64,000 nt of DNA, from the NCBI RefSeq assembly GCF_007995095.1, contig NZ_VOPY01000002.1, positions 682,001 to 746,000 on the forward strand, in the 5' to 3' direction. Every line of letters starts with the position of its first letter. Position 1 is the stretch's first letter. Made by a program: the position numbers and the translations under genes. Of this stretch, positions 1-64,000 are shown piece after piece. This DNA comes from Flavisphingopyxis soli. Lineage in GTDB: Bacteria > Pseudomonadota > Alphaproteobacteria > Sphingomonadales > Sphingomonadaceae. The notes beneath the pieces are model-generated. The model made no database searches, was not told the DNA's origin, and was given only the letters and a program-made list of their open reading frames with translations.

Positions 1-3
1 CGG

Positions 4-2028
4 TCATTCCGCGGCCTCCAGCATCTCGTCGCCGTGGAGGATTTCGGACGAGCAGCGCTGCATCGTCGGACTGGCGCGGCAGATCGCGTTGGTCAGGTAG
101 AAATCGGCGATCGGATAGGCGATTTCGCCCCCGAGCTTCATCTGCGCTTTCGCATCGAGTTTGGGCGCGCTGAAGTCGTATCCGGCAAGACCTTCACGGC
201 CGAGTGCGGGCACCGCAGTGATCATCGCGGCGCGCAGCCCGTCGAAACTGTCGAAGCCGACATCGACGCCGCAGGCATCGGCGAGAGCGCGCAATATGCT
301 CCAGTCCTCGCGCGCGTCGCCGGGCGCGAACACCGCCTTGTCGGAATACTGCACGCGGCCTTCGGTATTGACCCAGGTGCCGTGCTTTTCGGCATAGCTC
401 GCGCCGGGCAGGACGACATCGGCGGCATGCGCGCCGGCATCGCCGTGATGGCCGATATAGACCTTGAAGCTGCCCTCGAAGCCCGAATAATCGACCTCGT
501 CGGCGCCGAGGAAGAACGCGAGTCTGGGTTTCGCCGCAACGATGTCGGCAATGCCGCCCGTCTGCGCAAAGCCGAGCATCAGTCCGCCCATCCGGCTCGC
601 GCTGGTGTGGACAACGTTGAAGCCGTTCCAGCCCTCGGAGACGAGCTTGAGCGTCTTGATCAGGCCCATCGCCGCGCCCTGCACGCCGTCGAGCTTGAGC
701 GCACCGCCGCCGACGATGACCATCGGACGCTTGGCGTCCTTGAACGCGTCGGTCGCAGCCTTGGGCAGCTTGGCGATCAGCGATGCATCGTTGCCGAACC
801 ATTCGACCGCATAGGTCAAATCGACCTCGGGGCCGATGCCGAACACCCTGGCACCGCGCTTGATTGCCTTGCGCACGCGCGTGTTGATCAACGGCGCTTC
901 CCAGCGCAGGTTGCTGCCGATCAGCAGGATCGCGTCGGCATCCTCGACGCCCGCGATCGTGCTGTTGAAATTGACCGCGCCAAGGTTCGACACGTCGTAA
1001 GCCAAACCGGTCTGGCGGCCTTCGAGCATGTCCGAACCGAGCGCCTTGACCAGCGATTTGGCGGCGAACATCGTCTCGCAATCGACCTGGTCACCGGCGA
1101 TCGCGGCGACCGAGCCCTTGGCCGACCTGGCGACCTTGGCGATGGCGGCAAACGCCTCGTCCCAGCTCGCCGCGACGAGCTTGCCACCCTGGCGAACAAA
1201 TGGCTTGTCGAGCCGGCGACGAACGAGACCGTCGACATGGTGGCGCGTCTTGTCGTGCGCCCATTCCTCGTTGACGTCCTCGTTGATCCGCGGGAGCACG
1301 CGCAGCACCTGGCGGCCGCGGCTGTCGAGGCGGATGTTGCTGCCGACGCCGTCCATGACGTCGATCGCGAGCGTCTTCTTGAGCTCCCACGGCCGCGCTT
1401 CGAACGCGTAGGGCTTCGATGTCAGCGCGCCGACGGGGCACAGATCGACAACATTGCCCGCCAGCTCGCTCTGGATCGCGTGCTCGAGATAGGTCGTGAT
1501 CTGCATGTCTTCGCCGCGATAGAGTGCGCCGATGTCCTCGACCCCGGCGACCTCCTCGGCAAAGCGGATGCAGCGCGTGCACTGGATGCAGCGCGTCATC
1601 ACCGTCTTGACGATCGGCCCCATGTATTTCTCGGTCACCGCGCGCTTGTTGGCGTCGTAGCGGCTGTGGCCGCGGCCGTAAGCGATCGACTGGTCCTGCA
1701 AATCGCATTCGCCGCCCTGGTCGCAGATCGGGCAGTCGAGCGGATGGTTGATCAGGAGGAATTCCATCACGCCTTCGCGCGCATGCTTGACCATCGGCGT
1801 GTCGGTACGGATTTCCTGCCCCTCGGTCGCGGGCAGCGCACAGCTCGCCTGCGGCTTGGGCGGACCGGGCTTCACCTCGACCAGGCACATGCGGCAATTG
1901 CCCGCGATGCTCAGCCGTTCGTGGTAGCAGAAGCGCGGGATTTCCTTGCCGGCAAGCTCGCACGCCTGCAGCACGGTCGCGCCGTCGGGTACGGCGATCG
2001 GGATTCCGTCTACGGTGACGTTGGGCAT
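4..2028 (-). CDS. nuoG: NADH-quinone oxidoreductase subunit G
   Basis: This is the iron-sulfur electron-transfer subunit of the peripheral arm of respiratory complex I. The N-terminus has the [2Fe-2S] ferredoxin cysteines C34, C45, C48 and C63. These are followed by HPLDCPICDQGGECDLQD, TRCIQCTRCIRF and the VDLCPVGAL cluster motifs, then a molybdopterin-oxidoreductase-like C-terminal domain. At 674 residues it has the compact alphaproteobacterial/mitochondrial size rather than the roughly 900 residues of enterobacteria. The ATG at 2028 overlaps the TAA of the upstream gene by one base (TAATG), which indicates translational coupling. The stop lies 3 bases from the left edge, so the rest of the nuo operon (expected nuoH onward) lies outside the window. 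Confidence 0.97.
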   Translation of the reverse strand: MPNVTVDGIPIAVPDGATVLQACELAGKEIPRFCYHERLSIAGNCRMCLVEVKPGPPKPQASCALPATEGQEIRTDTPMVKHAREGVMEFLLINHPLDCPICDQGGECDLQDQSIAYGRGHSRYDANKRAVTEKYMGPIVKTVMTRCIQCTRCIRFAEEVAGVEDIGALYRGEDMQITTYLEHAIQSELAGNVVDLCPVGALTSKPYAFEARPWELKKTLAIDVMDGVGSNIRLDSRGRQVLRVLPRINEDVNEEWAHDKTRHHVDGLVRRRLDKPFVRQGGKLVAASWDEAFAAIAKVARSAKGSVAAIAGDQVDCETMFAAKSLVKALGSDMLEGRQTGLAYDVSNLGAVNFNSTIAGVEDADAILLIGSNLRWEAPLINTRVRKAIKRGARVFGIGPEVDLTYAVEWFGNDASLIAKLPKAATDAFKDAKRPMVIVGGGALKLDGVQGAAMGLIKTLKLVSEGWNGFNVVHTSASRMGGLMLGFAQTGGIADIVAAKPRLAFFLGADEVDYSGFEGSFKVYIGHHGDAGAHAADVVLPGASYAEKHGTWVNTEGRVQYSDKAVFAPGDAREDWSILRALADACGVDVGFDSFDGLRAAMITAVPALGREGLAGYDFSAPKLDAKAQMKLGGEIAYPIADFYLTNAICRASPTMQRCSSEILHGDEMLEAAE

Positions 2029-2735
2029 TAGTCGGCAGCCTTTGCGGTCGGGGCCATCGCCAGCCGGTAATAAGCGATCGCGGTCGAAGCGCGGATGCTG
2101 GCGTAATCAAGCTTGATCGTCTGACCTGCCGAGATGCAGGCTGGCAATGCGGGCGCAACGGCTTTCAGCGCAGCGCGCTCTTCATCGCTGGCAATTGCGG
2201 TCGCCAGCAATGCCACCGATCCGGCCAGGTCGGTCCGCACAACGCATTCGCCGAGGCGGCGCAAAGCAACGAAATTGGCAAAGTTCACGCGGCCCTCTTC
2301 CTTCTTCGCAAGTGCGTCGGCGCTCAACGCCTTGCCGGTCTTCTTGTCGATCGGATTGACGTCGTGGATTTCGGGATAGGTCAGCGGCGCGATCGCCGCC
2401 ACCGCCGACGCGTCGAGTGCGGGCAATGTCTTGCCCAGCAACGCCTCGGCCATCGCGCCGTCGATCAGCATCTGAGACGCGCGCAGCGTCCCTTGATAGG
2501 TGCTGAAATATTCTTTGCAGACCTTATAGTCGAGGTTCACGCGCGCAGCCCGTTCGGCATCGTCGTCGAGCGTTCCCGACAGCAGCGCAGCTGCCTTGGC
2601 GCGATCGCGCTCGGCGAGGCAACGCCCGAAGTTCGCGATTTGCACGCGCTGCGTGTTCTGCGCACTAGTCGCAGCAAAGGATGGGCCCGGGGTCAAGAGC
2701 AGCGCGGTCGCCGCTGTCGCCAGGAGGAATTTCAT
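2028..2735 (-). CDS. Secreted hypothetical protein, nuo-embedded paralogue 2
   Basis: I do not recognise this family. The 235-residue product starts MKFLLATAATALLL and has a clear Sec signal peptide with likely cleavage after SFAA. The frame extends 11 codons upstream, but ATG 2735 is preferred because GGAG sits 8 bases before it. The mature part contains two divergent copies of a roughly 70-residue unit. Each has a Cys near its start (GRCLAERD, GECVVRTD), a second Cys about 35 residues later (YKVCKEY, LPACISA) and ends with an Arg/Ala-rich helix (AMAEALL, ASTAIAYYRLA). The same unit occurs twice in the gene just upstream (2845-3561). It sits between nuoF and nuoG and overlaps the nuoG start by one base, so it is co-transcribed with complex I. 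A periplasmic location is inferred from the signal peptide; its function is unknown. Confidence 0.8.
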   Translation of the reverse strand: MKFLLATAATALLLTPGPSFAATSAQNTQRVQIANFGRCLAERDRAKAAALLSGTLDDDAERAARVNLDYKVCKEYFSTYQGTLRASQMLIDGAMAEALLGKTLPALDASAVAAIAPLTYPEIHDVNPIDKKTGKALSADALAKKEEGRVNFANFVALRRLGECVVRTDLAGSVALLATAIASDEERAALKAVAPALPACISAGQTIKLDYASIRASTAIAYYRLAMAPTAKAAD

Positions 2736-2844
2736 TGAGCCGACTCCATGATTGAATCGCCATACCATTGGTAACGCCGTCCAGCTCCGCGGCGAAGGTC
2801 GGCCATGGAGTGGCGGACTGATCTACCGCCGAATACGCCAGCCA

Positions 2845-3561
2845 TCATGACGGATTCCCCGAAGCGGGCGCAACGGGTGGGTCGAAGGCACGGTGATACA
2901 GCGCTTCGGCAAGTGCCTGCCGGATCGTCTTGGAATCGGAGCGAAGTTCGAAGCCTGTCTGCAAGCACTGACCGTAATCGGGCACGAGCGCGGCTACCGC
3001 CAGCTTTTCATCTTCGCTGCCATATTTGGTCTTGAAGATGGACTGGATGCCGGCCGGATCGATCGCGGCGACACAGGTCGCCATATCGTCGAGCGCGGTC
3101 GGACGGCCGGTGATGGCAAACCAGTCGCGGTTGTAGTTCTGCACCAGCGGCAACGGTTGCAAACCATCGTCCGCCTTTTTATTGCGCAACATCGCCTCGG
3201 CATAGAGACCGCGCATCGTCGGCAGGTCGAGCGCCATGGTGAACATCTCGGCATTCGCGTCGACCTCGTAAACGAAATCGCAGCGGCGCAGTTCGTGCAA
3301 AGGCCGCTTCGCCTTATCAAGACTGTCCGCGTCGCGCGCGGCAAGTACCGCCCGGACAGCCGGCTCGTACAAGTTCGCCGAGCACTCCGCGATGCGGTAC
3401 ATCAGCGTGTCATTGTCGGCCATCGAAGCGTTGGGCACAGCGATCAGGCGGTCCTTGACGCGCGATCCGATGCGCTTGTCCGATTGCGCCAAAGCAGGAA
3501 TTGCAGCGCTCGCCAGAAACGAGCCGCACGCCAGCATGACCATGATACGAAAAGTCTTCAT
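2845..3561 (-). CDS. Secreted hypothetical protein, nuo-embedded paralogue 1
   Basis: I do not recognise this family. The product is 238 residues with a signal peptide ([20 protein letters not shown], cleavage likely after ALAQ). The mature protein again has two copies of the Cys-containing unit seen in the downstream paralogue: IAECSANLY...RRCDFVY...YAEAMLRN and MATCVAAID...GQCLQTGF...LAEALYHRA. The paired cysteines in each unit could form disulfides in the periplasm (inference). Its ATG overlaps the nuoF TGA by 4 bases (ATGA), which argues strongly for co-translation with complex I subunits. A gap of 109 bp separates it from the second paralogue. It is probably the product of gene duplication and is not a known complex I subunit. 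Confidence 0.8.
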
Positions 3562-4865
3562 TCCGCTGCCTCCATCATCGCACCGCTGTGCGCCTCAATT
3601 CGGCGCTCGATCTCGGGACGGAAATGCCGGATCAGTCCCTGGATCGGCCAGGCGGCGGCATCCCCCAGCGCGCAAATCGTATGGCCTTCGACCTGCTTTG
3701 TCACCTGGAGCAGCATGTCGATTTCGCTGATCTCGGCATCGCCGGTGCGCAGCCGTTCCATCACGCGCCACATCCAGCCGGTGCCTTCGCGGCACGGGGT
3801 GCACTGGCCGCAGCTCTCGTGCTTGTAGAAATAGCTCAGGCGGCTGATCGCGCGGACGATGTCGGTCGACTTGTCCATGACGATGACCGCGGCAGTACCG
3901 AGGCCGGACTTGAGCGCGCTCAGCCCGTCGAAGTCCATCGGCGCGTCGATGATCTCATGCGCGGGGACCAATGGCACCGACGATCCGCCCGGGATGACCG
4001 CGAGCAGGTTATCCCAGCCGCCGCGAATGCCGCCGCAATGCTTTTCGATGAGGTCGCGGAACGGGATGCCCATTTCCTCTTCGACGACGCACGGCTTTTC
4101 GACATGGCCCGAAATCTGGAACAGCTTGGTCCCCTGGTTCTTCTCGCGGCCGAAACCGGCGAACCAGGCCGGGCCGCGCCGCAGGATCGTCGGCACGACG
4201 GCGATGCTCTCGACGTTGTTTACCGTCGTCGGGCAGCCGTACAGGCCAGCACCGGCGGGGAACGGCGGCTTGAGGCGTGGCTGGCCCTTCTTGCCCTCGA
4301 GGCTTTCGAGCATTGCGGTCTCTTCGCCGCAGATATAGGCGCCCGCGCCACGGTGCATGAAGACGTCGAAATCATAGCCCGATTTCGACGCGTTCTTGCC
4401 GATCAGCCCGGCGGCATAGGCTTCGTCGATCGCCTGCTGGAGCACCTTGGCTTCGAAGATATATTCGCCGCGAATGTAGATGTAGGCGGCGCGCGCGCGC
4501 ATCGCGAAACCGGCGATCAGCGCGCCTTCGATCAGCTTGTGCGGATCGTGGCGGATGATCTCGCGGTCCTTGCAGCTCCCAGGTTCGGATTCGTCGGCGT
4601 TGATGACGAGGAAGTTGGGCCGCGGATTGCCATTGCGATCCTTGACCGGCTCCTTGGGCATGAAGCTCCATTTGAGCCCGGTCGGGAAGCCCGCGCCGCC
4701 GCGACCGCGCAGGCCCGACGCCTTGATATCCTCGATCACCGCGTCCTGGCCCCTGGCCATCAGCGCCTTCGTATCGTCCCAGTCGCCCCGCTTGCGCGCG
4801 GCATCGAGGCCGAACGGCTGGAAGCCGTAGAGGTTGGTGAAAATGCGGTCTTTATCGGCGAGCAC
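3558..4865 (-). CDS. nuoF: NADH-quinone oxidoreductase subunit F
   Basis: This is the NADH-oxidising flavoprotein subunit of complex I and carries FMN and a [4Fe-4S] cluster. The nucleotide-binding glycine-rich segment [16 protein letters not shown] lies near residue 53. The C-terminal cluster motif [15 protein letters not shown] is intact. The length of 435 residues is normal for alphaproteobacteria. The start is GTG at 4865 ([14 protein letters not shown]), one base after the TAA of the small membrane-protein gene upstream. Its TGA overlaps the ATG of the first secreted paralogue downstream. It is part of the continuous nuo operon. Confidence 0.97.
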
Positions 4866-4866
4866 G

Positions 4867-5007
4867 TTAGAATCCCCCGCCGTAAACGACGCCGAAGGCG
4901 ATCAGCAGGATCGCGATCAGCGCGACGGTCTTGACCACGCCCTTGAGCAGTTTCCACGCGATGCCGATGGCAATCACCGCGACGACGATAATGGCCAGTT
5001 GGCTCAT
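4867..5007 (-). CDS. 46-residue membrane protein inside nuo operon
   Basis: This is a short gene between nuoE and nuoF. The product is 46 residues starting [20 protein letters not shown], with two closely spaced hydrophobic stretches (about residues 3-18 and 24-44) and a Lys-containing turn (KLLKGVVK), so a helical-hairpin membrane peptide is likely. The ATG at 5007 overlaps the nuoE TGA as ATGA, and the TAA lies one base before the nuoF GTG. This tight spacing is the main evidence that it is translated. The frame is open further upstream, but that part overlaps nuoE and is its shadow. It could be an assembly or accessory peptide of complex I; no function is established by the sequence. Confidence 0.7.
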
Positions 5008-5672
5008 GCCCATTCCCCGCGATAATCGTGGTTTTCTTTTTTCATGTCCTTGAGCGTCGATGGCCCGCCGACCTGCTCGCTGGTGCGGCGGCCGATCTGC
5101 GATCCGATCACCGGCTGCCTGCCCGCGGCAAGATCGTCGAGGATCGATGCCATGCTCGCCTCGGTCAGGTCTTCGTAATTGTCGTCGTTGATCTGGACCA
5201 TCGGCGCGTTGGCGCACGCGCCGAGGCATTCGACCTCGGTCAGCGTGAACAGCCCGTCGGGCGTCGTCGCGCCCTTCTTCATGCCCTTGGCATAGCAGGC
5301 GGCCAGCACGTCGTCGGACCCGCGCAGCATGCACGGCGTCGTGCCGCAGACCTGGATGTGAAATTTGCCGACCGGGGCCATGTTGTACATCGTGTAGAAG
5401 CTGACGACCTCGATCACGCGCATCTTGGGCATGTCGAGCTGCGCGGCGACGTACTCGATCACCGGGATCGGCAGCCAGCCCTGCGTATCAGTCTCTGCCC
5501 CGACCTGACGCTGGGCGAGGTCGAGCAGCGGCATCACCGCCGACGCCTGCCGCCCGGCGGGATATTTGTCGATATGCCGCTGCGCTTCCTTGGCGTTGTC
5601 AGGAGTCCACGCAAACGCGCCCCAGCGCGCACGGGTTTCGGCTTCGTCGGGAATTTGGGGTGCGTCAGCCAT
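5004..5672 (-). CDS. nuoE: NADH-quinone oxidoreductase subunit E
   Basis: This is the 24-kDa-type [2Fe-2S] subunit that works with NuoF in the NADH dehydrogenase module. The four cluster cysteines are visible in CGTTPCMLRG and ECLGACANAP. At 222 residues it has a short C-terminal extension beyond the cluster domain (ending near DYRGEWA). The ATG at 5672 overlaps the stop of the 74-residue membrane-protein gene by 8 bases, and its TGA overlaps the next small gene by 4 bases. Confidence 0.97.
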   Translation of the reverse strand: MADAPQIPDEAETRARWGAFAWTPDNAKEAQRHIDKYPAGRQASAVMPLLDLAQRQVGAETDTQGWLPIPVIEYVAAQLDMPKMRVIEVVSFYTMYNMAPVGKFHIQVCGTTPCMLRGSDDVLAACYAKGMKKGATTPDGLFTLTEVECLGACANAPMVQINDDNYEDLTEASMASILDDLAAGRQPVIGSQIGRRTSEQVGGPSTLKDMKKENHDYRGEWA

Positions 5673-5889
5673 TTTCGCGCCTCGTATCGAGTGACTTCAA
5701 CTGTCTTAAGAGTTCCCACAAAACGGAAATCACGAGGACAATTGTGCCTAGGATGAGAAATCGTACCGCTAAACCCTGATGCCCGTCAGAGGATGGATCA
5801 GGATGGCTTTGAAGGACAAACGCAGGAACCAACATCCCAACCGCGAAAGCGATCAAGACCACGGGTTTAAAGATTTTCACCGGTCGCAC
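5665..5889 (-). CDS. 74-residue membrane protein inside nuo operon
   Basis: This is a small gene between nuoD and nuoE that I do not recognise. It begins [21 protein letters not shown] first transmembrane segment lies at about residues 8-26 and a second at about 43-61, joined by a polar loop ([11 protein letters not shown]). It ends in a charged tail ([11 protein letters not shown]). It overlaps the end of nuoD by 13 bases and the start of nuoE by 8 bases, so it is almost certainly translationally coupled to both. The region is less GC-rich than nuoD and nuoE, which suggests a later insertion into the operon (inference). Confidence 0.7.
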
Positions 5890-7112
5890 TCCCCGAACAC
5901 GACGTCGATCGCGCCGAGAATGGCGGTCGCGTCGGCGAGCATGTGGCCGCGGGTCATGAAGTCCATCGCCTGCAGATGGCTGAAGGCGGTCGGGCGGATC
6001 TTGCAGCGGTACGGCTTGTTACTGCCATCGGCAATCAGGTACACGCCGAACTCGCCCTTGGGGCTTTCGGTCGCGACATAAACTTCGCCGGCGGGGACGT
6101 GAAAGCCCTCGGTATAGAGTTTGAAATGGTGGATCAGCGCTTCCATCGACTGCTTCATCTCGGCGCGCTTGGGCGGCACCACCTTGCGGTCGAGGCTGGC
6201 GATCGGGCCGTCGGGCATTTCGGCGAGACACTGCTTGATGATCTTCGCCGACTGGTAGACTTCCTCGACGCGGACCATGAAGCGATCGTAGCAATCGCCG
6301 CGCGTGCCGACGGGCACTTCGAATTCCATCCGGTCGTAGACGTCGTAAGGCTGCGACTTGCGCAAATCCCAGGCGATGCCCGACCCGCGCAGCATCGGAC
6401 CCGAAAAGCCCCAGCGAACCGCATCGTCCTTGCTGACCACGGCGATGTCGACGTTGCGCTGCTTGAAGATGCGGTTGTCGATGACAAGGCTCATCGCGTC
6501 GCCGAACAATTTGGGCAGGCGCGTATCGACCCAGTCGCCGATGTCGGCGAGCAGCTTGAGCGGCGCATCCTGGTGGACGCCGCCGGGGCGGAACCAGGCG
6601 CTGTGCATCCGCGCGCCCGACACGCGCTCGAAGAAGTTCATGCAGTCTTCGCGCAGCTCGAACACCCACAAATTGGGCGTCATCGCGCCGACGTCCATGA
6701 CGTGCGAACCGATGTTGAGCATGTGGTTCGAAATGCGCGTCAGCTCGGCGAACAGCACGCGCAGATATTGCGCGCGCAGCGGCACTTCCAGATCAAGCAG
6801 CTTCTCGATCGCTAGAACGTAGCTATGCTCCATGCACAGCGGCGAACAATAATCGAGCCGGTCGAAATAGGGCAACGCCTGCAGATACGTCTTGTATTCG
6901 ATCAGCTTCTCGGTGCCGCGATGGAGCAGGCCGACATGGCAATCGATCCGCTCGACGATCTCGCCGTCGAGTTCCATCACCATGCGCAGCACGCCGTGCG
7001 CCGCGGGGTGCTGTGGCCCGAAGTTGATCGTGTAGTTCTGGATCTCGGTATCGCCGATCGTCGGATCGGCGGCGTCGCGTTCGTGCGCGATTTCTTCGAG
7101 GAGGTCAGCCAT
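5877..7112 (-). CDS. nuoD: NADH-quinone oxidoreductase subunit D
   Basis: This is the 49-kDa-type subunit that forms the quinone-binding site with NuoB at the membrane interface of complex I. The 411-residue length is typical. Family signatures visible include [16 protein letters not shown] near the N-terminus, [16 protein letters not shown] and the C-terminal [10 protein letters not shown]. The ATG lies 3 bases after the nuoC stop. The C-terminal coding sequence overlaps the next small gene by 13 bases. Confidence 0.98.
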
Positions 7113-7115
7113 CGG

Positions 7116-7994
7116 TTATCCCTCCTTCTTAGGCTTGGCAGCAGGCTTGCGCTTGGCTGCCGGCTTTTTCGGCGCAGGCTTCTTCGACGCGGGTTTGGTC
7201 TTCAGCGCCTTGTCGACGTCATCGACGGGCTTGGCCGCCTTCTTGTCGGTCGCCTTGCCAGCGCCGGTTTGCGACGCGTTGTCGGTCGTCTTGGGCGTTG
7301 GGGGCGGCGCCTTGGCATCGCTTTCGCTCGCCTTTGCGTCGGCCGCCTTGTCGGACTTGATCGGCGACGGAGCACCTGGCTCCTGCGGCGCCTTTTCGTC
7401 GCCGGGCAGGACATATTCGGCGCCTTCCCAGGGCGACTGGAAATCGAAGGTGCGGAAATCCTGCGCCAGTTCGACCGGCTGATAGGCAACGCGCTTTTCG
7501 GTCTCCGAATAGCGCAATTCGACATAGCCGGTCAGCGGGAAGTCCTTGCGCTGCGGATGACCCTTGAAGCCGTAATCGGTCAGGATGCGGCGCAGGTCGG
7601 TATTGCCCGCGAACAGCACGCCGTACATGTCGAACACTTCGCGTTCCAACCAGCCGGCGTTGGGCCACAGCCCCGTCACGCTCGGCACCGGGCTGTCCTC
7701 GTCGGTCGTGACGTGAACGCGGATACGGTGGTTTTTCGTCAGGCTGAGCAGGCAATAGACGACTTCGAAACGGTCGGGCCGCGAAGGGTAGTCGACCCCC
7801 GCGATCTCCATCAGCTGCTGATAGGCATGATTGTCGCGCAGCGTCGTCAGCGTCGCGACGAGGCTGTCGCGGTCAACCGTCAGCGCGATCTCGCCAACGG
7901 CTTCCTTCGACGAGCGCACGGCGTCGCCGAGCGCGCCGACGAGCGTGTCGAGAATGCCGTCGTTCGGGGCGAATTTGGGTGCGGGGGATGCCAT
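7116..7994 (-). CDS. nuoC: NADH-quinone oxidoreductase subunit C with Lys/Ala/Pro tail
   Basis: This is the 30-kDa-type peripheral-arm subunit of complex I. The core signature [16 protein letters not shown] and the following [17 protein letters not shown] are clear. The ATG at 7994 (MASPAPKF) is chosen because the frame upstream is a shadow of nuoB and 7 bases separate the two genes. The product is 292 residues. The conserved domain ends near residue 205 and is followed by about 85 residues of low-complexity sequence rich in Lys, Ala, Pro and Asp (for example [20 protein letters not shown]). The tail resembles histone-H1-like basic tails. It faces the cytoplasm if topology is conserved; its role is unknown. 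Confidence 0.96.
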
Positions 7995-8001
7995 CTGCGC
8001 G

Positions 8002-8586
8002 TTACCGGTCGAAGCTGCCGACGCGGCGGATTTTCCGCTGCAACTGCATGACGCCGTAAAGCAGCGCCTCGGCGGTCGGCGGGCAGCCGGGCACGTAGAT
8101 GTCGACCGGCACGATCCGGTCGCAGCCGCGCACGACCGAGTAGCTGTAATGGTAATAGCCGCCGCCATTGGCGCAGCTGCCCATGCTGATCACATATTTG
8201 GGATCGGACATCTGGTCATAGACCTTGCGCAGCGCGGGGGCCATCTTATTGCACAGCGTGCCCGCGACGATCATCACGTCGCTCTGGCGCGGGGATGCGC
8301 GCGGTGCGGCGCCGAAGCGCTCCATGTCGTAGCGCGGCATGTTGACGTGGATCATCTCGACCGCGCAGCAGGCCAGACCGAAGGTCATCCACCACAGCGA
8401 GCCGGTGCGCGCCCAGTTGAACAGATCCTCGGTCGAAGTGACGAGAAAGCCCTTGTCGCCGAGCTCGCCATTGAGATCGTCGAAATAGGCGCGATCGGGT
8501 GGCGTCCCTTCGGCGGGGTGCAGCTCGGGTACATGGCCTTCGGGCGTCAGCCCTCGATGGTCGGTAAGGATCGAAGAATTGCTCAT
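8002..8586 (-). CDS. nuoB: NADH-quinone oxidoreductase subunit B
   Basis: This is the subunit carrying the terminal [4Fe-4S] cluster N2, which passes electrons to quinone. Cluster ligands are visible in [26 protein letters not shown] and [14 protein letters not shown]. The ATG at 8586 overlaps the nuoA TGA (ATGA) and gives 194 residues. A start 9 codons upstream is possible, but it would overlap nuoA further. It is followed 7 bases later by nuoC. Confidence 0.98.
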
Positions 8587-8957
8587 TCCCAGTCCAACGC
8601 TCCCTTTTTCCACGCATAGACGAGGCCGAGCGCGAGTTCGGCGAGAAACACCATCATCGTCGTCCAGCCGGCCCAGCCGATATCCTGCAAGCTGACTGCC
8701 CAGGGAAACAGGAACGCGGCTTCGAGATCAAAAATTATGAACAGGATCGCGACGAGATAGAAGCGCACGTCGAACTGGCTGCGCGAATCCTCGAACGCGG
8801 GAAAGCCGCATTCATATTCGCTCAGCTTGGCGGCGTCGGGATTGTGCGTGCCCGTCAGGCGCGAGACGCCCATCGGCAGGAAGACGAACAGGGCCGACAA
8901 TCCCACGGCGATACCGAGGAAGATCAGGATCGGCAGATATTGCGATAGGTCGGTCAT
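8583..8957 (-). CDS. nuoA: NADH-quinone oxidoreductase subunit A
   Basis: This is a small membrane subunit of complex I with three transmembrane helices. The conserved loop [21 protein letters not shown] is present. The start at 8957 ([10 protein letters not shown]) has GAAGAG a few bases upstream. A start 4 codons earlier at 8969 lacks a visible ribosome-binding site but cannot be excluded. This is the first gene of the operon, so its promoter should lie in the 8958-9071 gap. Confidence 0.96.
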
Positions 8958-9071
8958 TCGGCTCTTCATACGACTAGGGAATCGTTGCCGCGCTCCTAAA
9001 GCGCACCGCGCCGTAGGGCAAGGCCAGCATGGGCGAAAGCGCGTCTTTTCTGCCGGGTGTACGCTGCCGGA

Positions 9072-10331
9072 CTAGCGCGGCGAAACGACGCGTATCGGGG
9101 TAGGCTTGGCCGCAGGCCGGTCTTCGCCTTCTGGCGTGGAGTACCGCTCCCATTGCGCATCGGCGATATAATAGAGCCGATCACCTCGGCGGGCGAAGGT
9201 CGTTATCTCCCCCCATTCTGGGTGGTTACGCTCGATCACCCGCAAATGCGTCACGCTCAGCCCATCGGCGGAGAGGGTAAGCGCCGCAATCTGCATCGGT
9301 GGCTGGCTGTTGCGTATAACATATAGCGTATCGCCATCGCGCAGCATGGCATCGATGCCATCGAGCATGATGGTCGAATCGGCCGTAACCCGATGGACGG
9401 TCCCCGTGGCAAGATCGATCGCCGCCAGGCCGTAATAATAATCGGATACATAAAGCAGCCGCGCGTCGGCAGAAATCGCCATCCCCTGCGGGCTTCGGAA
9501 ATATCCTTGGGGGACGAACGGCTGCAGCGCATCGTCGCCCGGTCTCAGACGATAAATCATCGCCCCGCTGCTGTCGCTGACATAGGCGGTCCCGTCCGGC
9601 CCCACGGCGACATCGCCGGGTGCTCTTGCTCCCTCGGGGGCAGGATAGTGCCGCCGTTCTCCAGACGATGGATCGATCCCGATCAAGCCGATAAATGCCC
9701 CGGCGGGGTGTGGCGTAGGGTCGACGATGGCGCTCGGCACCCACAGCATGCCGCGTTTCGAATCATATGCCATGGCGAGCGGGCTAGCCAGATCGTCCGC
9801 CACCGGCATCCCGGTCCACGCGCCATCGACAAAACGCAGCAATCCGCGCGACACGACACTCGATACGATCGGCCGCCCGCCAGCATCGAAGGCGATACCT
9901 TCGATAATTTCATGCTCCGCTGGAACGATTGCATACAGCGAACTTGCCGCTACCGGTAATTGCGAAGCTCCCATCTGCGCTTGCAATCGTTCCCATTCGC
10001 CGGGTGAAAAATACGGCGCTACGACCGGTCGCGCGCTGTCCGGAACGACGGCGCCCATCGCTGCGATAGAAGCGACCATTTCGCGCACGGTTTGCCGATT
10101 ATCGGCGCCCAGTGCTGCCCCCAGCAAGCGAAGACGGGTCGATCCGCTATTTGGCGTGGCCGCCTGCAATCGCTTGCGCCCCTCGAGCGAACTGTCGCCA
10201 GTGAAGCTTTCGTCAAGCGGTTGCCACAGCGGCGCGGCAAGCGGTGCGACCGGCCCCTGCGCGCGCGTTGCCGGCATGGTCGAACACGCGGTGAGGGCCA
10301 GCGTGCACGAAAGAACAAGATACCTTGCCAT
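9072..10331 (-). CDS. Lipoprotein with SMP-30/NHL-like beta-propeller
   Basis: This is a 419-residue predicted lipoprotein. The lipobox is LTAC with Cys16, followed by STMPAT. After a helical region of about 100 residues come repeated propeller-like blades: AYDSKRGMLWVPSAI, GDVAVGPDGTAYVSDSSGAM, GMAISADARLLYVSDYYYG. This is the pattern of SMP-30/gluconolactonase or YncE-type proteins. The likely location is the periplasmic face of a membrane. The substrate is unknown, and no catalytic assignment can be made from sequence alone. It lies 9 bp downstream of suhB and may be co-transcribed with efp-suhB. Confidence 0.8.
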   Translation of the reverse strand: MARYLVLSCTLALTACSTMPATRAQGPVAPLAAPLWQPLDESFTGDSSLEGRKRLQAATPNSGSTRLRLLGAALGADNRQTVREMVASIAAMGAVVPDSARPVVAPYFSPGEWERLQAQMGASQLPVAASSLYAIVPAEHEIIEGIAFDAGGRPIVSSVVSRGLLRFVDGAWTGMPVADDLASPLAMAYDSKRGMLWVPSAIVDPTPHPAGAFIGLIGIDPSSGERRHYPAPEGARAPGDVAVGPDGTAYVSDSSGAMIYRLRPGDDALQPFVPQGYFRSPQGMAISADARLLYVSDYYYGLAAIDLATGTVHRVTADSTIMLDGIDAMLRDGDTLYVIRNSQPPMQIAALTLSADGLSVTHLRVIERNHPEWGEITTFARRGDRLYYIADAQWERYSTPEGEDRPAAKPTPIRVVSPR

Positions 10332-10340
10332 GTGGAAGCA

Positions 10341-11159
10341 CTAAGACTTCAGCGCTCCTGCGACAAGCTTGTGCAGCCGCGAATGCAGCTGGTCGTTGGC
10401 GGCTAGGAATTCGCGCCGCTCGATCGCCTGGTCGCCGCCGCGGAAATCGGTGACGAAGCCGCCCGCTTCGCGCACGAGCAGCTGCCCGGCCGCGACGTCC
10501 CATGGCTCGAGATCTGTTTCCCAGAAGCCGTCATAGCGGCCCGCGGCGAGCCATGCGAAATCGAGGCTGGCCGCGCCGAAGCGGCGGATGCCCGCGATTT
10601 CGGGCGCGAGCGTGTCGAAAATCGCCTGCCACTGCGCAACATTGCCATGGCCTGCATAGGGCGTTCCGGTCGCGATCACCGCCTCGTTGAGGTTGCGGCG
10701 CGCCGAGACTCGCAGGCGGCGATCGTGCAGCCATGCGCCCCTGCCCTTTTCGGCCCAGAAGCTCTCGTCGGTAACGGGCTGGTAGACGATCGCAGAGGTG
10801 ACCGCGCCCCAGTCGCCATTGGGCTTGCGCTCCTGCGCCGCGATCGAGATCGCGAAATGCGGGATGCCGTGGAGGAAGTTGGTCGTACCGTCGAGCGGGT
10901 CGATGACAAAGCGCGGCTTGTCGTCGTCGCCGGGAATGTCGCCGCCCTCTTCGAGCAGGAAGCCCCAGCCCGGACGCGCGTGCTTGAGCTCGTCGTAAAG
11001 GATCCGCTCGGACCGCTGGTCGGCCTTCGAGACGAAGTCGGCGGGGCCCTTTTTCGACACCTGGAGATGCTCGATCTCGCCGAAGTCGCGGCGCAGCTTC
11101 GAGCCCGCCTTGCGCGCAGCGCGTTCCATGACGGTGATCAGGCCGGAAATCTGTGCCAT
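10341..11159 (-). CDS. suhB: Inositol monophosphatase family protein
   Basis: This is a 272-residue Mg2+-dependent phosphatase of the inositol monophosphatase family. The metal-site motif VIDPLDGTTNFLHG and the C-terminal WDVAAGQLLVREAGG signature are both intact. In alphaproteobacteria this protein commonly sits next to efp, as here, with a 2-base gap. The physiological substrate may be inositol phosphate or another sugar phosphate. Roles in rRNA transcription are known for the E. coli homologue but are not shown here. Confidence 0.9.
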   Translation of the reverse strand: MAQISGLITVMERAARKAGSKLRRDFGEIEHLQVSKKGPADFVSKADQRSERILYDELKHARPGWGFLLEEGGDIPGDDDKPRFVIDPLDGTTNFLHGIPHFAISIAAQERKPNGDWGAVTSAIVYQPVTDESFWAEKGRGAWLHDRRLRVSARRNLNEAVIATGTPYAGHGNVAQWQAIFDTLAPEIAGIRRFGAASLDFAWLAAGRYDGFWETDLEPWDVAAGQLLVREAGGFVTDFRGGDQAIERREFLAANDQLHSRLHKLVAGALKS

Positions 11160-11161
11160 CG

Positions 11162-11725
11162 TTATTCGGCTTTCTTTACATATTCCTGCGCGTAGACGTC
11201 GACGACGATCCGCGTGCCGGCGCCGATGTGCGGCGGCACCATGACGCGCACGCCGTTGTCGAGCAGGGCGGGCTTGTACGACGAAGAGGCGGTCTGCCCC
11301 TTCACCACCGCATCGGCCTCGACGATCGTCGCCTCGACATATTCGGGCAGCGCGACCGAGATCGGGCGTTCGTCATAGAGTTCGAGCGTGACCGTCATGC
11401 CGTCCTGGAGGAAGGCGACCGCATCGCCGAGCATGTCGGCGTCGAGGTTGATCTGTTCGTAATTGTCGGTGTCCATGAACACCAACGCTTCCCCGTCCAT
11501 GTAGAGGTACTGGAAGTCCTTGGTGTCGAGACGGACCTTCTCGACCGTGTCCTGGCTGCGGAAACGGACGTTGGTCTTGCGACCGTCGATGAGGTTCTTC
11601 ATCTCGACCTGCATGAACGCGCCGCCCTTGCCGGGCTGGGTATGCTGGGTCTTGGCGACCTTCCAGATGCCCTTTTCGTATTCGATGATGTTGCCGGGAC
11701 GGATATCGACGCCGCTGATCTTCAT
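11162..11725 (-). CDS. efp: Translation elongation factor P
   Basis: This ribosome-binding factor relieves stalling at polyproline stretches. The 187-residue length is standard, with a KOW-like N-domain ([16 protein letters not shown]), the exposed loop [12 protein letters not shown] carrying the conserved lysine that is modified in many bacteria, and the C-terminal OB domain. The ATG at 11725 begins [12 protein letters not shown]. It is the first gene of an efp-suhB unit. Confidence 0.97.
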
Positions 11726-11846
11726 GGGCGAAACCTCTGGTTGACGGTGGAAAGAGCTGACCGGGTGCGCGGTCGGTTGCCGCGCGCCTTAGCGGGCGGC
11801 GCGGATCATCGCAACCGGATCGTGCACCCTCGCCGCGTGCGAGGCT

Positions 11847-12704
11847 TTACGCGAGGTTTGCCGGGATGCGCTCGAAACAATAGTTCGCGGGGCGCGGGTG
11901 GGTCGGCATCGCGTAGATTTCGGCGAGGACTTCGTGCAGGTCGCGGCGGCGGTCGCGCGACGAAGGGTCGCGCTGGCGCGGCTTGAAACACGCGCCGTTC
12001 GGGCGTGCCTCGCGCCGGAATCGCCGTGCCGCGAACGACAGCCGCGTGCGATTGTCGACCACGGCGCGCGGATAGATCTCCTCGCCAAGCGCGAGACGCG
12101 TCGACAGGAACTCGAGATAGATCACCCGGCGCAGGCTATTGCCCTCCATCGGCTCGGACGAATGCGCCAGCATCATGTCGTGGATCAAGACGTCGCCCGC
12201 CTTCATCGGGACTTCGACGGCAGGTTCGTGCGCCAGTTCGGCTATCGGCCGATCGCTCAAATGGCTGCCGGGCACGACCCGCAACGCGCCCTCGCCCGGG
12301 TCGGCGTCGTCGAGATATATCCCGAACGCGACGCACGGGGCGGTGCGATTGTGCACCATGTCCTGGTGCCACAGCACGGGATTGCCGTCGCCGCGGTGCT
12401 TGATCACCGCAAATTCCTGCAACAGGAACACGTCTTCGCCGCAGATCGCGGTGGCGACCTTCATGACCTCGGGCAGCGCGAGCAGCTCGAGCGCCGCGAG
12501 GTTGCCCCGATTGCAAAGGCCGCTGACGTTGGTGACGACGGGTCCGGTCGGCGATGCCTGGACAGCCTTGGCCGGATCGCCATCGGGCTCGAGCAAGGTA
12601 TCAAACAGTGTGTCGAGCCGCGCGAGCATGTCGGGGGCGATCAGTCCGGGCAGGCGCAGATAGCCTTGGGTCTCGAACTGCCGCTGAGCCGCTTCGCCGA
12701 ACAT
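11847..12704 (-). CDS. Phytanoyl-CoA dioxygenase family protein
   Basis: This is a predicted Fe(II)/2-oxoglutarate-dependent oxygenase of 285 residues. The metal ligands are visible as the HxD pair in LWHQDMVHNRTAP and a distal His in IHDMMLAHSSEPMEG. The Arg of SLRRVIYLEF is a candidate 2-oxoglutarate ligand. The start is ATG 12704 (MFGEAAQRQFETQGYLRL); the upstream frame is a shadow of the transporter gene. It begins 10 bp after the OPT transporter stop, so the two probably form an operon. The substrate is unknown. Confidence 0.85.
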   Translation of the reverse strand: MFGEAAQRQFETQGYLRLPGLIAPDMLARLDTLFDTLLEPDGDPAKAVQASPTGPVVTNVSGLCNRGNLAALELLALPEVMKVATAICGEDVFLLQEFAVIKHRGDGNPVLWHQDMVHNRTAPCVAFGIYLDDADPGEGALRVVPGSHLSDRPIAELAHEPAVEVPMKAGDVLIHDMMLAHSSEPMEGNSLRRVIYLEFLSTRLALGEEIYPRAVVDNRTRLSFAARRFRREARPNGACFKPRQRDPSSRDRRRDLHEVLAEIYAMPTHPRPANYCFERIPANLA

Positions 12705-12714
12705 CGCGATGCGA

Positions 12715-14682
12715 TCAGGCGTCGCGTGCCGATGCGTGGGTGCGATTGTACATCCAGGCGATGATGCCGACGAACACGACGATCGCGATCGGGATGGCGA
12801 AGGCGAAGTCCTCGCCGACGATCGCGAGCGGCGCCTCGCTCCCGGTGGCGCCGACGATACCGGCGAAGACGACGCCGAACAGGCTCTCTCCGACAATCAG
12901 CCCGGTCGCGAGCAAAATGCCCATTCGGCTGTAGAATTCGGGGTTCTTGGCGCGTGTCGCGCGCTTCTCCCAGAAATGACCGATTATTGCGCCCACCGTT
13001 ACAAAAGCCGTAACGGACATCGGCAAGTAAATACCAATCCCGACAGCGAGCGGTGGCAATGCTCCCTTGCGCAACTTCATCAGAACTTCGTCAACCACGA
13101 TCACCGCCGCGCCGATCGCCGCACCATAGCCGATCAGGTCCCAGCGCAGATCGCCGCCGAGGACGCCCTTGGCGAGCGCCGAGATCAGCGCGGCCTGCGG
13201 CGCGGGCAGCGCATTGGCCCCGGCATTGGCGGCCCCGGCAAAGCCGAACGCCTGGTTGAGCAGGTCGAGCACCGGCGGGATGATCAGCGAACCGAAGGCG
13301 ACGCCAAGGACGAGCGCGAGCTGCTGCTTCCACGGCGTTGCGCCGACCAGCTGCCCGGTCTTGAGGTCCTGCAGGTTGTCGTTCGAGATCGTCGCGACCG
13401 AAAAGACGATCGCGGTGACGAACAGCGCATAGGCGACGAGCGCAGCGGTATCATTCTCCCCCATCGACCGGCCGAAAAACGCCGCGAGCATCAGCGCCGC
13501 GGCGATCACCGCGAGGATGCCGACGCCGCTGACGGGCGAATTCGACGCGCCGATCAGGCCCGCCATATAACCCGTCACCGCCGCGACGATCGCGCCAACG
13601 ACGAGGACAAAGCCAAGGCTGGCGAGAATAACGGGGACCGGGTTGGCCGCGATCGGCCCGCCCTGCGCGAACATGTAGAGCAACACCGCGATCGGGATCA
13701 GCGACAGCAGGATCGTGCCGGCAACGATCGAAACCGGCAGGTCGCGCTCGGTGATATCGACGAGCTCGCCCGCGCCGCGCGCTTTCGATGCCGCCATCGA
13801 ACCCCTGATCCCGCCAAGCACGGGGCCGAGGATCTTGAGCAAGGTCCACAGCGCGGCAATACCGATCGCGCCCGCGCCGATGAAACGCACCTCAGTTGAG
13901 AACACCGTGCTGACGAGGTCGTCGACGGGCATCGCGCCGCCGCCGGGCAGCGCTGCGGTCAGGATCGGCATCAGCCCGACCCATGAAATTAGGACGCCGA
14001 CGAACATCGCCAAGCCAACGGTCAACCCGACCAGATGGCCGATACCGATAAAGGCGGTGCCCAGACCGAAACCGAACCCGGTCGCGCTGCCACCCCCAAG
14101 GCTAAAATTCTTGCCGACTTCTCCGACCGCGAGTTTCATCGCAACTAGAGCAGCAAATCCTGCACTGGCGAGGCTGCCCGCGAGGATCGTCGCCAACCCG
14201 CGCTTGTTTTCCTTGGCGCCCTCGGCCGACTGCGATCCGACACGCAGCACTTCGGCCGCCGCCACGCCTTCGGGATAGGGCAGGTCCGATCCGGTGACCA
14301 GCGCACGCCTCAACGGCACCGAGAACATGACGCCGAGCGTCCCGCCGACGAAGCACACCGCCGCCGTCGTCCAGTAAGGAAAGCCCTGCCACCAGCCGAC
14401 GATGACGAGGCCGGGCAGGACGAAAATGATCGCCGCGAGCGTCCCCGCGGCCGATGCAATCGTCTGGACGATGTTGTTCTCAAGGATGTTGGCGTCGCGG
14501 AACATCCGAAGGATCGCCATCGAAATGACTGCGGCGGGGATCGACGTGGCAAAGGTCAGCCCGACCTTGAGCCCGAGATAGACGTTGGCGGCGGTGAACA
14601 GCACGGTGATCAGCGCGCCGAGCACGATCCCGCGCAGGGTCAGTTCGCGCAGCGGTGCTGCTCCAGGTGCCACAGTTGCCAT
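12715..14682 (-). CDS. OPT family oligopeptide transporter
   Basis: This is a large polytopic inner-membrane protein of 655 residues with many hydrophobic helices. It begins with a family-typical segment LRELTLRGIVLGALITVLFT and has the conserved NVYLGLKVGLTFATSIPAAV. OPT transporters import oligopeptides or metal-chelating peptides using the proton gradient, as known for the family. A weak purine-rich ribosome-binding site precedes ATG 14682. It is followed at 10 bp by a PhyH-type dioxygenase, an unusual partner. Confidence 0.9.
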   Translation of the reverse strand: MATVAPGAAPLRELTLRGIVLGALITVLFTAANVYLGLKVGLTFATSIPAAVISMAILRMFRDANILENNIVQTIASAAGTLAAIIFVLPGLVIVGWWQGFPYWTTAAVCFVGGTLGVMFSVPLRRALVTGSDLPYPEGVAAAEVLRVGSQSAEGAKENKRGLATILAGSLASAGFAALVAMKLAVGEVGKNFSLGGGSATGFGFGLGTAFIGIGHLVGLTVGLAMFVGVLISWVGLMPILTAALPGGGAMPVDDLVSTVFSTEVRFIGAGAIGIAALWTLLKILGPVLGGIRGSMAASKARGAGELVDITERDLPVSIVAGTILLSLIPIAVLLYMFAQGGPIAANPVPVILASLGFVLVVGAIVAAVTGYMAGLIGASNSPVSGVGILAVIAAALMLAAFFGRSMGENDTAALVAYALFVTAIVFSVATISNDNLQDLKTGQLVGATPWKQQLALVLGVAFGSLIIPPVLDLLNQAFGFAGAANAGANALPAPQAALISALAKGVLGGDLRWDLIGYGAAIGAAVIVVDEVLMKLRKGALPPLAVGIGIYLPMSVTAFVTVGAIIGHFWEKRATRAKNPEFYSRMGILLATGLIVGESLFGVVFAGIVGATGSEAPLAIVGEDFAFAIPIAIVVFVGIIAWMYNRTHASARDA

Positions 14683-14755
14683 GTCGATCTCCCCATTTGT
14701 CGCGGGGGGCTTGTTACGCTTGCGTTATCGAAAGGCAATCGGAAAAATCGCCGGT

Positions 14756-15424
14756 TCAGCGCGTCAGCAACGGATAGGGATTGACCGGCGTTCCTGCCCA
14801 CCAGTCCTCGCCCTGCTCCATCCGGTTGATCGCGAAATGGAGATGCGGGCCTTCGGCGCTGGCATTGCCGCTGTGCCCGACAAGGCCGATCGGCGCGCCG
14901 CGCGAAATGCTGTCACCTTCTTTGAGGTTCGGGTCATAAGCTTCTAGATGTGCATAATAATACATCCAGCGGCGGTCGGGCGAGCGGATATAGGCGGTGA
15001 TTCCGCCACCGCCCTCACTGAAATACAGTTTCTCGACCGTCCCCGGTGCCGCCGCGACAACCGGCGTGCCGTCGGCGGCCATGATGTCGATCGCATCGTG
15101 AACGCGCTCGCCGCCGGCGCGCGCCTGGGTAAAGGTATCGACGAGGTCGCCGGGCCTTACCCCCGCGACCGGGATCGTCAGCCTGCCCGATGGCGAGGGG
15201 TAGACAGGTTCGCGGTTGCTCGGTGCGGGACGCGCCCGCGCCGCCGCTGGGGCGGCGGCCTCGGTGGGCGCCACAGCATCGCCATGTGAACCCGCGACAC
15301 CGAAATCGCCGCCGCTGTTGACGTAGAGATACGCGCCCGCGACGATCCACAGCGCCGACGTGACGACCGCGGTCACCGCGATCGTCTTGGTCGTTTGCCG
15401 CCAGCCGGGGGTCGCGTCGTTCAT
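14756..15424 (-). CDS. M23 family metallopeptidase, membrane anchored
   Basis: This is a 222-residue predicted envelope peptidase. A single N-terminal transmembrane segment (about residues 14-34, IAVTAVVTSALWIVAGAYLY) is followed by a Pro/Ala-rich linker and an M23 LytM-type domain. The domain motifs are HDAIDIMAADGTPVVAAAPG, the hydrophobic VGHSGNASAEGPHLHF with the HLH zinc motif, and a closing WAGTPVNPYPLL. It probably cleaves or remodels peptidoglycan cross-links. It lies 9 bp downstream of the L,D-transpeptidase gene, so the two may act together in cell-wall turnover. Confidence 0.9.
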   Translation of the reverse strand: MNDATPGWRQTTKTIAVTAVVTSALWIVAGAYLYVNSGGDFGVAGSHGDAVAPTEAAAPAAARARPAPSNREPVYPSPSGRLTIPVAGVRPGDLVDTFTQARAGGERVHDAIDIMAADGTPVVAAAPGTVEKLYFSEGGGGITAYIRSPDRRWMYYYAHLEAYDPNLKEGDSISRGAPIGLVGHSGNASAEGPHLHFAINRMEQGEDWWAGTPVNPYPLLTR

Positions 15425-15433
15425 CTGTCCGAC

Positions 15434-16666
15434 TTAGGCCTTGAAGACGACCTTTGTCGAGGTCGAGACCATCTGGGCAAGGCGTGCCGCATCCCAGTTG
15501 GTCAGGCGCACGCAGCCATGGCTTTCGGCGCGGCCGATTGTCTCGGGCGCCGGTGTGCCGTGGATACCGTAGTGTTCCTTGGTCAGGTCGATCCAGACGA
15601 CGCCGACCGGACCGTTCGGACCCGGCGGCAGCTTGGCTTCCTTCTCGCCCGGCTTGGCGTCCCAGAACAGGTCGGGATTGTAGTTGAACGGCGGATTCTT
15701 GGCGACGCCGGTGATGCCCCAGTTGCCCAGCGGCAATGGATCATGCGTCGATCCCATCGTCGCGGTGAAGGCGGCGATCAGCTTGCCGCTGTCGTCGAAC
15801 GCCTGCAGCGTGCCGTCGGACTTGTCGACGACGATCTTGGCCGCCTTGGGCTGGTCGCTGCCGACGCCGAGCATCTTGAGCGTATCGCGCCAGCCGCTGT
15901 CGGCGACCTGCGATGGATCGATCTTGTCGCCGCCGATATTGGGCACGCGCAGCTTCTGCCCTGCGCTAAAGAACGACTTCGACGCGGTTCCCGCATCGAC
16001 CTTGCCTTGCTCGTTGCCCGCCATGCCGCTGCTGGAGGCACTCTTCGCCACTGACGTCATGGCGTCACCATTGGCGGATGCGCCCAGTCCCGCGGGTTTT
16101 CCGCCGGGGTTGAGCTCCTTCAGGACATCGATCGTGGTGTGAAAGCGCTCGGCGAGCTTCTCGTCGAGGCTTTCATAGCCGAGCCGGTCCATCTTCGCTT
16201 CGGCCTGCGGATCGCCATGCGGGATCTTGACGAAGGGACCCTCGGCAAAGTCTGCCGGGATCGTTACAACGCGCGTTGCGGGGATTTTCGACCATTGCGA
16301 CAGCGCCTGCTTGGTCGCTTCGTCAAGCTCGCCGGTAACCTTGAGGTTGTTGGCGGTCTGAAAGCCGGTAATCGCGTTCCTGGTCGATGCGCCCATCTTG
16401 CCGTCGACGACGCCCGGGGTGAAGCCGAGCCGGTCTAGCACGACCTGCGCCTGCATCATCGGGCGCGGCTTGTCGTCGCCCTCGACGCCGGTCATGTCGC
16501 CGCTCATGTCATCGTTCGACGCCATCGGATCGGACTGCCAGCCCGTCTGCAGCGCCTGCGAGTTATCGGCGGCGGCGACTTCTGTCTTCTGGTCGCCGTC
16601 ATCGGCGAAGTTGCAGGCCGAAAGCGCCAGCGCCGAACCGGCGGCGAGGAGGATGAATTTGGTCAT
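15434..16666 (-). CDS. L,D-transpeptidase lipoprotein with peptidoglycan-binding domain
   Basis: This is a 410-residue predicted lipoprotein (lipobox LSAC, Cys18). A peptidoglycan-binding type 1 domain (LDRLGFTPGVVDGKMG, about residues 75-130) is followed by a LysM-like linker. The C-terminal YkuD domain carries the active-site signature SHGCVRLTNWDAARLA. The enzyme would form 3-3 cross-links in murein or attach proteins to it. The start is ATG 16666 (MTKFILLAAG), because the upstream frame shows no protein-like features. It is upstream of and close to the M23 peptidase gene. Confidence 0.92.
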   Translation of the reverse strand: MTKFILLAAGSALALSACNFADDGDQKTEVAAADNSQALQTGWQSDPMASNDDMSGDMTGVEGDDKPRPMMQAQVVLDRLGFTPGVVDGKMGASTRNAITGFQTANNLKVTGELDEATKQALSQWSKIPATRVVTIPADFAEGPFVKIPHGDPQAEAKMDRLGYESLDEKLAERFHTTIDVLKELNPGGKPAGLGASANGDAMTSVAKSASSSGMAGNEQGKVDAGTASKSFFSAGQKLRVPNIGGDKIDPSQVADSGWRDTLKMLGVGSDQPKAAKIVVDKSDGTLQAFDDSGKLIAAFTATMGSTHDPLPLGNWGITGVAKNPPFNYNPDLFWDAKPGEKEAKLPPGPNGPVGVVWIDLTKEHYGIHGTPAPETIGRAESHGCVRLTNWDAARLAQMVSTSTKVVFKA

Positions 16667-16763
16667 GTACGAAAACTCCGGGGTCGTTCGCGGCGCGCGG
16701 AGGCGGCGCCTTCGCAGCATCAAACGCACGACAAGCGATTGAGTTTCCGTGACGATTGCGCTG

Positions 16764-17408
16764 CTAGCGCCGGATCCCCGCGAACAGTTCGGCGAACTGC
16801 TTGACCACCGCCGCCTCGTCGCCGTTCCACACCGCGCCGCACGTCGCGACGAAATCGGCGCCCGCCTCGACCAGCGGGCGCGCATTGTCGGGCGTGATCC
16901 CGCCGATCGCAACGCACGGCAGTTCGAAGATGCTGTTCCACCAGGTCAGGATTTCGGGCTCGGGGCGATATTCGCTCGGCTTGGTCTGCGTGTCGTAGAA
17001 CGCGCCAAAGGCGACGTAATCGACCCCCGCCTCGCCCGCTTCCATCGCGAAATGGCGGCTGTCGTGGCAGGTCGCGCCGATCTGGACGCTCGGCCCGAGC
17101 TCGGCGCGCGCCTCCTTGATGTCGCCGTCCGAGCGACCGAGATGGACGCCGTCGGCGCCGAGCCGCTTGGCGAGGCTGACCGAATCGTTGACGATGAAGG
17201 CGGTGTCGGCATCGGCGCAGATCCGCTGGAGAGGTTCGGCGAGGCGCGCCGCCTCGTGCGGGTCGACTCCCTTGACGCGGAACTGGAACGCCGCGACCGG
17301 CGCGGCATCGAGCGCGCGGCGCAGCCGATCGGGAAACTCGCCGGCAACGTGCTGCGGCGAAATGAGATAGAGCTGGCAGGGCGGCTGGCGCGGGGGCGAT
17401 TTGGTCAT
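16764..17408 (-). CDS. thiE: Thiamine-phosphate synthase
   Basis: This is a TIM-barrel enzyme joining hydroxymethylpyrimidine diphosphate and the thiazole phosphate to make thiamine monophosphate. Family features include FQFRVKG (the conserved Arg/Lys pair), IVNDSVSLAKRLGADGVHLG and IGATCHDSRHFAMEAGEAGVDYVAFG, with the phosphate-binding AIGGITPDNARPLVEAGADF. It has 214 residues. I see no TPP riboswitch in the 100 bp upstream. Confidence 0.9.
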   Translation of the reverse strand: MTKSPPRQPPCQLYLISPQHVAGEFPDRLRRALDAAPVAAFQFRVKGVDPHEAARLAEPLQRICADADTAFIVNDSVSLAKRLGADGVHLGRSDGDIKEARAELGPSVQIGATCHDSRHFAMEAGEAGVDYVAFGAFYDTQTKPSEYRPEPEILTWWNSIFELPCVAIGGITPDNARPLVEAGADFVATCGAVWNGDEAAVVKQFAELFAGIRR

Positions 17409-17510
17409 GGAGCCGCTCTAGCGAGGTTGAGCGTCCGCGCAAATGGCGCGTTGCGAAAGACGCATCGCGCCGTTCATCGTTCGTGCAGCCCTGGCGGACG
17501 AAAAGACCGC

Positions 17511-17897
17511 ATGACCTATCGAATCCCGCTCGCCGCGCTCGCCATGACGCTCATCCTCCCGATCGCCGGCTGCGTCACGACGCAGCAGGTCGCCCGCGAC
17601 GACGGCTATGCCCGCCTGGGCGAGCCGACGCGCGCCGGCCCGCTCATTGTTCGCCCCACCAGGATCGTCGAGGACAGCCGCTGCCCGATCAACGCACGCT
17701 GTGTCTGGGCCGGCCGGCTCATCGTCCGCGCGAACATCACCCATGGCGCGAAAAGCGAGGCGCGCAACCTGACGCTCGGCACGCCGGTTGCGATCGCGGG
17801 CGGACGATTGATGCTCGATAGCGGCGAACCCGGCAAGCTCGCCGGGCAGAAAACCAAACCCGCCGATTACCGCCTGCACTTCAGCTTCACGAATTAG
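17511..17897 (+). CDS. Small conserved lipoprotein
   Basis: This is a 128-residue product with a lipobox IAGC (Cys21) after a hydrophobic signal. The central motif RCPINARCVWAGRL is characteristic of a widespread small proteobacterial envelope protein family of unknown function. The start is ATG 17511. The gene is on the plus strand, and its stop overlaps the stop of the convergent aldolase gene by 4 bases. Function unknown. Confidence 0.8.
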   Translation: MTYRIPLAALAMTLILPIAGCVTTQQVARDDGYARLGEPTRAGPLIVRPTRIVEDSRCPINARCVWAGRLIVRANITHGAKSEARNLTLGTPVAIAGGRLMLDSGEPGKLAGQKTKPADYRLHFSFTN

Positions 17898-18781
17898 GTC
17901 GCCGACGCCGCCGAGATTCCGTCGATCGCTTCGCCGAGCTTTGCATCGAACTCGTCGTCGCTCATGTCGTGGCGCAGCTCGGACAGCAGCGCGCGGCTGA
18001 AGCTGGCGATCATGCCCTTGTTCTTGGCCAGTTCGCGGCACGCGTCTTCGCGGCTGTAGCCACCCGACAGCGCAACGATGCGCAGCACGCGCGGATGATC
18101 GACGATATCGTCATACAGTCCCGCCTTGGCGGGGAGCGACAGCTTGAGCATCACCTGGCGGTCGTCGGGCAGCGCATCGAGCGCTTTCACCAGTTCGCGG
18201 TGGAGCATGACGTCGGCTTCGGCGCGTTCGGGGCTCTTGAGCGAGATTTCGGGCTCGATGATCGGCATCAGGCCGGCATCGACGATCTCGTTCGCGACCT
18301 GGAATTGCTGCTCGACGATGGCCGCGATCCCGGCGGGATTGGCGCGCTCGATCACCGAACGCATCTTGGTCCCGAAAATGCCCTTCGCCTTGGCGCGTTT
18401 GAGCAGGTCGCCGAGCCCGGGCATCGGTTTCATCAGCTTGACGCCGTCGGCTTCGTCCTCGAGCCCCTTGTCGACCTTGAGGAAGGGCACGATGCCACGG
18501 TCCTTGAGGACATCGGGCACGGGCTTGCCGTCGATATTGCCGTCCATCGTGCGTTCGAACAGGATCGCGCCGATGACCTTGCCGCTGCCGAACGAGGGCG
18601 AGGTGATGATCCGGCTGCGCATCGCGTGGATCAGGCCGAACATTTCGTCTTCGCTGCCATAGGCATCTTCACCGATGCCATAGCCCATCAGCGCACCGGG
18701 CGTCGAACCGCCGCTCTGGTCGAGCGCGGCGATAAAGCCCTGCCCCGTGGCGATCTGTTGCATCATGTCGGCATCTTGCAT
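17894..18781 (-). CDS. Fructose-bisphosphate aldolase class I
   Basis: This is a 295-residue Schiff-base aldolase (fructose-1,6-bisphosphate to GAP and DHAP). Class I features include AALDQSGGSTPGALMGYG near the N-terminus, VPFLKVDKGLE, GTKMRSVI, MPIIEPEISL and VMLKLSLPAK, where a Schiff-base lysine is expected. It is the last gene of a tkt-gap-pgk-aldolase block on the minus strand, 46 bp after pgk. A bacterial class I aldolase rather than class II is used here. Confidence 0.92.
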   Translation of the reverse strand: MQDADMMQQIATGQGFIAALDQSGGSTPGALMGYGIGEDAYGSEDEMFGLIHAMRSRIITSPSFGSGKVIGAILFERTMDGNIDGKPVPDVLKDRGIVPFLKVDKGLEDEADGVKLMKPMPGLGDLLKRAKAKGIFGTKMRSVIERANPAGIAAIVEQQFQVANEIVDAGLMPIIEPEISLKSPERAEADVMLHRELVKALDALPDDRQVMLKLSLPAKAGLYDDIVDHPRVLRIVALSGGYSREDACRELAKNKGMIASFSRALLSELRHDMSDDEFDAKLGEAIDGISAASAT

Positions 18782-18827
18782 CGTGCTGTCCCCAATCTGG
18801 CCCGAAAAACGGGAATTATAACCGATA

Positions 18828-20030
18828 TCAGCGCCTCAGCGCGGTGACTCCAGGCAATTCACGACCTTCCATCCATTCTAGGAAAGCGCCGCCTGCCGTT
18901 GAAACAAAAGTGAAATCACCCGCAACGCCCGCGTGATTGAGGGCTGAGACCGTATCGCCACCGCCGGCCACCGAAACGAGCGATCCTTCGCGCGTCAATG
19001 CGGCCGCATGACGCGCCAGCGCAACGGTCGCGGCATCGAAGGGTGGGATTTCGAACGCCCCCAGCGGGCCGTTCCAGACCAGCGTGCGACACGTCTTCAA
19101 GACGTCAGCCAGTGCCTCGGTCGCGGCGGGGCCGATATCGAGGATCATCTCGTCGGCGGCAACCTCGTGGACATTGCAGATACGCAGCGACGGCGGATTT
19201 GGAGCAAATTCCTTTGCTACCACGACGTCATAAGGCAGGTGCACCGTGCAGTTCGCGGTATCGGCGGCATCGAGGATCGCGATGGCGGTCTCGGTCAGCT
19301 CGTGCTCGCACAGCGATTTCCCCACATCGACGCCGCGCGCGGCGAGGAAGGTGTTGGCCATGCCGCCGCCGATAATCAGGTGATCGACCTTGCCGACCAG
19401 GTGGCGCAGAACGTCAAGCTTGCTTGACACCTTCGCCCCCCCGACCACCGCGGCAACCGGCCGATCGGGATCACCGAGTGCTGTCTCGAGCGCATCCAGT
19501 TCGCTCTCCATTGCCCGTCCGGCAAACGCCGGCAGCGCATGGGCGAGCCCCTCGGTCGAGGCATGCGCGCGGTGGCTGACCGAAAAGGCGTCGTTGACAT
19601 AAATATCGCCGACGCGCGCCATTTCGGCGACCAGGGCCGGATCGTTGCTCGTTTCGCCCGGCTCGAAGCGCGTATTCTCGAGCACCCCGATATCGCCCGC
19701 CTCGAGCACCGCGGCACCGTCGATCGCACCCTGACCCGACGAGTAAGGTATGAACATCACCTCGCGGCCAAGCACGTGCTCGAGCGTGCCGGTAATCATG
19801 CTCAGCGATTCGGTCGAACTCTTGGCCCCCTTCGGCCGCCCGAAATGGCTCAGCAGCAGGACGATCGCGCCCTTGTCGGCAAGTTCGGTGATCGTCGGCA
19901 CCGCCGCGCGCATCCGCGTGTCGTCGGTCACGCGCCCGTCGGCAAACGGCACGTTGAGATCGACGCGGACGAGCACGCGCTTGCCGCGCACGTCGCCGAT
20001 GTCATCGAGAGTCTTGAATGCCTTGGTCAT
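18828..20030 (-). CDS. pgk: Phosphoglycerate kinase
   Basis: This is a 400-residue glycolytic kinase interconverting 1,3-bisphosphoglycerate/ADP and 3-phosphoglycerate/ATP. Signatures are RVDLNVPFADGRVTDDTRM at the N-terminus, LLSHFGRPKG, and the C-terminal nucleotide-binding SVAGGGDTVSAL. It lies 102 bp after gap, with a palindromic repeat in that gap. Confidence 0.97.
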   Translation of the reverse strand: MTKAFKTLDDIGDVRGKRVLVRVDLNVPFADGRVTDDTRMRAAVPTITELADKGAIVLLLSHFGRPKGAKSSTESLSMITGTLEHVLGREVMFIPYSSGQGAIDGAAVLEAGDIGVLENTRFEPGETSNDPALVAEMARVGDIYVNDAFSVSHRAHASTEGLAHALPAFAGRAMESELDALETALGDPDRPVAAVVGGAKVSSKLDVLRHLVGKVDHLIIGGGMANTFLAARGVDVGKSLCEHELTETAIAILDAADTANCTVHLPYDVVVAKEFAPNPPSLRICNVHEVAADEMILDIGPAATEALADVLKTCRTLVWNGPLGAFEIPPFDAATVALARHAAALTREGSLVSVAGGGDTVSALNHAGVAGDFTFVSTAGGAFLEWMEGRELPGVTALRR

Positions 20031-20047
20031 AGACTTCCTTTTGCGTG

Positions 20048-20065
20048 TTCCCGCGCAGGCGGGAA
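20048..20065. repeat. Palindromic intergenic repeat (REP-like)
   Basis: A perfect 7-bp inverted repeat, TTCCCGC-gcag-GCGGGAA, lies in the gap between gap and pgk and is followed by AACCCATCTCCGGCG. This matches the form of the short dispersed palindromes common in sphingomonad intergenic regions. Whether it acts as an mRNA stabiliser or attenuator between gap and pgk is not known. Confidence 0.65.
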
Positions 20066-20132
20066 CCCATCTCCGGCGCTTCGCCAGGGGAAACGTCGGA
20101 CGATCGGCCCAGGATCAAGCAAGGGCACGGCG

Positions 20133-21143
20133 TTACAGCAACCCTGCCATTACGCCGGCGGTATCGATCATGCGGTTCGAGAAACCCCATTCGTTATCGT
20201 ACCACGACACAACGCGGCACAGCTTGCCCTCCATCACCGAGGTTTCGAGACTGTCGATCGTCGAGCTTGCGGGATAGTGGTTGAAATCCGAGCTGACCAG
20301 CGGCTGGTCGGTATAATCGAGGATGCCCTTCATGGGGCCTGACTCGGACGCCGCCTTGAGCGCTGTATTGAGTTCGTCGACGCTCGTTTCGCGGCCTGGC
20401 ACGAAGACCAGATCGACCAGGCTGACATTCGGCGTCGGCACGCGCACCGACGATCCGTCGAGCTTGCCGTTGAGTTCGGGCAGGACGAGGCCGACCGCGC
20501 GCGCGGCGCCGGTCGTCGTCGGGATCATGTTCTGCGCCCCGCCGCGCGCACGACGCATGTCGCTGTGCATCTGGTCGAGCATGCGCTGGTCGTTGGTGTA
20601 GCTGTGGATCGTCGTCATGAAACCGCGCTCGATCCCGACCAGGTCGTTGAGCACCTTGGCGACGGGCGCGAGGCAGTTGGTCGTGCAGCTGGCGTTCGAA
20701 ACGATGACGTCTTGGCTGGTCAGCGTCTCGTGATTGACGCCGTAAACGATCGTCGCCGAAACGTCCTTCGCCGGCGCCGAGATCAGCACGCGCTTGGCGC
20801 CCGCCTTCAGATGCGGCTCGGCCGCCTCGTGCGACTGGAAGAAGCCGGTGCACTCGAGAACGATATCGATGCCCATGTCGGCGTGCGGCAGGTTGCCCGG
20901 ATCGCGCTCAGAGGTCACCGCGATCTTCTTGCCGTTGACGGTGATGCTGTTCGCGTCGGCGCTGACGTCTCCGGGGAAACGACCGTGCGTCGAATCATAC
21001 TGGAACAGCAGCGCATTGGCCTTGGCATCGGCGAGGTCGTTGATCGCGACGAGGTCGAGATCATGGTCGTCGCGCTCGAGGATGGCGCGAGCGACGAGGC
21101 GACCGATGCGCCCGAAACCGTTAATGGCGACTTTTACCGTCAT
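20133..21143 (-). CDS. gap: Glyceraldehyde-3-phosphate dehydrogenase
   Basis: This is a 336-residue NAD(P)-dependent GAPDH. The N-terminal Rossmann motif [13 protein letters not shown] and the catalytic segment [15 protein letters not shown], with its active-site Cys, are intact. The C-terminal [13 protein letters not shown] is also present. It is preceded by tkt (21-bp gap) and followed by pgk, giving a glycolysis/pentose-phosphate operon. Confidence 0.97.
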
Positions 21144-21164
21144 CGAGTAACTCCTTGGTTTAAA

Positions 21165-23141
21165 TCAGTTCAAATGGTCCAGAATCTTGGGTGCGATCTT
21201 GTCCGCGGTCAGTCCGAACGCGTCGTAGAGATCGGGCGCGGGGGCCGAGGCACCGAACCGGTCGATGCCGAAGCGCAGGCCGTGGAGGCCGGTATAGCGT
21301 TCCCAGCCGAAGGTCGTTCCCGCCTCGATCGAGACGCGCAGGACATCGCGGTTCGAGACATCGGGAAGGATATCCTCGCGATAGCTGGCGGGCTGTTCGT
21401 CGAACAGTTCGGTGCACGGCATCGATACGACGTCGGTGCCGTAACCAGCGGCTTCAAGCTTTTCGGCGATCTCGACCGCGACATGAAGCTCGGATCCGGT
21501 CGCCAGCAGGATGATGCGCCGCTCGTTTTTGGCCGACTTGAGGCGATAGGCCCCCTTGGCGCAGCGATTGTCCGCCTTTTCGAGGCGCAGCTGCGGCAGG
21601 TTCTGGCGGCTCAGCGCCATCAGCGACGGGCGATCATCCTGGGCGAGCGCCAAGGCCCAGCATTCGGCGGTCTCGACCGTGTCGGCGGGGCGCATGACGA
21701 GCAAATTGGGCATCGCGCGCAGCGACTGGAGATGCTCGATCGGCTGGTGCGTCGGGCCGTCTTCGCCAAGCCCGATGCTGTCATGCGTCATGACATAGAC
21801 GACGCGCTGGCGCTGCAGTGCCGACAGGCGGATCGCCGCGCGACAATAGTCGGCAAAGACGAGGAAGGTCCCGGCATAGGGGATCACGCCGCCGTGCAGC
21901 GCCATCCCGTTCATCGCCGCCGCCATGCCGAATTCGCGGATACCGTAATAGATATAGCGACCCGAATAGTCATCCTTGGTCAACGGCTTGGTAGCCGATG
22001 TTTTGGTGTTGTTCGAACCCGTAAGATCGGCCGATCCGCCGATCGTTTCGGGCAACAGGTCGTTGATCGCGCCGAGCGCCATCTCGCTCGCCTTGCGCGT
22101 CGCGACGGTCTTGGGATCGGCGATCAGACCATCGATATAGCCCGACAGGTCGGCCCCGTCTTTGAGCCGACCGGCCATGCGCCGTTCGAACTCGGCGCGC
22201 TCGCCATGATCGGCCAGCCGCGCGTCCCAGGCCGCGCGCGGTTCGGCGCCGCGCTTGCCGAACTCTTCCCAGCGCGCCTTGATGTCGGCGGGAATGTCGA
22301 ACGGCGGATGATCCCAGCCGAGCGCCTTGCGTGTTCCGGCGATCTCGTCGTCTCCGAGCGGGGCGCCGTGCGTCGCCGACGTGCCCTGCTTGGTCGGCGC
22401 GCCATATCCGATGATCGTGCGGCATTCGACCAGGCTCGGGCGCGGATCGGCGATCGCCTCGTCGATCGCGCGGCGGATGTCGACGGGATCGTGGCCGTCG
22501 CAGGCGACGGTGTGCCAGCCGGTCGCGCGATAGCGCGCGGGGATGTCCTCGCTGGTCGACAGGTCGGTCGATCCGTCGATCGTGATCTTGTTGCTGTCCC
22601 ACAGGACGATTATCCGGCCGAGCTGGAGATGCCCGGCAAGCCCGATCGCCTCGTGGTTGATCCCTTCCATCAGGCAGCCGTCGCCGGCGATCACCCAGGT
22701 GCGATGATCGACGAGGTCGTCGTCGAACACCGCGTTGAGGTGGCGTTCGGCAATTGCCATGCCGACCGCCATCGCCAGTCCCTGGCCCAGCGGACCGGTG
22801 GTCGCCTCGACACCGTCGAGCAGGAAGTTCTCGGGATGGCCCGCGCACGGGCTCGACAGCTTGCGGAAATTGCGGATGTCGTCGATCGTCGGATGGCGAT
22901 GCCCGGTCAGATAGAGCAGCGCATAGAGCAGCATCGAGCCATGGCCCGCCGACAGGACGAAACGGTCGCGGTCGGCCCAGTGCGGCTGCTCGGCGTCGAA
23001 CTTGAGATATTCGCCCCACAGGACGGTGGCGACATCGGCCATGCCCATCGGCATTCCGGGGTGGCCGCTATTGGCCGCCTGCACTGCATCCATCGCCAGC
23101 GCCCTGATGGCATTGGCGAGCGACTGGTCAGATACCGGCAT
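21165..23141 (-). CDS. tkt: Transketolase
   Basis: This is a thiamine-diphosphate enzyme of the pentose phosphate pathway, 658 residues. The start at 23141 ([18 protein letters not shown]) is preferred over an in-frame ATG 13 codons earlier, because homologues begin here. Motifs are [15 protein letters not shown], the TPP-binding [20 protein letters not shown], and [19 protein letters not shown]. It is the first gene of the tkt-gap-pgk-aldolase block. Confidence 0.97.
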
Positions 23142-23289
23142 GCATTTCCCCTTTGGTAGCGAGTCGCGCGACTCGCGCACGCTTTGCTGGCTTCGTCCTC
23201 CATCGTCAACCGGGGCGCCCTAAACTCTTCGAATCTCGGCGCTTAGCTTACCATTTTACCAGGATACAAAGCTGTGCTAAATCAGGTCG

Positions 23290-23526
23290 ATGGACAATGA
23301 AGCGCAGACGCCGGCTTGGACCCGGCTCGAACGGGCGATCGCGTTGCTCGAAGATGCGGTGTCCGACCGTCACGAGAGAGATGCCGTCGCCAGAGACACT
23401 CAATCGGCTGCGCCGAGCGAGGATTCCGACCTTGCCCGCCGCCATGCGGCGCTCAAGTCGGCGGTCGCCGGGTGCATCGACGATATCGATGCGCTGATCG
23501 ATGACGGAGGCAATGGCGATGCCTAA
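23290..23526 (+). CDS. Small coiled-coil protein upstream of zapA
   Basis: This is a 78-residue acidic helical protein beginning MDNEAQTPAWTRLERAIALL. It has a predicted coiled-coil of heptad-like Leu/Ala residues and no membrane segment. It overlaps the start of zapA by 8 bases. Small coiled-coil genes commonly precede zapA in alphaproteobacteria, so a role around cell division is possible but not shown. Confidence 0.7.
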   Translation: MDNEAQTPAWTRLERAIALLEDAVSDRHERDAVARDTQSAAPSEDSDLARRHAALKSAVAGCIDDIDALIDDGGNGDA

Positions 23527-23836
23527 TTTGCGGCTCGAAATCGGCGGTCGGCATTACGATATTCATTGCGAAGAGGGCGAAGAGGCGCACATCGGCCGCC
23601 TCGCCGCGCGCGTCGATGCCAAGGCGCGCGACGCCCAGGCTGCGATCGGCGGAATCAACGAGGTGCGCCAGCTGCTGTTCGCCGCACTGATGCTCGCCGA
23701 CGAGGCGGGCAACGCAGCAACCGCCGCGGCGACCCCTGCCCCGCCTCCCAGGGTCGCGCCGGCAATCGACGAAGAGGTGATCGACTGGGTCGCCGCGCGG
23801 ATCGAGGCGCTGGCGAGCAAAATCGCCCAATCCTGA
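23519..23836 (+). CDS. zapA: Cell division protein ZapA
   Basis: ZapA-family proteins bundle FtsZ protofilaments at midcell. The 105-residue product has the typical N-terminal beta segment LRLEIGGRHYDIHCEEGEE followed by a helical coiled-coil and an Ala/Pro-rich insert. The start is ATG 23519: GGAGG at 23506-23510 is 8 bases upstream of it but only 2 bases from the alternative ATG at 23513. The 6S RNA candidate follows immediately, a conserved order in proteobacteria. Confidence 0.85.
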   Translation: MPNLRLEIGGRHYDIHCEEGEEAHIGRLAARVDAKARDAQAAIGGINEVRQLLFAALMLADEAGNAATAAATPAPPPRVAPAIDEEVIDWVAARIEALASKIAQS

Positions 23837-23861
23837 CCCGCGGCCAGCAACGCCTTGAGGA

Positions 23862-24012
23862 AAGCCTCGGGTGCGCCTATCTTGGGCGTGACGGGTGCTG
23901 CGCAGTACGAGCTTAAGCGAACATCCCTGAGGCGATACAACATCCACGGGAGCTGTCCCTGTCCGGGCCACTTTTTCGCATTGGGGCCCGATGCATACGG
24001 CGCCCACCTGAC
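23862..24012 (+). ncRNA. ssrS: 6S RNA (SsrS) candidate
   Basis: The 285-bp space between zapA and the 5-formyl-THF cyclo-ligase gene holds no protein frame. It is the conserved genomic position of 6S RNA. A long closing stem can be drawn between GGGTGCGCCTA near 23869-23879 and TACGGCGCCCACC near 23996-24008, with a large, mostly unpaired centre. This is the extended, open-promoter-like fold of 6S RNA, which binds sigma70 RNA polymerase. The ends are estimates; a covariance-model search would fix them. Confidence 0.72.
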
Positions 24013-24121
24013 GTAGAGGCGTCAGAGGATATTCCAGCCAACGACCAAGCGGTCCCGTCACCCCTTGCCTGCTAGTCTCGCATCGGTTCCACCGCCAACC
24101 TTCGGATAAACACAACCTCGC

Positions 24122-24697
24122 ATGTCGGACCGGGCAGAAACCAAAGCGCAGCTGCGCCAGCGCCTGCGCTTCCGCCGCGCCAGCCATGTCGCGGCAATGG
24201 CGGCATGGGAGCGCGGCATCGTCTTTGCACACCCCCCTTCCCCGCTGCTCGAACTGATAGCTGGCCGCAAGGTCGTCGCGATCCATGCCGCACATGGCGA
24301 CGAACCCGATATCGCGCGGATCGGCGCGGCGCTTGTCGATGCCGGCCACCGCCTCGCGATGCCGCGCCTCGGCGAGAGCGCCGGTACGATGGACTTTGCC
24401 GCCTATGAACCCGGCGATGCGCTGGAGCCGACGCGCTACGGCCTCGCGCATCCCGTTGCCGACGCGCCAACGCTCGCTCCTGACGCGATTGTGTGTCCGC
24501 TGATCGGCTTCGATCGTGCGATGCATCGCCTCGGCCAGGGCGGCGGCTATTACGATCGCGCCTTTGCCGCCTATCCCCACGCGATGCGGATCGGCATCGG
24601 CTGGTCGGTCCAGGAATGCGATGCCCTGCCACACGAGGATCACGACATGTCCCTCAATGCCGTATTGACCGAACGCGAATGGATCGTGGCGTCATGA
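24122..24697 (+). CDS. 5-formyltetrahydrofolate cyclo-ligase
   Basis: This is a 191-residue enzyme converting 5-formyl-THF to 5,10-methenyl-THF with ATP (YgfA/FthC family). Signatures are KAQLRQRLRFRRA at the N-terminus and the C-terminal GQGGGYYDRAFA substrate/ATP loop, followed by IGIGWSVQE. Location downstream of 6S RNA supports the call. Its stop overlaps the next gene start (ATGA). Confidence 0.93.
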   Translation: MSDRAETKAQLRQRLRFRRASHVAAMAAWERGIVFAHPPSPLLELIAGRKVVAIHAAHGDEPDIARIGAALVDAGHRLAMPRLGESAGTMDFAAYEPGDALEPTRYGLAHPVADAPTLAPDAIVCPLIGFDRAMHRLGQGGGYYDRAFAAYPHAMRIGIGWSVQECDALPHEDHDMSLNAVLTEREWIVAS

Positions 24698-24951
24698 CGT
24701 CACCGCGCACACCGCAAGACGGCCCGAGCTGGCGCAAGCCCGCGGGAATGTTCCTGATCCTGCTGCTGATCGTGGTTTGGTCGGCGCTCATCGTATCGCA
24801 GTCCGAAACTATCGGCCGGCTGCCCTGGCCGGTCCAGGCGATCATCTATCTGGTCGCGGGGATCGTCTGGATCGCTCCGCTGAGGCCGCTGCTCGCCTGG
24901 ATGGAGACGGGGCGCTGGCGCGCGCCGCGCGACAGCGAACTGTCAGAGTGA
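24694..24951 (+). CDS. DUF2842 domain membrane protein
   Basis: This is an 85-residue protein with two hydrophobic helices (about residues 18-38 and 49-68) and the alphaproteobacterial DUF2842 pattern WRKPAGMFLILLLIVVWSAL and WIAPLRPLLAWMETGRW. The ATG at 24694 overlaps the previous stop as ATGA. Function unknown. Confidence 0.85.
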   Translation: MTSPRTPQDGPSWRKPAGMFLILLLIVVWSALIVSQSETIGRLPWPVQAIIYLVAGIVWIAPLRPLLAWMETGRWRAPRDSELSE

Positions 24952-24992
24952 CAATTTAAGCGAGGGATCCGGGCCGATTTCCGCAAGGGAAA

Positions 24993-25069
<77 letters not shown>

Positions 25070-25141
25070 TTGGGGTTTGGAGCCGCGCAGATATGGGAGC
25101 ATCGGCAGGGTGTCAACAGCGCGTTCGCCCGATTGGTTCTT

Positions 25142-26284
25142 TTATGGTGTCGCGACCGCTTCATCGTCGTCGTCATCGTCGCCGCGCATCAGGAAAACTA
25201 GGAATGCGGGCAGGCCGGTCGACCCGATAATGGTCATCACGATGACCAGGATCGGCACCGCGAGCAGCGCCCCCATCGCCCCCCAGACCCAGCCCCAGTA
25301 ACTCAGCGAGATGAGAATCAGCAGCGGGTTCATCGTCAGTCGGCGACCGAGCACGACGGGGGTGAAGATATTCGCCTCGACGAGGTGGCAACCGATCATG
25401 ATCGCTGCGGGCAGGAGCGCCATGCCGATCGTGTCATAGGTCATCAATCCGCCCACGCCGAGCAGCAGCGCAGCTGCAATCGGGCCAACATAGGGGACGA
25501 AGTTGAACAATGCGACGATCCCGCCCCACATCAGCGGCGACGGCATGCCGAGCAGCCACAGGACGAACGCGACCGACAGGCCGAGCGTGACGTTGATGAT
25601 CGTGATCGTCGTCAGATAGGCCGATGTCGCCGAAACGACGTTCTGGATGATGCGTGCGGTCTTCAATGCACTGTCGAAACTGCCCTGCGCCTCGATCGTG
25701 CGGGTGCGCGCGCGGCGCCATCCGGCGAGCAGGAAGAAGATGACGAGCAGCGCAAAGAAAATCTCGATCGCCGCCGACGGCGCGCTCGTCGCGATCAGGT
25801 CGACGACCGACGACGGGACCGCTCCACTGGCAACGTCGCCGCGCGCGACCGGGCCGCTACCGACCTGCGCGCTGGTTCGCGCGACATAGTCGTTGAGGCT
25901 CGAATACAAGTCGATTACCGGCGCCAGGTTATGTTGGATGCGCGGCAGCTTGTCGGGCAGTTCGACGAACCAGTCGCTCGCCGGCAGCACGATCACCGCG
26001 AGCGCGCCGTTGACCGCCAGAACGAAGCCGAGAACGCAGATCGCTGCCGCCAGCGACGACGGCACGCGCCGCCGCTCGAGCCATTCGAGCGCGGGGACGA
26101 GCGCGATCGCGATGATGATCGCGGCGAACAGCGGCAGGAAAAACTCCGCCCCCGCGGTCATCACGAAGGGGAAAGCAAGGAAGATTCCGACCGCCGCGAA
26201 CAGGTTGAAGGTCGCCAGCATGCGGTCGCGCCGCACCGCCAGCGCGTCTTCATGTTCGACGATGTCCTGTTTGGGTCGGTCCAT
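25142..26284 (-). CDS. AI-2E family transporter
   Basis: This is a 380-residue polytopic membrane protein of the PerM/AI-2 exporter family. It has an N-terminal pair of helices, a charged linker, a periplasmic domain of about residues 85-160 and a C-terminal block of about five helices containing the family segment LWGGIVALFNFVPYVGP (as PSPLMWGGIVALFNFVPY here). It ends in an acidic Asp-rich tail. The substrate is not assigned; family members include exporters other than AI-2. Confidence 0.9.
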   Translation of the reverse strand: MDRPKQDIVEHEDALAVRRDRMLATFNLFAAVGIFLAFPFVMTAGAEFFLPLFAAIIIAIALVPALEWLERRRVPSSLAAAICVLGFVLAVNGALAVIVLPASDWFVELPDKLPRIQHNLAPVIDLYSSLNDYVARTSAQVGSGPVARGDVASGAVPSSVVDLIATSAPSAAIEIFFALLVIFFLLAGWRRARTRTIEAQGSFDSALKTARIIQNVVSATSAYLTTITIINVTLGLSVAFVLWLLGMPSPLMWGGIVALFNFVPYVGPIAAALLLGVGGLMTYDTIGMALLPAAIMIGCHLVEANIFTPVVLGRRLTMNPLLILISLSYWGWVWGAMGALLAVPILVIVMTIIGSTGLPAFLVFLMRGDDDDDDEAVATP

Positions 26285-26364
26285 GCGTCATCCTCTCGCG
26301 TTGCGAGCGGCGATAGCCGAGCCGTGCGATCTTTTTAACTAGATTCGCAATTCGCCCTGCGGGG

Positions 26365-27756
26365 TCAGTCGGCGAACAGCAGCACCGGGGTTTCGAGATA
26401 CTTGCGCAGCGCCTGGACGAAGCTTGCCGCATCCCAACCGTCGACGACGCGATGGTCGCACGAAATCGACAGGTTCATCAGTTTGCGCGCCTCGATATCG
26501 CCATTGGCGGTGAACATCGGGCGTTCGACGATCCGGTTGGGGCCGATGATCGCGACCTCGGGCTTGTTGATCACCGGTGTCGTTGCGACACCGCCGAGTG
26601 GGCCGAGCGAGGTGATCGTCAGCGTCGATCCCGACAGTTCGGTCGATTTCGCCTTGCCGCTGCGCGCCGCATCGGCGAGCCGACCGATCTCGCTTGCGAG
26701 CTGCCAGACGTTGCGGTCCTGCGCGTCGCGGATGACTGGCACCATCAGCCCGGCATCGGTCTGCGTCGCCATGCCGAGATGGATCGCGCCTGAGCGCGTC
26801 ACGATGCCCGCCTCGTCGTCATAACGCGCGTTGATCATCGGGAAATCGGGGATCGCCTTGCAGATCGCGGTGATGATCAGCGGCAGCAGGGTGAGCTTGG
26901 GCTTCGATCCGCGATTGGCGTTGAGATCGCCGCGCATTGTCTCGAGGTCGGTGACATCGATTTCCTCGACATAGGTGAAATGCGGGATGCTGCGCTTCGA
27001 TGCCGACATGTTGTCGGCAATCCGGCGGCGCATGCCGATGACCTTGATCGTCTCGTCGTCGCGCGTGGCCGAAGCCCCTGCCGCGCGATAGCCCTGCCCG
27101 CCGTTATACGACAGGAAGGCATCGAGATCGGCATGGCGAATACGGCCGTCGGCCGCTGGCTTGACGTCAGCAAGGTCGACGCCGAGGTCCTTGGCGCGCG
27201 CCCGTACGGCGGGCGAGGCAAGAACCTTTAGCCCTCTCTCTCCTCCAGGGGAGAGAGTTGGAGAGAGGGGCTGGCTAGGCGCCTCGCTCGCCCCCTCTCC
27301 GCTGCGACTAATCTCGGCTTCGCCTCGATAAGTCTCGCTGCCTCTCCCCTGAAGGGGAGAGGGTGATTCATCTCCGACTCCGGGGGTTTCGGCGGCCACG
27401 CGCGTGTCGTCCATGCCCGGACCGGCATCGGTCGCATCGACGACATCGGCTTCGCCCTGAGCGCTCGCCTGGGCAGCAGCCTCGTTGGCTTCCAGCACGT
27501 CGTCGGGCACCTCGCCGGCGACCTCGATCTCGACCAGCATCGATCCGATCGCGATGACGTCGCCTTCTTCGCCGGCGACCGCGACGATCTTGCCCGAGAC
27601 GGGAGCCTCCATCTCGACCGTCGCTTTGTCGGTCATCATGTCGGCGATCGGCGCGTCTTCCTCGACCGTGTCGCCCAGCTTGACGTGCCAGGCGACGATT
27701 TCAGCCTCGGCAATGCCTTCGCCGATATCGGGGAGATTGAAGGTGAATTTGGCCAT
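26365..27756 (-). CDS. bkdB: Branched-chain 2-oxoacid dehydrogenase E2 (lipoyl acyltransferase)
   Basis: This is the dihydrolipoamide acyltransferase core of the branched-chain 2-oxoacid dehydrogenase complex, 463 residues. A lipoyl domain (Lys44 in MTDKATVEME) is followed by an acidic linker, a peripheral-subunit-binding domain (about 178-215, ASPAVRARAKDLGVDL) and the catalytic domain ending with SCDHRVVDGWDAASF. The start is ATG 27756 (MAKFTFNLPDIGEG), because the upstream frame is a shadow of the E1 beta gene. Residues about 131-175 are encoded by an inserted palindromic repeat (separate entry). The last of the three genes, it lies 2 bp after E1 beta. Confidence 0.95.
   Translation of the reverse strand: MAKFTFNLPDIGEGIAEAEIVAWHVKLGDTVEEDAPIADMMTDKATVEMEAPVSGKIVAVAGEEGDVIAIGSMLVEIEVAGEVPDDVLEANEAAAQASAQGEADVVDATDAGPGMDDTRVAAETPGVGDESPSPLQGRGSETYRGEAEISRSGEGASEAPSQPLSPTLSPGGERGLKVLASPAVRARAKDLGVDLADVKPAADGRIRHADLDAFLSYNGGQGYRAAGASATRDDETIKVIGMRRRIADNMSASKRSIPHFTYVEEIDVTDLETMRGDLNANRGSKPKLTLLPLIITAICKAIPDFPMINARYDDEAGIVTRSGAIHLGMATQTDAGLMVPVIRDAQDRNVWQLASEIGRLADAARSGKAKSTELSGSTLTITSLGPLGGVATTPVINKPEVAIIGPNRIVERPMFTANGDIEARKLMNLSISCDHRVVDGWDAASFVQALRKYLETPVLLFAD
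27231..27364. repeat. Palindromic repeat inserted in frame in E2 coding sequence
   Basis: About 135 bp inside the E2 gene forms nested inverted repeats. One hairpin is CCTCTCCCC-TGAA-GGGGAGAGG at 27341-27362. The other end has CCCTCTCTC paired to GAGAGAGGG with a smaller GGAGAGAG hairpin inside. This is the CTCTCCCC/GGGGAGAG element common between genes in sphingomonads. Here it is translated into residues about 131-175 (SPSPLQGRGSETY ... LSPTLSPGGERG) without a stop or frameshift. It falls in the flexible linker just before the peripheral-subunit-binding domain. Confidence 0.85.
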
Positions 27757-27758
27757 GA

Positions 27759-28820
27759 TCAGTCTTTCAAAATCTTCTCGAGCGCGGTCTTGATCCGGAT
27801 CGGGCCGGGGAAATAGGCCCATTCAAGACTGTGCGGATAGGGGGTGTCGAAGCCGGTGACACGGATCACCGGAGCTTCGAGATGATAGAAACAGCGTTCC
27901 TGGACGAGCGCCGAGAGCTCGGCGCCAAAGCCGCTGGTGCGCGTCGCTTCGTGGACGATCATACAGCGGCCGGTCTTCCTGACCGACGTCTCGATCGCCT
28001 CGATGTCGAGCGGGACGAGGCTGCGCAGGTCGATTACCTCGGCATCGATGCCGAGTTCCTCGACAACCGCGAGCGCGACATGGACCATCGTTCCGTAAGC
28101 CAGCACCGTCACCGCTTCGCCGACGCGCACGATGTTCGCCTTGCCGAGTTCGATCCGGTAATAGTCCTTGGGCACGTCAGAGGCCGGATGCTTGGCCCAG
28201 GGCTGGACCGGACGGTCGTAATGACCATCGAACGGGCCGTTATAGATGCGCTTGGGTTCGAAGAACACGACCGGATCGTCGCACTCGATCGCCGCGATGA
28301 GCAGGCCCTTGGCGTCATAGGGAGTCGACGGAATGACCGTCTTGACCCCCGACATATGGGTGAACAGGCTTTCGGGCGACTGCGAGTGCGTCTGGCCGCC
28401 GAAGATGCCGCCGCCATAGGGCGAGCGAATCGTCATCGGCGCAATGAACTGGCCGACGCTGCGATAGCGGATACGCGCCGCTTCGCTGACGATCTGGTCG
28501 AGCCCGGGATAGATGTAATCGGCGAACTGGATTTCGGGCACGGGGCGCAGGCCATAGGCGCCCATGCCGACCGCCACGCCGATAATGCCGTTCTCCGAAA
28601 TCGGCGAATCGAACACGCGCGTCTTGCCGTGCTTTTCCTGCAGGCCCGCGGTGGCGCGAAAGACGCCGCCGAAATAGCCGACATCCTCGCCCAGGATGAC
28701 GACGTCGGGATCGCGGTCGAGCATGGTGTCGAGCGCCGAATTGATCGCCTCGATCATGTTCATGCCCTTGGGCGCCTTGGCCTCGGCGGGCTTTGCGTCG
28801 AGCGGCTTCACTTCGGCCAT
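27759..28820 (-). CDS. bkdA2: Branched-chain 2-oxoacid dehydrogenase E1 beta
   Basis: This is a 353-residue transketolase-like E1 beta subunit. Visible features are NSALDTMLDRDPDVVILGED, GVFRATAGLQEKHG, the FDSPISENGIIGVAVGMGAYG segment and the C-terminal VTGFDTPYPHSLEWAYFPG. The ATG 28820 (MAEVKPLDAK) overlaps the E1 alpha stop by 13 bases; the longer upstream frame is a shadow. There is a short Lys/Ala-rich N-terminal extension before MNMIEAINSAL. It pairs with E1 alpha to decarboxylate branched-chain 2-oxoacids. Confidence 0.95.
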   Translation of the reverse strand: MAEVKPLDAKPAEAKAPKGMNMIEAINSALDTMLDRDPDVVILGEDVGYFGGVFRATAGLQEKHGKTRVFDSPISENGIIGVAVGMGAYGLRPVPEIQFADYIYPGLDQIVSEAARIRYRSVGQFIAPMTIRSPYGGGIFGGQTHSQSPESLFTHMSGVKTVIPSTPYDAKGLLIAAIECDDPVVFFEPKRIYNGPFDGHYDRPVQPWAKHPASDVPKDYYRIELGKANIVRVGEAVTVLAYGTMVHVALAVVEELGIDAEVIDLRSLVPLDIEAIETSVRKTGRCMIVHEATRTSGFGAELSALVQERCFYHLEAPVIRVTGFDTPYPHSLEWAYFPGPIRIKTALEKILKD

Positions 28821-30088
28821 TTCGCGTCCTTCTCGGCAAGCGCCTGTTCCATCTGTTCGCGCAGGTGCCACGGCATGTCGGCATAGACGTCTTCGAACAT
28901 CGTCTCGAACGGCTGGTGGAGGCCGTGGCCGAGGACGCCGTTCTTCTCGGCCTCCTTGCCCGCCGCCTTGACCTCGTCGCTCAGTTCGGTGCGCAGCGCT
29001 TCGTGGCGATCGTCGTCCCACTCGCCCGAGGCAACGAGATGCGCCTTCAATCGCTCGATCGGGTCGCCAAGCGGCCAGGCGGTCTTTTCGTCGGCGGCGC
29101 GGTAGCCCGAGGGGTCGTCCGACGTGCTATGACCTTCGCTACGATAGGTGAAATGCTCGATCAGCGTCGGACCCTTGTTGGTCCGCGCCCGGTCGGCGGC
29201 CCAGCGCGTCGCGGCATAGACCGCGAGCGCATCGTTGCCGTCGACGCGGAGCGCAGCGATGCCGTAACCCAGCCCGCGCGCGGCAAAGGTCGTCCGCTCG
29301 CCGCCGGCAAAACCCGAAAACGAGCTGATCGCCCACTGGTTGTTGACGATGTTGAAGATGATCGGGGCGTTATAGACCGCGGCAAAGGTCAGCGCGGCGT
29401 GAAAATCGCCCTCGGCGGTAGATCCCTCGCCGCACCAGGTCGCGGCGATTCGCGTGTCGCCCTTGGCCGCGCTCGCCATCGCATAGCCGACCGCTTGCGG
29501 ATATTGCGTCGTGAGGTTGCCCGAGATCGAGAAGAAGCCGTGCTCGCGCGACGAATACATGATCGGCAACTGGCGCCCCTTGAGCGGGTCGGCGCTGTTC
29601 GAATAGATCTGGTTGATCATGTCGATCAACGGATAATCGCGAGCGATCAGAATACCTTGCTGGCGATAGCTGGGAAAGCACATGTCGTCGCGATCGAGCG
29701 CCATCGTCGCCGGGATCGCGACCGCTTCCTCACCGGTGCACTTCATGTAAAAGCTCGTCTTGCCCTGGCGTTGCGCGCGATACATGCGGTCGTCGAAGGC
29801 GCGGACGCGCAGCATGTATTTGAGCATCCGGCGCTTGGTCTCGGCATCGAGCTTGGGCGCCCAGGGGCCGACCGCCGCGCCGTCATCGTCGAGCACGCGG
29901 ACGAGACCATAAGCGTGATCGCGCATCGCGGCGGGATCGCTGTCCTCGGCCGGGCGCGGCGTTACGCCCGCCTTGAGGATCTCGACATGGCTGAAATCGG
30001 GCGCATCGCCCGGACGCGACGGCGGCTCGGGCACGTGCAGCGACAACGGCGCCAGGTTGCTCTTGGGTGTGCTCTGCCGATCGGCCAT
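28808..30088 (-). CDS. bkdA1: Branched-chain 2-oxoacid dehydrogenase E1 alpha
   Basis: This is a TPP-dependent E1 alpha subunit of about 426 residues starting at ATG 30088 (MADRQSTPKSNLAPL). An ATG 5 codons upstream is possible. The thiamine diphosphate motif is GEGSTAEGDFHAALTFAAVY...NNQWAIS. The phosphorylation-loop-like TYRSEGHSTSDDPSGYR and MKCTGEEAVAIPATMAL point to the branched-chain rather than the pyruvate enzyme. It is the first gene of the E1a-E1b-E2 operon. No E3 gene is present in the window. Confidence 0.94.
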   Translation of the reverse strand: MADRQSTPKSNLAPLSLHVPEPPSRPGDAPDFSHVEILKAGVTPRPAEDSDPAAMRDHAYGLVRVLDDDGAAVGPWAPKLDAETKRRMLKYMLRVRAFDDRMYRAQRQGKTSFYMKCTGEEAVAIPATMALDRDDMCFPSYRQQGILIARDYPLIDMINQIYSNSADPLKGRQLPIMYSSREHGFFSISGNLTTQYPQAVGYAMASAAKGDTRIAATWCGEGSTAEGDFHAALTFAAVYNAPIIFNIVNNQWAISSFSGFAGGERTTFAARGLGYGIAALRVDGNDALAVYAATRWAADRARTNKGPTLIEHFTYRSEGHSTSDDPSGYRAADEKTAWPLGDPIERLKAHLVASGEWDDDRHEALRTELSDEVKAAGKEAEKNGVLGHGLHQPFETMFEDVYADMPWHLREQMEQALAEKDAKWPK

Positions 30089-30198
30089 GGATCCATCCTG
30101 CAATCTGGCCTCGTTTCGGACCAGACTTTTATAATTTCCTGTGCGCGTATTATTATTTCAAAGTCGGCATTCGCGCAAGCCGACCGATCGTCAACGTG

Positions 30199-31125
30199 TC
30201 AGACCGCGACCGGTGCCGCGATATGCGCTTGCGGCGCGTAATCTTCCACCGCGAAATCGTCGACCGTGTAATCGAAGATGCTCGCGGGTCGGCGCGCGAT
30301 CCTGAGCCGCGGCGAACCTGCGGGCCTGCGCGCCAGTTGCTCTTCGACCAGCGCATCATGATTGAGGTAGAGGTGGACGTCGCCCCCGGTCCAGACCAGC
30401 TCGCGCGCCTGCAGATCGCATTGCTGCGCCAGCATCCGCGTCAGCAGCGCCGCCGAGAAGACGTTGAACGCAAAGCCGAGGCCGAGATCGCACGAGCGCT
30501 GGTAGAGCTGGCACGACAGGCCCTTGTCGGAGACATGGAACTGGTACGTCATGTGGCACGGCGGCAGCGCCATCGAATCGAGATCGGCGACGTTCCAGCC
30601 GGTGAAGATATGTCGCCGCGAGCCGGGATTGGTGCGCAGCGATTCGACCAGCTCGGCGATCTGGTTGATCCCCGGCCCGCGTCGGAACAACCCGTCGCTC
30701 GCGGGTTCGTAGGTCGGCCAGTCGACCCACTGCTTGCCATAGACCGGGCCGAGGTCGCCCCAGCGTGCGGCAAAATCGTCATCGGCGATGATCGCCGCCT
30801 CGAAGGCGTCTCGGTCGATATCCTCGCCGGTTTCGCGGCGATAATGCGCCAGCGGCCAGTCGGTCCAGATATGGACGCCCTGCGCGACCAGCGAGCGGAT
30901 ATTGGTGTCGCCGGTGAGGAACCACAGCATCTCGCGCGTCGCGGTCTTCCAGTACACACGCTTGGTCGTCAGCAGCGGAATCGCGTCGTCGGCAAGGTCG
31001 AAGCGTAGCTGCGCGCCGAACAATGAGCGCGTGCCGACGCCGGTCCGGTCGACGCGTTCGTCGCCCTCGCTCCACACGCGTCGGACGAGGTCGAGATATT
31101 GCTGTTCGTAATGCGGCTGGGTCAT
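30199..31125 (-). CDS. thyA: Thymidylate synthase
   Basis: This folate-dependent enzyme makes dTMP from dUMP. The catalytic segment ALPPCHMTYQFHVSDKGLSC and the following QRSCDLGLGFAFNV are intact. The product is 308 residues from ATG 31125 (MTQPHYEQQYLDLV), longer than the E. coli enzyme because of a roughly 50-residue insertion, as in Lactobacillus-type enzymes. It stands alone between the dehydrogenase operon and a divergent RadC-like gene. Confidence 0.96.
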   Translation of the reverse strand: MTQPHYEQQYLDLVRRVWSEGDERVDRTGVGTRSLFGAQLRFDLADDAIPLLTTKRVYWKTATREMLWFLTGDTNIRSLVAQGVHIWTDWPLAHYRRETGEDIDRDAFEAAIIADDDFAARWGDLGPVYGKQWVDWPTYEPASDGLFRRGPGINQIAELVESLRTNPGSRRHIFTGWNVADLDSMALPPCHMTYQFHVSDKGLSCQLYQRSCDLGLGFAFNVFSAALLTRMLAQQCDLQARELVWTGGDVHLYLNHDALVEEQLARRPAGSPRLRIARRPASIFDYTVDDFAVEDYAPQAHIAAPVAV

Positions 31126-31245
31126 CGCGTCCTTGCTAGGCGAGGCGGGCATAACGAGCAAGCCGGGGCCCGCCCGATCCGTTTCGGCGCCACTCTGGAG
31201 ACTCTAGCGCTCGTCAGGCCTGAGCTGCGGCGGCATCCTCGTTGG

Positions 31246-31656
31246 ATGGGGCAGACACGCCACGCCTTGCCGAACGACGATGCGGCCAGCGATTGCGCGC
31301 ACGATCTTGTCGGACTGATGCGCGCGGCGCTGCCGTCGGCGCGGGTCGAGCATATCGTCCTGTCGGGCTTCGATTCGCGCGGCCGGCTCTTGTTTCTCGA
31401 TTCGATCGGTCGCGGCAGCCGGGGCGCGGTTCCCGTCGACGGCGCGGCGCTGTTCGCCCTGCTGGCAACGCCCGGACTGACTGCGATCGTCCTCGCCCAC
31501 AATCACCCAAGCGGCGATCCGACGCCGAGCCTCGGCGACATCGCGCTGACCGCCCGGATCGCCCAGATCGCCCGCTTCGCGCGCATTGCGCTGACCGATC
31601 ACCTTATCTTCGGGCACGAACGCCACGCCAGTTTTCGCGCACTTTCGCTGCTCTGA
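31246..31656 (+). CDS. RadC-like JAB-domain protein, N-terminally short
   Basis: The product is 136 residues from ATG 31246 (MGQTRHALPNDD). The frame is open further upstream, into the thyA promoter region, but without a better start. It contains only the JAB/MPN-type domain of RadC proteins, with the metal-site motif LAHNHPSGDPTPSLGDIALT intact and the final DHLIFGHERHASF. The usual N-terminal helix-hairpin-helix part of RadC is missing. The role is unproven; the JAB domain suggests a metal-dependent hydrolase. It is divergent from thyA and sits just before tRNA-Pro. Confidence 0.75.
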   Translation: MGQTRHALPNDDAASDCAHDLVGLMRAALPSARVEHIVLSGFDSRGRLLFLDSIGRGSRGAVPVDGAALFALLATPGLTAIVLAHNHPSGDPTPSLGDIALTARIAQIARFARIALTDHLIFGHERHASFRALSLL

Positions 31657-31766
31657 AAGCCGTTTTGCGCAGAGCCGAGATCGCGCTTGATCGCCCCTGC
31701 CCGCGCCCCTATACGACGCGCCTTGCCTCCTCCGACGCACGATGTTCGCATCCGCGCCGGTCCCGG

Positions 31767-31843
31767 TCGGGGAGTAGCTCAGCCTGGTAGAGCACTGTCT
31801 TCGGGAGGCAGGGGCCGGAGGTTCGAATCCTCTCTCCCCGACC
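31767..31843 (+). tRNA. tRNA-Pro (anticodon CGG)
   Basis: This is a 77-nt cloverleaf. The acceptor CGGGGAG pairs with CTCCCCG, with discriminator A and encoded CCA. The anticodon arm CTGTC-TTCGGGA-GGCAG gives CGG, and the T-arm GGAGG-TTCGAAT-CCTCT is standard. Confidence 0.97.
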
Positions 31844-31880
31844 AGTTTTCTAAGACCGTCCGGGGGACGGTTTTAGAAAA
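31844..31880. terminator. Large inverted repeat downstream of tRNA-Pro
   Basis: A 17-bp arm (GTTTTCTAAGACCGTCC), a 3-base loop and the complementary arm with one mismatch start at the base after the tRNA CCA. It is symmetric with A/T-rich outer ends, so it could end transcription in either direction. The role as tRNA terminator is inferred. Confidence 0.6.
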
Positions 31881-32075
31881 CTCTCTGGCCACGATTGTGG
31901 CAAGGCATGCAACTCCCGAGCCGTTCGCGTGCCCCAATTATGAGACGCCACGCGACACCTGCAACAAGCGCTGGCAACCATCGATAGCCTATTATCCCGC
32001 TCACGGAACCTTCGCCGCGACCTTCGGTTGGTGACGAAAGGGCTGCCATGGTGGCAAGCCCAACGGAGAGTCTTC

Positions 32076-32225
32076 ATGCTTTTGACCATCGCGATCATTC
32101 TTGCTGTCTTGTGGGCGCTCGGCTTCCTTGCTTTCCACATCGCCAGCGGTCTGATCCACCTTCTGCTGATCATCGCAGTGATCGCGCTCGTCGTGCACTT
32201 CGTCAAAGGCCGTCGCGCAGGTTGA
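32076..32225 (+). CDS. lmo0937-family small membrane protein
   Basis: This is a 49-residue protein starting MLLTIAIILAVLWALGFLAF, with two hydrophobic helices, a central His-Ile-Ala-Ser-Gly turn and a basic end (FVKGRRAG). This pattern is that of lmo0937-family small membrane proteins. GGAGAG lies about 7 bases before the ATG. Function unknown; family members are often stress induced. Confidence 0.75.
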   Translation: MLLTIAIILAVLWALGFLAFHIASGLIHLLLIIAVIALVVHFVKGRRAG

Positions 32226-32227
32226 CC

Positions 32228-32258
32228 GTGTTGGGCGCGCTCAGTTTGCGCCCAACAC
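32228..32258. terminator. Hairpin between convergent genes
   Basis: A perfect 11-bp stem GTGTTGGGCGC / GCGCCCAACAC with a 9-base loop spans the end of the M1 peptidase gene and the 15-bp gap to the convergent lmo0937 gene. There is no T-run, so a termination role is uncertain; it may be bidirectional. Confidence 0.4.
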
Positions 32259-34172
32259 CATCTTGTCGACCGGTCCCGTGGTCACCGAGTGGTAGGTCTT
32301 GCGCGTCTCGGCATATATCCTCTTGGCGATCGGCTGGCCCCAGTCGCCCTGCCCCATCAACGTCTTGAACAAGGGCGCGACGAACTTGCGGCGGCCGACG
32401 TGCGCGAGGAATTTCTCGGCAACGGGCACCGCCGGATCATAGCGATTGGCGAGCGCGAGGTTGAGCCAGGCGAACAGGATCTCGTTGTTGCCCTCGTTCG
32501 ACAGATCGAGCGCACTATCGAGCTGGGCGAGCTGCGGCGCCGAACGCTTCTCGGGCAGGCGGCTGATAAAACGCAGCCGCTCTGCGGTCGTCCAGCCTTT
32601 CCATGCCGCCGCATCGATCTTGCCTTCGGCGCCATAGGCCTTTGCGGCGGCATCGACATCGGCAAACGCCTGCGGGTCGGGGCGCCAGACATTTGACGGA
32701 ACGCCCGGTCCATACACCCACGCGTCGAGCATCAGCTTCCTTTCGAGCGCGGCGTCGCCCTTGACCAGGTTGGCGCGCAGGTCGGCGAGGATCAGCGCCG
32801 ATGTCGCGGGCTGGAAGGCGTGGCGATCGAACCAGCTCATCAGCCATGCATCGAATTTCTCCCGTCCGACGATCTGCTCCATCGTCCGCAGGAAGATCGC
32901 GCCCTTGTCGTAGATGATGCCGCTGGCTCCGCCGTCGGGCGCATCGGCGTCCTTGGGCAGGTGGAGCCGCGTGATGTCGGCGTCGGCACCGTATTCGGCG
33001 ATCGCCTCTTCCATGCCGTCATATTGCAATGCCGCTTCCTGCATCGCGCGCTTCCTGCCGTAGAGCGCCTCCATGATGCGGTTTTCGAAGTAGGACGTGA
33101 CGCCTTCGTTGATCCAGCTGTCCGACCAGTTGGCGTTGGTGACGAGGTTGCCCGACCAGCTGTGCGCCAGTTCGTGCGCGACGAGGCCGTTGAGGCTCTT
33201 GTCACCCGCGAGGAAGGTCGGCGTCAGGAAGGTCAGCGTCGGATTTTCCATGCCGCCATAGGGAAAGCTCGGCGGCAGCACGATCATGTCGTAGCGGCCC
33301 CAGCGATACGGACCGTAAAGCGCCTCGGCGGCCGAGACCATCTTCTCGGTATCGGCGAGTTCGGCGACCGATCGCTCGATCATCGACGGTTCGGTCCACA
33401 CGCCGGTGCGCGGGCCGAGCGCGCGGAACTCGAGGTCGCCCGCAGCGATCGCGATGAGATAGGGCGCAACCGGCTTGTCCATCGCGAAGCGGAAGGCGCG
33501 GCGCCCGGGTCCGGCGGGCTCGCCGACCTGCGACAGACGCAGTCCCGACATGACGACGGTCAGCGGTTCGGGCGCAGTGATCCGCGCTTCCCAGGTCTGG
33601 CGGATACCCGGGCTGTCCTGCGTCGGAATCCACGTCCGGTTGAGTGTCGGCTGGCCCTGGCTGAACAGATAGGGATAGGTGCCGCCCGCGGTCTGTTCGG
33701 GGGCCAGCCATTGCAGCGCCTCGGCGCCCGGGCGCGTGGTGTAGGTGACGACGATCTTGCGCGTGATCGAAGCGTTCGACGCAGGGATCGTGATCCTCAC
33801 CGGCGCGCCCTTGCCGGCCTGTTCGGCGCCCACATTGAAGGCCAGCTTCTTGCCCGACGCATCGGTTATCGACGCGATGTCGAGCCCGTCGCTGTCGAGG
33901 ATGACGTGGTCGGCGCCCGGCGCCGCGAGAATATCGAGTGTCGCGCTGCCGCTGACCCGCTTCGCCTTGAAATCGAGCGCGAGGTCGAGCGCGACGTGCG
34001 TGACGCGGGCGACTTCGGGCTCGGCATAAGTGAACGGATCGTGCGCATCAGCCGTCGTCAGGATCGGCGAGATCATCGGCGTTGCCCCATCGGCCAGCGC
34101 GGTCGGCGACGGGCCCGTCATGCTCGTGCAGGAAGCAAGGACGGCAAGCAAAGGCAGGGCAAATTTACGCAA
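32241..34172 (-). CDS. M1 family metallopeptidase lipoprotein
   Basis: This is a predicted zinc aminopeptidase of the M1 (leukotriene A4 hydrolase-like) family. Zinc ligands H333, E334 and H337 in HELAHSWSGN and E356 in SDSWINEG are intact. A plausible exopeptidase substrate motif YGGMENPTLTF also lies upstream. The start is proposed as TTG at 34172: AGGAG lies 9 bases upstream and the first residues then form a lipoprotein signal (RKFALPLLAVLASC, Cys15). No closer ATG fits. The product is 643 residues. It is expected to be anchored in the periplasm or outer membrane and to degrade peptides. Confidence 0.88.
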   Translation of the reverse strand: MRKFALPLLAVLASCTSMTGPSPTALADGATPMISPILTTADAHDPFTYAEPEVARVTHVALDLALDFKAKRVSGSATLDILAAPGADHVILDSDGLDIASITDASGKKLAFNVGAEQAGKGAPVRITIPASNASITRKIVVTYTTRPGAEALQWLAPEQTAGGTYPYLFSQGQPTLNRTWIPTQDSPGIRQTWEARITAPEPLTVVMSGLRLSQVGEPAGPGRRAFRFAMDKPVAPYLIAIAAGDLEFRALGPRTGVWTEPSMIERSVAELADTEKMVSAAEALYGPYRWGRYDMIVLPPSFPYGGMENPTLTFLTPTFLAGDKSLNGLVAHELAHSWSGNLVTNANWSDSWINEGVTSYFENRIMEALYGRKRAMQEAALQYDGMEEAIAEYGADADITRLHLPKDADAPDGGASGIIYDKGAIFLRTMEQIVGREKFDAWLMSWFDRHAFQPATSALILADLRANLVKGDAALERKLMLDAWVYGPGVPSNVWRPDPQAFADVDAAAKAYGAEGKIDAAAWKGWTTAERLRFISRLPEKRSAPQLAQLDSALDLSNEGNNEILFAWLNLALANRYDPAVPVAEKFLAHVGRRKFVAPLFKTLMGQGDWGQPIAKRIYAETRKTYHSVTTGPVDKMVLGAN

Positions 34173-34620
34173 GATCAAACACTCCTGATGACGGGTGCCC
34201 AATCCTAGCGGCCCCGCGCCGTTGCGGCAAAGGGTAATCGGCGGAGATTGTTCGGGACCACGTAGATGAGGCAGCGAAGCCAAAGGCCTGAAACCTTGCC
34301 ATCCAACCGACTCGGCGACCGCCAGGCTGCGCAGGCAATCCTGTGTTGATCGGCCTGCCGGTCGCGACCGCGCGATTAATCATCTCTCCGCCTGCCACTG
34401 ACCACCCGCGCGCGAAAAAGGGCCTTCGAAAGGGTTTGTTCGTTATAATATTATTGCGTTGTCAGTGGATTATGATCAATCGTGTCTTGACGCGCGGAAA
34501 AAAACTGACCAACCGTGATCCCTTACTAAGGTTAATATCGCAGGTCGGGCCACGAGCTTCAGGGGCAGTGCCTGATCCAGCGCGCAAAAATTCTATTCAG
34601 AATTTCTCAAGGGGGTAATA
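34173..34620. other. Intergenic region between divergent peptidase and autotransporter genes
   Basis: This is about 450 bp without a convincing gene. It is more AT-rich towards the autotransporter, with a TATAAT box at 34444-34449 and a poor -35. AAGGGGG precedes the autotransporter ATG. No operator or repeat was recognised. Confidence 0.5.
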
Positions 34621-37600
34621 ATGAAAATTTCTCAGGTTCGCAGGTCGAGCTCGCATCGTCGCATTGCGTTGCTCGGCACCGTTGCCGGTATCGCGATGAT
34701 GACGGCGACGGGTGCGCAGGCGCAAAGCGCCACTCCGGAGGCCGCCACTCCCGTTTCAGACGTCGTTATCGGCCTATCGCCAATCAAGGATTTCCTCGCG
34801 CCGCAAGGCAATACGATCGGGATTTCCGGCAATCTCGGCTCGGCGTCTGACCTCGTCACCGGTCCTCTGACGGGCGACTATCGCGAAGCTCAGAACGCGG
34901 CCACCGGACAGTATACCGCCTACACGCAACAGACGCTGACGCCAGTCGCACCTAGTCCGCAGATCGTCATTGCCGACCCGGGTACGCCGACCACGGCGCG
35001 CGATCCGAACGACATTACCGGCGTCGGTCAAATGATTGTCGATCAGCAGAACGGCTATATCGGCCTGTGCACGGCCACGCTGATCAACCCGCGTACCGTC
35101 ATCTTCGCCGCGCATTGCGTCAACGACGATGCCGCGACCGACTATGGCGCCGCCAATGGCGGAAAACCGATCGGCTTCGGCTTTGCGGGCAACGCTCTGC
35201 CAGGAATTCTCGACTGGTATTTCGGGACTCATCAGACCAACACCGCCAACGCCTTCTACAATTCGAATTACGTGACCTACAATCCCGGCTCGCTCGAGCC
35301 CGAGGCCAGCTCGTTCCTCTATAGCGATATCGCGATGGCGGCGCTCGACACGCCGGCGGCCGGTATTCCGACCTGGGCGCTGATGTTCTCGCAACTTCCC
35401 GACCCTGGGGCGATCGACGCGGACGGTACGGGTTACCACGTCGTCATCGAAGGCTATGGCAACACCGGCACCGGAACGACCGGATCGGGCGGCAGCGATT
35501 TTCGCCGTCGCATCGCCGAGAACACGCTCGGCGCGCTCGCCAGCCTCGACGACTTCGAGACCTTCCTGTTCGGCTCGCCCAACGGCCTCTACCAGAATCT
35601 CTACTGGATCGACTTCGACGATCCGCGCCGCGGCACAGCGACCGCCAGCCCCTATGACTTCAACGCCTGGCGTGACAACGCCCTGCCCAACGAGGGGATC
35701 ACCGCGAGCGGTGACTCGGGCGGCCCGCTCATCCTCGACGACACCTATGACACGCCGCTCGTGATCGGCGTCCTGTCGGGTGGCTACACGCGCTTCTTCG
35801 GTGGCCAGCCTGCCAATGGTTACGGCACCGCCAGTTTCTACCAGCCGCTCTATCTTTACTGGGACTGGATCGTCGCGAATAACCCCTATCACTATGTCAG
35901 TGCACAGGCCGGCGACGGCAACTGGGAGGATGCGACGCACTGGATCAGCTCGCTCGATCCCAACTACATGGTGCTCAACGCCGCTGGCGATCTGGTCAAC
36001 GGCATTCCCACCTCGCCCGGCGAAGGCACCAACCCGGGCGCCGGCTTCGGCCAGGCCTGCTATCAGGTAACGATTGGCTATAATGATTGCTATGATATCG
36101 CCACCGGCAACGAAACGGTTTCGGGCGATCCGATCGGCACGATCAACAACGGCAAGGGCTATGCGTCGGTTGATGGTTTGACAGCCTTCAATCCTGCACT
36201 TGAAGCCAGCACCGGCAGCGGATTGATTACCACAGGCGTGATCGAGCAGCTGGCGTTGCCCAATGCTACGCTTGGCAATGGCTTGCCCGGCGCGACCGGC
36301 TTCGTGCCCAACAATAGCGACGGAGACCCGGTGAATGGGGTCGCGCCACGCTATTTTGACGTAACGCTGTCGGCCAACGGCACGACCAAGCTTTCGAGCG
36401 ATGTCACGATTGATCGACTCACGATCGCAGGCATCGGCGCAGCGCTCGACATCACCAGCGCAGGATCGCTGACCAGCTTGATGGACGTCACCCAGTATAG
36501 CGGGATGATGCGCGTCAACGGATCTCTCACGAGCGTCGGCGACTATTTCCTGATGAGCGGCGGCCTGCAGGGCAGCGGCATCATCAACGCGCCCTATTTC
36601 ACCAGCATGGCGGGCGTCATCTCGCCGGGCACGCCCACGACGACCGGGACGCTGACCTTCAACGGCAACGTCATCCTCGCCTCGGGTAACGTCTATATGG
36701 CGAATCTCGGGACCAACGGGGTGTCCGATCTGATCGACGTCAAGGCGACGAACGAGACGGCAGGTACGGCCTATATCGATGGCACAGTGATCTTCAACGC
36801 TGCCTCGGGGGCGCTCGTCCGCGACGGCAACACCTACACGATCCTGACCGCAGAGGGCGGCGTTTTCGGCACCTTCAATACGCCGGGGGCTATCAGCGCG
36901 ATCCTGACGCCCACGCTCACCTACACGCCAAATGCGGTACAGGTAGAGGTCGAGGCTGGACTCTATGCCGATGTCATCGACTCTTCGTCACCGATCCAGT
37001 CGGCCTTCGCCCAACTGCTCGATCAGAACCGCGTGCAATATGGCGTCTATAGCGACCTGTTCGGGCCGCTCGACGTCCTGTCGCAGTCGGCTGTCCAGGC
37101 CGCGCTCGAAAGCTTCGCTCCGCGCACGCAGCCGCTCATGCAATCGATGGGCACCGCAGCGCTCGATGCGACCTCGCGTCTGTTGCGCGACCGCATGGCG
37201 AATGTCGGCGATGGGTCCGAAGGCGGCAGCGTCGCTTTCTACGGCGCCCCCGGCGGTGTTCTCGGCACGATGTCGGCCAGCGCAATGATATCGGCGAGCG
37301 ATGCGCTTGCCAGCGGCGCACCCGACCGCGTGGTCGAGAACGCCTTGCCCGAAGACATCAGCGCCTACTTTGCCGGCGGTTATATCGACGGGAAGAGCGA
37401 CGGGGCACCCACCGCCGTTCCATATGTCGGCGACGAGTTCGACGGCTATTACTTCTCGGGCGGCCTCGAAAAGGCATTTGCCGGAGACGGTTTTGCCGGC
37501 ATCGCGGTCACCTATGCCCACATGAAGGGCAAGCCGGGTGATCCGACCCGGTCGGTCAAGGGCAACCTCTACCAGCTGAGTTTCTACGGGGCGAACCGCT

Positions 37601-38178
37601 TCGCCGGGGGTCTCACTCTCGATGCGCAGCTGAGCGCGGGTGCCTATGACATCGATGCCGCCCGTTCGATCGCGGTCGGCCTCACGACCTACGACCTCAG
37701 CTCGAACAGCACGCCGTTCACGCTGACCAGTGAACTCGGGCTGAGCAAGGAGCTCTCGACGAGTTCGGCGATTGCGATCACGCCGCGGGTTGCGGTGCGC
37801 TATGCGAATATCAAGTTCGACCGCGTGGCCGAGCGGGGCGGCGGTCCTGCCCTGCAGTACCAGCTCGACAATTATGAAAGCCTGCAGGGTCGCGCAGGCC
37901 TGCGGATCGCCGGCAAGGGCAGCATCCAGCCCTACGTAACCGGCACCTATGTCCACGATTTCGACAACAAGCCCGACCAGTTCGGTGCGAACTTCGTCGG
38001 TGGCGTCGGCCCCAACGCCTTCTTCGCGCTTCCCGGCGACGATCAGGACTGGGCCGAAGTCGGCGCGGGCATCAGCACGACGGGACCTGTCTCGATCGGC
38101 ATCTCCGCCGAAACGACGATCGGCCGGTCGGACGTCAGCTACCAGACCTATCGCGCATCGGTCTCGGTCAAGTTCTGA
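34621..38178 (+). CDS. Autotransporter with trypsin-like serine protease passenger
   Basis: This is an 1185-residue type Va autotransporter candidate. An extended N-terminus and signal peptide end near AQA (cleavage about residue 34). The passenger has a chymotrypsin-fold protease part: His165 in FAAHCVNDD, Asp236 in YSDIAMAAL and Ser366 in SGDSGGPLILDD form a plausible triad. An extended beta-helix-like region follows (WEDATHW; MDVTQYSGMMRVNGS). The last about 270 residues form the translocator barrel, ending with the terminal aromatic residue in SVSVKF. It could cleave itself or surface substrates; the target is unknown. A strong terminator follows. Confidence 0.9.
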   Translation: MKISQVRRSSSHRRIALLGTVAGIAMMTATGAQAQSATPEAATPVSDVVIGLSPIKDFLAPQGNTIGISGNLGSASDLVTGPLTGDYREAQNAATGQYTAYTQQTLTPVAPSPQIVIADPGTPTTARDPNDITGVGQMIVDQQNGYIGLCTATLINPRTVIFAAHCVNDDAATDYGAANGGKPIGFGFAGNALPGILDWYFGTHQTNTANAFYNSNYVTYNPGSLEPEASSFLYSDIAMAALDTPAAGIPTWALMFSQLPDPGAIDADGTGYHVVIEGYGNTGTGTTGSGGSDFRRRIAENTLGALASLDDFETFLFGSPNGLYQNLYWIDFDDPRRGTATASPYDFNAWRDNALPNEGITASGDSGGPLILDDTYDTPLVIGVLSGGYTRFFGGQPANGYGTASFYQPLYLYWDWIVANNPYHYVSAQAGDGNWEDATHWISSLDPNYMVLNAAGDLVNGIPTSPGEGTNPGAGFGQACYQVTIGYNDCYDIATGNETVSGDPIGTINNGKGYASVDGLTAFNPALEASTGSGLITTGVIEQLALPNATLGNGLPGATGFVPNNSDGDPVNGVAPRYFDVTLSANGTTKLSSDVTIDRLTIAGIGAALDITSAGSLTSLMDVTQYSGMMRVNGSLTSVGDYFLMSGGLQGSGIINAPYFTSMAGVISPGTPTTTGTLTFNGNVILASGNVYMANLGTNGVSDLIDVKATNETAGTAYIDGTVIFNAASGALVRDGNTYTILTAEGGVFGTFNTPGAISAILTPTLTYTPNAVQVEVEAGLYADVIDSSSPIQSAFAQLLDQNRVQYGVYSDLFGPLDVLSQSAVQAALESFAPRTQPLMQSMGTAALDATSRLLRDRMANVGDGSEGGSVAFYGAPGGVLGTMSASAMISASDALASGAPDRVVENALPEDISAYFAGGYIDGKSDGAPTAVPYVGDEFDGYYFSGGLEKAFAGDGFAGIAVTYAHMKGKPGDPTRSVKGNLYQLSFYGANRFAGGLTLDAQLSAGAYDIDAARSIAVGLTTYDLSSNSTPFTLTSELGLSKELSTSSAIAITPRVAVRYANIKFDRVAERGGGPALQYQLDNYESLQGRAGLRIAGKGSIQPYVTGTYVHDFDNKPDQFGANFVGGVGPNAFFALPGDDQDWAEVGAGISTTGPVSIGISAETTIGRSDVSYQTYRASVSVKF

Positions 38179-38199
38179 CCCGATCGCGATGACAGGGAC

Positions 38200-38231
38200 G
38201 GGCGGCCCGGCAACGGGCCGCCCTTTTCTTT
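38200..38231 (+). terminator. Rho-independent terminator of autotransporter
   Basis: A perfect 10-bp stem GGGCGGCCCG / CGGGCCGCCC with GCAA loop is followed by TTTTCTTT, 22 bp after the stop codon. This is the clearest intrinsic terminator in the window. Confidence 0.88.
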
Positions 38232-38304
38232 GCGCGATTGTAGAGAGCCGTTGGACTGCAAACCGTTGTCGTGAGCGACGCAGCAGGCGCCGACCACCGG
38301 CGCT

Positions 38305-38472
38305 TTAAGGGCGTGAAACGTCCTCTTCATTGCCCTCTTCGTCGATCAATATTCTCTGTGCAGCGCCATCGAGATCGTCGAACTGGCCCGAGCGCATCGC
38401 CCAGAAAAACGCCGCGAGTCCGCACAGCCCCAATCCCAGTGCTACGGGGATGAGGATGGCGAGCCCGTTCAC
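38305..38472 (-). CDS. ccoS: cbb3 oxidase maturation protein CcoS
   Basis: This is a 55-residue protein with a GTG start at 38472 that overlaps the ccoI TGA (GTGA). A single transmembrane segment (ILIPVALGLGLCGLAAFFWA) is followed by RSGQFDDLDGAAQRIL and an acidic end, matching CcoS. It is needed to insert haem and copper cofactors into cbb3 oxidase in characterised bacteria. It is too short to be listed by a usual ORF threshold. Confidence 0.88.
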   Translation of the reverse strand: MNGLAILIPVALGLGLCGLAAFFWAMRSGQFDDLDGAAQRILIDEEGNEEDVSRP

Positions 38473-40610
38473 TTGGCGCTCCCGGCCAGGCGCAGAGCAT
38501 TGCCGACGACGATCAGCGAACTCATCGACATGGCGATCGCGGCGACCAGCGGCGTTACCAAGCCGGCGATCGCGATCGGGACGGCAAACGCATTGTACGC
38601 GATCGCGAGGGCAAAGTTTTCCCGGACGATGTGCCGCGTCTGGCGGGCGACGCGAACGGCGAGAGCCACCGGCATGATCCCCGGGCTGGTGAAGACCGCG
38701 TCGGCGGCCTGTTGGCCGACATCGCTGGCCGTCCCTGGCGCCATCGACACATGCGCCGCGGCAAGCGCAGGCCCGTCGTTGAGACCGTCTCCGACCATCA
38801 GAACGTTCCGGCCTTCATCCGCCAGCGCTTTAAGCGCATCGACCTTTGCCCTGGGATCGGCAGCGGCGACAAACGACAGGCCATGCGCATTGGCCAGCCG
38901 CCCGACCGGCCCCGCCGCGTCGCCCGAAAGGATCGAGGACTCGATGCCGAGCCTCTCCAGCGCGACCAGCATCGGGCCAACATCGGCACGCGGCTGGTCA
39001 CGGAACGAAATGTCGCGGCTCCGGTCGCCGATCGTCAGGCGGACGGTCGGAACCGACGGATTGTCCGCCCGGCCGAGCGAAACAATCTGGCCCTGCCAGC
39101 GGCCGCTGATCCCTACGCCGGGGACCTCCGAGATGTTGCCGACCTCGCTCGCGCCGACCGCCTCGCTTGCCAGCGCGGCATGAAGCGCGCGCGAGAGCGG
39201 GTGGCGGCTCGCGCTCGCCAGCGCCAGGGCGATCGATTTTTCGTCGTCTGACAGCGCCTCGAGCGAGACCGGGTGGGGCGTGCCGAGGGTCAGGGTGCCG
39301 GTCTTGTCGAACACGGCGCGGTCGACGCTCGCGAGCCGTTCGAGCGCGCTGCCGTCCTTGATCAATACGCCGCGCTTGAGCAGCGCACCGACCGCCACCA
39401 CCTGCGCCGCGGGGACGGCCAGCCCGAGCGCGCACGGACAGGTAATGATAAGGACCGAAATCGCGACCAGCAGCGACTGATGGAGTCCCGCGCCGGCGAT
39501 CATCCAGCCCGCGAACGTAGCGAGCGCCAGGCTGTGGACCGCGGGGGCATAGATCCGGGCGGCGCGATCAGCGACGCGGACGTAGAATGATCGGTGCTGG
39601 CCGACATCGTCCATCAGCCGCGCGAGATCGGCGATCGTCGTATCCCCTCCCGCGGCGGTTACGCGGACCGAAACCGGCGCGCCGACGTTGGTTGTTCCCG
39701 CCAGGACCGTATCGCCCTCGCCGCGTGCCTGCGGTTCGCTTTCGCCGGTCAGCATCGCATTATCGAACGCGCTGCTGCCTTTCACGATGACGCCGTCGGC
39801 GGCGAGGTTTTCGCCCGCCGCGACGATCATGACTTGCCCGGGTTCGAGCGCGGCAGCCGCGACCCATTGCGTGTCCCCCGCCGGGCCGACGACCAGCGCC
39901 TGCAACGCGGTGTGTTTCATCAGCGCACCGATGCCCTGACGGGCCCGGTCGCGCATCATCGCGTCGAGGACGCGGCCGGCAAGGAGGAAGAAGAGCAGCA
40001 TCACCGCGCCGTCGAAATAGGCGTGCGCCCCGCCGGTTGCGGTTTCGTAAAGGCTCAGCCCCGTCGCCAGCAAAACGCCGATCGAGATCGGCACGTCCAT
40101 GTTGGTATGGCGTTGGCGCAGCACCTTGGCCGCCGAGATAAAGAACGGCCGTCCGGCGTAGGCGACGACCGGAATCGCGATCATCGCCGACAGCCAGTGA
40201 AAGATTTCGCGGGTCGCGCCGTCGGCCCCCGACCAGACGCCGACCGACAGCAGCATGATGTTCATCATGCCGAACCCGGCAACCGCGAGCGCCTTCAACA
40301 GCGAGCGGGTCTCGTTGCGATCCTCGCCAAATGGAGCGTCGGCGAGCGCCTGGGCTTCGAAGCCGATCCGCTCGAGTGCGTTTACGAGATCGCGGTCATC
40401 GATATCGGGTCGATGACGGACAGCGACGCGCTTCGCGGAAAAGTTTACGCGCGCCGACACGACGCCGTCGACCGCCAGAAGTCCGCGTTCGATCTTGCCG
40501 ATACATCCCGCGCACCGCATGCCGGGCACGATAAAGCGGCTGTCGATCGGCGACGAAGCGTCCGCGGGTCCCGGCGCGACCGCCGGCGACAGGACAGTCG
40601 GAGCGTTCAC
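38469..40610 (-). CDS. ccoI: Copper-exporting P1B-type ATPase of cbb3 assembly
   Basis: This is a 713-residue heavy-metal P-type ATPase (FixI/CcoI type). The N-terminal metal-binding domain has GMRCAGCIGKIE, the transmembrane CPC motif is in ITCPCALGLAVP, the phosphorylation motif is FDKTGTLTLG and the hinge is MVGDGLNDGPALAAAHVS. It supplies copper for the CcoN active site in known systems. The gene overlaps ccoH by 4 bases and ccoS by 4 bases. Confidence 0.95.
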   Translation of the reverse strand: MNAPTVLSPAVAPGPADASSPIDSRFIVPGMRCAGCIGKIERGLLAVDGVVSARVNFSAKRVAVRHRPDIDDRDLVNALERIGFEAQALADAPFGEDRNETRSLLKALAVAGFGMMNIMLLSVGVWSGADGATREIFHWLSAMIAIPVVAYAGRPFFISAAKVLRQRHTNMDVPISIGVLLATGLSLYETATGGAHAYFDGAVMLLFFLLAGRVLDAMMRDRARQGIGALMKHTALQALVVGPAGDTQWVAAAALEPGQVMIVAAGENLAADGVIVKGSSAFDNAMLTGESEPQARGEGDTVLAGTTNVGAPVSVRVTAAGGDTTIADLARLMDDVGQHRSFYVRVADRAARIYAPAVHSLALATFAGWMIAGAGLHQSLLVAISVLIITCPCALGLAVPAAQVVAVGALLKRGVLIKDGSALERLASVDRAVFDKTGTLTLGTPHPVSLEALSDDEKSIALALASASRHPLSRALHAALASEAVGASEVGNISEVPGVGISGRWQGQIVSLGRADNPSVPTVRLTIGDRSRDISFRDQPRADVGPMLVALERLGIESSILSGDAAGPVGRLANAHGLSFVAAADPRAKVDALKALADEGRNVLMVGDGLNDGPALAAAHVSMAPGTASDVGQQAADAVFTSPGIMPVALAVRVARQTRHIVRENFALAIAYNAFAVPIAIAGLVTPLVAAIAMSMSSLIVVGNALRLAGSAK

Positions 40611-41083
40611 CGCACGTCTCGCACCGCCGCAAATCGCGTGTCCCCCTGGACGATCGTGAGATGCAAGGTCCAGCGTCCGGGCGGCAATCGAGCGAGCGAG
40701 CGATAGCCTCCGCCCTCCGCACGCGCGAATGCCAGATCGATCGGTTCGGAACGGCCGAGCGGATGGCGCACGATCGCGCTGACCTTGGCATTGTCCAGCG
40801 GGGCCCCATCGGCGTCGGTTACGGTGACGAAGACGTGCGCATCGGCGCCGCGCGTCGCGGTAACCTGCCAGCCCAGTTTCGCTTGCGCACGGGCCTCGTC
40901 GAGCCAGCCGTTATACTGTTGGCTGGCGACATAGCTGTTATCGACGACAGTGCCGCCGAAGGTGCCGATGGCAAAGCGCGCCATGGTAAAGTTGACGGCG
41001 AAAATCGTCCCGAAAAACGCGATCAGGATGAACCACATGTGGCGCCCGGTGAAGCGCCGCGGCGAACCGGGTTGATCCTTCAT
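40607..41083 (-). CDS. ccoH: FixH/CcoH family protein
   Basis: This is a 158-residue protein with one N-terminal transmembrane helix (MWFILIAFFGTIFAVNFTM) and a periplasmic beta-rich FixH domain (VVDNSYVASQQYNGWLDEAR). FixH/CcoH assists assembly of cbb3 oxidase in characterised species. It overlaps ccoG and ccoI by 4 bases each, so it is translated with them. Confidence 0.93.
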   Translation of the reverse strand: MKDQPGSPRRFTGRHMWFILIAFFGTIFAVNFTMARFAIGTFGGTVVDNSYVASQQYNGWLDEARAQAKLGWQVTATRGADAHVFVTVTDADGAPLDNAKVSAIVRHPLGRSEPIDLAFARAEGGGYRSLARLPPGRWTLHLTIVQGDTRFAAVRDVR

Positions 41084-42579
41084 GGCGCGACCTCCGGGCG
41101 TTCGAAACGCGTTTTTTCGCTGTCGGACCCGCCGGCTTCATCGAGGGCGCGAACGGTAAAGGTGAAATCTTCGAAGGCCGGACCGTTGCCCGATGCGGCC
41201 ATGAATACGCGCAGCCGCACGACGCTATCGGGCGGCGCGGTCGTAACTATCCGCTGCGACGCCTGTTCGCGGCTGCCGTCGTCGGACCATATCACCGCAT
41301 TGTCGATTCCCGACAGCGTCACTTCGAGCCGCCGTGGCCGTGTCTGCATGTTGCGGATTTTGAGCGTGTAGTTGTTGCGCACCGAGCCGTCCGACAGCTG
41401 GACATAGGCAGGATTGCGATCCTGCAGGACACTGATGTCGAGATGGCTGCGGGTGCCGAGCATGAACAGCATGGCGACGCCAATCGCCCCCCAGCCGGCA
41501 AAATAGAGCAAGGTGCGTGGCCGCAGCACGTTGCGCCACGCCGACCGCGGCGCCTCACCCTTTTGTTCGCGGGCGGCGTCCTCGTACGTGACATAATCGA
41601 TCAGGCCGCGTGGCCGGCCGACCTGGTCCATGACATTGTTGCATGCATCGATGCACAATGCGCAGGTGATGCAGCCGATCTGCGTTCCTTCGCGAATGTC
41701 GATTCCGGTCGGGCACACGTTGACGCATTGCAGGCAGTCGATGCAGTCGCCGAACACCCCCGGGCTCTTGTTGGCCTGCTTGACGCTGCCGCGCGGTTCG
41801 CCGCGCCACGTCTTGTAGGTTACCAGCGCCGATCGCTCGTCCATCATCGCCGCCTGGATCCGCGGCCAGGGGCACATGTAGATGCAGAACTGTTCGCGCA
41901 GGAAGCCGCCAAGGATGAAGGTCGTCGCGGTCAGGATCGCGACGGTGGTATAGGCGACCAGGGGCGCCTCGCCCGCAAAGAACTGCCGCGCGAGCGACGG
42001 CGCATCGGCGAAGTAGAATATCCACGCACCGCCCGTGGCGACCGCGATCATCAGCCAGATCGACCATTTGACCAGCCGCCGCGCGATCTTCGCCGGCCCC
42101 CACGGGGCCTTTTCCAGCCGCACCTGCGCATTGTGGTCGCCGTCGATAAAGCGCTCGATGTGCTGGAACAGGTCGGTCCATACGGTCTGCGGACAGGTAT
42201 AGCCGCACCATGCGCGCCCGAACACCGAGGTGACGAGGAACAGCCCGATACCCGCCATGACCAGCAGGCCCGCGACATAATAGAATTCGTGCGGCCAGAT
42301 CTCGATCGCGAACATGTAAAAACGGCGATGGGCGAGATCGACCAGCACCGCCTGGTCGGGCGCATAGGCCCCGCGATCCCAGCGCAGCCACGGGGTCACG
42401 TAATAAACCGCGAGCGTCACCGCCATGATGACCCATTTCAGGCGGCGATAGAATCCATCGACCGCCTGGGGGAAGACCGGTTTGCGCTTTTCATAAAGGC
42501 TGCGCTTGTCGGCGAGCACGTGCTGGGTGATCTCGCCGCGTGCTCTCGACGTGTCGACATCCTGTTCAGGGGCGTTCAT
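41080..42579 (-). CDS. ccoG: Cytochrome c oxidase accessory protein CcoG
   Basis: This is a 499-residue membrane-bound ferredoxin-like protein of the FixG/CcoG family. Multiple helices precede cysteine clusters CGYTCPQTVW, CIDCLQCVNVCPTG and CITCALCIDACNNVM, followed by a C-terminal Ig-like domain. Family work assigns CcoG a role in Cu(II) reduction during cbb3 maturation. It overlaps ccoP by 14 bases. Confidence 0.95.
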   Translation of the reverse strand: MNAPEQDVDTSRARGEITQHVLADKRSLYEKRKPVFPQAVDGFYRRLKWVIMAVTLAVYYVTPWLRWDRGAYAPDQAVLVDLAHRRFYMFAIEIWPHEFYYVAGLLVMAGIGLFLVTSVFGRAWCGYTCPQTVWTDLFQHIERFIDGDHNAQVRLEKAPWGPAKIARRLVKWSIWLMIAVATGGAWIFYFADAPSLARQFFAGEAPLVAYTTVAILTATTFILGGFLREQFCIYMCPWPRIQAAMMDERSALVTYKTWRGEPRGSVKQANKSPGVFGDCIDCLQCVNVCPTGIDIREGTQIGCITCALCIDACNNVMDQVGRPRGLIDYVTYEDAAREQKGEAPRSAWRNVLRPRTLLYFAGWGAIGVAMLFMLGTRSHLDISVLQDRNPAYVQLSDGSVRNNYTLKIRNMQTRPRRLEVTLSGIDNAVIWSDDGSREQASQRIVTTAPPDSVVRLRVFMAASGNGPAFEDFTFTVRALDEAGGSDSEKTRFERPEVAP

Positions 42580-43483
42580 CGACCTTCACCTCGGGATCGG
42601 CCGCAACGGCAATAAAATCCTCGCCTCCGCCTAGCGAATGGACATAGGCGGCAAGCATCTTGATCGTTACCGGGTCGAGCCTGTTGCCCCAGGCGGGCAT
42701 GACGCCGTAGCGGGCGTTCGTGACCGTTGCGGTCAGCGTCGCGCGATCGCCGCCATAAAGCCAGATCGGATCGGTCAGATTGGGCGCGCCGAATTCGCGT
42801 TTCCCCTTGGCATCGGCCCCGTGACAGACCGCGCAATTGGCGGCGAATACCGCTGCACCGCGGCGGGCCGAAGCGCTTGCCTTGTCCTGTCCCGAGACGG
42901 TCCTGACATAGGATACGACGTCTGCAATCGCGCGCGCATCGAGAATGCCGTCGCGACCGAAGGCGGGCATTTGCGACATCCGCGTGCCCTCATGGCCGGG
43001 CTGGCGAACACCGTTGGTCAGCGTGTATTCGATCGCCTTGAGATCGCCGCCCCACAGCCAGTCATCGTCATTGAGATTGGGATAGCCCTTGCGGCCCGAC
43101 GCACCCGAGCCGTGGCACTGGACGCACGAGACCTTGAATGCCGAACGTCCGCCTTCGACCGCCGCGCGCATCAGGCGGCTGTCTTCGGGCAAGCGTTCGA
43201 TCGGGATCCGGCTCAACGCTTCGAGCATCGGCGCGCGGCGGTTCGCCTCGGCCTGCATTTCCTCGGCGAGCTGGCCGCGGCTCGACCAACCGAGCGTTCC
43301 CTTGGTCGCGCCGGTAATCCCGGGCAGCGCCGGATAGAGTATGACATAACCGATCGCGAACGCGATCGACGCGTAGAACGTCCACAGCCACCAGCGCGGC
43401 ATCGGCGTGTCGAGTTCCTCGATCCCGTCCCATTCGTGACCGACCGTTTCGGTACCGGTCGGCTCGTCGATCCGTTTAGTCAT
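42566..43483 (-). CDS. ccoP: cbb3 oxidase subunit III (dihaem cytochrome c)
   Basis: This is a 305-residue subunit starting at ATG 43483 ([10 protein letters not shown]). One N-terminal transmembrane helix (WWLWTFYASIAFAIGYVILY) is followed by two cytochrome c domains with haem motifs CVQCH and CAVCH. It transfers electrons from the periplasmic cytochrome to CcoO. It overlaps ccoQ by 8 bases. An ATG 10 codons upstream is less likely. Confidence 0.96.
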   Translation of the reverse strand: MTKRIDEPTGTETVGHEWDGIEELDTPMPRWWLWTFYASIAFAIGYVILYPALPGITGATKGTLGWSSRGQLAEEMQAEANRRAPMLEALSRIPIERLPEDSRLMRAAVEGGRSAFKVSCVQCHGSGASGRKGYPNLNDDDWLWGGDLKAIEYTLTNGVRQPGHEGTRMSQMPAFGRDGILDARAIADVVSYVRTVSGQDKASASARRGAAVFAANCAVCHGADAKGKREFGAPNLTDPIWLYGGDRATLTATVTNARYGVMPAWGNRLDPVTIKMLAAYVHSLGGGEDFIAVAADPEVKVDERP

Positions 43484-43664
43484 CGTGGCGCGCCTCCGCA
43501 CTGTCGTCCTCATCGAATATCATGCGCGCCGCACGATCGTTTTGTGCGCGATTGCCGGGACGAAACGGCCAGAGCACGAGGACCAGGAAAATCGCGATCA
43601 TCACCATCAGGGCCCAGCTGTCGGCGAAATGCCGCATGGCGTCATAGGTCGAATGGCTGCTCAT
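43476..43664 (-). CDS. ccoQ: cbb3 oxidase subunit IV
   Basis: This is a 62-residue small membrane subunit (FixQ) with a single hydrophobic helix ([18 protein letters not shown]) followed by the conserved RPGNRA turn and an acidic tail. It is placed between ccoO and ccoP as usual. It overlaps ccoO by 4 bases and ccoP by 8 bases. Confidence 0.93.
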
Positions 43665-44407
43665 TTTTTCGCCTCCGACTGCTGCTCGAGCGCGGCTGCG
43701 CTCTCGGTATCGACCAGCGTGCCGAGCATCTGGAGATAGGCGACGAGCGCATCCATCTCGGTCAACCGCGTCGGGTCGCCGTCGAAGTCACGCACCTGCG
43801 CCTTGGGATAGCGCTTCTGGAAATCGCTCGGATCGGCCTCGGCATCGCCCTGCAGCGCGAGGTCCGCATTGGCCTTAGTGATATCGTCCTTGCTGTAGGG
43901 CACTCCGACGCGTGAAAGCGCGAGGAGGTGGGCCCCCATGTCGAGATCGTTGATCTCACGATTGGCGAGGAAGGCGTACGGCGGCATGATCGATTCAGGC
44001 ACCACCGAGCGAGGATCGGTCAGGTGCTGCACGTGCCATTCGTCCGAATAGCGATTGCCGACGCGGGCCAGATCGGGACCGGTCCGCTTCGAGCCCCATT
44101 GGAACGGATGGTCATACATCGATTCGGCTGCCAGGCTGTAATGGCCATAGCGCTCGACCTCGTCGCGGAACGGACGGATCATCTGGCTGTGGCACGCGTA
44201 ACAGCCTTCGCGGACGTAGATGTTGCGCCCCGCCTGTTCGAGCGGTGTGTAGGGCCGCATGCCCTCGACCTTTTCGACCGTCGAATCGATCCAGAACAGC
44301 GGCGCGATCTCGACGATGCCGCCGATCGCGACGGCGATGAAGGCGAGCACGGCAAGCAACGTGATGTTGCGTTCGATCTTGCGATGGGTGGTGAGAAAAT
44401 CTGCCAT
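43661..44407 (-). CDS. ccoO: cbb3 oxidase subunit II (monohaem cytochrome c)
   Basis: This is a 248-residue subunit from ATG 44407 ([14 protein letters not shown]). One N-terminal helix is followed by a cytochrome c domain with haem motif CYACH and a distal region including [20 protein letters not shown]. It lies 5 bp after ccoN. The upstream frame is a shadow of ccoN. Confidence 0.96.
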
Positions 44408-44412
44408 GTCGA

Positions 44413-46080
44413 TTACTCCGCCGATTGCGGCGCGGCCGCGGGCAAGGGGCGATCGGCAGCGGGATCGAACGCCGGCTGACCCATCGGGCTTTCCTCGCGC
44501 AGGCGCCCGGCGATCGTCATCCATACGTTGACCACCATGACGATCCCCCCGGTCAGGTAGAACAGGCCACCGACACCGCGGATGAGGTAATAGGGCTTCA
44601 TCGCTGCGACGACCTCGACGAACGAATAGACGAGGTAGTTGTCAGCCCCGTATTCGCGCCACATCAGGCCCTGCGTGATCCCGGCCACCCACATCGCCGA
44701 CGCGTAGAGAACGATGCCGATCGTCGCGAGCCAGAAGTGCCAGTTGACCATGCGCAGCGAATAGAGCCGTTGGCGGTGCCACAGGCGCGGGGTGAGGTAA
44801 TAGATCGCGGCAAAGGTGATCATGCCGTTCCAGCCGAGCGCGCCGGCATGGACATGGCCGATCGTCCACTCGGTATAATGGCTGAGCGAATTGACCGCCT
44901 TGATCGAAAGCATGGGGCCTTCGAACGTCGCCATGCCGTAGAAGGCCAGCGCGGCGACCATCATGCGGATGATCGGATCGGTGCGGATCTTGTCCCACGC
45001 ACCGTTGAGCGTCATCAGCCCGTTGATCATGCCGCCCCAGCTCGGCATCCACAGCATCACCGAGAACACCATGCCGAGCGTCTGCGCCCAGTCGGGCAGC
45101 GCGGTGTAATGGAGGTGGTGGGGACCGGCCCAGATGTAGAGGAAGATCAGCGACCAGAAATGGAGGATCGACAGCCGATAACTGTAGATCGGTCGTTCGG
45201 CCTGCTTGGGGACGAAATAGTACATCATCGCGAGGAACGGCACGGTCAGGAAGAACGCGACCGCGTTATGCCCGTACCACCATTGCGTCAGCGCATCCTG
45301 GACACCGGCGAAGGCCGAGTAGGAATGCGAGCCGGTCAGCGAGACCGGGATCGCCAGGTTGTTGACGATGTGGAGCATCGCGATGGTGATGATGAACGAC
45401 AGATAGAACCAGTTGGCGACGTAGATATGCGGCTCGCGGCGCCGCGCGAGCGTACCGACGAAGACGACCAGATAGGCGACCCAGACGACCGTCAGCCACA
45501 GGTCGACATACCATTCGGGTTCGGCATATTCGCGGCTCTCGGTGACGCCGAGGAGATAGCCCGAGGCGGCGAGCACGATGAACAGCTGGTAACCCCAGAA
45601 GACGAAGCGGGCGAGGCCCGGGAAGGCGAGCCGGGCCCGGCAGGTGCGCTGGACGACGTAAAAGCTCGTCGCGATGAGCGCATTGCCGCCGAACGCAAAG
45701 ATTACCGCAGAGGTATGCAGCGGCCGCATGCGTCCGAAAGTCGTGAACTCGTTGCTCAGGTTGAGCGCGGGAAAAACGAGCTGGAAGGCGATGATGACGC
45801 CGACGAGAAAGCCGATCACACCCCAGAAGACGGTCGCGATAACGCCCCAGCGGATCGGATCGTCGTCATAGCGTTCTGGATCGGCGGGCGAACGGATGAT
45901 GCCGCGCGCCAGCGCCGCATAATCGGTGCGACTGACCGTCAGCCACAGCACGACCAGCGCCGCCGCTGCGACGATGCCCATATGAACAGCAAATCCGCGG
46001 TCCGCGGCAAGCGCAATGCCGACCATGGCAAGGAGGACAACCCCAAGCCATGCCGCCGTCCGGACGATTAGTGATTCCAC
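44413..46080 (-). CDS. ccoN: cbb3 oxidase catalytic subunit I
   Basis: This is a 555-residue, multi-helix haem-copper oxidase subunit with high oxygen affinity. His-rich functional motifs seen are [50 protein letters not shown] and [19 protein letters not shown], which carry haem and CuB ligands. It is the first gene of ccoNOQPGHIS, with a perfect FNR/FixK box 62 bp before its start. It serves terminal respiration under low oxygen. Confidence 0.97.
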
Positions 46081-46141
46081 GAGTCTTGCCCCTCAATTTG
46101 TCGATTCGGCCGGTCATTGGCGGGAATTGCAGACAGCAACA

Positions 46142-46155
46142 TTGATCACGATCAA
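46142..46155. promoter_or_regulatory. FNR/FixK (anaerobox) operator upstream of ccoN
   Basis: TTGATCACGATCAA is a perfect TTGAT-N4-ATCAA dyad, 62 bp upstream of ccoN. It is the known binding sequence of FNR/FixK-type regulators, which activate cbb3 oxidase at low oxygen. An FnrL-like gene lies 220 bp upstream on the same strand. Confidence 0.9.
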
Positions 46156-46370
46156 TTTGCGTCAATCAGTCATCGCAAGTCTTGTTGCCCACGCCCGCGA
46201 TCCCCCATCGCATCATCACTTCACTATGGACCTACCGGGCGACCATCACAATGTTTCCGTCAGTCACGATCGCCTGAGCCAACGCAAGACCGCCGAAAAC
46301 CGCACTAACTGACCTTCGATTCGGCCAGATTGGCAAGCGTGGCACGATCGAGGATGGAAATTGTGTCGCG

Positions 46371-47012
46371 TCAAGGCAGCGCGATCAGCCCGCGGGCCTT
46401 CAGCGTGGTCAGCTGTCGGCTGACGGTTTCGATCGTCATTCCAAGGATGTCGGCGATCTGGCGCCGGCCGAACGGGAGTCGCAAGTCGTCGATCGGCCCC
46501 TTGCCCCCGGCGCAGCCGTGATCGACGAGCCGGTGCGACATTTCGAGGATGAAGGTGGCAACGCGCTCGCTCGCCGATTTTCGCGACAGCAGCAACATCC
46601 AGTCGCGGGCCAGGTCGAGTTCGCTGAAGGTTCGCTCGAGGATCTTGGTCTGAAGCTGGGGGTGGCTGCCCGAAAACGTCTCGAAAGCGCCGCGCGCAAA
46701 AACGCAGATTCGTGCGTCAGATAAGGCGACGACGCTCTGGTGGCTGACCGCGCTGAACGGGCGACCGATGAAATCGGCGGGGCAAAGGATGCCGACGATC
46801 TGCTCGCGGCCATCGTCGAGCGATTTGGTCACCTTGAGGACGCCCTCGACGACGTTAGCGACGACCAGCGATTCGGCCCCTTCCCACATCAGCGGCTCAC
46901 CCGCCTTCAACACCCGCGTGCGACCGATCGCATTGAGCGCCGCCAGTTCGTCGCCGTTCAGCGCGCCGCAGATCGCCCGGCTTCTGATCAGGCAGGTGTT
47001 ACACGGTAGCAT
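46371..47012 (-). CDS. fnrL: Crp/Fnr family oxygen-responsive regulator
   Basis: This is a 213-residue CRP-fold regulator. Cysteines C4, C7, C15 and C77 match the four ligands of the oxygen-labile [4Fe-4S] cluster in FNR proteins. The C-terminal HTH has the recognition helix MTIETVSRQLTTL, with the Glu-Thr-x-Ser-Arg pattern that reads TTGAT half-sites. The target box is upstream of ccoN. Several hundred bp of intergenic DNA lie before the gene, where autoregulation is possible but no clear anaerobox is visible. It could also be FixK-like, but the cysteines favour FNR. Confidence 0.93.
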   Translation of the reverse strand: MLPCNTCLIRSRAICGALNGDELAALNAIGRTRVLKAGEPLMWEGAESLVVANVVEGVLKVTKSLDDGREQIVGILCPADFIGRPFSAVSHQSVVALSDARICVFARGAFETFSGSHPQLQTKILERTFSELDLARDWMLLLSRKSASERVATFILEMSHRLVDHGCAGGKGPIDDLRLPFGRRQIADILGMTIETVSRQLTTLKARGLIALP

Positions 47013-47300
47013 TGGTGTTCCTAAATACCGGACCTGGACCGGACGCCTAGGTTCCGGTGTCGATGGTCACATTCTGGCCTCAACCGGGCATCGAGGTCAA
47101 ACGCCGGCCCGGGATGGCTGTATTGCGATGACGCCATTCAGGGCAGGCCGTTCAAGATCAACCGCCTCAAACAGACCATTTCGACGCTGTTCGAAAACTG
47201 ACACCGCGTCGCGCCAGGGTCCGGCTCCGGCGAAACCAGCTTCAGACGCGGTTATCCCCTGCCCCCGGTGGCGCTTGCGAACGAAAAGCAGCACGCGTGA
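47013..47300. other. Intergenic region upstream of the Fnr gene
   Basis: This 288-bp stretch contains only short, unsupported frames (for example a fragment ending RLKQTISTLFEN on the plus strand). No clear promoter element was recognised. It should hold the Fnr gene promoter and the end of the DUF2892 gene. Confidence 0.4.
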
Positions 47301-47498
47301 CTAGGTCTTGATCCCCAACAGGCGATAGGCCGGGCAGAACGCGAACAGGCTCGTCGCGATGAGAACAATTCCCACCACGCCGATGATCACGCGGACGGTC
47401 GGATAGGTCGACAAGGGGCCGCCGAAAAGGGCTGCCAGCGCGAGTGTGCCGCCAATCGCGCGAATAATCCGGTCATTGCGACCGACATTGGTTTTCAT
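47301..47498 (-). CDS. DUF2892 small membrane protein
   Basis: This is a 65-residue protein starting MKTNVGRNDRIIRAIGGTLA, with a conserved N-terminal basic segment, a hydrophobic hairpin and FAFCPAYRLLGIKT. This is the DUF2892/YgaP membrane-domain pattern. Its TM region alone, without a rhodanese domain, is common. Function unknown. It lies 18 bp downstream of the STAS-like gene. Confidence 0.85.
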   Translation of the reverse strand: MKTNVGRNDRIIRAIGGTLALAALFGGPLSTYPTVRVIIGVVGIVLIATSLFAFCPAYRLLGIKT

Positions 47499-47516
47499 GA
47501 TACTGTGACCTTCCTG

Positions 47517-48335
47517 TCAGGCATCGTTTTGGGCCAGGTCGTGCGACCGGGCTTGAACAGATTTGTTGTGTTGGGTGTCGAGCGGTTTGGCATTCAGCCA
47601 TCGCCACGCTTCGTCCTCGGCACAGGCCGCATAGGCGCGGATCTGACCCGGGATAAGGATGCTCGCGCCCTGCGCTGTCGCGGCCAGCCAGTGCGGCGCT
47701 CCGATCAGTGCATAGCGATCGAGATGGCCGAGCAGCGACCATTTCATGTGCAGATAATCGGCATCGCCAAGGTTTGACGCATCCATGCCCTCGAACTTGG
47801 TGAAACGCGCCAGCAGGCTGATCTTGGGGCTCTCGGCCAGCGCGCTTTCGATCGCTTGGGCAACGCGGTGGATGTCGGCGGCGGCAAGGCGACCGGCGAT
47901 GTCGAATGCCACGAGGTCGCTTCGGTCGGTGGCGATGATCGACAATGCGGGCTGGTGCGGCGAACCGCTTTCGCCTTTGACCCAGGCCAGCGCCAAATCG
48001 CGATCGGCGAGCGGATAGACTTCATAGGCGATGTGCGGCAGCAACGCGCTTTCGAGCTTGGCCGCGCGCCGCAGCCACGGCTGGTCGGCGACCACCGCGA
48101 CGCGTCCGAACGACGACAGCTTGCCCATCAGGGCGAACGACCGGTGCAGGTTGCTGGCGACGAACTGCGCGTCGAAGCCGGTGTAGTCGCCGACTTCGAT
48201 GTAGAGATGCGTCTTGTCGAAATCGGCCAGCGCGCCCTCGACCGCGCGATAGAGATCGTCGAGTTCCTTGGCGTCGAGATGGCCGGACACCTTGAACCCC
48301 ATCCGGTTTTCGTCGGTGAAAAGTGTTTCTAGCAT
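47517..48335 (-). CDS. STAS/SpoIIAA-like tandem protein
   Basis: This is a 272-residue protein with two SpoIIAA-like (STAS/SEC14) domains: residues about 1-122 (MGFKVSGHLDAKELDDLY ... VYPLADRDLALAWV) and about 130-247 (LVAFDIAGRLAAADIHRV ... YAACAEDEAWRWL). It may sense or bind small lipophilic ligands, as suggested for this family; no function is proven. A shared upstream motif lies 60-75 bp before its start. Confidence 0.75.
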   Translation of the reverse strand: MLETLFTDENRMGFKVSGHLDAKELDDLYRAVEGALADFDKTHLYIEVGDYTGFDAQFVASNLHRSFALMGKLSSFGRVAVVADQPWLRRAAKLESALLPHIAYEVYPLADRDLALAWVKGESGSPHQPALSIIATDRSDLVAFDIAGRLAAADIHRVAQAIESALAESPKISLLARFTKFEGMDASNLGDADYLHMKWSLLGHLDRYALIGAPHWLAATAQGASILIPGQIRAYAACAEDEAWRWLNAKPLDTQHNKSVQARSHDLAQNDA

Positions 48336-48395
48336 GACGGTCTCCTGGGCTCGCTTGGGTCCCGTTTACCCCTTCACGCGGGCGCGTGCGTTACG

Positions 48396-48408
48396 CATGT
48401 TTACGGAT
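48396..48408 (-). promoter_or_regulatory. Candidate stress-island motif upstream of STAS-like gene
   Basis: On the minus strand the sequence CCGTAAACATGCG lies about 61 bp before the STAS-like start. It resembles CCGTAACATTACC and CCGCAACATTACG found before two other stress genes. A shared regulator is inferred only. Confidence 0.4.
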
Positions 48409-48437
48409 GGGTCGCGCGTTTCCGCTTGCCCCGCCAC

Positions 48438-48914
48438 CTAGCCCCCGTCGGCTTCGGGTCGGACGATCAGGACCGAACATTTGGCATGGCGCGCGACCTT
48501 GGCGGCGTTGCTGCCGAGCAGATAGTCCTTCATCGCGGGCCGGTGCGATGCCATCACGATCAGGTCGATGTCCTTCGCACGCGCGGTGTCGAGAATGCCG
48601 GTATAGACTGTGCCCGACGTGACCATCGTCTCGAGCGACGGGAAATCGGGAATGCTCTCGGCGACGAGCGAGACCAGCCGGGCGTCGGCGAGATCGTGGA
48701 GGACACGATAGCCCGGCAGCGAATAGGCAACTCCCTGGGCGATCGCCTCGATATCGCGCAACACCGTCAGCACGGTTACCTTCGCAGAAGATGCCCTGGC
48801 CAGTTCGCGCGCGGTCGGGAGCGCGATCTGCCATGACGACGGTTCGTCGATATCGACGGGGATCAGGATGCGGCGGAATCCCGAAGGACCCGATGGATGG
48901 CTAGACGACGGCAC
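48438..48914 (-). CDS. Universal stress protein
   Basis: This is a 158-residue single-domain UspA. The N-terminus (RRILIPVDIDEPSSWQIALPT) and the ATP-binding loop pattern LGSNAAKVARHAKCSVLIVRP fit the family, with the Gly-Ser-x-x-x-x-Val region giving G-2X-G-9X-G(S/T)-like spacing. It overlaps the VIT1/CCC1 gene by 14 bases, so the two are co-transcribed. Confidence 0.9.
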   Translation of the reverse strand: MPSSSHPSGPSGFRRILIPVDIDEPSSWQIALPTARELARASSAKVTVLTVLRDIEAIAQGVAYSLPGYRVLHDLADARLVSLVAESIPDFPSLETMVTSGTVYTGILDTARAKDIDLIVMASHRPAMKDYLLGSNAAKVARHAKCSVLIVRPEADGG

Positions 48915-49602
48915 CGACTAATCTCCCGATAATGGCTGTGACAAGCATCGCGATCGCGCCCCAGAACGTGACCCGGATGACGGCGCGGCCGACGGGGGCA
49001 CTTCCCGCGACCGCGCCGAGCGCTCCCAGCAGGGCAAGGAACAGCAACGCGGCAATCGCTTCGGCAGCGACGAGCCGGCCGAGCGGCACCATCACGACTA
49101 TTGCGAGCGGCAACGCCGCCCCTGCGGTAAACGTCGCCGCCGAAGCCAGCGCCGCCTGGATCGGACGCGCCGCGGTAGCGGTCGACAGGCCAAGCTCGTC
49201 GCGGGCATGCGCGGCCAGCGCGTCGCCCGCGGTCAGCTCCTCGGCGACCGTTGCGGCCAGCTCGTCGCTCAGCCCGCGTTGCACATAGATGTTCGTCAAT
49301 TCGCGCAGCTCGGCCTCGGGGGTTGCGGCCAGCTCGGCGCGTTCGCGTCCCAGGTCGGCCTTTTCGGTATCGGCCTGCGAGCTGACCGAGACATATTCAC
49401 CCGCGGCCATCGACATCGCACCGGCGACCAGGCCGGCCGCACCGGCAATCAGGATATCGCCGCGCGCCGCCGACGCCGACGCCACACCGACGATCAGGCT
49501 GGCGGTCGAGACGATACCGTCGTTCGCGCCCAGCACGGCCGCGCGAAGCCAGCCGATACGCGTGACACGGTGGCGCTCAGCGGCCGAATGCAAATGCGGC
49601 AT
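48901..49602 (-). CDS. VIT1/CCC1 family transporter
   Basis: This is a 233-residue predicted iron/manganese transporter of the CCC1/VIT1 family. It starts MPHLHSAAERHRVTRIGWLR from ATG 49602; a longer frame lacks a better start. Conserved motifs are RAAVLGANDGIVSTASLIVG and AGEYVSVSSQADTEKADLGRE, with several C-terminal helices. It may help limit free iron under stress (inference). Confidence 0.85.
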   Translation of the reverse strand: MPHLHSAAERHRVTRIGWLRAAVLGANDGIVSTASLIVGVASASAARGDILIAGAAGLVAGAMSMAAGEYVSVSSQADTEKADLGRERAELAATPEAELRELTNIYVQRGLSDELAATVAEELTAGDALAAHARDELGLSTATAARPIQAALASAATFTAGAALPLAIVVMVPLGRLVAAEAIAALLFLALLGALGAVAGSAPVGRAVIRVTFWGAIAMLVTAIIGRLVGAVV

Positions 49603-49680
49603 GAGCGGTTCCTTTTGCGTGCGGGAAGGGAAAGGCGGCGGCACTGTATGAGCAGCCATGCCAGTCTGGTTGATCGATCG

Positions 49681-50487
49681 TCAATTTTCATGCGCCAGCA
49701 GCAGCGGGACCGGGCTGTGTTCGAGCAAGCGCTCGGTCGTGCCGCCGAACAGGCGCTCGCGCAGCGGCGAGTGATCGTAGGCGCCAAGGACGCACAACGA
49801 TGCGCCGATCGCCTCGGCCTCGTCGAGCAAATATGTCGAAACGGGCATGGTGGGGTTCTCGATCATCTTGATCTCGGCCCCGATATCGTGACGCGAGAGA
49901 TAGACCGCCGCCTCAGTCGCGTCTCCCGAATCGCCGCGCTCGGCAACCGATATGATGGTCACTTTCGATGCCATGCGCAGCAGCGGCAGCGACGCCTGCA
50001 ACGCCTGGTTGGCGGAGGCCGAGCCATCCCAGGCGACGAGCGCCGGTCCGCGCGGATCGAACGACGTCACGCCGGCCGGCACGGCGAGCAGCGGAATGTC
50101 CTGTTTGCGTGCGAGCTTCGCCGGCAAATGTTGGTCGCTGCCCGATCGTTCGGATGGCCTGGTGTTGATCACGATCAGGTCGATCAGCGCGCTGTTGCGT
50201 TCGATGCTCGCGGCAAAGTCGCCGTTGTCCTCGATCCAGCTGTACGGCAGTCCCTCGACCTTCAGGCGTTGCTCGACCACAGTTCGGTTGACCGATCGCT
50301 GCTCGGTGTCTTCGACGAAGATGATACCGGCTGAAAAAGCGCTGTATTCGTCCGACACCACAACCGGATAATCGATCACGTCGAGGCAGTAGAGATGCCC
50401 GTCGAGCGCCCGAACCGCATCGAACGCGCACTGGAGCCGCGCCTCCTGTCCCGGGTCGTCGTGGACCATTACGAGTATGTTTTTCAT
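49681..50487 (-). CDS. Universal stress protein, tandem domains
   Basis: This is a 268-residue protein with two UspA domains. The N-terminus (MKNILVMVHDDPGQEARL) forms the first and GPALVAWDGSASANQALQAS begins the second. The C-terminal ATP-binding-type motif GAYDHSPLRERLFGGTTERL is intact. It lies 79 bp from the VIT1/CCC1 gene and is read on the same strand. Confidence 0.9.
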   Translation of the reverse strand: MKNILVMVHDDPGQEARLQCAFDAVRALDGHLYCLDVIDYPVVVSDEYSAFSAGIIFVEDTEQRSVNRTVVEQRLKVEGLPYSWIEDNGDFAASIERNSALIDLIVINTRPSERSGSDQHLPAKLARKQDIPLLAVPAGVTSFDPRGPALVAWDGSASANQALQASLPLLRMASKVTIISVAERGDSGDATEAAVYLSRHDIGAEIKMIENPTMPVSTYLLDEAEAIGASLCVLGAYDHSPLRERLFGGTTERLLEHSPVPLLLAHEN

Positions 50488-50556
50488 GATCCTGATCTCC
50501 CAATGAATGAGGCGGCGCTTGCTGCCATGCGCGGGCCGCCCCGATCGCGTGCGGCC

Positions 50557-51207
50557 TCAGCCGACGATGATGTTGTCCTCGACGTGGTTCACACCGGGCG
50601 CCGACCAGGCGGCACGCTCGGCGATGCCGCGCTCGTGCCAGCTATTCACCCGGCCACCGAGCCGGATCTTGTGGCCGTCGGCAACGACGTTGACCTTGCT
50701 GCTTTCGAGGTGCGCCTGGCGCTTGAAAGCATCCTCGATGCGGCGCTTGATGTCGCCGGTATCGACCGATTGCTCGATCCGGACCAGGTTGGCGATCCCC
50801 GTCACGCCCGAGATTTTCGACGCCGCCTTGAAGGCCCGCTGTTTCTGGTAATTCCAGTCCACCTCGCCGGTCAGTTTGACGACGCCCTTTTCGACGGTCA
50901 CGTCGATCCGGTCATCGGGTACCAGCGGATCCCATGACATGACAGCGCTCACCCGCTGGGCGATTTCGCTATCGGCGGTCTTGGACTGAAAGTCATAGCG
51001 GACGGTCAGCTCCTCGGCGATCGCCTTGACGCCCTTGACCCGGCGGGTCGCTTTTTCCGCGGCGACCTTCTCGGTATAGCTCTGGACGATCCCGGACAGC
51101 GTGACGACGCCGTCGGTAACGGCGACGCCGATTTCGGCGTGATCGACACTGGGTTCCCAGGCGAGCTCGTCGAGGACGTCACGCTGTAACTGGCTGTCGG
51201 TCTTCAT
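50557..51207 (-). CDS. BON domain protein (three BON repeats)
   Basis: This is a 216-residue protein from ATG 51207 (MKTDSQLQRDVLDELAWEP) with three consecutive BON domains (about 1-70, 77-145, 146-216). Each has the GVVTLSG / GVVKLTGEV / KIRLGGRV turn. There is no signal peptide, so it appears cytoplasmic. BON proteins are often osmotic or stress induced. It overlaps the preceding histidine-kinase-like gene by 29 bases. Confidence 0.85.
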   Translation of the reverse strand: MKTDSQLQRDVLDELAWEPSVDHAEIGVAVTDGVVTLSGIVQSYTEKVAAEKATRRVKGVKAIAEELTVRYDFQSKTADSEIAQRVSAVMSWDPLVPDDRIDVTVEKGVVKLTGEVDWNYQKQRAFKAASKISGVTGIANLVRIEQSVDTGDIKRRIEDAFKRQAHLESSKVNVVADGHKIRLGGRVNSWHERGIAERAAWSAPGVNHVEDNIIVG

Positions 51208-51880
51208 GGTACATCTCCTCGGGGGTTGGGGACGGGCAGGCGCTGCCTTGCCGACGCCCATCGGTGCGGACAGGGAGGCTGAGCGCGACGGCAAGTCCGC
51301 CGCCGGGCAGCTTGCGGACTTTAAGCGAGCCGCCGGCACCTCGGGCGAGGCGCTCAAGGCGCAACAGTCCGTGTCCCGAATAGCTCGGCCGCTGCCGGGC
51401 GATCTGGGCATGGCCGTCATCGGCGATCATCAGCCAATCGGTGTCGCCCGCCCGGCGGGTACGGATCCGCACGCCATGCGCGCCGACGGCGTGCTTGCGC
51501 GTGTTGGTGATCAGTTCGACCAGCACGGTTTCGAGATCGTCCAGCGACATTGGCACCTCGCCCTGGCCCGCGGCAAGATCGAGCGACAGCGCCAGGTCGC
51601 CACCGGTGACCGCGCGCAGGAACGGCATCAAGTCGCCGATCGCACTGTCTAGGTCGCACTGTTTCGCTTCGGTTTCCGGTTCGGCTTGCGCCCGCAACAG
51701 TGCGTTGCAAATCTCGCCGCCGCGGCGAACCGCGGTCTCGAGCGAGGCAAGCAACTCGCGCCGCCGCTGTGCCTCCTGCGTTTCTTCCAGCAGGCGGGTG
51801 GCCGACGCGACGACCCCCAGGATATTGCGCAGGTCGTGAACGCCGTCGCGCGGGTTCGAAAAAGACATTTGCGGGGGCAT
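51179..51880 (-). CDS. Small histidine kinase-like ATPase protein
   Basis: This is a 233-residue protein without transmembrane segments. A HisKA-type box HDLRNILGVVASATRL near residue 15 is followed by a HATPase domain with N-box LVELITNTRKHAVGAHG and G-box-like SGHGLLRLERLARGAGG. It lacks a sensor or receiver domain. The signal and partner are unknown; it could phosphorylate a regulator such as FixJ or act as an anti-sigma-like ATPase. The C-terminal end overlaps the BON gene by 29 bases. Confidence 0.75.
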   Translation of the reverse strand: MPPQMSFSNPRDGVHDLRNILGVVASATRLLEETQEAQRRRELLASLETAVRRGGEICNALLRAQAEPETEAKQCDLDSAIGDLMPFLRAVTGGDLALSLDLAAGQGEVPMSLDDLETVLVELITNTRKHAVGAHGVRIRTRRAGDTDWLMIADDGHAQIARQRPSYSGHGLLRLERLARGAGGSLKVRKLPGGGLAVALSLPVRTDGRRQGSACPSPTPEEMYHEDRQPVTA

Positions 51881-52092
51881 TGGTGTCGTCCTCCTGCGAA
51901 AATCGCTGTGCCGTCTACCGCGACGTCGACCGCCCCGACGTGCTCGCTGGCGTTCGTTACCTCGGGAGCCATGATGCGCGGTGCGGCGCGATGATTGAGA
52001 GACGATAATGCGGAGCGAACAGCGATGTGAGAATCAGGGATACTACTAGGGTGCGCTGCGAGCGGTTCGTGGCGCCGCCACCAGTCAGCCCT

Positions 52093-52105
52093 CCGTAACA
52101 TTACC
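52093..52105 (+). promoter_or_regulatory. Candidate stress-island motif in divergent kinase/hypothetical promoter
   Basis: CCGTAACATTACC lies 58 bp before the plus-strand gene at 52163, in the divergent region shared with the kinase-like gene. The related form CCCCAATATTACC occurs before the UspA gene at 55641 at a similar distance. TTACGTAG lies 25-32 bp downstream of the motif. Confidence 0.4.
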
Positions 52106-52162
52106 AATGCTCTGCAAAGCGCCACGCAGTTACGTAGAGCAGTCCCAGTGGAGGAGAGCGAT

Positions 52163-52537
52163 ATGCAATGGCAATCGATACGGCTAGAGCTAGCGCGAAC
52201 GGAGGAGTTTCCCCAAGGCTCTGCGTCGCGTGCCTATCTCGTTCACTTGCCCCTGAACAATGATGGAACGGTCGATCTCGACGAGCTCGACCGCTCGCGC
52301 CCTTCGGCTACCGTCCGTCGTTTCTGGCCCAACGAGCGAGACATTAGCGGTTATGTCATTCGGACCGAAAATGGCTGGGCGTTTTCCTACCGCGTCGGCG
52401 ACGACGATGACGAGCAGCTCTACCACCTCGAAACGCACAGGATCGTCGAGGGCGAGTATCTGACCATTCACGAACCCGATGGCAGCACGTTGCCGTTTCG
52501 CGTCGCTCGGATCATCCCGCTGGACGGAACCGGCTAA
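52163..52537 (+). CDS. Hypothetical protein convergent with fixJ
   Basis: This is a 124-residue soluble acidic protein starting MQWQSIRLELARTEEFPQG. GGAGAG precedes the ATG by about 5 bases. Recurrent elements are WPNERDISGYVIRT and HEPDGSTLPFRVARI. It has no signal peptide or membrane segment, and I do not recognise it. It is convergent with fixJ and their stops overlap by 4 bases. The regulation may be shared with the oxygen/stress island. Confidence 0.7.
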   Translation: MQWQSIRLELARTEEFPQGSASRAYLVHLPLNNDGTVDLDELDRSRPSATVRRFWPNERDISGYVIRTENGWAFSYRVGDDDDEQLYHLETHRIVEGEYLTIHEPDGSTLPFRVARIIPLDGTG

Positions 52538-53148
52538 TCGCTGCCTTGCGCAGCAAAAGCGACCCTTAGCGCATCCGCGAGGCTGCGTGCATCCAGCTTT
52601 TCCATCAGGTTGGCCCGGTGCACTTCGACCGTCCGCGCGCTGATGCCCAGGTCAAAGGCGATCGTCTTGTTGGGATGGCCGTTGGCGAGACCGTCCATGA
52701 CTTCGCGCTCGCGCGGTGTCAGCGCATTGAGACGCAGCCTCGCCTCGGTCGCTTTCTGTTTGACCTGTTCGCCATCCTCGAGCCGGTTGCGCCCGTGCAT
52801 CAAAGCATCCAGCAGATCCTCGCGACGATAAGGCTTTTCGAGGAAATCGACCGCGCCCGCCTTCATCGCCCGGACCGCCAGTCCGATATCGCCATGGCCG
52901 GTAACGACGATGACGGGAAACGCCAGACCGCGTTCCTTCAAGACGCTCTGGACTTCAAGGCCGTCGCGCCCCGGCATCCGGATATCGAGCAGGACGCACC
53001 CAGGCGTCAGCGACCCGGCTTCCTTCAGGAAATCGTCACCGCTCTCGAACGCCTGCGACGGCAGCCGCTCGGTATCGAGCAGGAATTTGAGCGAGCGGCG
53101 AACCGAGGCGTCGTCATCGACAATATAGATACAGTGGTCCTGGCTCAT
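52534..53148 (-). CDS. fixJ: FixJ family response regulator
   Basis: This is a 204-residue two-domain regulator. The receiver domain has the acidic pocket in IYIVDDDASVRR and the phosphoacceptor Asp55 in CVLLDIRMPG. The LuxR-type HTH has LTPREREVMDGLANGHPNKT. It overlaps fixL by 4 bases. FixJ phosphorylated by FixL activates fixK-type genes at low oxygen in known systems. Confidence 0.93.
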   Translation of the reverse strand: MSQDHCIYIVDDDASVRRSLKFLLDTERLPSQAFESGDDFLKEAGSLTPGCVLLDIRMPGRDGLEVQSVLKERGLAFPVIVVTGHGDIGLAVRAMKAGAVDFLEKPYRREDLLDALMHGRNRLEDGEQVKQKATEARLRLNALTPREREVMDGLANGHPNKTIAFDLGISARTVEVHRANLMEKLDARSLADALRVAFAAQGSD

Positions 53149-54347
53149 GTCTCTACCTTGGTGTCGTCGAAGTGCGGCAGCGTGAAATGGAAGGCGGTGC
53201 CGCCAATCGGCGACGGCTCGGCCCAGATACGCCCGCCATGCCCCACGACGATGGTGTGGCAGATCGACAGGCCCAGTCCCATGCCAGTCGGCTTGGTCGT
53301 CTCGAACGGCTGAAAAAGACGCCGGGCGATTCGCGGCTCGAGTCCGGGGCCGGTGTCGGCGACGATGATCTCGCTCATCTTACCGTCGATCGCGCGGGTG
53401 ACCACTTCGATCGCCTTGCTGCGCGTCTCGGACATCGCCTCGGTCGCGTTGCGCAGCAGGTTGACGAGCACTTGCTGGATCTGGATCCGATCGACCAGCA
53501 CGTCTTCGGCGGCTTCGTCCAGGCGCACTGCCGTGGCGATTCCCCTGCCTGCACCGTCGGCGAGCGCCAGCGCGATCGATTCGTCGATGATAGTGCCGAG
53601 CGTCGCACGAACGCGCGTGGTTTCACCGTGTTTGATGAATTCTCGCAAATGCCGGATGATGTCGCCCGCTCGCTCGACTTCGTCGGCACACAGCGACAAT
53701 GCCTCGCGCACCGTCGAGTGTTCGCCAACCCCCTGCTGCGCCAACACGGCCGAGGCGGTTTCGACGTAATTGGTGATCGCCGCCAGCGGCTGGTTGAGCT
53801 CGTGTGCCAGCGACGTCGCCAGCGTCCCCATCTGCGAAATACGGGCGACATGCGCCAGTTCCGATTGCAGGACGTGGAGCCTCCTGGTCCTTTCGTGACG
53901 CTCGGTCAGGTCGCGGATAATGCCAGTAAATATCCGTATGCCATCCACCTCGGCCTCGCCGATCGAGAGATCGATCGGAAACGTCGTTCCGTCGCGGCGA
54001 CGCGCGGTGGTGACGCGCCCCTTGCCGATAATCTGCGCGTTGCCTGTTTCGCGATAGCGGCGCAGATAGCCGTCATGCCGTTCGTGATCGGGCGAGGGCA
54101 TCAAGGTATTGACGTTTTCGCCGATCAGCTCGCCGGCAAGATAGCCGAACATCTTTTCCGCCGCGGGGCTGAATGCGATCATGAATCCCGTTTCATCGAT
54201 GACGATCATCGCGTCGGGAACGGTATCGATGATCGACTGGAAATAGGTGTCGTCGCGGAACAGACTTGTCATGCCGGCCTCGGCAGCGTTGGTCGCCTTA
54301 TCCTGGCCTGGTCGCTGCTGCGGCCGGTCGAGTGACTTTTCAGGCAT
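53145..54347 (-). CDS. fixL: Oxygen-sensor histidine kinase FixL
   Basis: This is a 400-residue protein with a PAS domain (about residues 31-150), a DHp and a HATPase domain. The haem-binding PAS residues of Bradyrhizobium FixL are aligned: His91 in ERHDGYLRRY (proximal His), R97 and R111 in IIGKGRVTTARRRDG, which match FixL R206/R220. The phosphoacceptor is His182 in AHELNQPLAA. There is no N-terminal membrane segment, unlike some FixL proteins. It is the first gene of the fixLJ pair. Confidence 0.93.
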   Translation of the reverse strand: MPEKSLDRPQQRPGQDKATNAAEAGMTSLFRDDTYFQSIIDTVPDAMIVIDETGFMIAFSPAAEKMFGYLAGELIGENVNTLMPSPDHERHDGYLRRYRETGNAQIIGKGRVTTARRRDGTTFPIDLSIGEAEVDGIRIFTGIIRDLTERHERTRRLHVLQSELAHVARISQMGTLATSLAHELNQPLAAITNYVETASAVLAQQGVGEHSTVREALSLCADEVERAGDIIRHLREFIKHGETTRVRATLGTIIDESIALALADGAGRGIATAVRLDEAAEDVLVDRIQIQQVLVNLLRNATEAMSETRSKAIEVVTRAIDGKMSEIIVADTGPGLEPRIARRLFQPFETTKPTGMGLGLSICHTIVVGHGGRIWAEPSPIGGTAFHFTLPHFDDTKVET

Positions 54348-54463
54348 GCTGCATTCCCGCGTCGATTGACAGGCATCATAGCATTCCCTTCTGTCGGACC
54401 CTATGTATTTAATCGATGACCAATTGATTTGGCCGGTTCGTCGGCCTGTTGGTCAAAGCCAGA

Positions 54464-55273
54464 TCATCGCGGCAACGCCCGGATCAGCAAGTCGAGCGAA
54501 GTCTGCTCGAGCATCAGGTCGGCAAAGCTGTCCTTCCACGCCAGCGCAAATCCGCTGCGGGCATGCGTTGCAATCGCGAGCAGGTCGGCATCGATCGCCT
54601 CGAATGCCGTCATCACTGCTGTCATCGGGTCGCTGCGCAGCGCCGCGCCGTGGATATGGAGATCGTTCAGGCCGCTGGCCGCCGCCTGTTTGGCGATCAT
54701 TCGTTCGATCTTCGTCGTTTCATGCGATGCGCCGGTTCGGCATCGATGCGACGGTAGCCAGGCATGGACCGCCAACACCTCGTCCACCGATGGTATCAGG
54801 CGGGCCAGCGCGAGCGTCTCGTCAACGTCCTCCTCGCCGCCGATCGCCGCAATCATGCGGCGATAGCGCCGCAAGGGATCGTTGCGCACGACGAGAACCG
54901 GTCGCCCGGTCTGGCGGATCAGGCGCTCGACCGTCGTACCGAACAGGCCATCGCGCATGCGCATCGCGCTGTGTCCGCCCGCGACAATCAGCCCGGCCTC
55001 GAATTCCTCACCTGCCCTCGCAATTTCGGTCGCGCGATCTCCTGTCGCGACTTCGACCGATATGTCGGCCACGTTCGCATGGCGCAGCATCATCGTCTCG
55101 ACGATATCGCGCAGCTCCTCGATCAGGACCGCCTGTTCGGCGTCGGGCAAACGCCGGTCGGTGACATGCACCAGCCTCACGCCTGCATGATCGAGCGCGG
55201 CGAGCGCCAACCCGCGCTCGAGCGCGCGCGCGCCCGAACTGGTCAGGTCATAGGCGATCAGGATGCGCTTCAT
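54464..55273 (-). CDS. Universal stress protein, tandem domains
   Basis: This is a 269-residue UspA-type protein from ATG 55273 (MKRILIAYDLTSSGARAL). The first half has the intact ATP-loop AGGHSAMRMRDGLFGTTVERL and the second half the divergent ATHARSGFALAWKDSFADLM. It overlaps the small membrane-protein gene upstream by 4 bases and is cotranscribed with it. Confidence 0.88.
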   Translation of the reverse strand: MKRILIAYDLTSSGARALERGLALAALDHAGVRLVHVTDRRLPDAEQAVLIEELRDIVETMMLRHANVADISVEVATGDRATEIARAGEEFEAGLIVAGGHSAMRMRDGLFGTTVERLIRQTGRPVLVVRNDPLRRYRRMIAAIGGEEDVDETLALARLIPSVDEVLAVHAWLPSHRCRTGASHETTKIERMIAKQAAASGLNDLHIHGAALRSDPMTAVMTAFEAIDADLLAIATHARSGFALAWKDSFADLMLEQTSLDLLIRALPR

Positions 55274-55440
55274 GGCTGCAGCCAATAAATCACGAACAGC
55301 CAGAATTCGTGCAGCAGATCCCATCCGACGAGGACCGCCGCGATCAGCATCAAGCCGATGACGAGCCAAAGCAGCGTTGCCCAGGCGCCCTGGCCGGGGT
55401 GGCGCGAAGCAACCGGTCTGCGTGAAGTCTGTGCGTGCAT
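55270..55440 (-). CDS. Small single-span membrane protein
   Basis: This is a 56-residue protein from ATG 55440 (MHAQTSRRPVASRHPG), with a basic N-terminus and one hydrophobic segment ATLLWLVIGLMLIAAVLVGW, then a second weaker hydrophobic stretch (LLHEFWLFVIYWLQP). Ribosome-binding site AGGCGAGG lies upstream. It overlaps the UspA gene by 4 bases (ATGA). Function unknown. Confidence 0.7.
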   Translation of the reverse strand: MHAQTSRRPVASRHPGQGAWATLLWLVIGLMLIAAVLVGWDLLHEFWLFVIYWLQP

Positions 55441-55572
55441 ACGAACCTCGCCTTGATGGAACGCGGCGATCTTCGTCTTCTTTGGGCGCCGACGGTATAA
55501 GGAATATTCCCTAGCTAACGCGGCCGTAACGCCGCCGTCTTGGCATTGGCGATGCGGCCCTTTGCGTAGTTT

Positions 55573-55585
55573 CCCCAATATTACC
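55573..55585 (+). promoter_or_regulatory. Candidate stress-island motif upstream of UspA
   Basis: CCCCAATATTACC ends 55 bp before the UspA start at 55641. It matches the pattern of sites before the genes at 48335 and 52163. GCGTAG lies a few bases upstream. Role inferred. Confidence 0.4.
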
Positions 55586-55640
55586 TTCGCGCGCGCCGAA
55601 GTACCACGGGTGACGGTTCCAACAGCGGCGCGAGGCGATC

Positions 55641-56456
55641 ATGAAATCGGTTCTTCTCCATGTTCAGGATGACGACACGCTCGAACAGCGGTTGCAGGCC
55701 GCATTGGCGGTCACCCGCGCGACCGGCGGTCACCTCAGCTGCATCCACGTAACCCCGACCAGCGCCTATGTCGCTTTCGACGGCTTCGGCGGCATCTTCG
55801 TCATGAGCGATATCATCACCGCACTCGCCCACAGCGAAGACGCGATCCGGCGCAAGGTCGAAGACCGTCTCGCCGGCGAGGACGTCCCGTGGGACTATGA
55901 GCAGGTCACCGGCGAACCCGTTCACGTTATCGTGCAACGCGCGGCGCTTGCCGATATCCTGGTGAGCGGACGCGACAACCCCCATGGCACGACGGCAAGG
56001 ACGCCGATCAGGCTTTTGGGTGACATCCTGCAAAAGGCGCGCATTCCCCTGCTGCTTCCGACCAAGGACGGCGATCCGCCCGACTTCAACGGGACCGCTC
56101 TGATCGCCTGGGACGGCAGCTACGAATCCGCCAACGCCGTCCGCCAGTCCTTGCCGCTCCTCAAGCTTGCCGACGACATCCGCGCGATCCAGATCGAAAA
56201 GCAGGACGACGGGCGCTTCCCGTCGATCGCGCTGATGGAATATCTCTCGCGCCACGACGTCTCGGCTGAACTCCAGGTCGTCGCGCGCGGCAGCAACCCG
56301 CTCGGCGAGACCATCGTCGATGAGGCGCGGCGGATCGGCGCGGCGTATGTCGTCATGGGCGGCTACGGGCACAGCCGCGCAGGCGAAGCGGTCTTTGGCG
56401 GTGTCACGCACGACTTCCTCAAGGACTGCCCTGTCCCGCTCGTCATCGCGCACTGA
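55641..56456 (+). CDS. Universal stress protein, tandem domains
   Basis: This is a 271-residue UspA-type protein (MKSVLLHVQDDDTLEQRL). A second domain begins near GTALIAWDGSYESANAVRQS and the C-terminal ATP loop GGYGHSRAGEAVFGGVTHDF is intact. It is transcribed alone on the plus strand, divergent from the small membrane protein and UspA gene. A shared upstream motif and a TTTGCGTAG sequence lie before it. Confidence 0.9.
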   Translation: MKSVLLHVQDDDTLEQRLQAALAVTRATGGHLSCIHVTPTSAYVAFDGFGGIFVMSDIITALAHSEDAIRRKVEDRLAGEDVPWDYEQVTGEPVHVIVQRAALADILVSGRDNPHGTTARTPIRLLGDILQKARIPLLLPTKDGDPPDFNGTALIAWDGSYESANAVRQSLPLLKLADDIRAIQIEKQDDGRFPSIALMEYLSRHDVSAELQVVARGSNPLGETIVDEARRIGAAYVVMGGYGHSRAGEAVFGGVTHDFLKDCPVPLVIAH

Positions 56457-56463
56457 TTTCGGA

Positions 56464-57321
56464 TCAGCCGTTCGCGCATTCGCTCTCGAACGGCAACAAT
56501 CCGACCGAAGCCGTCGCGACAGGCCGGTCGCGGTCATAGACGTCGGGATAGTAGACAAGCCGGCCTTCGCTATCGGCATAAGCGGTGAAATAGCCGACCA
56601 CGACCGGGATCGGCTCATCGAACGCCAGGCGCGTCGTCTCCCCGCTCGTCAGTGCCTCGTCAACCAGGCGCTTGGCCTCGTCATCGCCGCCGAGCAGCGT
56701 CGCGGCAAAGCCCAGCGCATCGTCGACGCGAATGCAGCCGTGCGAGAAACTGCGCACGGTCTTGTCGAACAGGGACTTCGACGGGGTGTCATGGATGCCG
56801 ATGCTGGCAGGATTGGGCATGTCGAGCTTCATCTGCCCGAGCGCGTTGTCGGGACCGGGCTTCTGGCGATAGCGAGTCCCGATCTTCACATAGCCGCGTC
56901 GCGCCGCTTCGCGCGGACTGCGTGCGACGAGCCGGCCGACGCTTTCGCGCACGATGCTGGCGGGAACGTTCCACCACGGATTGACGATGGCACCCGTCGC
57001 CATCGTCGTGAACTCGGGTGTCGGGGTCGACGCCTTGCCGACGATCGCGCGCCAGTGTCCCTGAAGCTCGCCGCCCTCCCACAGCGAAATCTCGAAGGCG
57101 GGAATGTTGACCAGGAGATAGCGCGCGTTGGGGTCGATCTCGATCGCGCGCCAGCGGGCGATGCTGTTGTGGATCGCGATGCGGTGGGCAGGATCGGCTT
57201 CGCTATCGAGGGCCACGGTCAGCGCGACGACCTGGGGGTGAACGCTGGGCGTTTGCGACGCTGCCGGCACCGCAAACATGACCGCCACCAGTAGAATCAG
57301 ATGCTTGAAAATCCTGCCCAT
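56464..57321 (-). CDS. L,D-transpeptidase family protein
   Basis: This is a 285-residue secreted protein (signal: LILLVAVMFAVPAASQ). The YkuD-type domain runs from about residue 75, with the active-site motif FSHGCIRVDDALGFA. It follows the plus-strand UspA gene convergently with a 7-bp gap. It may form or edit murein cross-links under stress. Confidence 0.88.
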   Translation of the reverse strand: MGRIFKHLILLVAVMFAVPAASQTPSVHPQVVALTVALDSEADPAHRIAIHNSIARWRAIEIDPNARYLLVNIPAFEISLWEGGELQGHWRAIVGKASTPTPEFTTMATGAIVNPWWNVPASIVRESVGRLVARSPREAARRGYVKIGTRYRQKPGPDNALGQMKLDMPNPASIGIHDTPSKSLFDKTVRSFSHGCIRVDDALGFAATLLGGDDEAKRLVDEALTSGETTRLAFDEPIPVVVGYFTAYADSEGRLVYYPDVYDRDRPVATASVGLLPFESECANG

Positions 57322-57393
57322 ATCGTGCTCTCTCCGGGAATAATCCTGTCTTCACATCCCCACTAGGGCATTTCGGGCCGACTTGATATCGCT

Positions 57394-58719
57394 TCAGTCC
57401 TCGACCGAGTCCTGATCGGTTTGCGTTATCTTCAGCTTGCGCAGGCCCATCGCCTCGAGCGCCAGCCGCTCATAGAACGGTTCGCTCTCGCCTTTGCGGA
57501 TCTTGCGCAGGAAATACTTTTCGAACGCGATCTTGGCGTAATGGACCCAGCGACCCTGGGCCGACCAGTTGACGTTGCGCGGCGGAATTTGCGGCTGGGC
57601 GACGAAGACGAAACCGTCATCACCGAAATCGGCGAGGCACACGGCATTCCACGTCGCCTCGGTGGTCGGTTCCTTGCCGTCGAGCATGTTCGAGATGTTG
57701 GCGGTGATCGCGGTCACCATGCTTTCGATCATGAAGCCCGTCTTCGGCACCCCGACGGGCACCGGCGTCGGCCCCGTCGGTGCGATCGCGACACACACGC
57801 CGAGGCCGAATATATTGCCGTACGCCGGGTTTCGCTGATGCTTGTCAATGATCACGAACCCCTTGGGATTGACCAGTCCGGCGATGTCCATGACCGCCGG
57901 GATGCCGCGGAACGATGGCAGCATCATCGCGAAACCGAACGGCAGGTCGTGGTTGCTGCGCACCGCGCCGTCCTCGCCGACTTCCTCGACATGCATCGTG
58001 CCCGGTTCGATTTTGGCTACCTTGGCGTTGGTGATCCATTTGATGTGCCGATCGCGAAAGGCGCTTTCGATCATCGTCTTGGTATCGCCGACACCGTCGA
58101 GGCCGAGATGGCCGATATACGGTTCGGAGGTCACGAAGGTCATCGGCACCTTGTCGCGGATCTTGCGGCGCCTGAGTTCGGTGTCGAGGATCATCGCGAA
58201 CTCGTAGGCCGGGCCGAAACACGACGCGCCCTGTACCGCCCCGACGACGATGGGACCGGGATTGGCGGCAAAGCTTTCGAACACGCCGGCCGCCGCCTTG
58301 GCGTGATCGGTCTGGCAGATCGAGACGGTGTGGCCGCCATCGGGTCCCAGACCCTCGATCTGGTCATAGGCGAGCTCGGGGCCCGTCGCGATCACGAGAT
58401 AGTCGTAGGCGACGCTGGTGCCGTCGTTGAGCTCGAGCCGGTTTTCCTGCGGGTGGACGCGCGTCGCCCCGACCGACGTGAAATCGATATTCTTACGCGC
58501 AAAAATCGGGGCAAGTTCGACCTGCACCTCGTCTGCCTCGCGCCAGCCAACCGCGACCCACGGGTTCGACGGCAGGAAAGAAAATACGGCGCTGTCGGAC
58601 ACGACGCTGACGCTCGCCCTGCCCTTCACCGCGGCCTTGAGTTCATAGGCTGCGATCGTTCCGCCCAACCCGGCGCCTAATACTACGATCCGGGGCAGCG
58701 CGCTTTGTTCTTTTGCCAT
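57394..58719 (-). CDS. sqr: Sulfide:quinone oxidoreductase
   Basis: This is a 441-residue FAD-dependent oxidoreductase from ATG 58719 (MAKEQSALPRIVVLGAGLGG). The Rossmann motif VLGAGLGGT is at the N-terminus and GVPKTGFMIESMV near the C-terminus. Three cysteines, C135 (SICQTDHA), C167 (GASCFGPAYEF) and C361 (AVCLADFGDDG), lie at spacings matching the redox and FAD-linked cysteines of known type I SQR enzymes. It would oxidise sulfide and reduce quinone at the membrane. Assignment beyond family rests on the cysteines. Confidence 0.82.
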   Translation of the reverse strand: MAKEQSALPRIVVLGAGLGGTIAAYELKAAVKGRASVSVVSDSAVFSFLPSNPWVAVGWREADEVQVELAPIFARKNIDFTSVGATRVHPQENRLELNDGTSVAYDYLVIATGPELAYDQIEGLGPDGGHTVSICQTDHAKAAAGVFESFAANPGPIVVGAVQGASCFGPAYEFAMILDTELRRRKIRDKVPMTFVTSEPYIGHLGLDGVGDTKTMIESAFRDRHIKWITNAKVAKIEPGTMHVEEVGEDGAVRSNHDLPFGFAMMLPSFRGIPAVMDIAGLVNPKGFVIIDKHQRNPAYGNIFGLGVCVAIAPTGPTPVPVGVPKTGFMIESMVTAITANISNMLDGKEPTTEATWNAVCLADFGDDGFVFVAQPQIPPRNVNWSAQGRWVHYAKIAFEKYFLRKIRKGESEPFYERLALEAMGLRKLKITQTDQDSVED

Positions 58720-58806
58720 CTTTAGTCTCCTGTCGAGACACGCTTGCAACACCGGCGACCGCCGAGGAAATACGTGATGATACCAACGCCGGGAAAACCG
58801 GCGACG

Positions 58807-59844
58807 CTAAAATCCCCTCAGCCCGTCCATCGCGGCGATGCCGAAACCGATCCGGCCGATCATCAGCGCAAAGAGCAGCAGCAATATGCCCGCCCAGATC
58901 AGCGTCACGCCCGCTGTCAAACGCCAGGTTTTCGGCGGCAGCCCCTGGACCAGGAACATGACGATCCCGGCCAGGTTGACGCATGTCAGGTTGACCGCGA
59001 ACAGGAACAGCGCGTTGATCGCGAGCATCGCATGACCCGATCCCGCCAGGACGCCAGCAGCTGACAGCGGCGGCACCAGCGCGACGGCAATCATGACCCC
59101 GACGAGCGAAAGCGAGGCCCCCTGGCTGAACGCCAATACCCCCGCGGCACCGCACGCCAGCGCCAGGATGATGTCGGCAGGTTGGACGATCGTGCGCGCG
59201 TGCAGTTCGGGCACGCTCGGGTCGATCGATGTCAGCAGGCCGACGACAAAGCTCGTCACGAACGCCAGGCTCGCCCCGATCGCGATGGTCGAGACCGATC
59301 GCCGCGCCAGTCTTGCATCGCCCAGCGTGGCGGCAAGCGCCATGCCCATGACCGGCCCGAGCAACGGAGCAATCACCATCGCGCCAATCACCACGGCGGT
59401 CTGCCCGCTGCGCATGCCGAGCGCGGCGATGATCGCCGACAGCGAAAGCATCAGCAGGAAATTGGGCGTGACGTGGATTTTCTCGTCAATGTCGTCGAGC
59501 AGCTCGTCGGTGCTGATCCGGTCGCGGCTGAAGAAGCGCTCGATCCGCGTCGGCGGCCGTTCGCTCGCGCGGCCTCGCTCGAATGCCAGCGTCGCCTCGG
59601 GCATTGCGGGGATCACCGCTTCCAACCGGGTGACGAGCACGGTGAAATCGGGCAGCCCACCGAACGCCTCGTCGAGATCCGCAAGGAACCCCTCGACGCC
59701 GCGATGCTGGACGAGACAGGAGAATTTCTCCTTGTCGCCCGGCACGGTCTCCTGCCAGAATCTGCGGCAATGGCGGGCGATCACCCGTCGGACATCGCCG
59801 ACCGAAATTTCAGGCAGGAAAATCTCGACAATCCGTTCGGACAT
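58807..59844 (-). CDS. DUF389 family membrane protein
   Basis: This is a 345-residue protein from ATG 59844 (MSERIVEIFLPEISVGDV). A cytoplasmic N-terminal ACT-like region of about 100 residues is followed by a linker with repeated Arg and then the DUF389 domain with six to seven helices (MVIAPLLGPVMGMALAATLG and SQGASLSLVGVMIAVALVPP). Function unknown; it may transport a small solute. It lies 87 bp upstream of sqr on the same strand and could be co-expressed. Confidence 0.85.
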   Translation of the reverse strand: MSERIVEIFLPEISVGDVRRVIARHCRRFWQETVPGDKEKFSCLVQHRGVEGFLADLDEAFGGLPDFTVLVTRLEAVIPAMPEATLAFERGRASERPPTRIERFFSRDRISTDELLDDIDEKIHVTPNFLLMLSLSAIIAALGMRSGQTAVVIGAMVIAPLLGPVMGMALAATLGDARLARRSVSTIAIGASLAFVTSFVVGLLTSIDPSVPELHARTIVQPADIILALACGAAGVLAFSQGASLSLVGVMIAVALVPPLSAAGVLAGSGHAMLAINALFLFAVNLTCVNLAGIVMFLVQGLPPKTWRLTAGVTLIWAGILLLLFALMIGRIGFGIAAMDGLRGF

Positions 59845-60458
59845 AATCCCCCCCATCGCGCTGGCCGCGATCGACCATATTACACTTGCGGCAAGGTACC
59901 AATCGGCGGGCAATCAACCGGGAGGACGCAACCATCGCCTAGCTCTCGCGATCTTCGATCGACGAACCCATCTCGTCGATCAGGCGGCGCGCATCGAACA
60001 CGCCGTATTTGCTTACGTCGAATGGTCCTTGAACGCACGCGTCATCGCAACCTCCAACTGTGTCAAAGGTCATAGTTCACGAGTTGTGCGATCGCCGCAT
60101 TGCGTAATGTTGCGGAGTGATGATGCCGATGCAGGCAGGGCGGGCACCAGCTGCGGTGCAAGGCCGGTGGCGGAGAGGGTGGGATTCAAACAGATAGATT
60201 AACTAGTTGATCAGACGCGAAGAATTTTAGCGAGTAAGAGATTTTACCCCCATCCATACCCCTAGTTCAACGCCAAACGTGGGAGCGTCTGCTCTGCGCC
60301 CAATTTCGGACATTCGTCTAAGACAGAGCAAATCCCCATTCCGGCCATTCGTTCACAAAAGGGGTCGCTCGTTGGGAACAATCCGTCTTGTTACGATCGT
60401 TCGTGACGATAGCGGATACTGGAAATCCGATTCATATCAGGCAAATCCGCTATTAGGG
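59845..60458. other. Intergenic region between DUF389 gene and EAL gene
   Basis: This 614-bp stretch contains a possible 44-residue frame (59939-60073, listed separately) and a minus-strand-oriented motif CCGCAACATTACG at 60102-60114. It also contains a short plus-strand frame at 60279 that runs antisense into the EAL gene and looks spurious. I see no clear RNA gene or repeat. Confidence 0.5.
59939..60073 (-). CDS. Possible 44-residue peptide
   Basis: This frame starts at ATG 60073 (MTFDTVGGCDDACVQGPFD) and ends SSIEDRES, with two cysteines and an acidic C-terminus. No ribosome-binding site is obvious before the ATG. Alternatively, GGAGG inside it precedes a second ATG in another frame that stops after 10 codons. 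A stress-island-like motif lies about 29-41 bp upstream. Reported as doubtful. Confidence 0.3.
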   Translation of the reverse strand: MTFDTVGGCDDACVQGPFDVSKYGVFDARRLIDEMGSSIEDRES

Positions 60459-62780
60459 TCAGACCGCAATTTTATACGTATCTTGATGCTCAAGCACGAA
60501 GTCGCGGAGTCGATGTGCTATGAGGGGTTGGCTGATCAGGTATCCTTGGACGATGTCGCATTTTAGCGTTCGGAGCATTTCTAGGCAGTCGATATCTTCG
60601 ACGCCTTCGCCAACGACTTTGATCCCCATCTCATGAGCGAGCTCGATCGTAGAGCGCACCAGAATGCGGTCTTTTCCGTCACAGTGCACGTTACGGACAA
60701 AGCTTGCGTCGATCTTGAGCTCATCGACTTGGAATTTTTTAAGATAGGCCAGAGAAGACTGGCCCGTGCCGTAATCATCGAGCGAGATCGCCACGCCCTT
60801 GTCGCGCAACCGAGCGATCGAGGTTAAGGCATCGGCCGGCGCGAGAATGGCTGCGGATTCGGTGATCTCAAAGATCAGCTGTGAAGGAGGAACGCCTGAT
60901 GCTTCAATCATCGTCAGGGCGCGTCCTAGGAAATCACTGTCTCCCAGCAGCTTAGCAGAGATATTGACCGCCGCAGAGATGTGGATAGCGCTATTGGCCA
61001 AGACCACCAGATCGCGCAATACGACATTGAGAACATAGAGCGTGAGCTCGATTATTCGACCGTTATTCTCAGCAGCCTCTACGAACATGCCAGGTGACAG
61101 TATTCCCCGTGTCGGATGATTCCAACGAACGAGCGCTTCGGCGCTGACAATTGTATCGCTCTCCAGCGCAAGCTTGGGTTGGTAAACGACGAAAATCTCC
61201 TCTTGCGCGAGCGCGACGTCGAGCTCCCCTAGCAGCGTTAATTCGCGTTCGTCTGCGTCGCGATTTTCTCCGTCGTTCAGATGCCACTTCAGCCCGCGTT
61301 GCGCAGCATAGCCTGCCGCGCCTAGCGCACCTGTAATCGCCGCGCTCTTGCCTCGCGCATCAATGACAGCGACGCCGATTCCCGTCTGCACGTCGAGCTG
61401 ATGCCCAGTAAACTCTATCGGGTGGAGGAGTTGTCGGTCGAGCGACGCCATCTTTTGGGTCAGTTGGGAAAAATCACATTCTCCCAGCTCCCAACCAATC
61501 GATCTATCATTGATCCTGTAGACGGTCGCATCATCTAAAGCTGGCGCCAGGCGCTCCAACAATCGCTTGATGAACAAGGCTACGTCTGTTTCGCCCAGCA
61601 GGGATACGATCGCATCATATTTGGGCAGAGTGAGCACTATTGCTGCACTCGCGGCCTTGTCAGCCCTGAGCCAAGCCCGGGTATTCGGCAGACCCGTGGC
61701 ACTGTCGTGTAACGATGCCTTAAAGGTGCGACGCAGCCGATTGGCTGCAACAGTCGCAATGGCGCCAAACATGAGCACGACGAGCGCTGGAATTATTGAT
61801 GCGGTTAGCGACCACCAACTTTCCGATGCCAAGGCCAGTAGGAAAATTGACGTAGCGGAAAAAGCAACCAGCGACACGATCCGGATGGTCGTTTGAAGAT
61901 ACACAACACCTATCAAAGCAGGCAATATGAGGATGACCGCCACCCAAAATGAAAGCGTTGTCGGTATACCTCGCCGAAGCGTTTCGGTGGCCATCGCCTG
62001 AACATAGACGCCCGGAACCACGCCGAAACGCGGAACGGGATAACGGTCACCTAGCTCGATCGCTGTTGCGCCAACGATCACGTCCTTTCCGGCAAGCACT
62101 TTCGCGGGAACTCGTCCTTCAATGACATCGATGAAGCTGTGCCTGGGTATCGAAACGAGATCGATTCCGTAATCAATCGGAAATGTCATATCGCTGTTGC
62201 CGGATCGACCGGCAAGCTGTGCCGCCAGCGAAGGACGCGGTTTCCCCGCAGTGTCCTGGCCGAGAGCCATTTGTCGCATAACGCCGTCATCATCTGCGGT
62301 TACGTTAACCGAAGCTGTGAGCGCATTTTTTGCGAACGCAGGTAGCGGAACAGAATCGGCGACACCGGTTCCAGTGCTGTCCAGCGACTGGCGCAAGGTC
62401 GGGAGAAATACTGTCGCGCGAGATCGAGCGATTGAGCGAGCAAACTGTTTATCCTGCGCTTCGATGCTCGGCGAGGAAAAATCGACGTCAAATCCGATTT
62501 GACGAACTCCCGCAGAGTTGAGTCGGTCAACGAGACGAGCATGAGCGCCGCGCGGCCAAGGCCATCTCGACAGCGCGCGTATGCTCTTCGGATCAATTTC
62601 GATAATCTGTAGCTGTCCATCGACCGGGCGGTTGCGCCATGAGTCTCGAATTGACCGCAGAGATTGTTCGGGAGACACACCCAATCCGGTGGTCGCGACC
62701 AAGGGGCCAAGCAAAACACTGGCGATGATAATAATCAATCGCCAGTGTCGGGGTAAGGTCTTTGCGAGTTCAAGCTTCAT
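60459..62780 (-). CDS. CHASE2-(degenerate GGDEF)-EAL protein, c-di-GMP phosphodiesterase
   Basis: This is a 773-residue membrane protein. An N-terminal helix (about 14-31), a periplasmic CHASE2 sensor domain (about 35-280) and a three-helix block (about 280-350) precede the cytosolic part. The GGDEF-like domain is degenerate: HDSATGLPNTRAW is recognisable but the GGDEF signature is replaced. The EAL domain retains SAEALVRW, NISAKLL, FEITES, SLDDYGTG, LKID and GEGVED, so it should be an active phosphodiesterase. It follows the FecR-domain gene with a gap of about 190 bp, which suggests one envelope-sensing unit. Confidence 0.9.
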   Translation of the reverse strand: MKLELAKTLPRHWRLIIIIASVLLGPLVATTGLGVSPEQSLRSIRDSWRNRPVDGQLQIIEIDPKSIRALSRWPWPRGAHARLVDRLNSAGVRQIGFDVDFSSPSIEAQDKQFARSIARSRATVFLPTLRQSLDSTGTGVADSVPLPAFAKNALTASVNVTADDDGVMRQMALGQDTAGKPRPSLAAQLAGRSGNSDMTFPIDYGIDLVSIPRHSFIDVIEGRVPAKVLAGKDVIVGATAIELGDRYPVPRFGVVPGVYVQAMATETLRRGIPTTLSFWVAVILILPALIGVVYLQTTIRIVSLVAFSATSIFLLALASESWWSLTASIIPALVVLMFGAIATVAANRLRRTFKASLHDSATGLPNTRAWLRADKAASAAIVLTLPKYDAIVSLLGETDVALFIKRLLERLAPALDDATVYRINDRSIGWELGECDFSQLTQKMASLDRQLLHPIEFTGHQLDVQTGIGVAVIDARGKSAAITGALGAAGYAAQRGLKWHLNDGENRDADERELTLLGELDVALAQEEIFVVYQPKLALESDTIVSAEALVRWNHPTRGILSPGMFVEAAENNGRIIELTLYVLNVVLRDLVVLANSAIHISAAVNISAKLLGDSDFLGRALTMIEASGVPPSQLIFEITESAAILAPADALTSIARLRDKGVAISLDDYGTGQSSLAYLKKFQVDELKIDASFVRNVHCDGKDRILVRSTIELAHEMGIKVVGEGVEDIDCLEMLRTLKCDIVQGYLISQPLIAHRLRDFVLEHQDTYKIAV

Positions 62781-62974
62781 TCCGAAGCTCTTATCGTCGA
62801 ATAACTACGATTAAATAAACGCCGGGGAACTTCCCTTGCCTGACATGCAGCGAAATTTGAAAGCCGCCCAGTTGTGCGCTGTAAAGGCGATAACCTATGA
62901 CCGATTAACAGTTTCCTCGGCCAAATCGAAATAGGACGCGACGCGCTTAATCCAAGATTTTCACACGCCACCCG
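62781..62974. other. Intergenic region between FecR-domain gene and CHASE2-EAL gene
   Basis: This is 194 bp of comparatively AT-rich DNA without a supported reading frame. It probably holds the EAL gene promoter or a leader; no operator recognised. Confidence 0.4.
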
Positions 62975-64000
62975 TCATTTCGGGCCCTTGCCGTCACCGT
63001 TGCCGCCTCCGCCGTTACCGTTTCCGGCTCCACCGTTACCGTTACCGTTACCGTTACCGTTACCGTTACCGTTACCGTTACCGTTACCGTTACCGTTACC
63101 GTTACCGTTACCGTTACCGTTACCGTTACCGTTGCCGCCTCCGCCGTTACCGTTTCCGGCTCCACCGTTACCGTTGCCGTTGCCGCCTCCGCCGTTGCCG
63201 TTACCGTTGCCGTTGCCACCGTTGCTGGTGCCACCCTGACCGTTGCCACCTTGGCCGTTGCCGTTGCCGCCCTGACCATTGTTACCCCGGAATTTATCGT
63301 CATTGGCGTTGCCATTCCGACTATCAATCGAACCATCCCAGACTTCGGTAAACTGGCTCCCGCCCTGGCTCGTAGATTTGTCGGATTTAGATTCTTTTCC
63401 TAATTGCGCCGCAGTCCCAGTAGCCTCGTTAGAAACTAGATTATTCGTCAACGAGGCTAGTTCTACCGGGGCCGCTGCTATGCTCTCCACAAGAAGTTGG
63501 CCTAGTGGACTAGGCACAGTAGCCGACGTCGGAGCAGAGGCTGATCCGGCAGGTCTGGCGGGGGAATTGACGATGAGATTTTGATCACCCGATACGGTAA
63601 TCTGATATAAATCACGCGCATCGACAGACGCTACCGACCCTGGCCGAATAAGCGACCGCGCGCCCCCGTCATCGGTAGAGACTTCAACCGCGCCTTCAAT
63701 TACCTGCATTGACGAGCCCTGCGCATCAACGGTTATGCTAAAGGTTGTGCCCTTTACGACGGCGGCGAGGTATGGGGTGCCGACACCGAAATGCGGTTTC
63801 ATTTTCTTTTCGATGCGAAATATTGCGTTTCCCCAATCCTGCAGCACCTGGATAATTCCGCCGTCCCCCTCTGGCGGTGCTAGCCTTATGCGGCTGTTTT
63901 GCGCGAGCGTTATGAACTCTCCTCCGCGCACCAGAACAACACGACCGTCGGACCCGGTTTCGACCAGCGTCCCGCTTTCCAGTGCCGTTCCAGCCCTGAG
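62975..64000 (-). CDS. FecR-domain protein with Gly-Asn repeat tail (partial)
   Basis: The frame is open to the right edge; the start lies outside the window, so this is partial. The visible upstream part (ALESGTLVETGSDGRVVLVR) continues into a FecR-type domain (IRLAPPEGDGG, KMKPHFGVGTPYLAAVVKGT, FSITVDAQGSSMQVIEGAVEV). A Ser/Ala-rich linker leads to a Gly/Asn repeat tail (GNGNGN, NGGGGNGNG) ending GDGKGPK. It is expected to be periplasmic and to act as sensor or scaffold with the CHASE2-EAL protein. The tail is unusual for a FecR domain protein. Confidence 0.75.
   Translation of the reverse strand, partial: LRAGTALESGTLVETGSDGRVVLVRGGEFITLAQNSRIRLAPPEGDGGIIQVLQDWGNAIFRIEKKMKPHFGVGTPYLAAVVKGTTFSITVDAQGSSMQVIEGAVEVSTDDGGARSLIRPGSVASVDARDLYQITVSGDQNLIVNSPARPAGSASAPTSATVPSPLGQLLVESIAAAPVELASLTNNLVSNEATGTAAQLGKESKSDKSTSQGGSQFTEVWDGSIDSRNGNANDDKFRGNNGQGGNGNGQGGNGQGGTSNGGNGNGNGNGGGGNGNGNGGAGNGNGGGGNGNGNGNGNGNGNGNGNGNGNGNGNGNGNGNGNGGAGNGNGGGGNGDGKGPK
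63033..63128. repeat. Hexanucleotide tandem repeat in FecR gene
   Basis: Sixteen exact copies of CCGTTA (plus strand), each encoding Gly-Asn on the minus strand, run from 63033 to 63128. The same 36-bp block (starting CCGTTGCCGCCTCCGCC) flanks it on both sides at about 62997-63032 and 63129-63164. Copy-number change adds or removes GN pairs in frame, without shifting the frame. Confidence 0.9.

Follow-up and report, generated by a model that had tools for sequence, protein, structure and literature searches.

Palindromic insertions that are translated together with the gene that holds them are best known from Rickettsia. Rickettsia palindromic elements (RPEs) are repeats inserted in frame in protein genes, and MITEs are non-autonomous elements with inverted ends that are at times fused in frame to genes, according to the accessible part of one account (PMC10969869). 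Wolbachia palindromic elements (WPEs) appear in the accessible part of another (PMC3733652), which also places GTAG/CGTC REPs inside open reading frames, including those of UvrD/REP helicase and tRNA synthetases, with sphingomonads among the hosts, and reports that the recB REPs of two Xanthomonas occupy roughly one position. REPINs are described in the available text of PMC3116915 as inverted doublets of short palindromes that have a RAYT partner. A DUF559 protein for which a Vsr-like fold is predicted has been assigned to the PD-(D/E)XK superfamily, and a Caulobacter DUF559 protein, VsrA, has been proposed to act in mismatch repair (PMC12907096, accessible part).

The whole stretch of DNA analysed here (the window; 64,000 nt) contains a palindromic block within the E2 gene of a sphingomonad. 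A sequence-only reading had likened this block to Rickettsia palindromic elements. Set beside RPEs by description, the block resembles them in behaviour only. RPEs and WPEs are likewise palindromic repeats that lie in frame in unrelated protein genes and keep the reading frame. The block differs in that its host belongs to another order and in being GC-rich and C/T-armed. Its class further differs in having a candidate nuclease partner, and several families reuse one homologous linker.

REPIN/RAYT systems (REPtrons), as far as the available source describes them, have in common with the elements reported here an inverted-doublet unit, many mostly intergenic copies and a gene for a small single-domain nuclease that is flanked by matching sequence. 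The nuclease here is DUF559 (PD-(D/E)XK) rather than an HUH tyrosine transposase, and its gene lies between two ends. None of the REP tags GTAG, CTAC, CGTC and GACG occurs on either strand of 27226-27370, so that the block lacks both tags of the GTAG/CGTC REPs; E2 linkers and DUF559 are absent from the accessible text of PMC3733652. Because the tag and RAYT tests failed, we do not class the block as a REP. REPs inside genes, UvrD included, have already been published (PMC3733652, accessible part), and translated insertion as such is thus of a known kind. The elements resemble MITEs in having terminal inverted repeats in common with a larger gene-bearing element. They differ from MITEs in that the ends are themselves hairpins and a nuclease takes the place of a transposase as the candidate partner. 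Caulobacter VsrA belongs to the same PD-(D/E)XK domain family as the palindrome-flanked DUF559 proteins. Its proposed role is in mismatch repair, and the string 'palindrom' occurs 0 times in the accessible main text of PMC12907096. By analogy, the behaviour of the block appears nearest to that of RPEs, as translated palindromes, and of REPINs, as inverted doublets with a small nuclease. Among the matches listed in the open-licence literature, which leaves subscription papers largely outside, there was no report of a link between DUF559 and palindromic repeats or of repeats in E2 linkers, and no mention of the block's peptides.

The palindromic block in the E2 linker

Table 1. Features of the E2 locus and its inserted element (window positions)
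Feature	Position	Strand	Evidence
E2 dihydrolipoamide acyltransferase gene, 463 aa	26368..27756, stop codon 26365-26367	-	Pfam Biotin_lipoyl, E3_binding, 2-oxoacid_dh
E1 beta subunit gene, adjoins E2	27762..28886, start approximate	-	reading frame; NCBIfam E1-beta models below cut-off
E1 alpha subunit gene, E2 neighbourhood	28811..30103	-	reading frame; NCBIfam E1-alpha models below cut-off
Inserted palindromic element, E2 residues 131-176	27231..27364	-	inverted repeat, genomic copies, frame, pLDDT <50 over residues 106-175
Short palindromic end, GCCCTCTC..AGGGGAGAGAGTTGGAGAGAGGGG	27231..27270	.	layout as ends of own-genome DUF559-holding element C1:1266652-1267054
Long palindromic end that contains an inner stem-loop, ..CGCTGCGACTA..AAGTCTCGCTGCCTCTCCCCTGAAGGGGAGAGGG	27291..27364	.	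recurrent own-genome unit; inverted copies flank sister-species DUF559 gene (L192)

C, G and L are our handles for contigs, genomes and loci. Pfam matches divide E2 into a lipoyl domain (residues 5-77), an E3_binding domain (178-211) and a catalytic domain (233-461). None of the NCBIfam equivalog models searched for the E2 substrate reached its own cut-off. By these domain positions, the block follows the acidic linker and directly precedes the peripheral-subunit-binding domain, as the sequence-only reading had proposed for residues about 131-175. That reading's inverted repeats of about 135 bp, in frame within E2, are also borne out. We find an inverted pair of palindromic ends that spans about 134 bp and is read on the minus strand.

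An inverted-repeat search identified arms of 20 nt at 27236-27255 and 27342-27361 that are 90% complementary and have 86 nt between them. The two ends are unlike: one is a short palindrome, and the other, of about 73 nt, contains an extra inner stem-loop. Three of the six reading frames are open across the block, and the E2 frame yields the peptide PSPLQGRGSETYRGEAEISRSGEGASEAPSQPLSPTLSPGGERG. The whole E2 linker folds beyond chance (z = -3.9 against 40 codon shuffles), with the caveat that this z is rough (identical linkers L027 and L134 scored -9.1 and -5.7). In the predicted E2 structure (21-row alignment), pLDDT is below 50 for residues 106-175 and block means are 30-36 for residues 111-170, and the block forms part of the lowest-confidence stretch of the protein. 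An Rfam search of 26900-27800 never reached the gathering score, and its two sub-threshold matches were taken as chance.

Copies in the same genome

We identified 20 blastn matches to the block, itself included, in its own 2.59-Mb genome (E <= 1e-3). The 19 further matches, with identity of up to 90% over 72 nt, tie the block to repeats at other places in the genome, a check that the sequence-only reading had called for. The core CTCTCCCCTNNAGGGGAGAG occurs at 33 sites with at most three mismatches, two of them inside the block (0 for a reversed-pattern control). The long end recurs as a unit of about 72 nt. The surroundings of the copies were judged from the frames around 36 core sites, and most further matches lie outside conserved genes, judged from reading frames alone. 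When nine other units were translated, seven were stop-free in the frame used by E2.

One of these units, a related single palindromic end, lies in frame in a second conserved protein of this genome, a UvrD helicase, from residue 831. This insert lies between the UvrD_C domain (to residue 759) and a Tudor match at residues 909-946 (22.2 bits, cut-off 23.9). The genome also has a weak RAYT-type Y1_Tnp match in a 137-aa frame (C1:215316-215615), which lacks inverted flanks like those of the block.

Insertion and recurrence in the E2 linkers of relatives

E2 is present in 59 of 59 relatives. These genomes and 80 named loci gave 107 linkers, or 102 once five twice-seen genomes were removed; loci L048-L050 yielded no linker and were left out of the set. 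Motifs identified elements in 51 of the 102 Sphingomonadales linkers, and the remaining 51 contain no recognised element. This motif-based split is approximate: the B label of L083, whose genome has 1 forward and 3 reverse hits to the pattern, is probably false, and L087 and L114 are labelled 'none' yet have peptides that resemble families B and D. Comparison with relatives, also called for by the sequence-only reading, thus argues against the block being universal ancestral linker.

The 51 labelled linkers comprise 33 C/T-armed elements (families A or C), 17 of the CTGAGCYTGTCGAAG type (family B) and one of the GCAGGAGCCCAGG type (family D). In 408 control windows elsewhere in the same E2 genes, these motifs identified four C/T-armed and two C-type elements and none of family B or D. 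Of the 107 linkers, 42 had a codon-shuffle z below -3, and once duplicate rows are removed the figure is 40 of 102. Five Sphingorhabdus-like E2 linkers (L070, L071, L088, L095 and L112) contain a repeated TGACGTCA palindrome that is read as SDVT or TDVT and is possibly another small family.

We mapped the labels onto a quick E2 tree built from an alignment that leaves out the linker. Gains and losses are inseparable among the changes counted, and labels A and C were pooled because they overlap. All four states together require 26 changes. The C/T-armed label requires 17, at least 9 of them forced by starred branches, and the B label 14, at least 12 of them so forced. The nearly identical E2 proteins of Sphingobium xenophagum (L069, family B) and Sphingobium sp. 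AS12 (L077, labelled C), a starred pair with branches of 0.0086 and 0.019, hold different element families. S. aurantiaca and S. faeni (labelled A) adjoin Sphingomonas sp. Leaf208 (labelled C).

The window species and its congener (L021/L022) form a starred pair within a 16-row clade. Their element is C/T-armed, they are the sole such pair in the clade, and the other 14 rows are element-free. The absence in this clade and the copies elsewhere in the genome support the proposal, made from the sequence alone, that a palindromic element of mobile type was inserted here.

The insert region is 38% identical to that of the sister species (19 of 50 columns), compared with 80% identity in the acidic linker, 94% in the lipoyl domain and 90% in the rest of the protein. 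Over 42 nt, part of the sister-species linker shows 97.6% identity to a repeat beside a DUF559 gene of the window's genome. We read these comparisons as decay plus turnover.

Palindromes flank DUF559 genes

A DUF559 gene in the window's genome lies between the repeats at C1:1266652 and 1267035. Its protein matches PDB 3hrl, an endonuclease-like protein (1.3e-20). DUF559 occurs in 44 of the 59 relatives, in 48 of the 50 named genomes and, phylum-wide, in 108 of 299 genomes. DUF559 matches close to E2-type genes were seen in at least four genomes (G032 C23:26009, G011 C88:10251, G007 C1:722613 and G034 C1:1607367).

We searched for C/T-armed hairpins, with a stem of 8 and no more than one mismatch, within 250 bp of the gene in DUF559 loci, which were the best-scoring matches plus loci of our choice and represent a subset of all DUF559 genes. 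This criterion was set after the first flanks had been seen; the phylum-wide set was fresh, and the criterion was fixed before its test. In the order set of 71 loci, hairpins lie on both sides in 60, on one side in 11 and on neither side in 0. The control for this set, 1325 windows of E2 loci, gave both sides in 1 and one side in 112. For the phylum set, 30 loci were fetched, and one was too short. Among the remaining 29, of which 26 come from other families, hairpins flank both sides in 16, one side in 13 and neither side in 0 (both sides in 1 and one side in 4 of 58 same-locus windows). Pooled, 76 of 100 DUF559 loci have hairpins on both sides and 100 of 100 on at least one, compared with 2 and 118 of 1383 controls. 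The flanking hairpins mostly lie about 30-100 nt from the DUF559 domain. An exact inverted repeat of at least 14 nt spans the DUF559 gene in 40 of 71 loci and in 10 of 1015 control windows, a count that leaves out L168, L170, L179 and L181 (contig ends) and L195 (the same as L160).

Palindrome likeness correlates with DUF559 protein likeness across 99 loci (rho 0.169; the highest of 1000 permutations was 0.141), and the nearest-neighbour Jaccard index is 0.33 versus 0.14. This Mantel correlation is a weak one, to which shared ancestry of gene and flanks may contribute. The long end of the E2 insert is 84% identical over 80 nt to the flanks of the sister-species DUF559 gene (L192). This sister locus is the insert's best match among DUF559 loci, and the genome's own locus (L173) ranks second. 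Across 30 other genomes, the own DUF559 locus was the best match for the E2 linker in 2, with 1 expected by chance; the test took one DUF559 locus per genome, and most genomes have several. Family B elements, which account for 17 of the 51 labelled E2 linkers, were never seen flanking DUF559, suggesting that the E2 linker takes up elements of other origin too.

Full and empty elements have the same ends

Among the matches listed in nine genomes, we picked 60 inverted pairs of palindromes. All have the inverted doublet as their unit, which is a feature of REPINs. Spacing within the pairs is 63-149 nt in 54, 235-274 nt in three and 383-409 nt in three. Each of the three pairs with the widest spacing contains a DUF559 gene. 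Three full elements were compared end by end with empty elements, which consist of the ends alone, and the ends are the same.

The two ends of the G061 full element differ, one being TT-type and the other CC-type, and the empty elements of G061 likewise have one TT-type end and one CC- or TC-type end. The exception, a C/T variant at 641023, has the same asymmetry within its own sequence. The short end of the E2 insert has the layout of an end of the own-genome DUF559 element. Reading element flanks by eye, we saw no plain target-site duplication and established none, and we found no exact single-base empty site. G076 contains tail-to-tail palindrome dimers at a nearly fixed distance of 34-41 nt (e.g. 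C9:283280/283318) beside inverted pairs.

Two empty elements of the window's genome lie close to frames that can be named by resemblance. The element at C1:1088289-1088378 directly precedes a frame that presumably encodes ATP synthase epsilon, and that at C1:471373-471468 is near a presumably SufS-like frame.

Proposed mechanism and alternatives

Insertion of the block into the E2 linker is well supported. The block is probably a complete, non-autonomous, palindrome-ended element of mobile type that lies in frame in the linker, is presumably translated and belongs to a large, DUF559-mobilised class of C/T-armed palindromic repeats. We infer an element that is REPIN-like, mobile, mobilised by DUF559, translated where tolerated and neutral.

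In the full form of this class, a DUF559 gene (PD-(D/E)XK, Vsr-like) lies between two inverted ends. The empty form consists of the ends alone, usually 63-149 nt apart. The DUF559 protein would recognise the terminal palindromes and nick or cut them, and repair or recombination would then copy the element to new sites, mostly intergenic. A stop-free copy that lands in frame in a tolerant linker may survive as an extra disordered peptide and decay neutrally. We tentatively extend this scheme: the C/T-armed repeats of many Pseudomonadota could be the empty forms of a distinct DUF559-driven mobile class, which would recognise its own hairpins and recurrently seed translated linker or loop peptides in core enzymes, with the linker serving as an archive of families.

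Translated palindromic insertion may also occur with DUF559 as mere cargo, or with DUF559 kept as an anti-repeat or repair enzyme, while another enzyme or replication slippage spreads the repeats. The lack of support from the same-genome rank test (2 of 30, chance 1) fits this explanation, as do the presence of families B and D in the same linker with no DUF559 link seen and the proposed role of the Caulobacter protein in mismatch repair (PMC12907096, accessible part). We nevertheless consider it unlikely, given that the flanking is two-sided, close and phylum-wide, that both ends are common to full and empty elements, and that palindrome type tracks protein type (rho 0.169). A different explanation is that the insert has been adopted, with selection favouring palindromic repeats in the linker for linker length or mRNA structure, for example. 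The 26 changes at one place in one gene on the quick E2 tree are compatible with such selection. Congener identity falls to 38% in the insert, against 80% in the acidic linker and 90-94% in the domains, which looks like relaxed constraint and makes adoption improbable.

Spread of REPIN-like elements by RAYT (Y1 tyrosine) transposases is a very improbable account of the repeats. The inverted-doublet layout is that of REPINs (PMC3116915, accessible part), and the window's genome has one weak Y1_Tnp match (1.6e-7). Across relatives, however, Y1_Tnp was found in 15 of 59 and is absent from the sister species (G001). An inverted flank of at least 14 nt occurs in 3 of 14 testable RAYT loci, and none of the three is C/T-type. 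The unit, the block and the L022 linker had no blastn match to 21 RAYT loci at E <= 0.01, and 27226-27370 lacks GTAG and CGTC on either strand. We reject RAYT as the mobiliser on the distribution of Y1_Tnp and the lack of C/T-type flanks among the 14 usable loci. The remaining explanation, an ancient and selected Pro/Gly/Ser-rich linker whose palindrome likeness comes from codon use, draws on the 51 of 102 linkers without a recognised element and on the richness of E2 linkers in Ala, Pro and acidic residues. It is contradicted by DNA identity of up to 90% over 72 nt to copies outside E2, by the 42 of 107 linkers (40 of 102 after removal of duplicates) in which codon-shuffle z is below -3, and by close relatives on the tree that hold different families at the same place, and it is the least credible of these explanations.

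If the DUF559-mobilised reading is correct, a common repeat class would have a named candidate mobiliser, and DUF559, a small gene family of unsettled role, would gain a testable function. Translated palindromic insertion would recur among free-living sphingomonads, and one enzyme linker would hold a natural record of it. Whether such inserts are tolerated or useful would then be testable in an enzyme with a simple assay.

Repeat abundance and inserts in other proteins

Three results go beyond the sequence-only reading: several unrelated families have repeatedly landed in the E2 linker, palindromes flank DUF559 genes, and inserts occur in proteins of other genomes. The B core CTGAGCYTGTCGAAG is present in 45 of the 50 named genomes. 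Of the 11 named genomes with B-labelled linkers, 10 have at least 12 forward B-core hits; the exception, L083, has 1. One C/T-armed core variant is likewise present in 45 of 50 named genomes; the maximum is 101 forward hits, and controls gave 0 or 1 for each genome and strand. Hits to this variant are few in some genomes that have a C/T-armed insert (L104 has 0 forward and 1 reverse), which indicates that the variant does not cover the class.

A composite peptide search gave 29 matches in 12 of 59 genomes, and we inspected the six with the longest frames. Five of these inserts lie in conserved proteins: GlyS (G034 and G011), TrmD (G034), prolyl oligopeptidase (G029) and a glycine dehydrogenase subunit (G022). 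The sixth, at SerA (L272, G030), precedes the likely start and was rejected as coding. In-frame inserts thus span unrelated genes, namely those for E2 and UvrD in the window's genome and for GlyS, TrmD, prolyl oligopeptidase and glycine dehydrogenase in other genomes.

By eye, GlyS of G034 contains a second insert, of family C by its peptide, where GlyS of G011 holds family A. GlyS, the glycyl-tRNA synthetase beta subunit, seems to be a second recurrent site that has received two families (L270 and L275).
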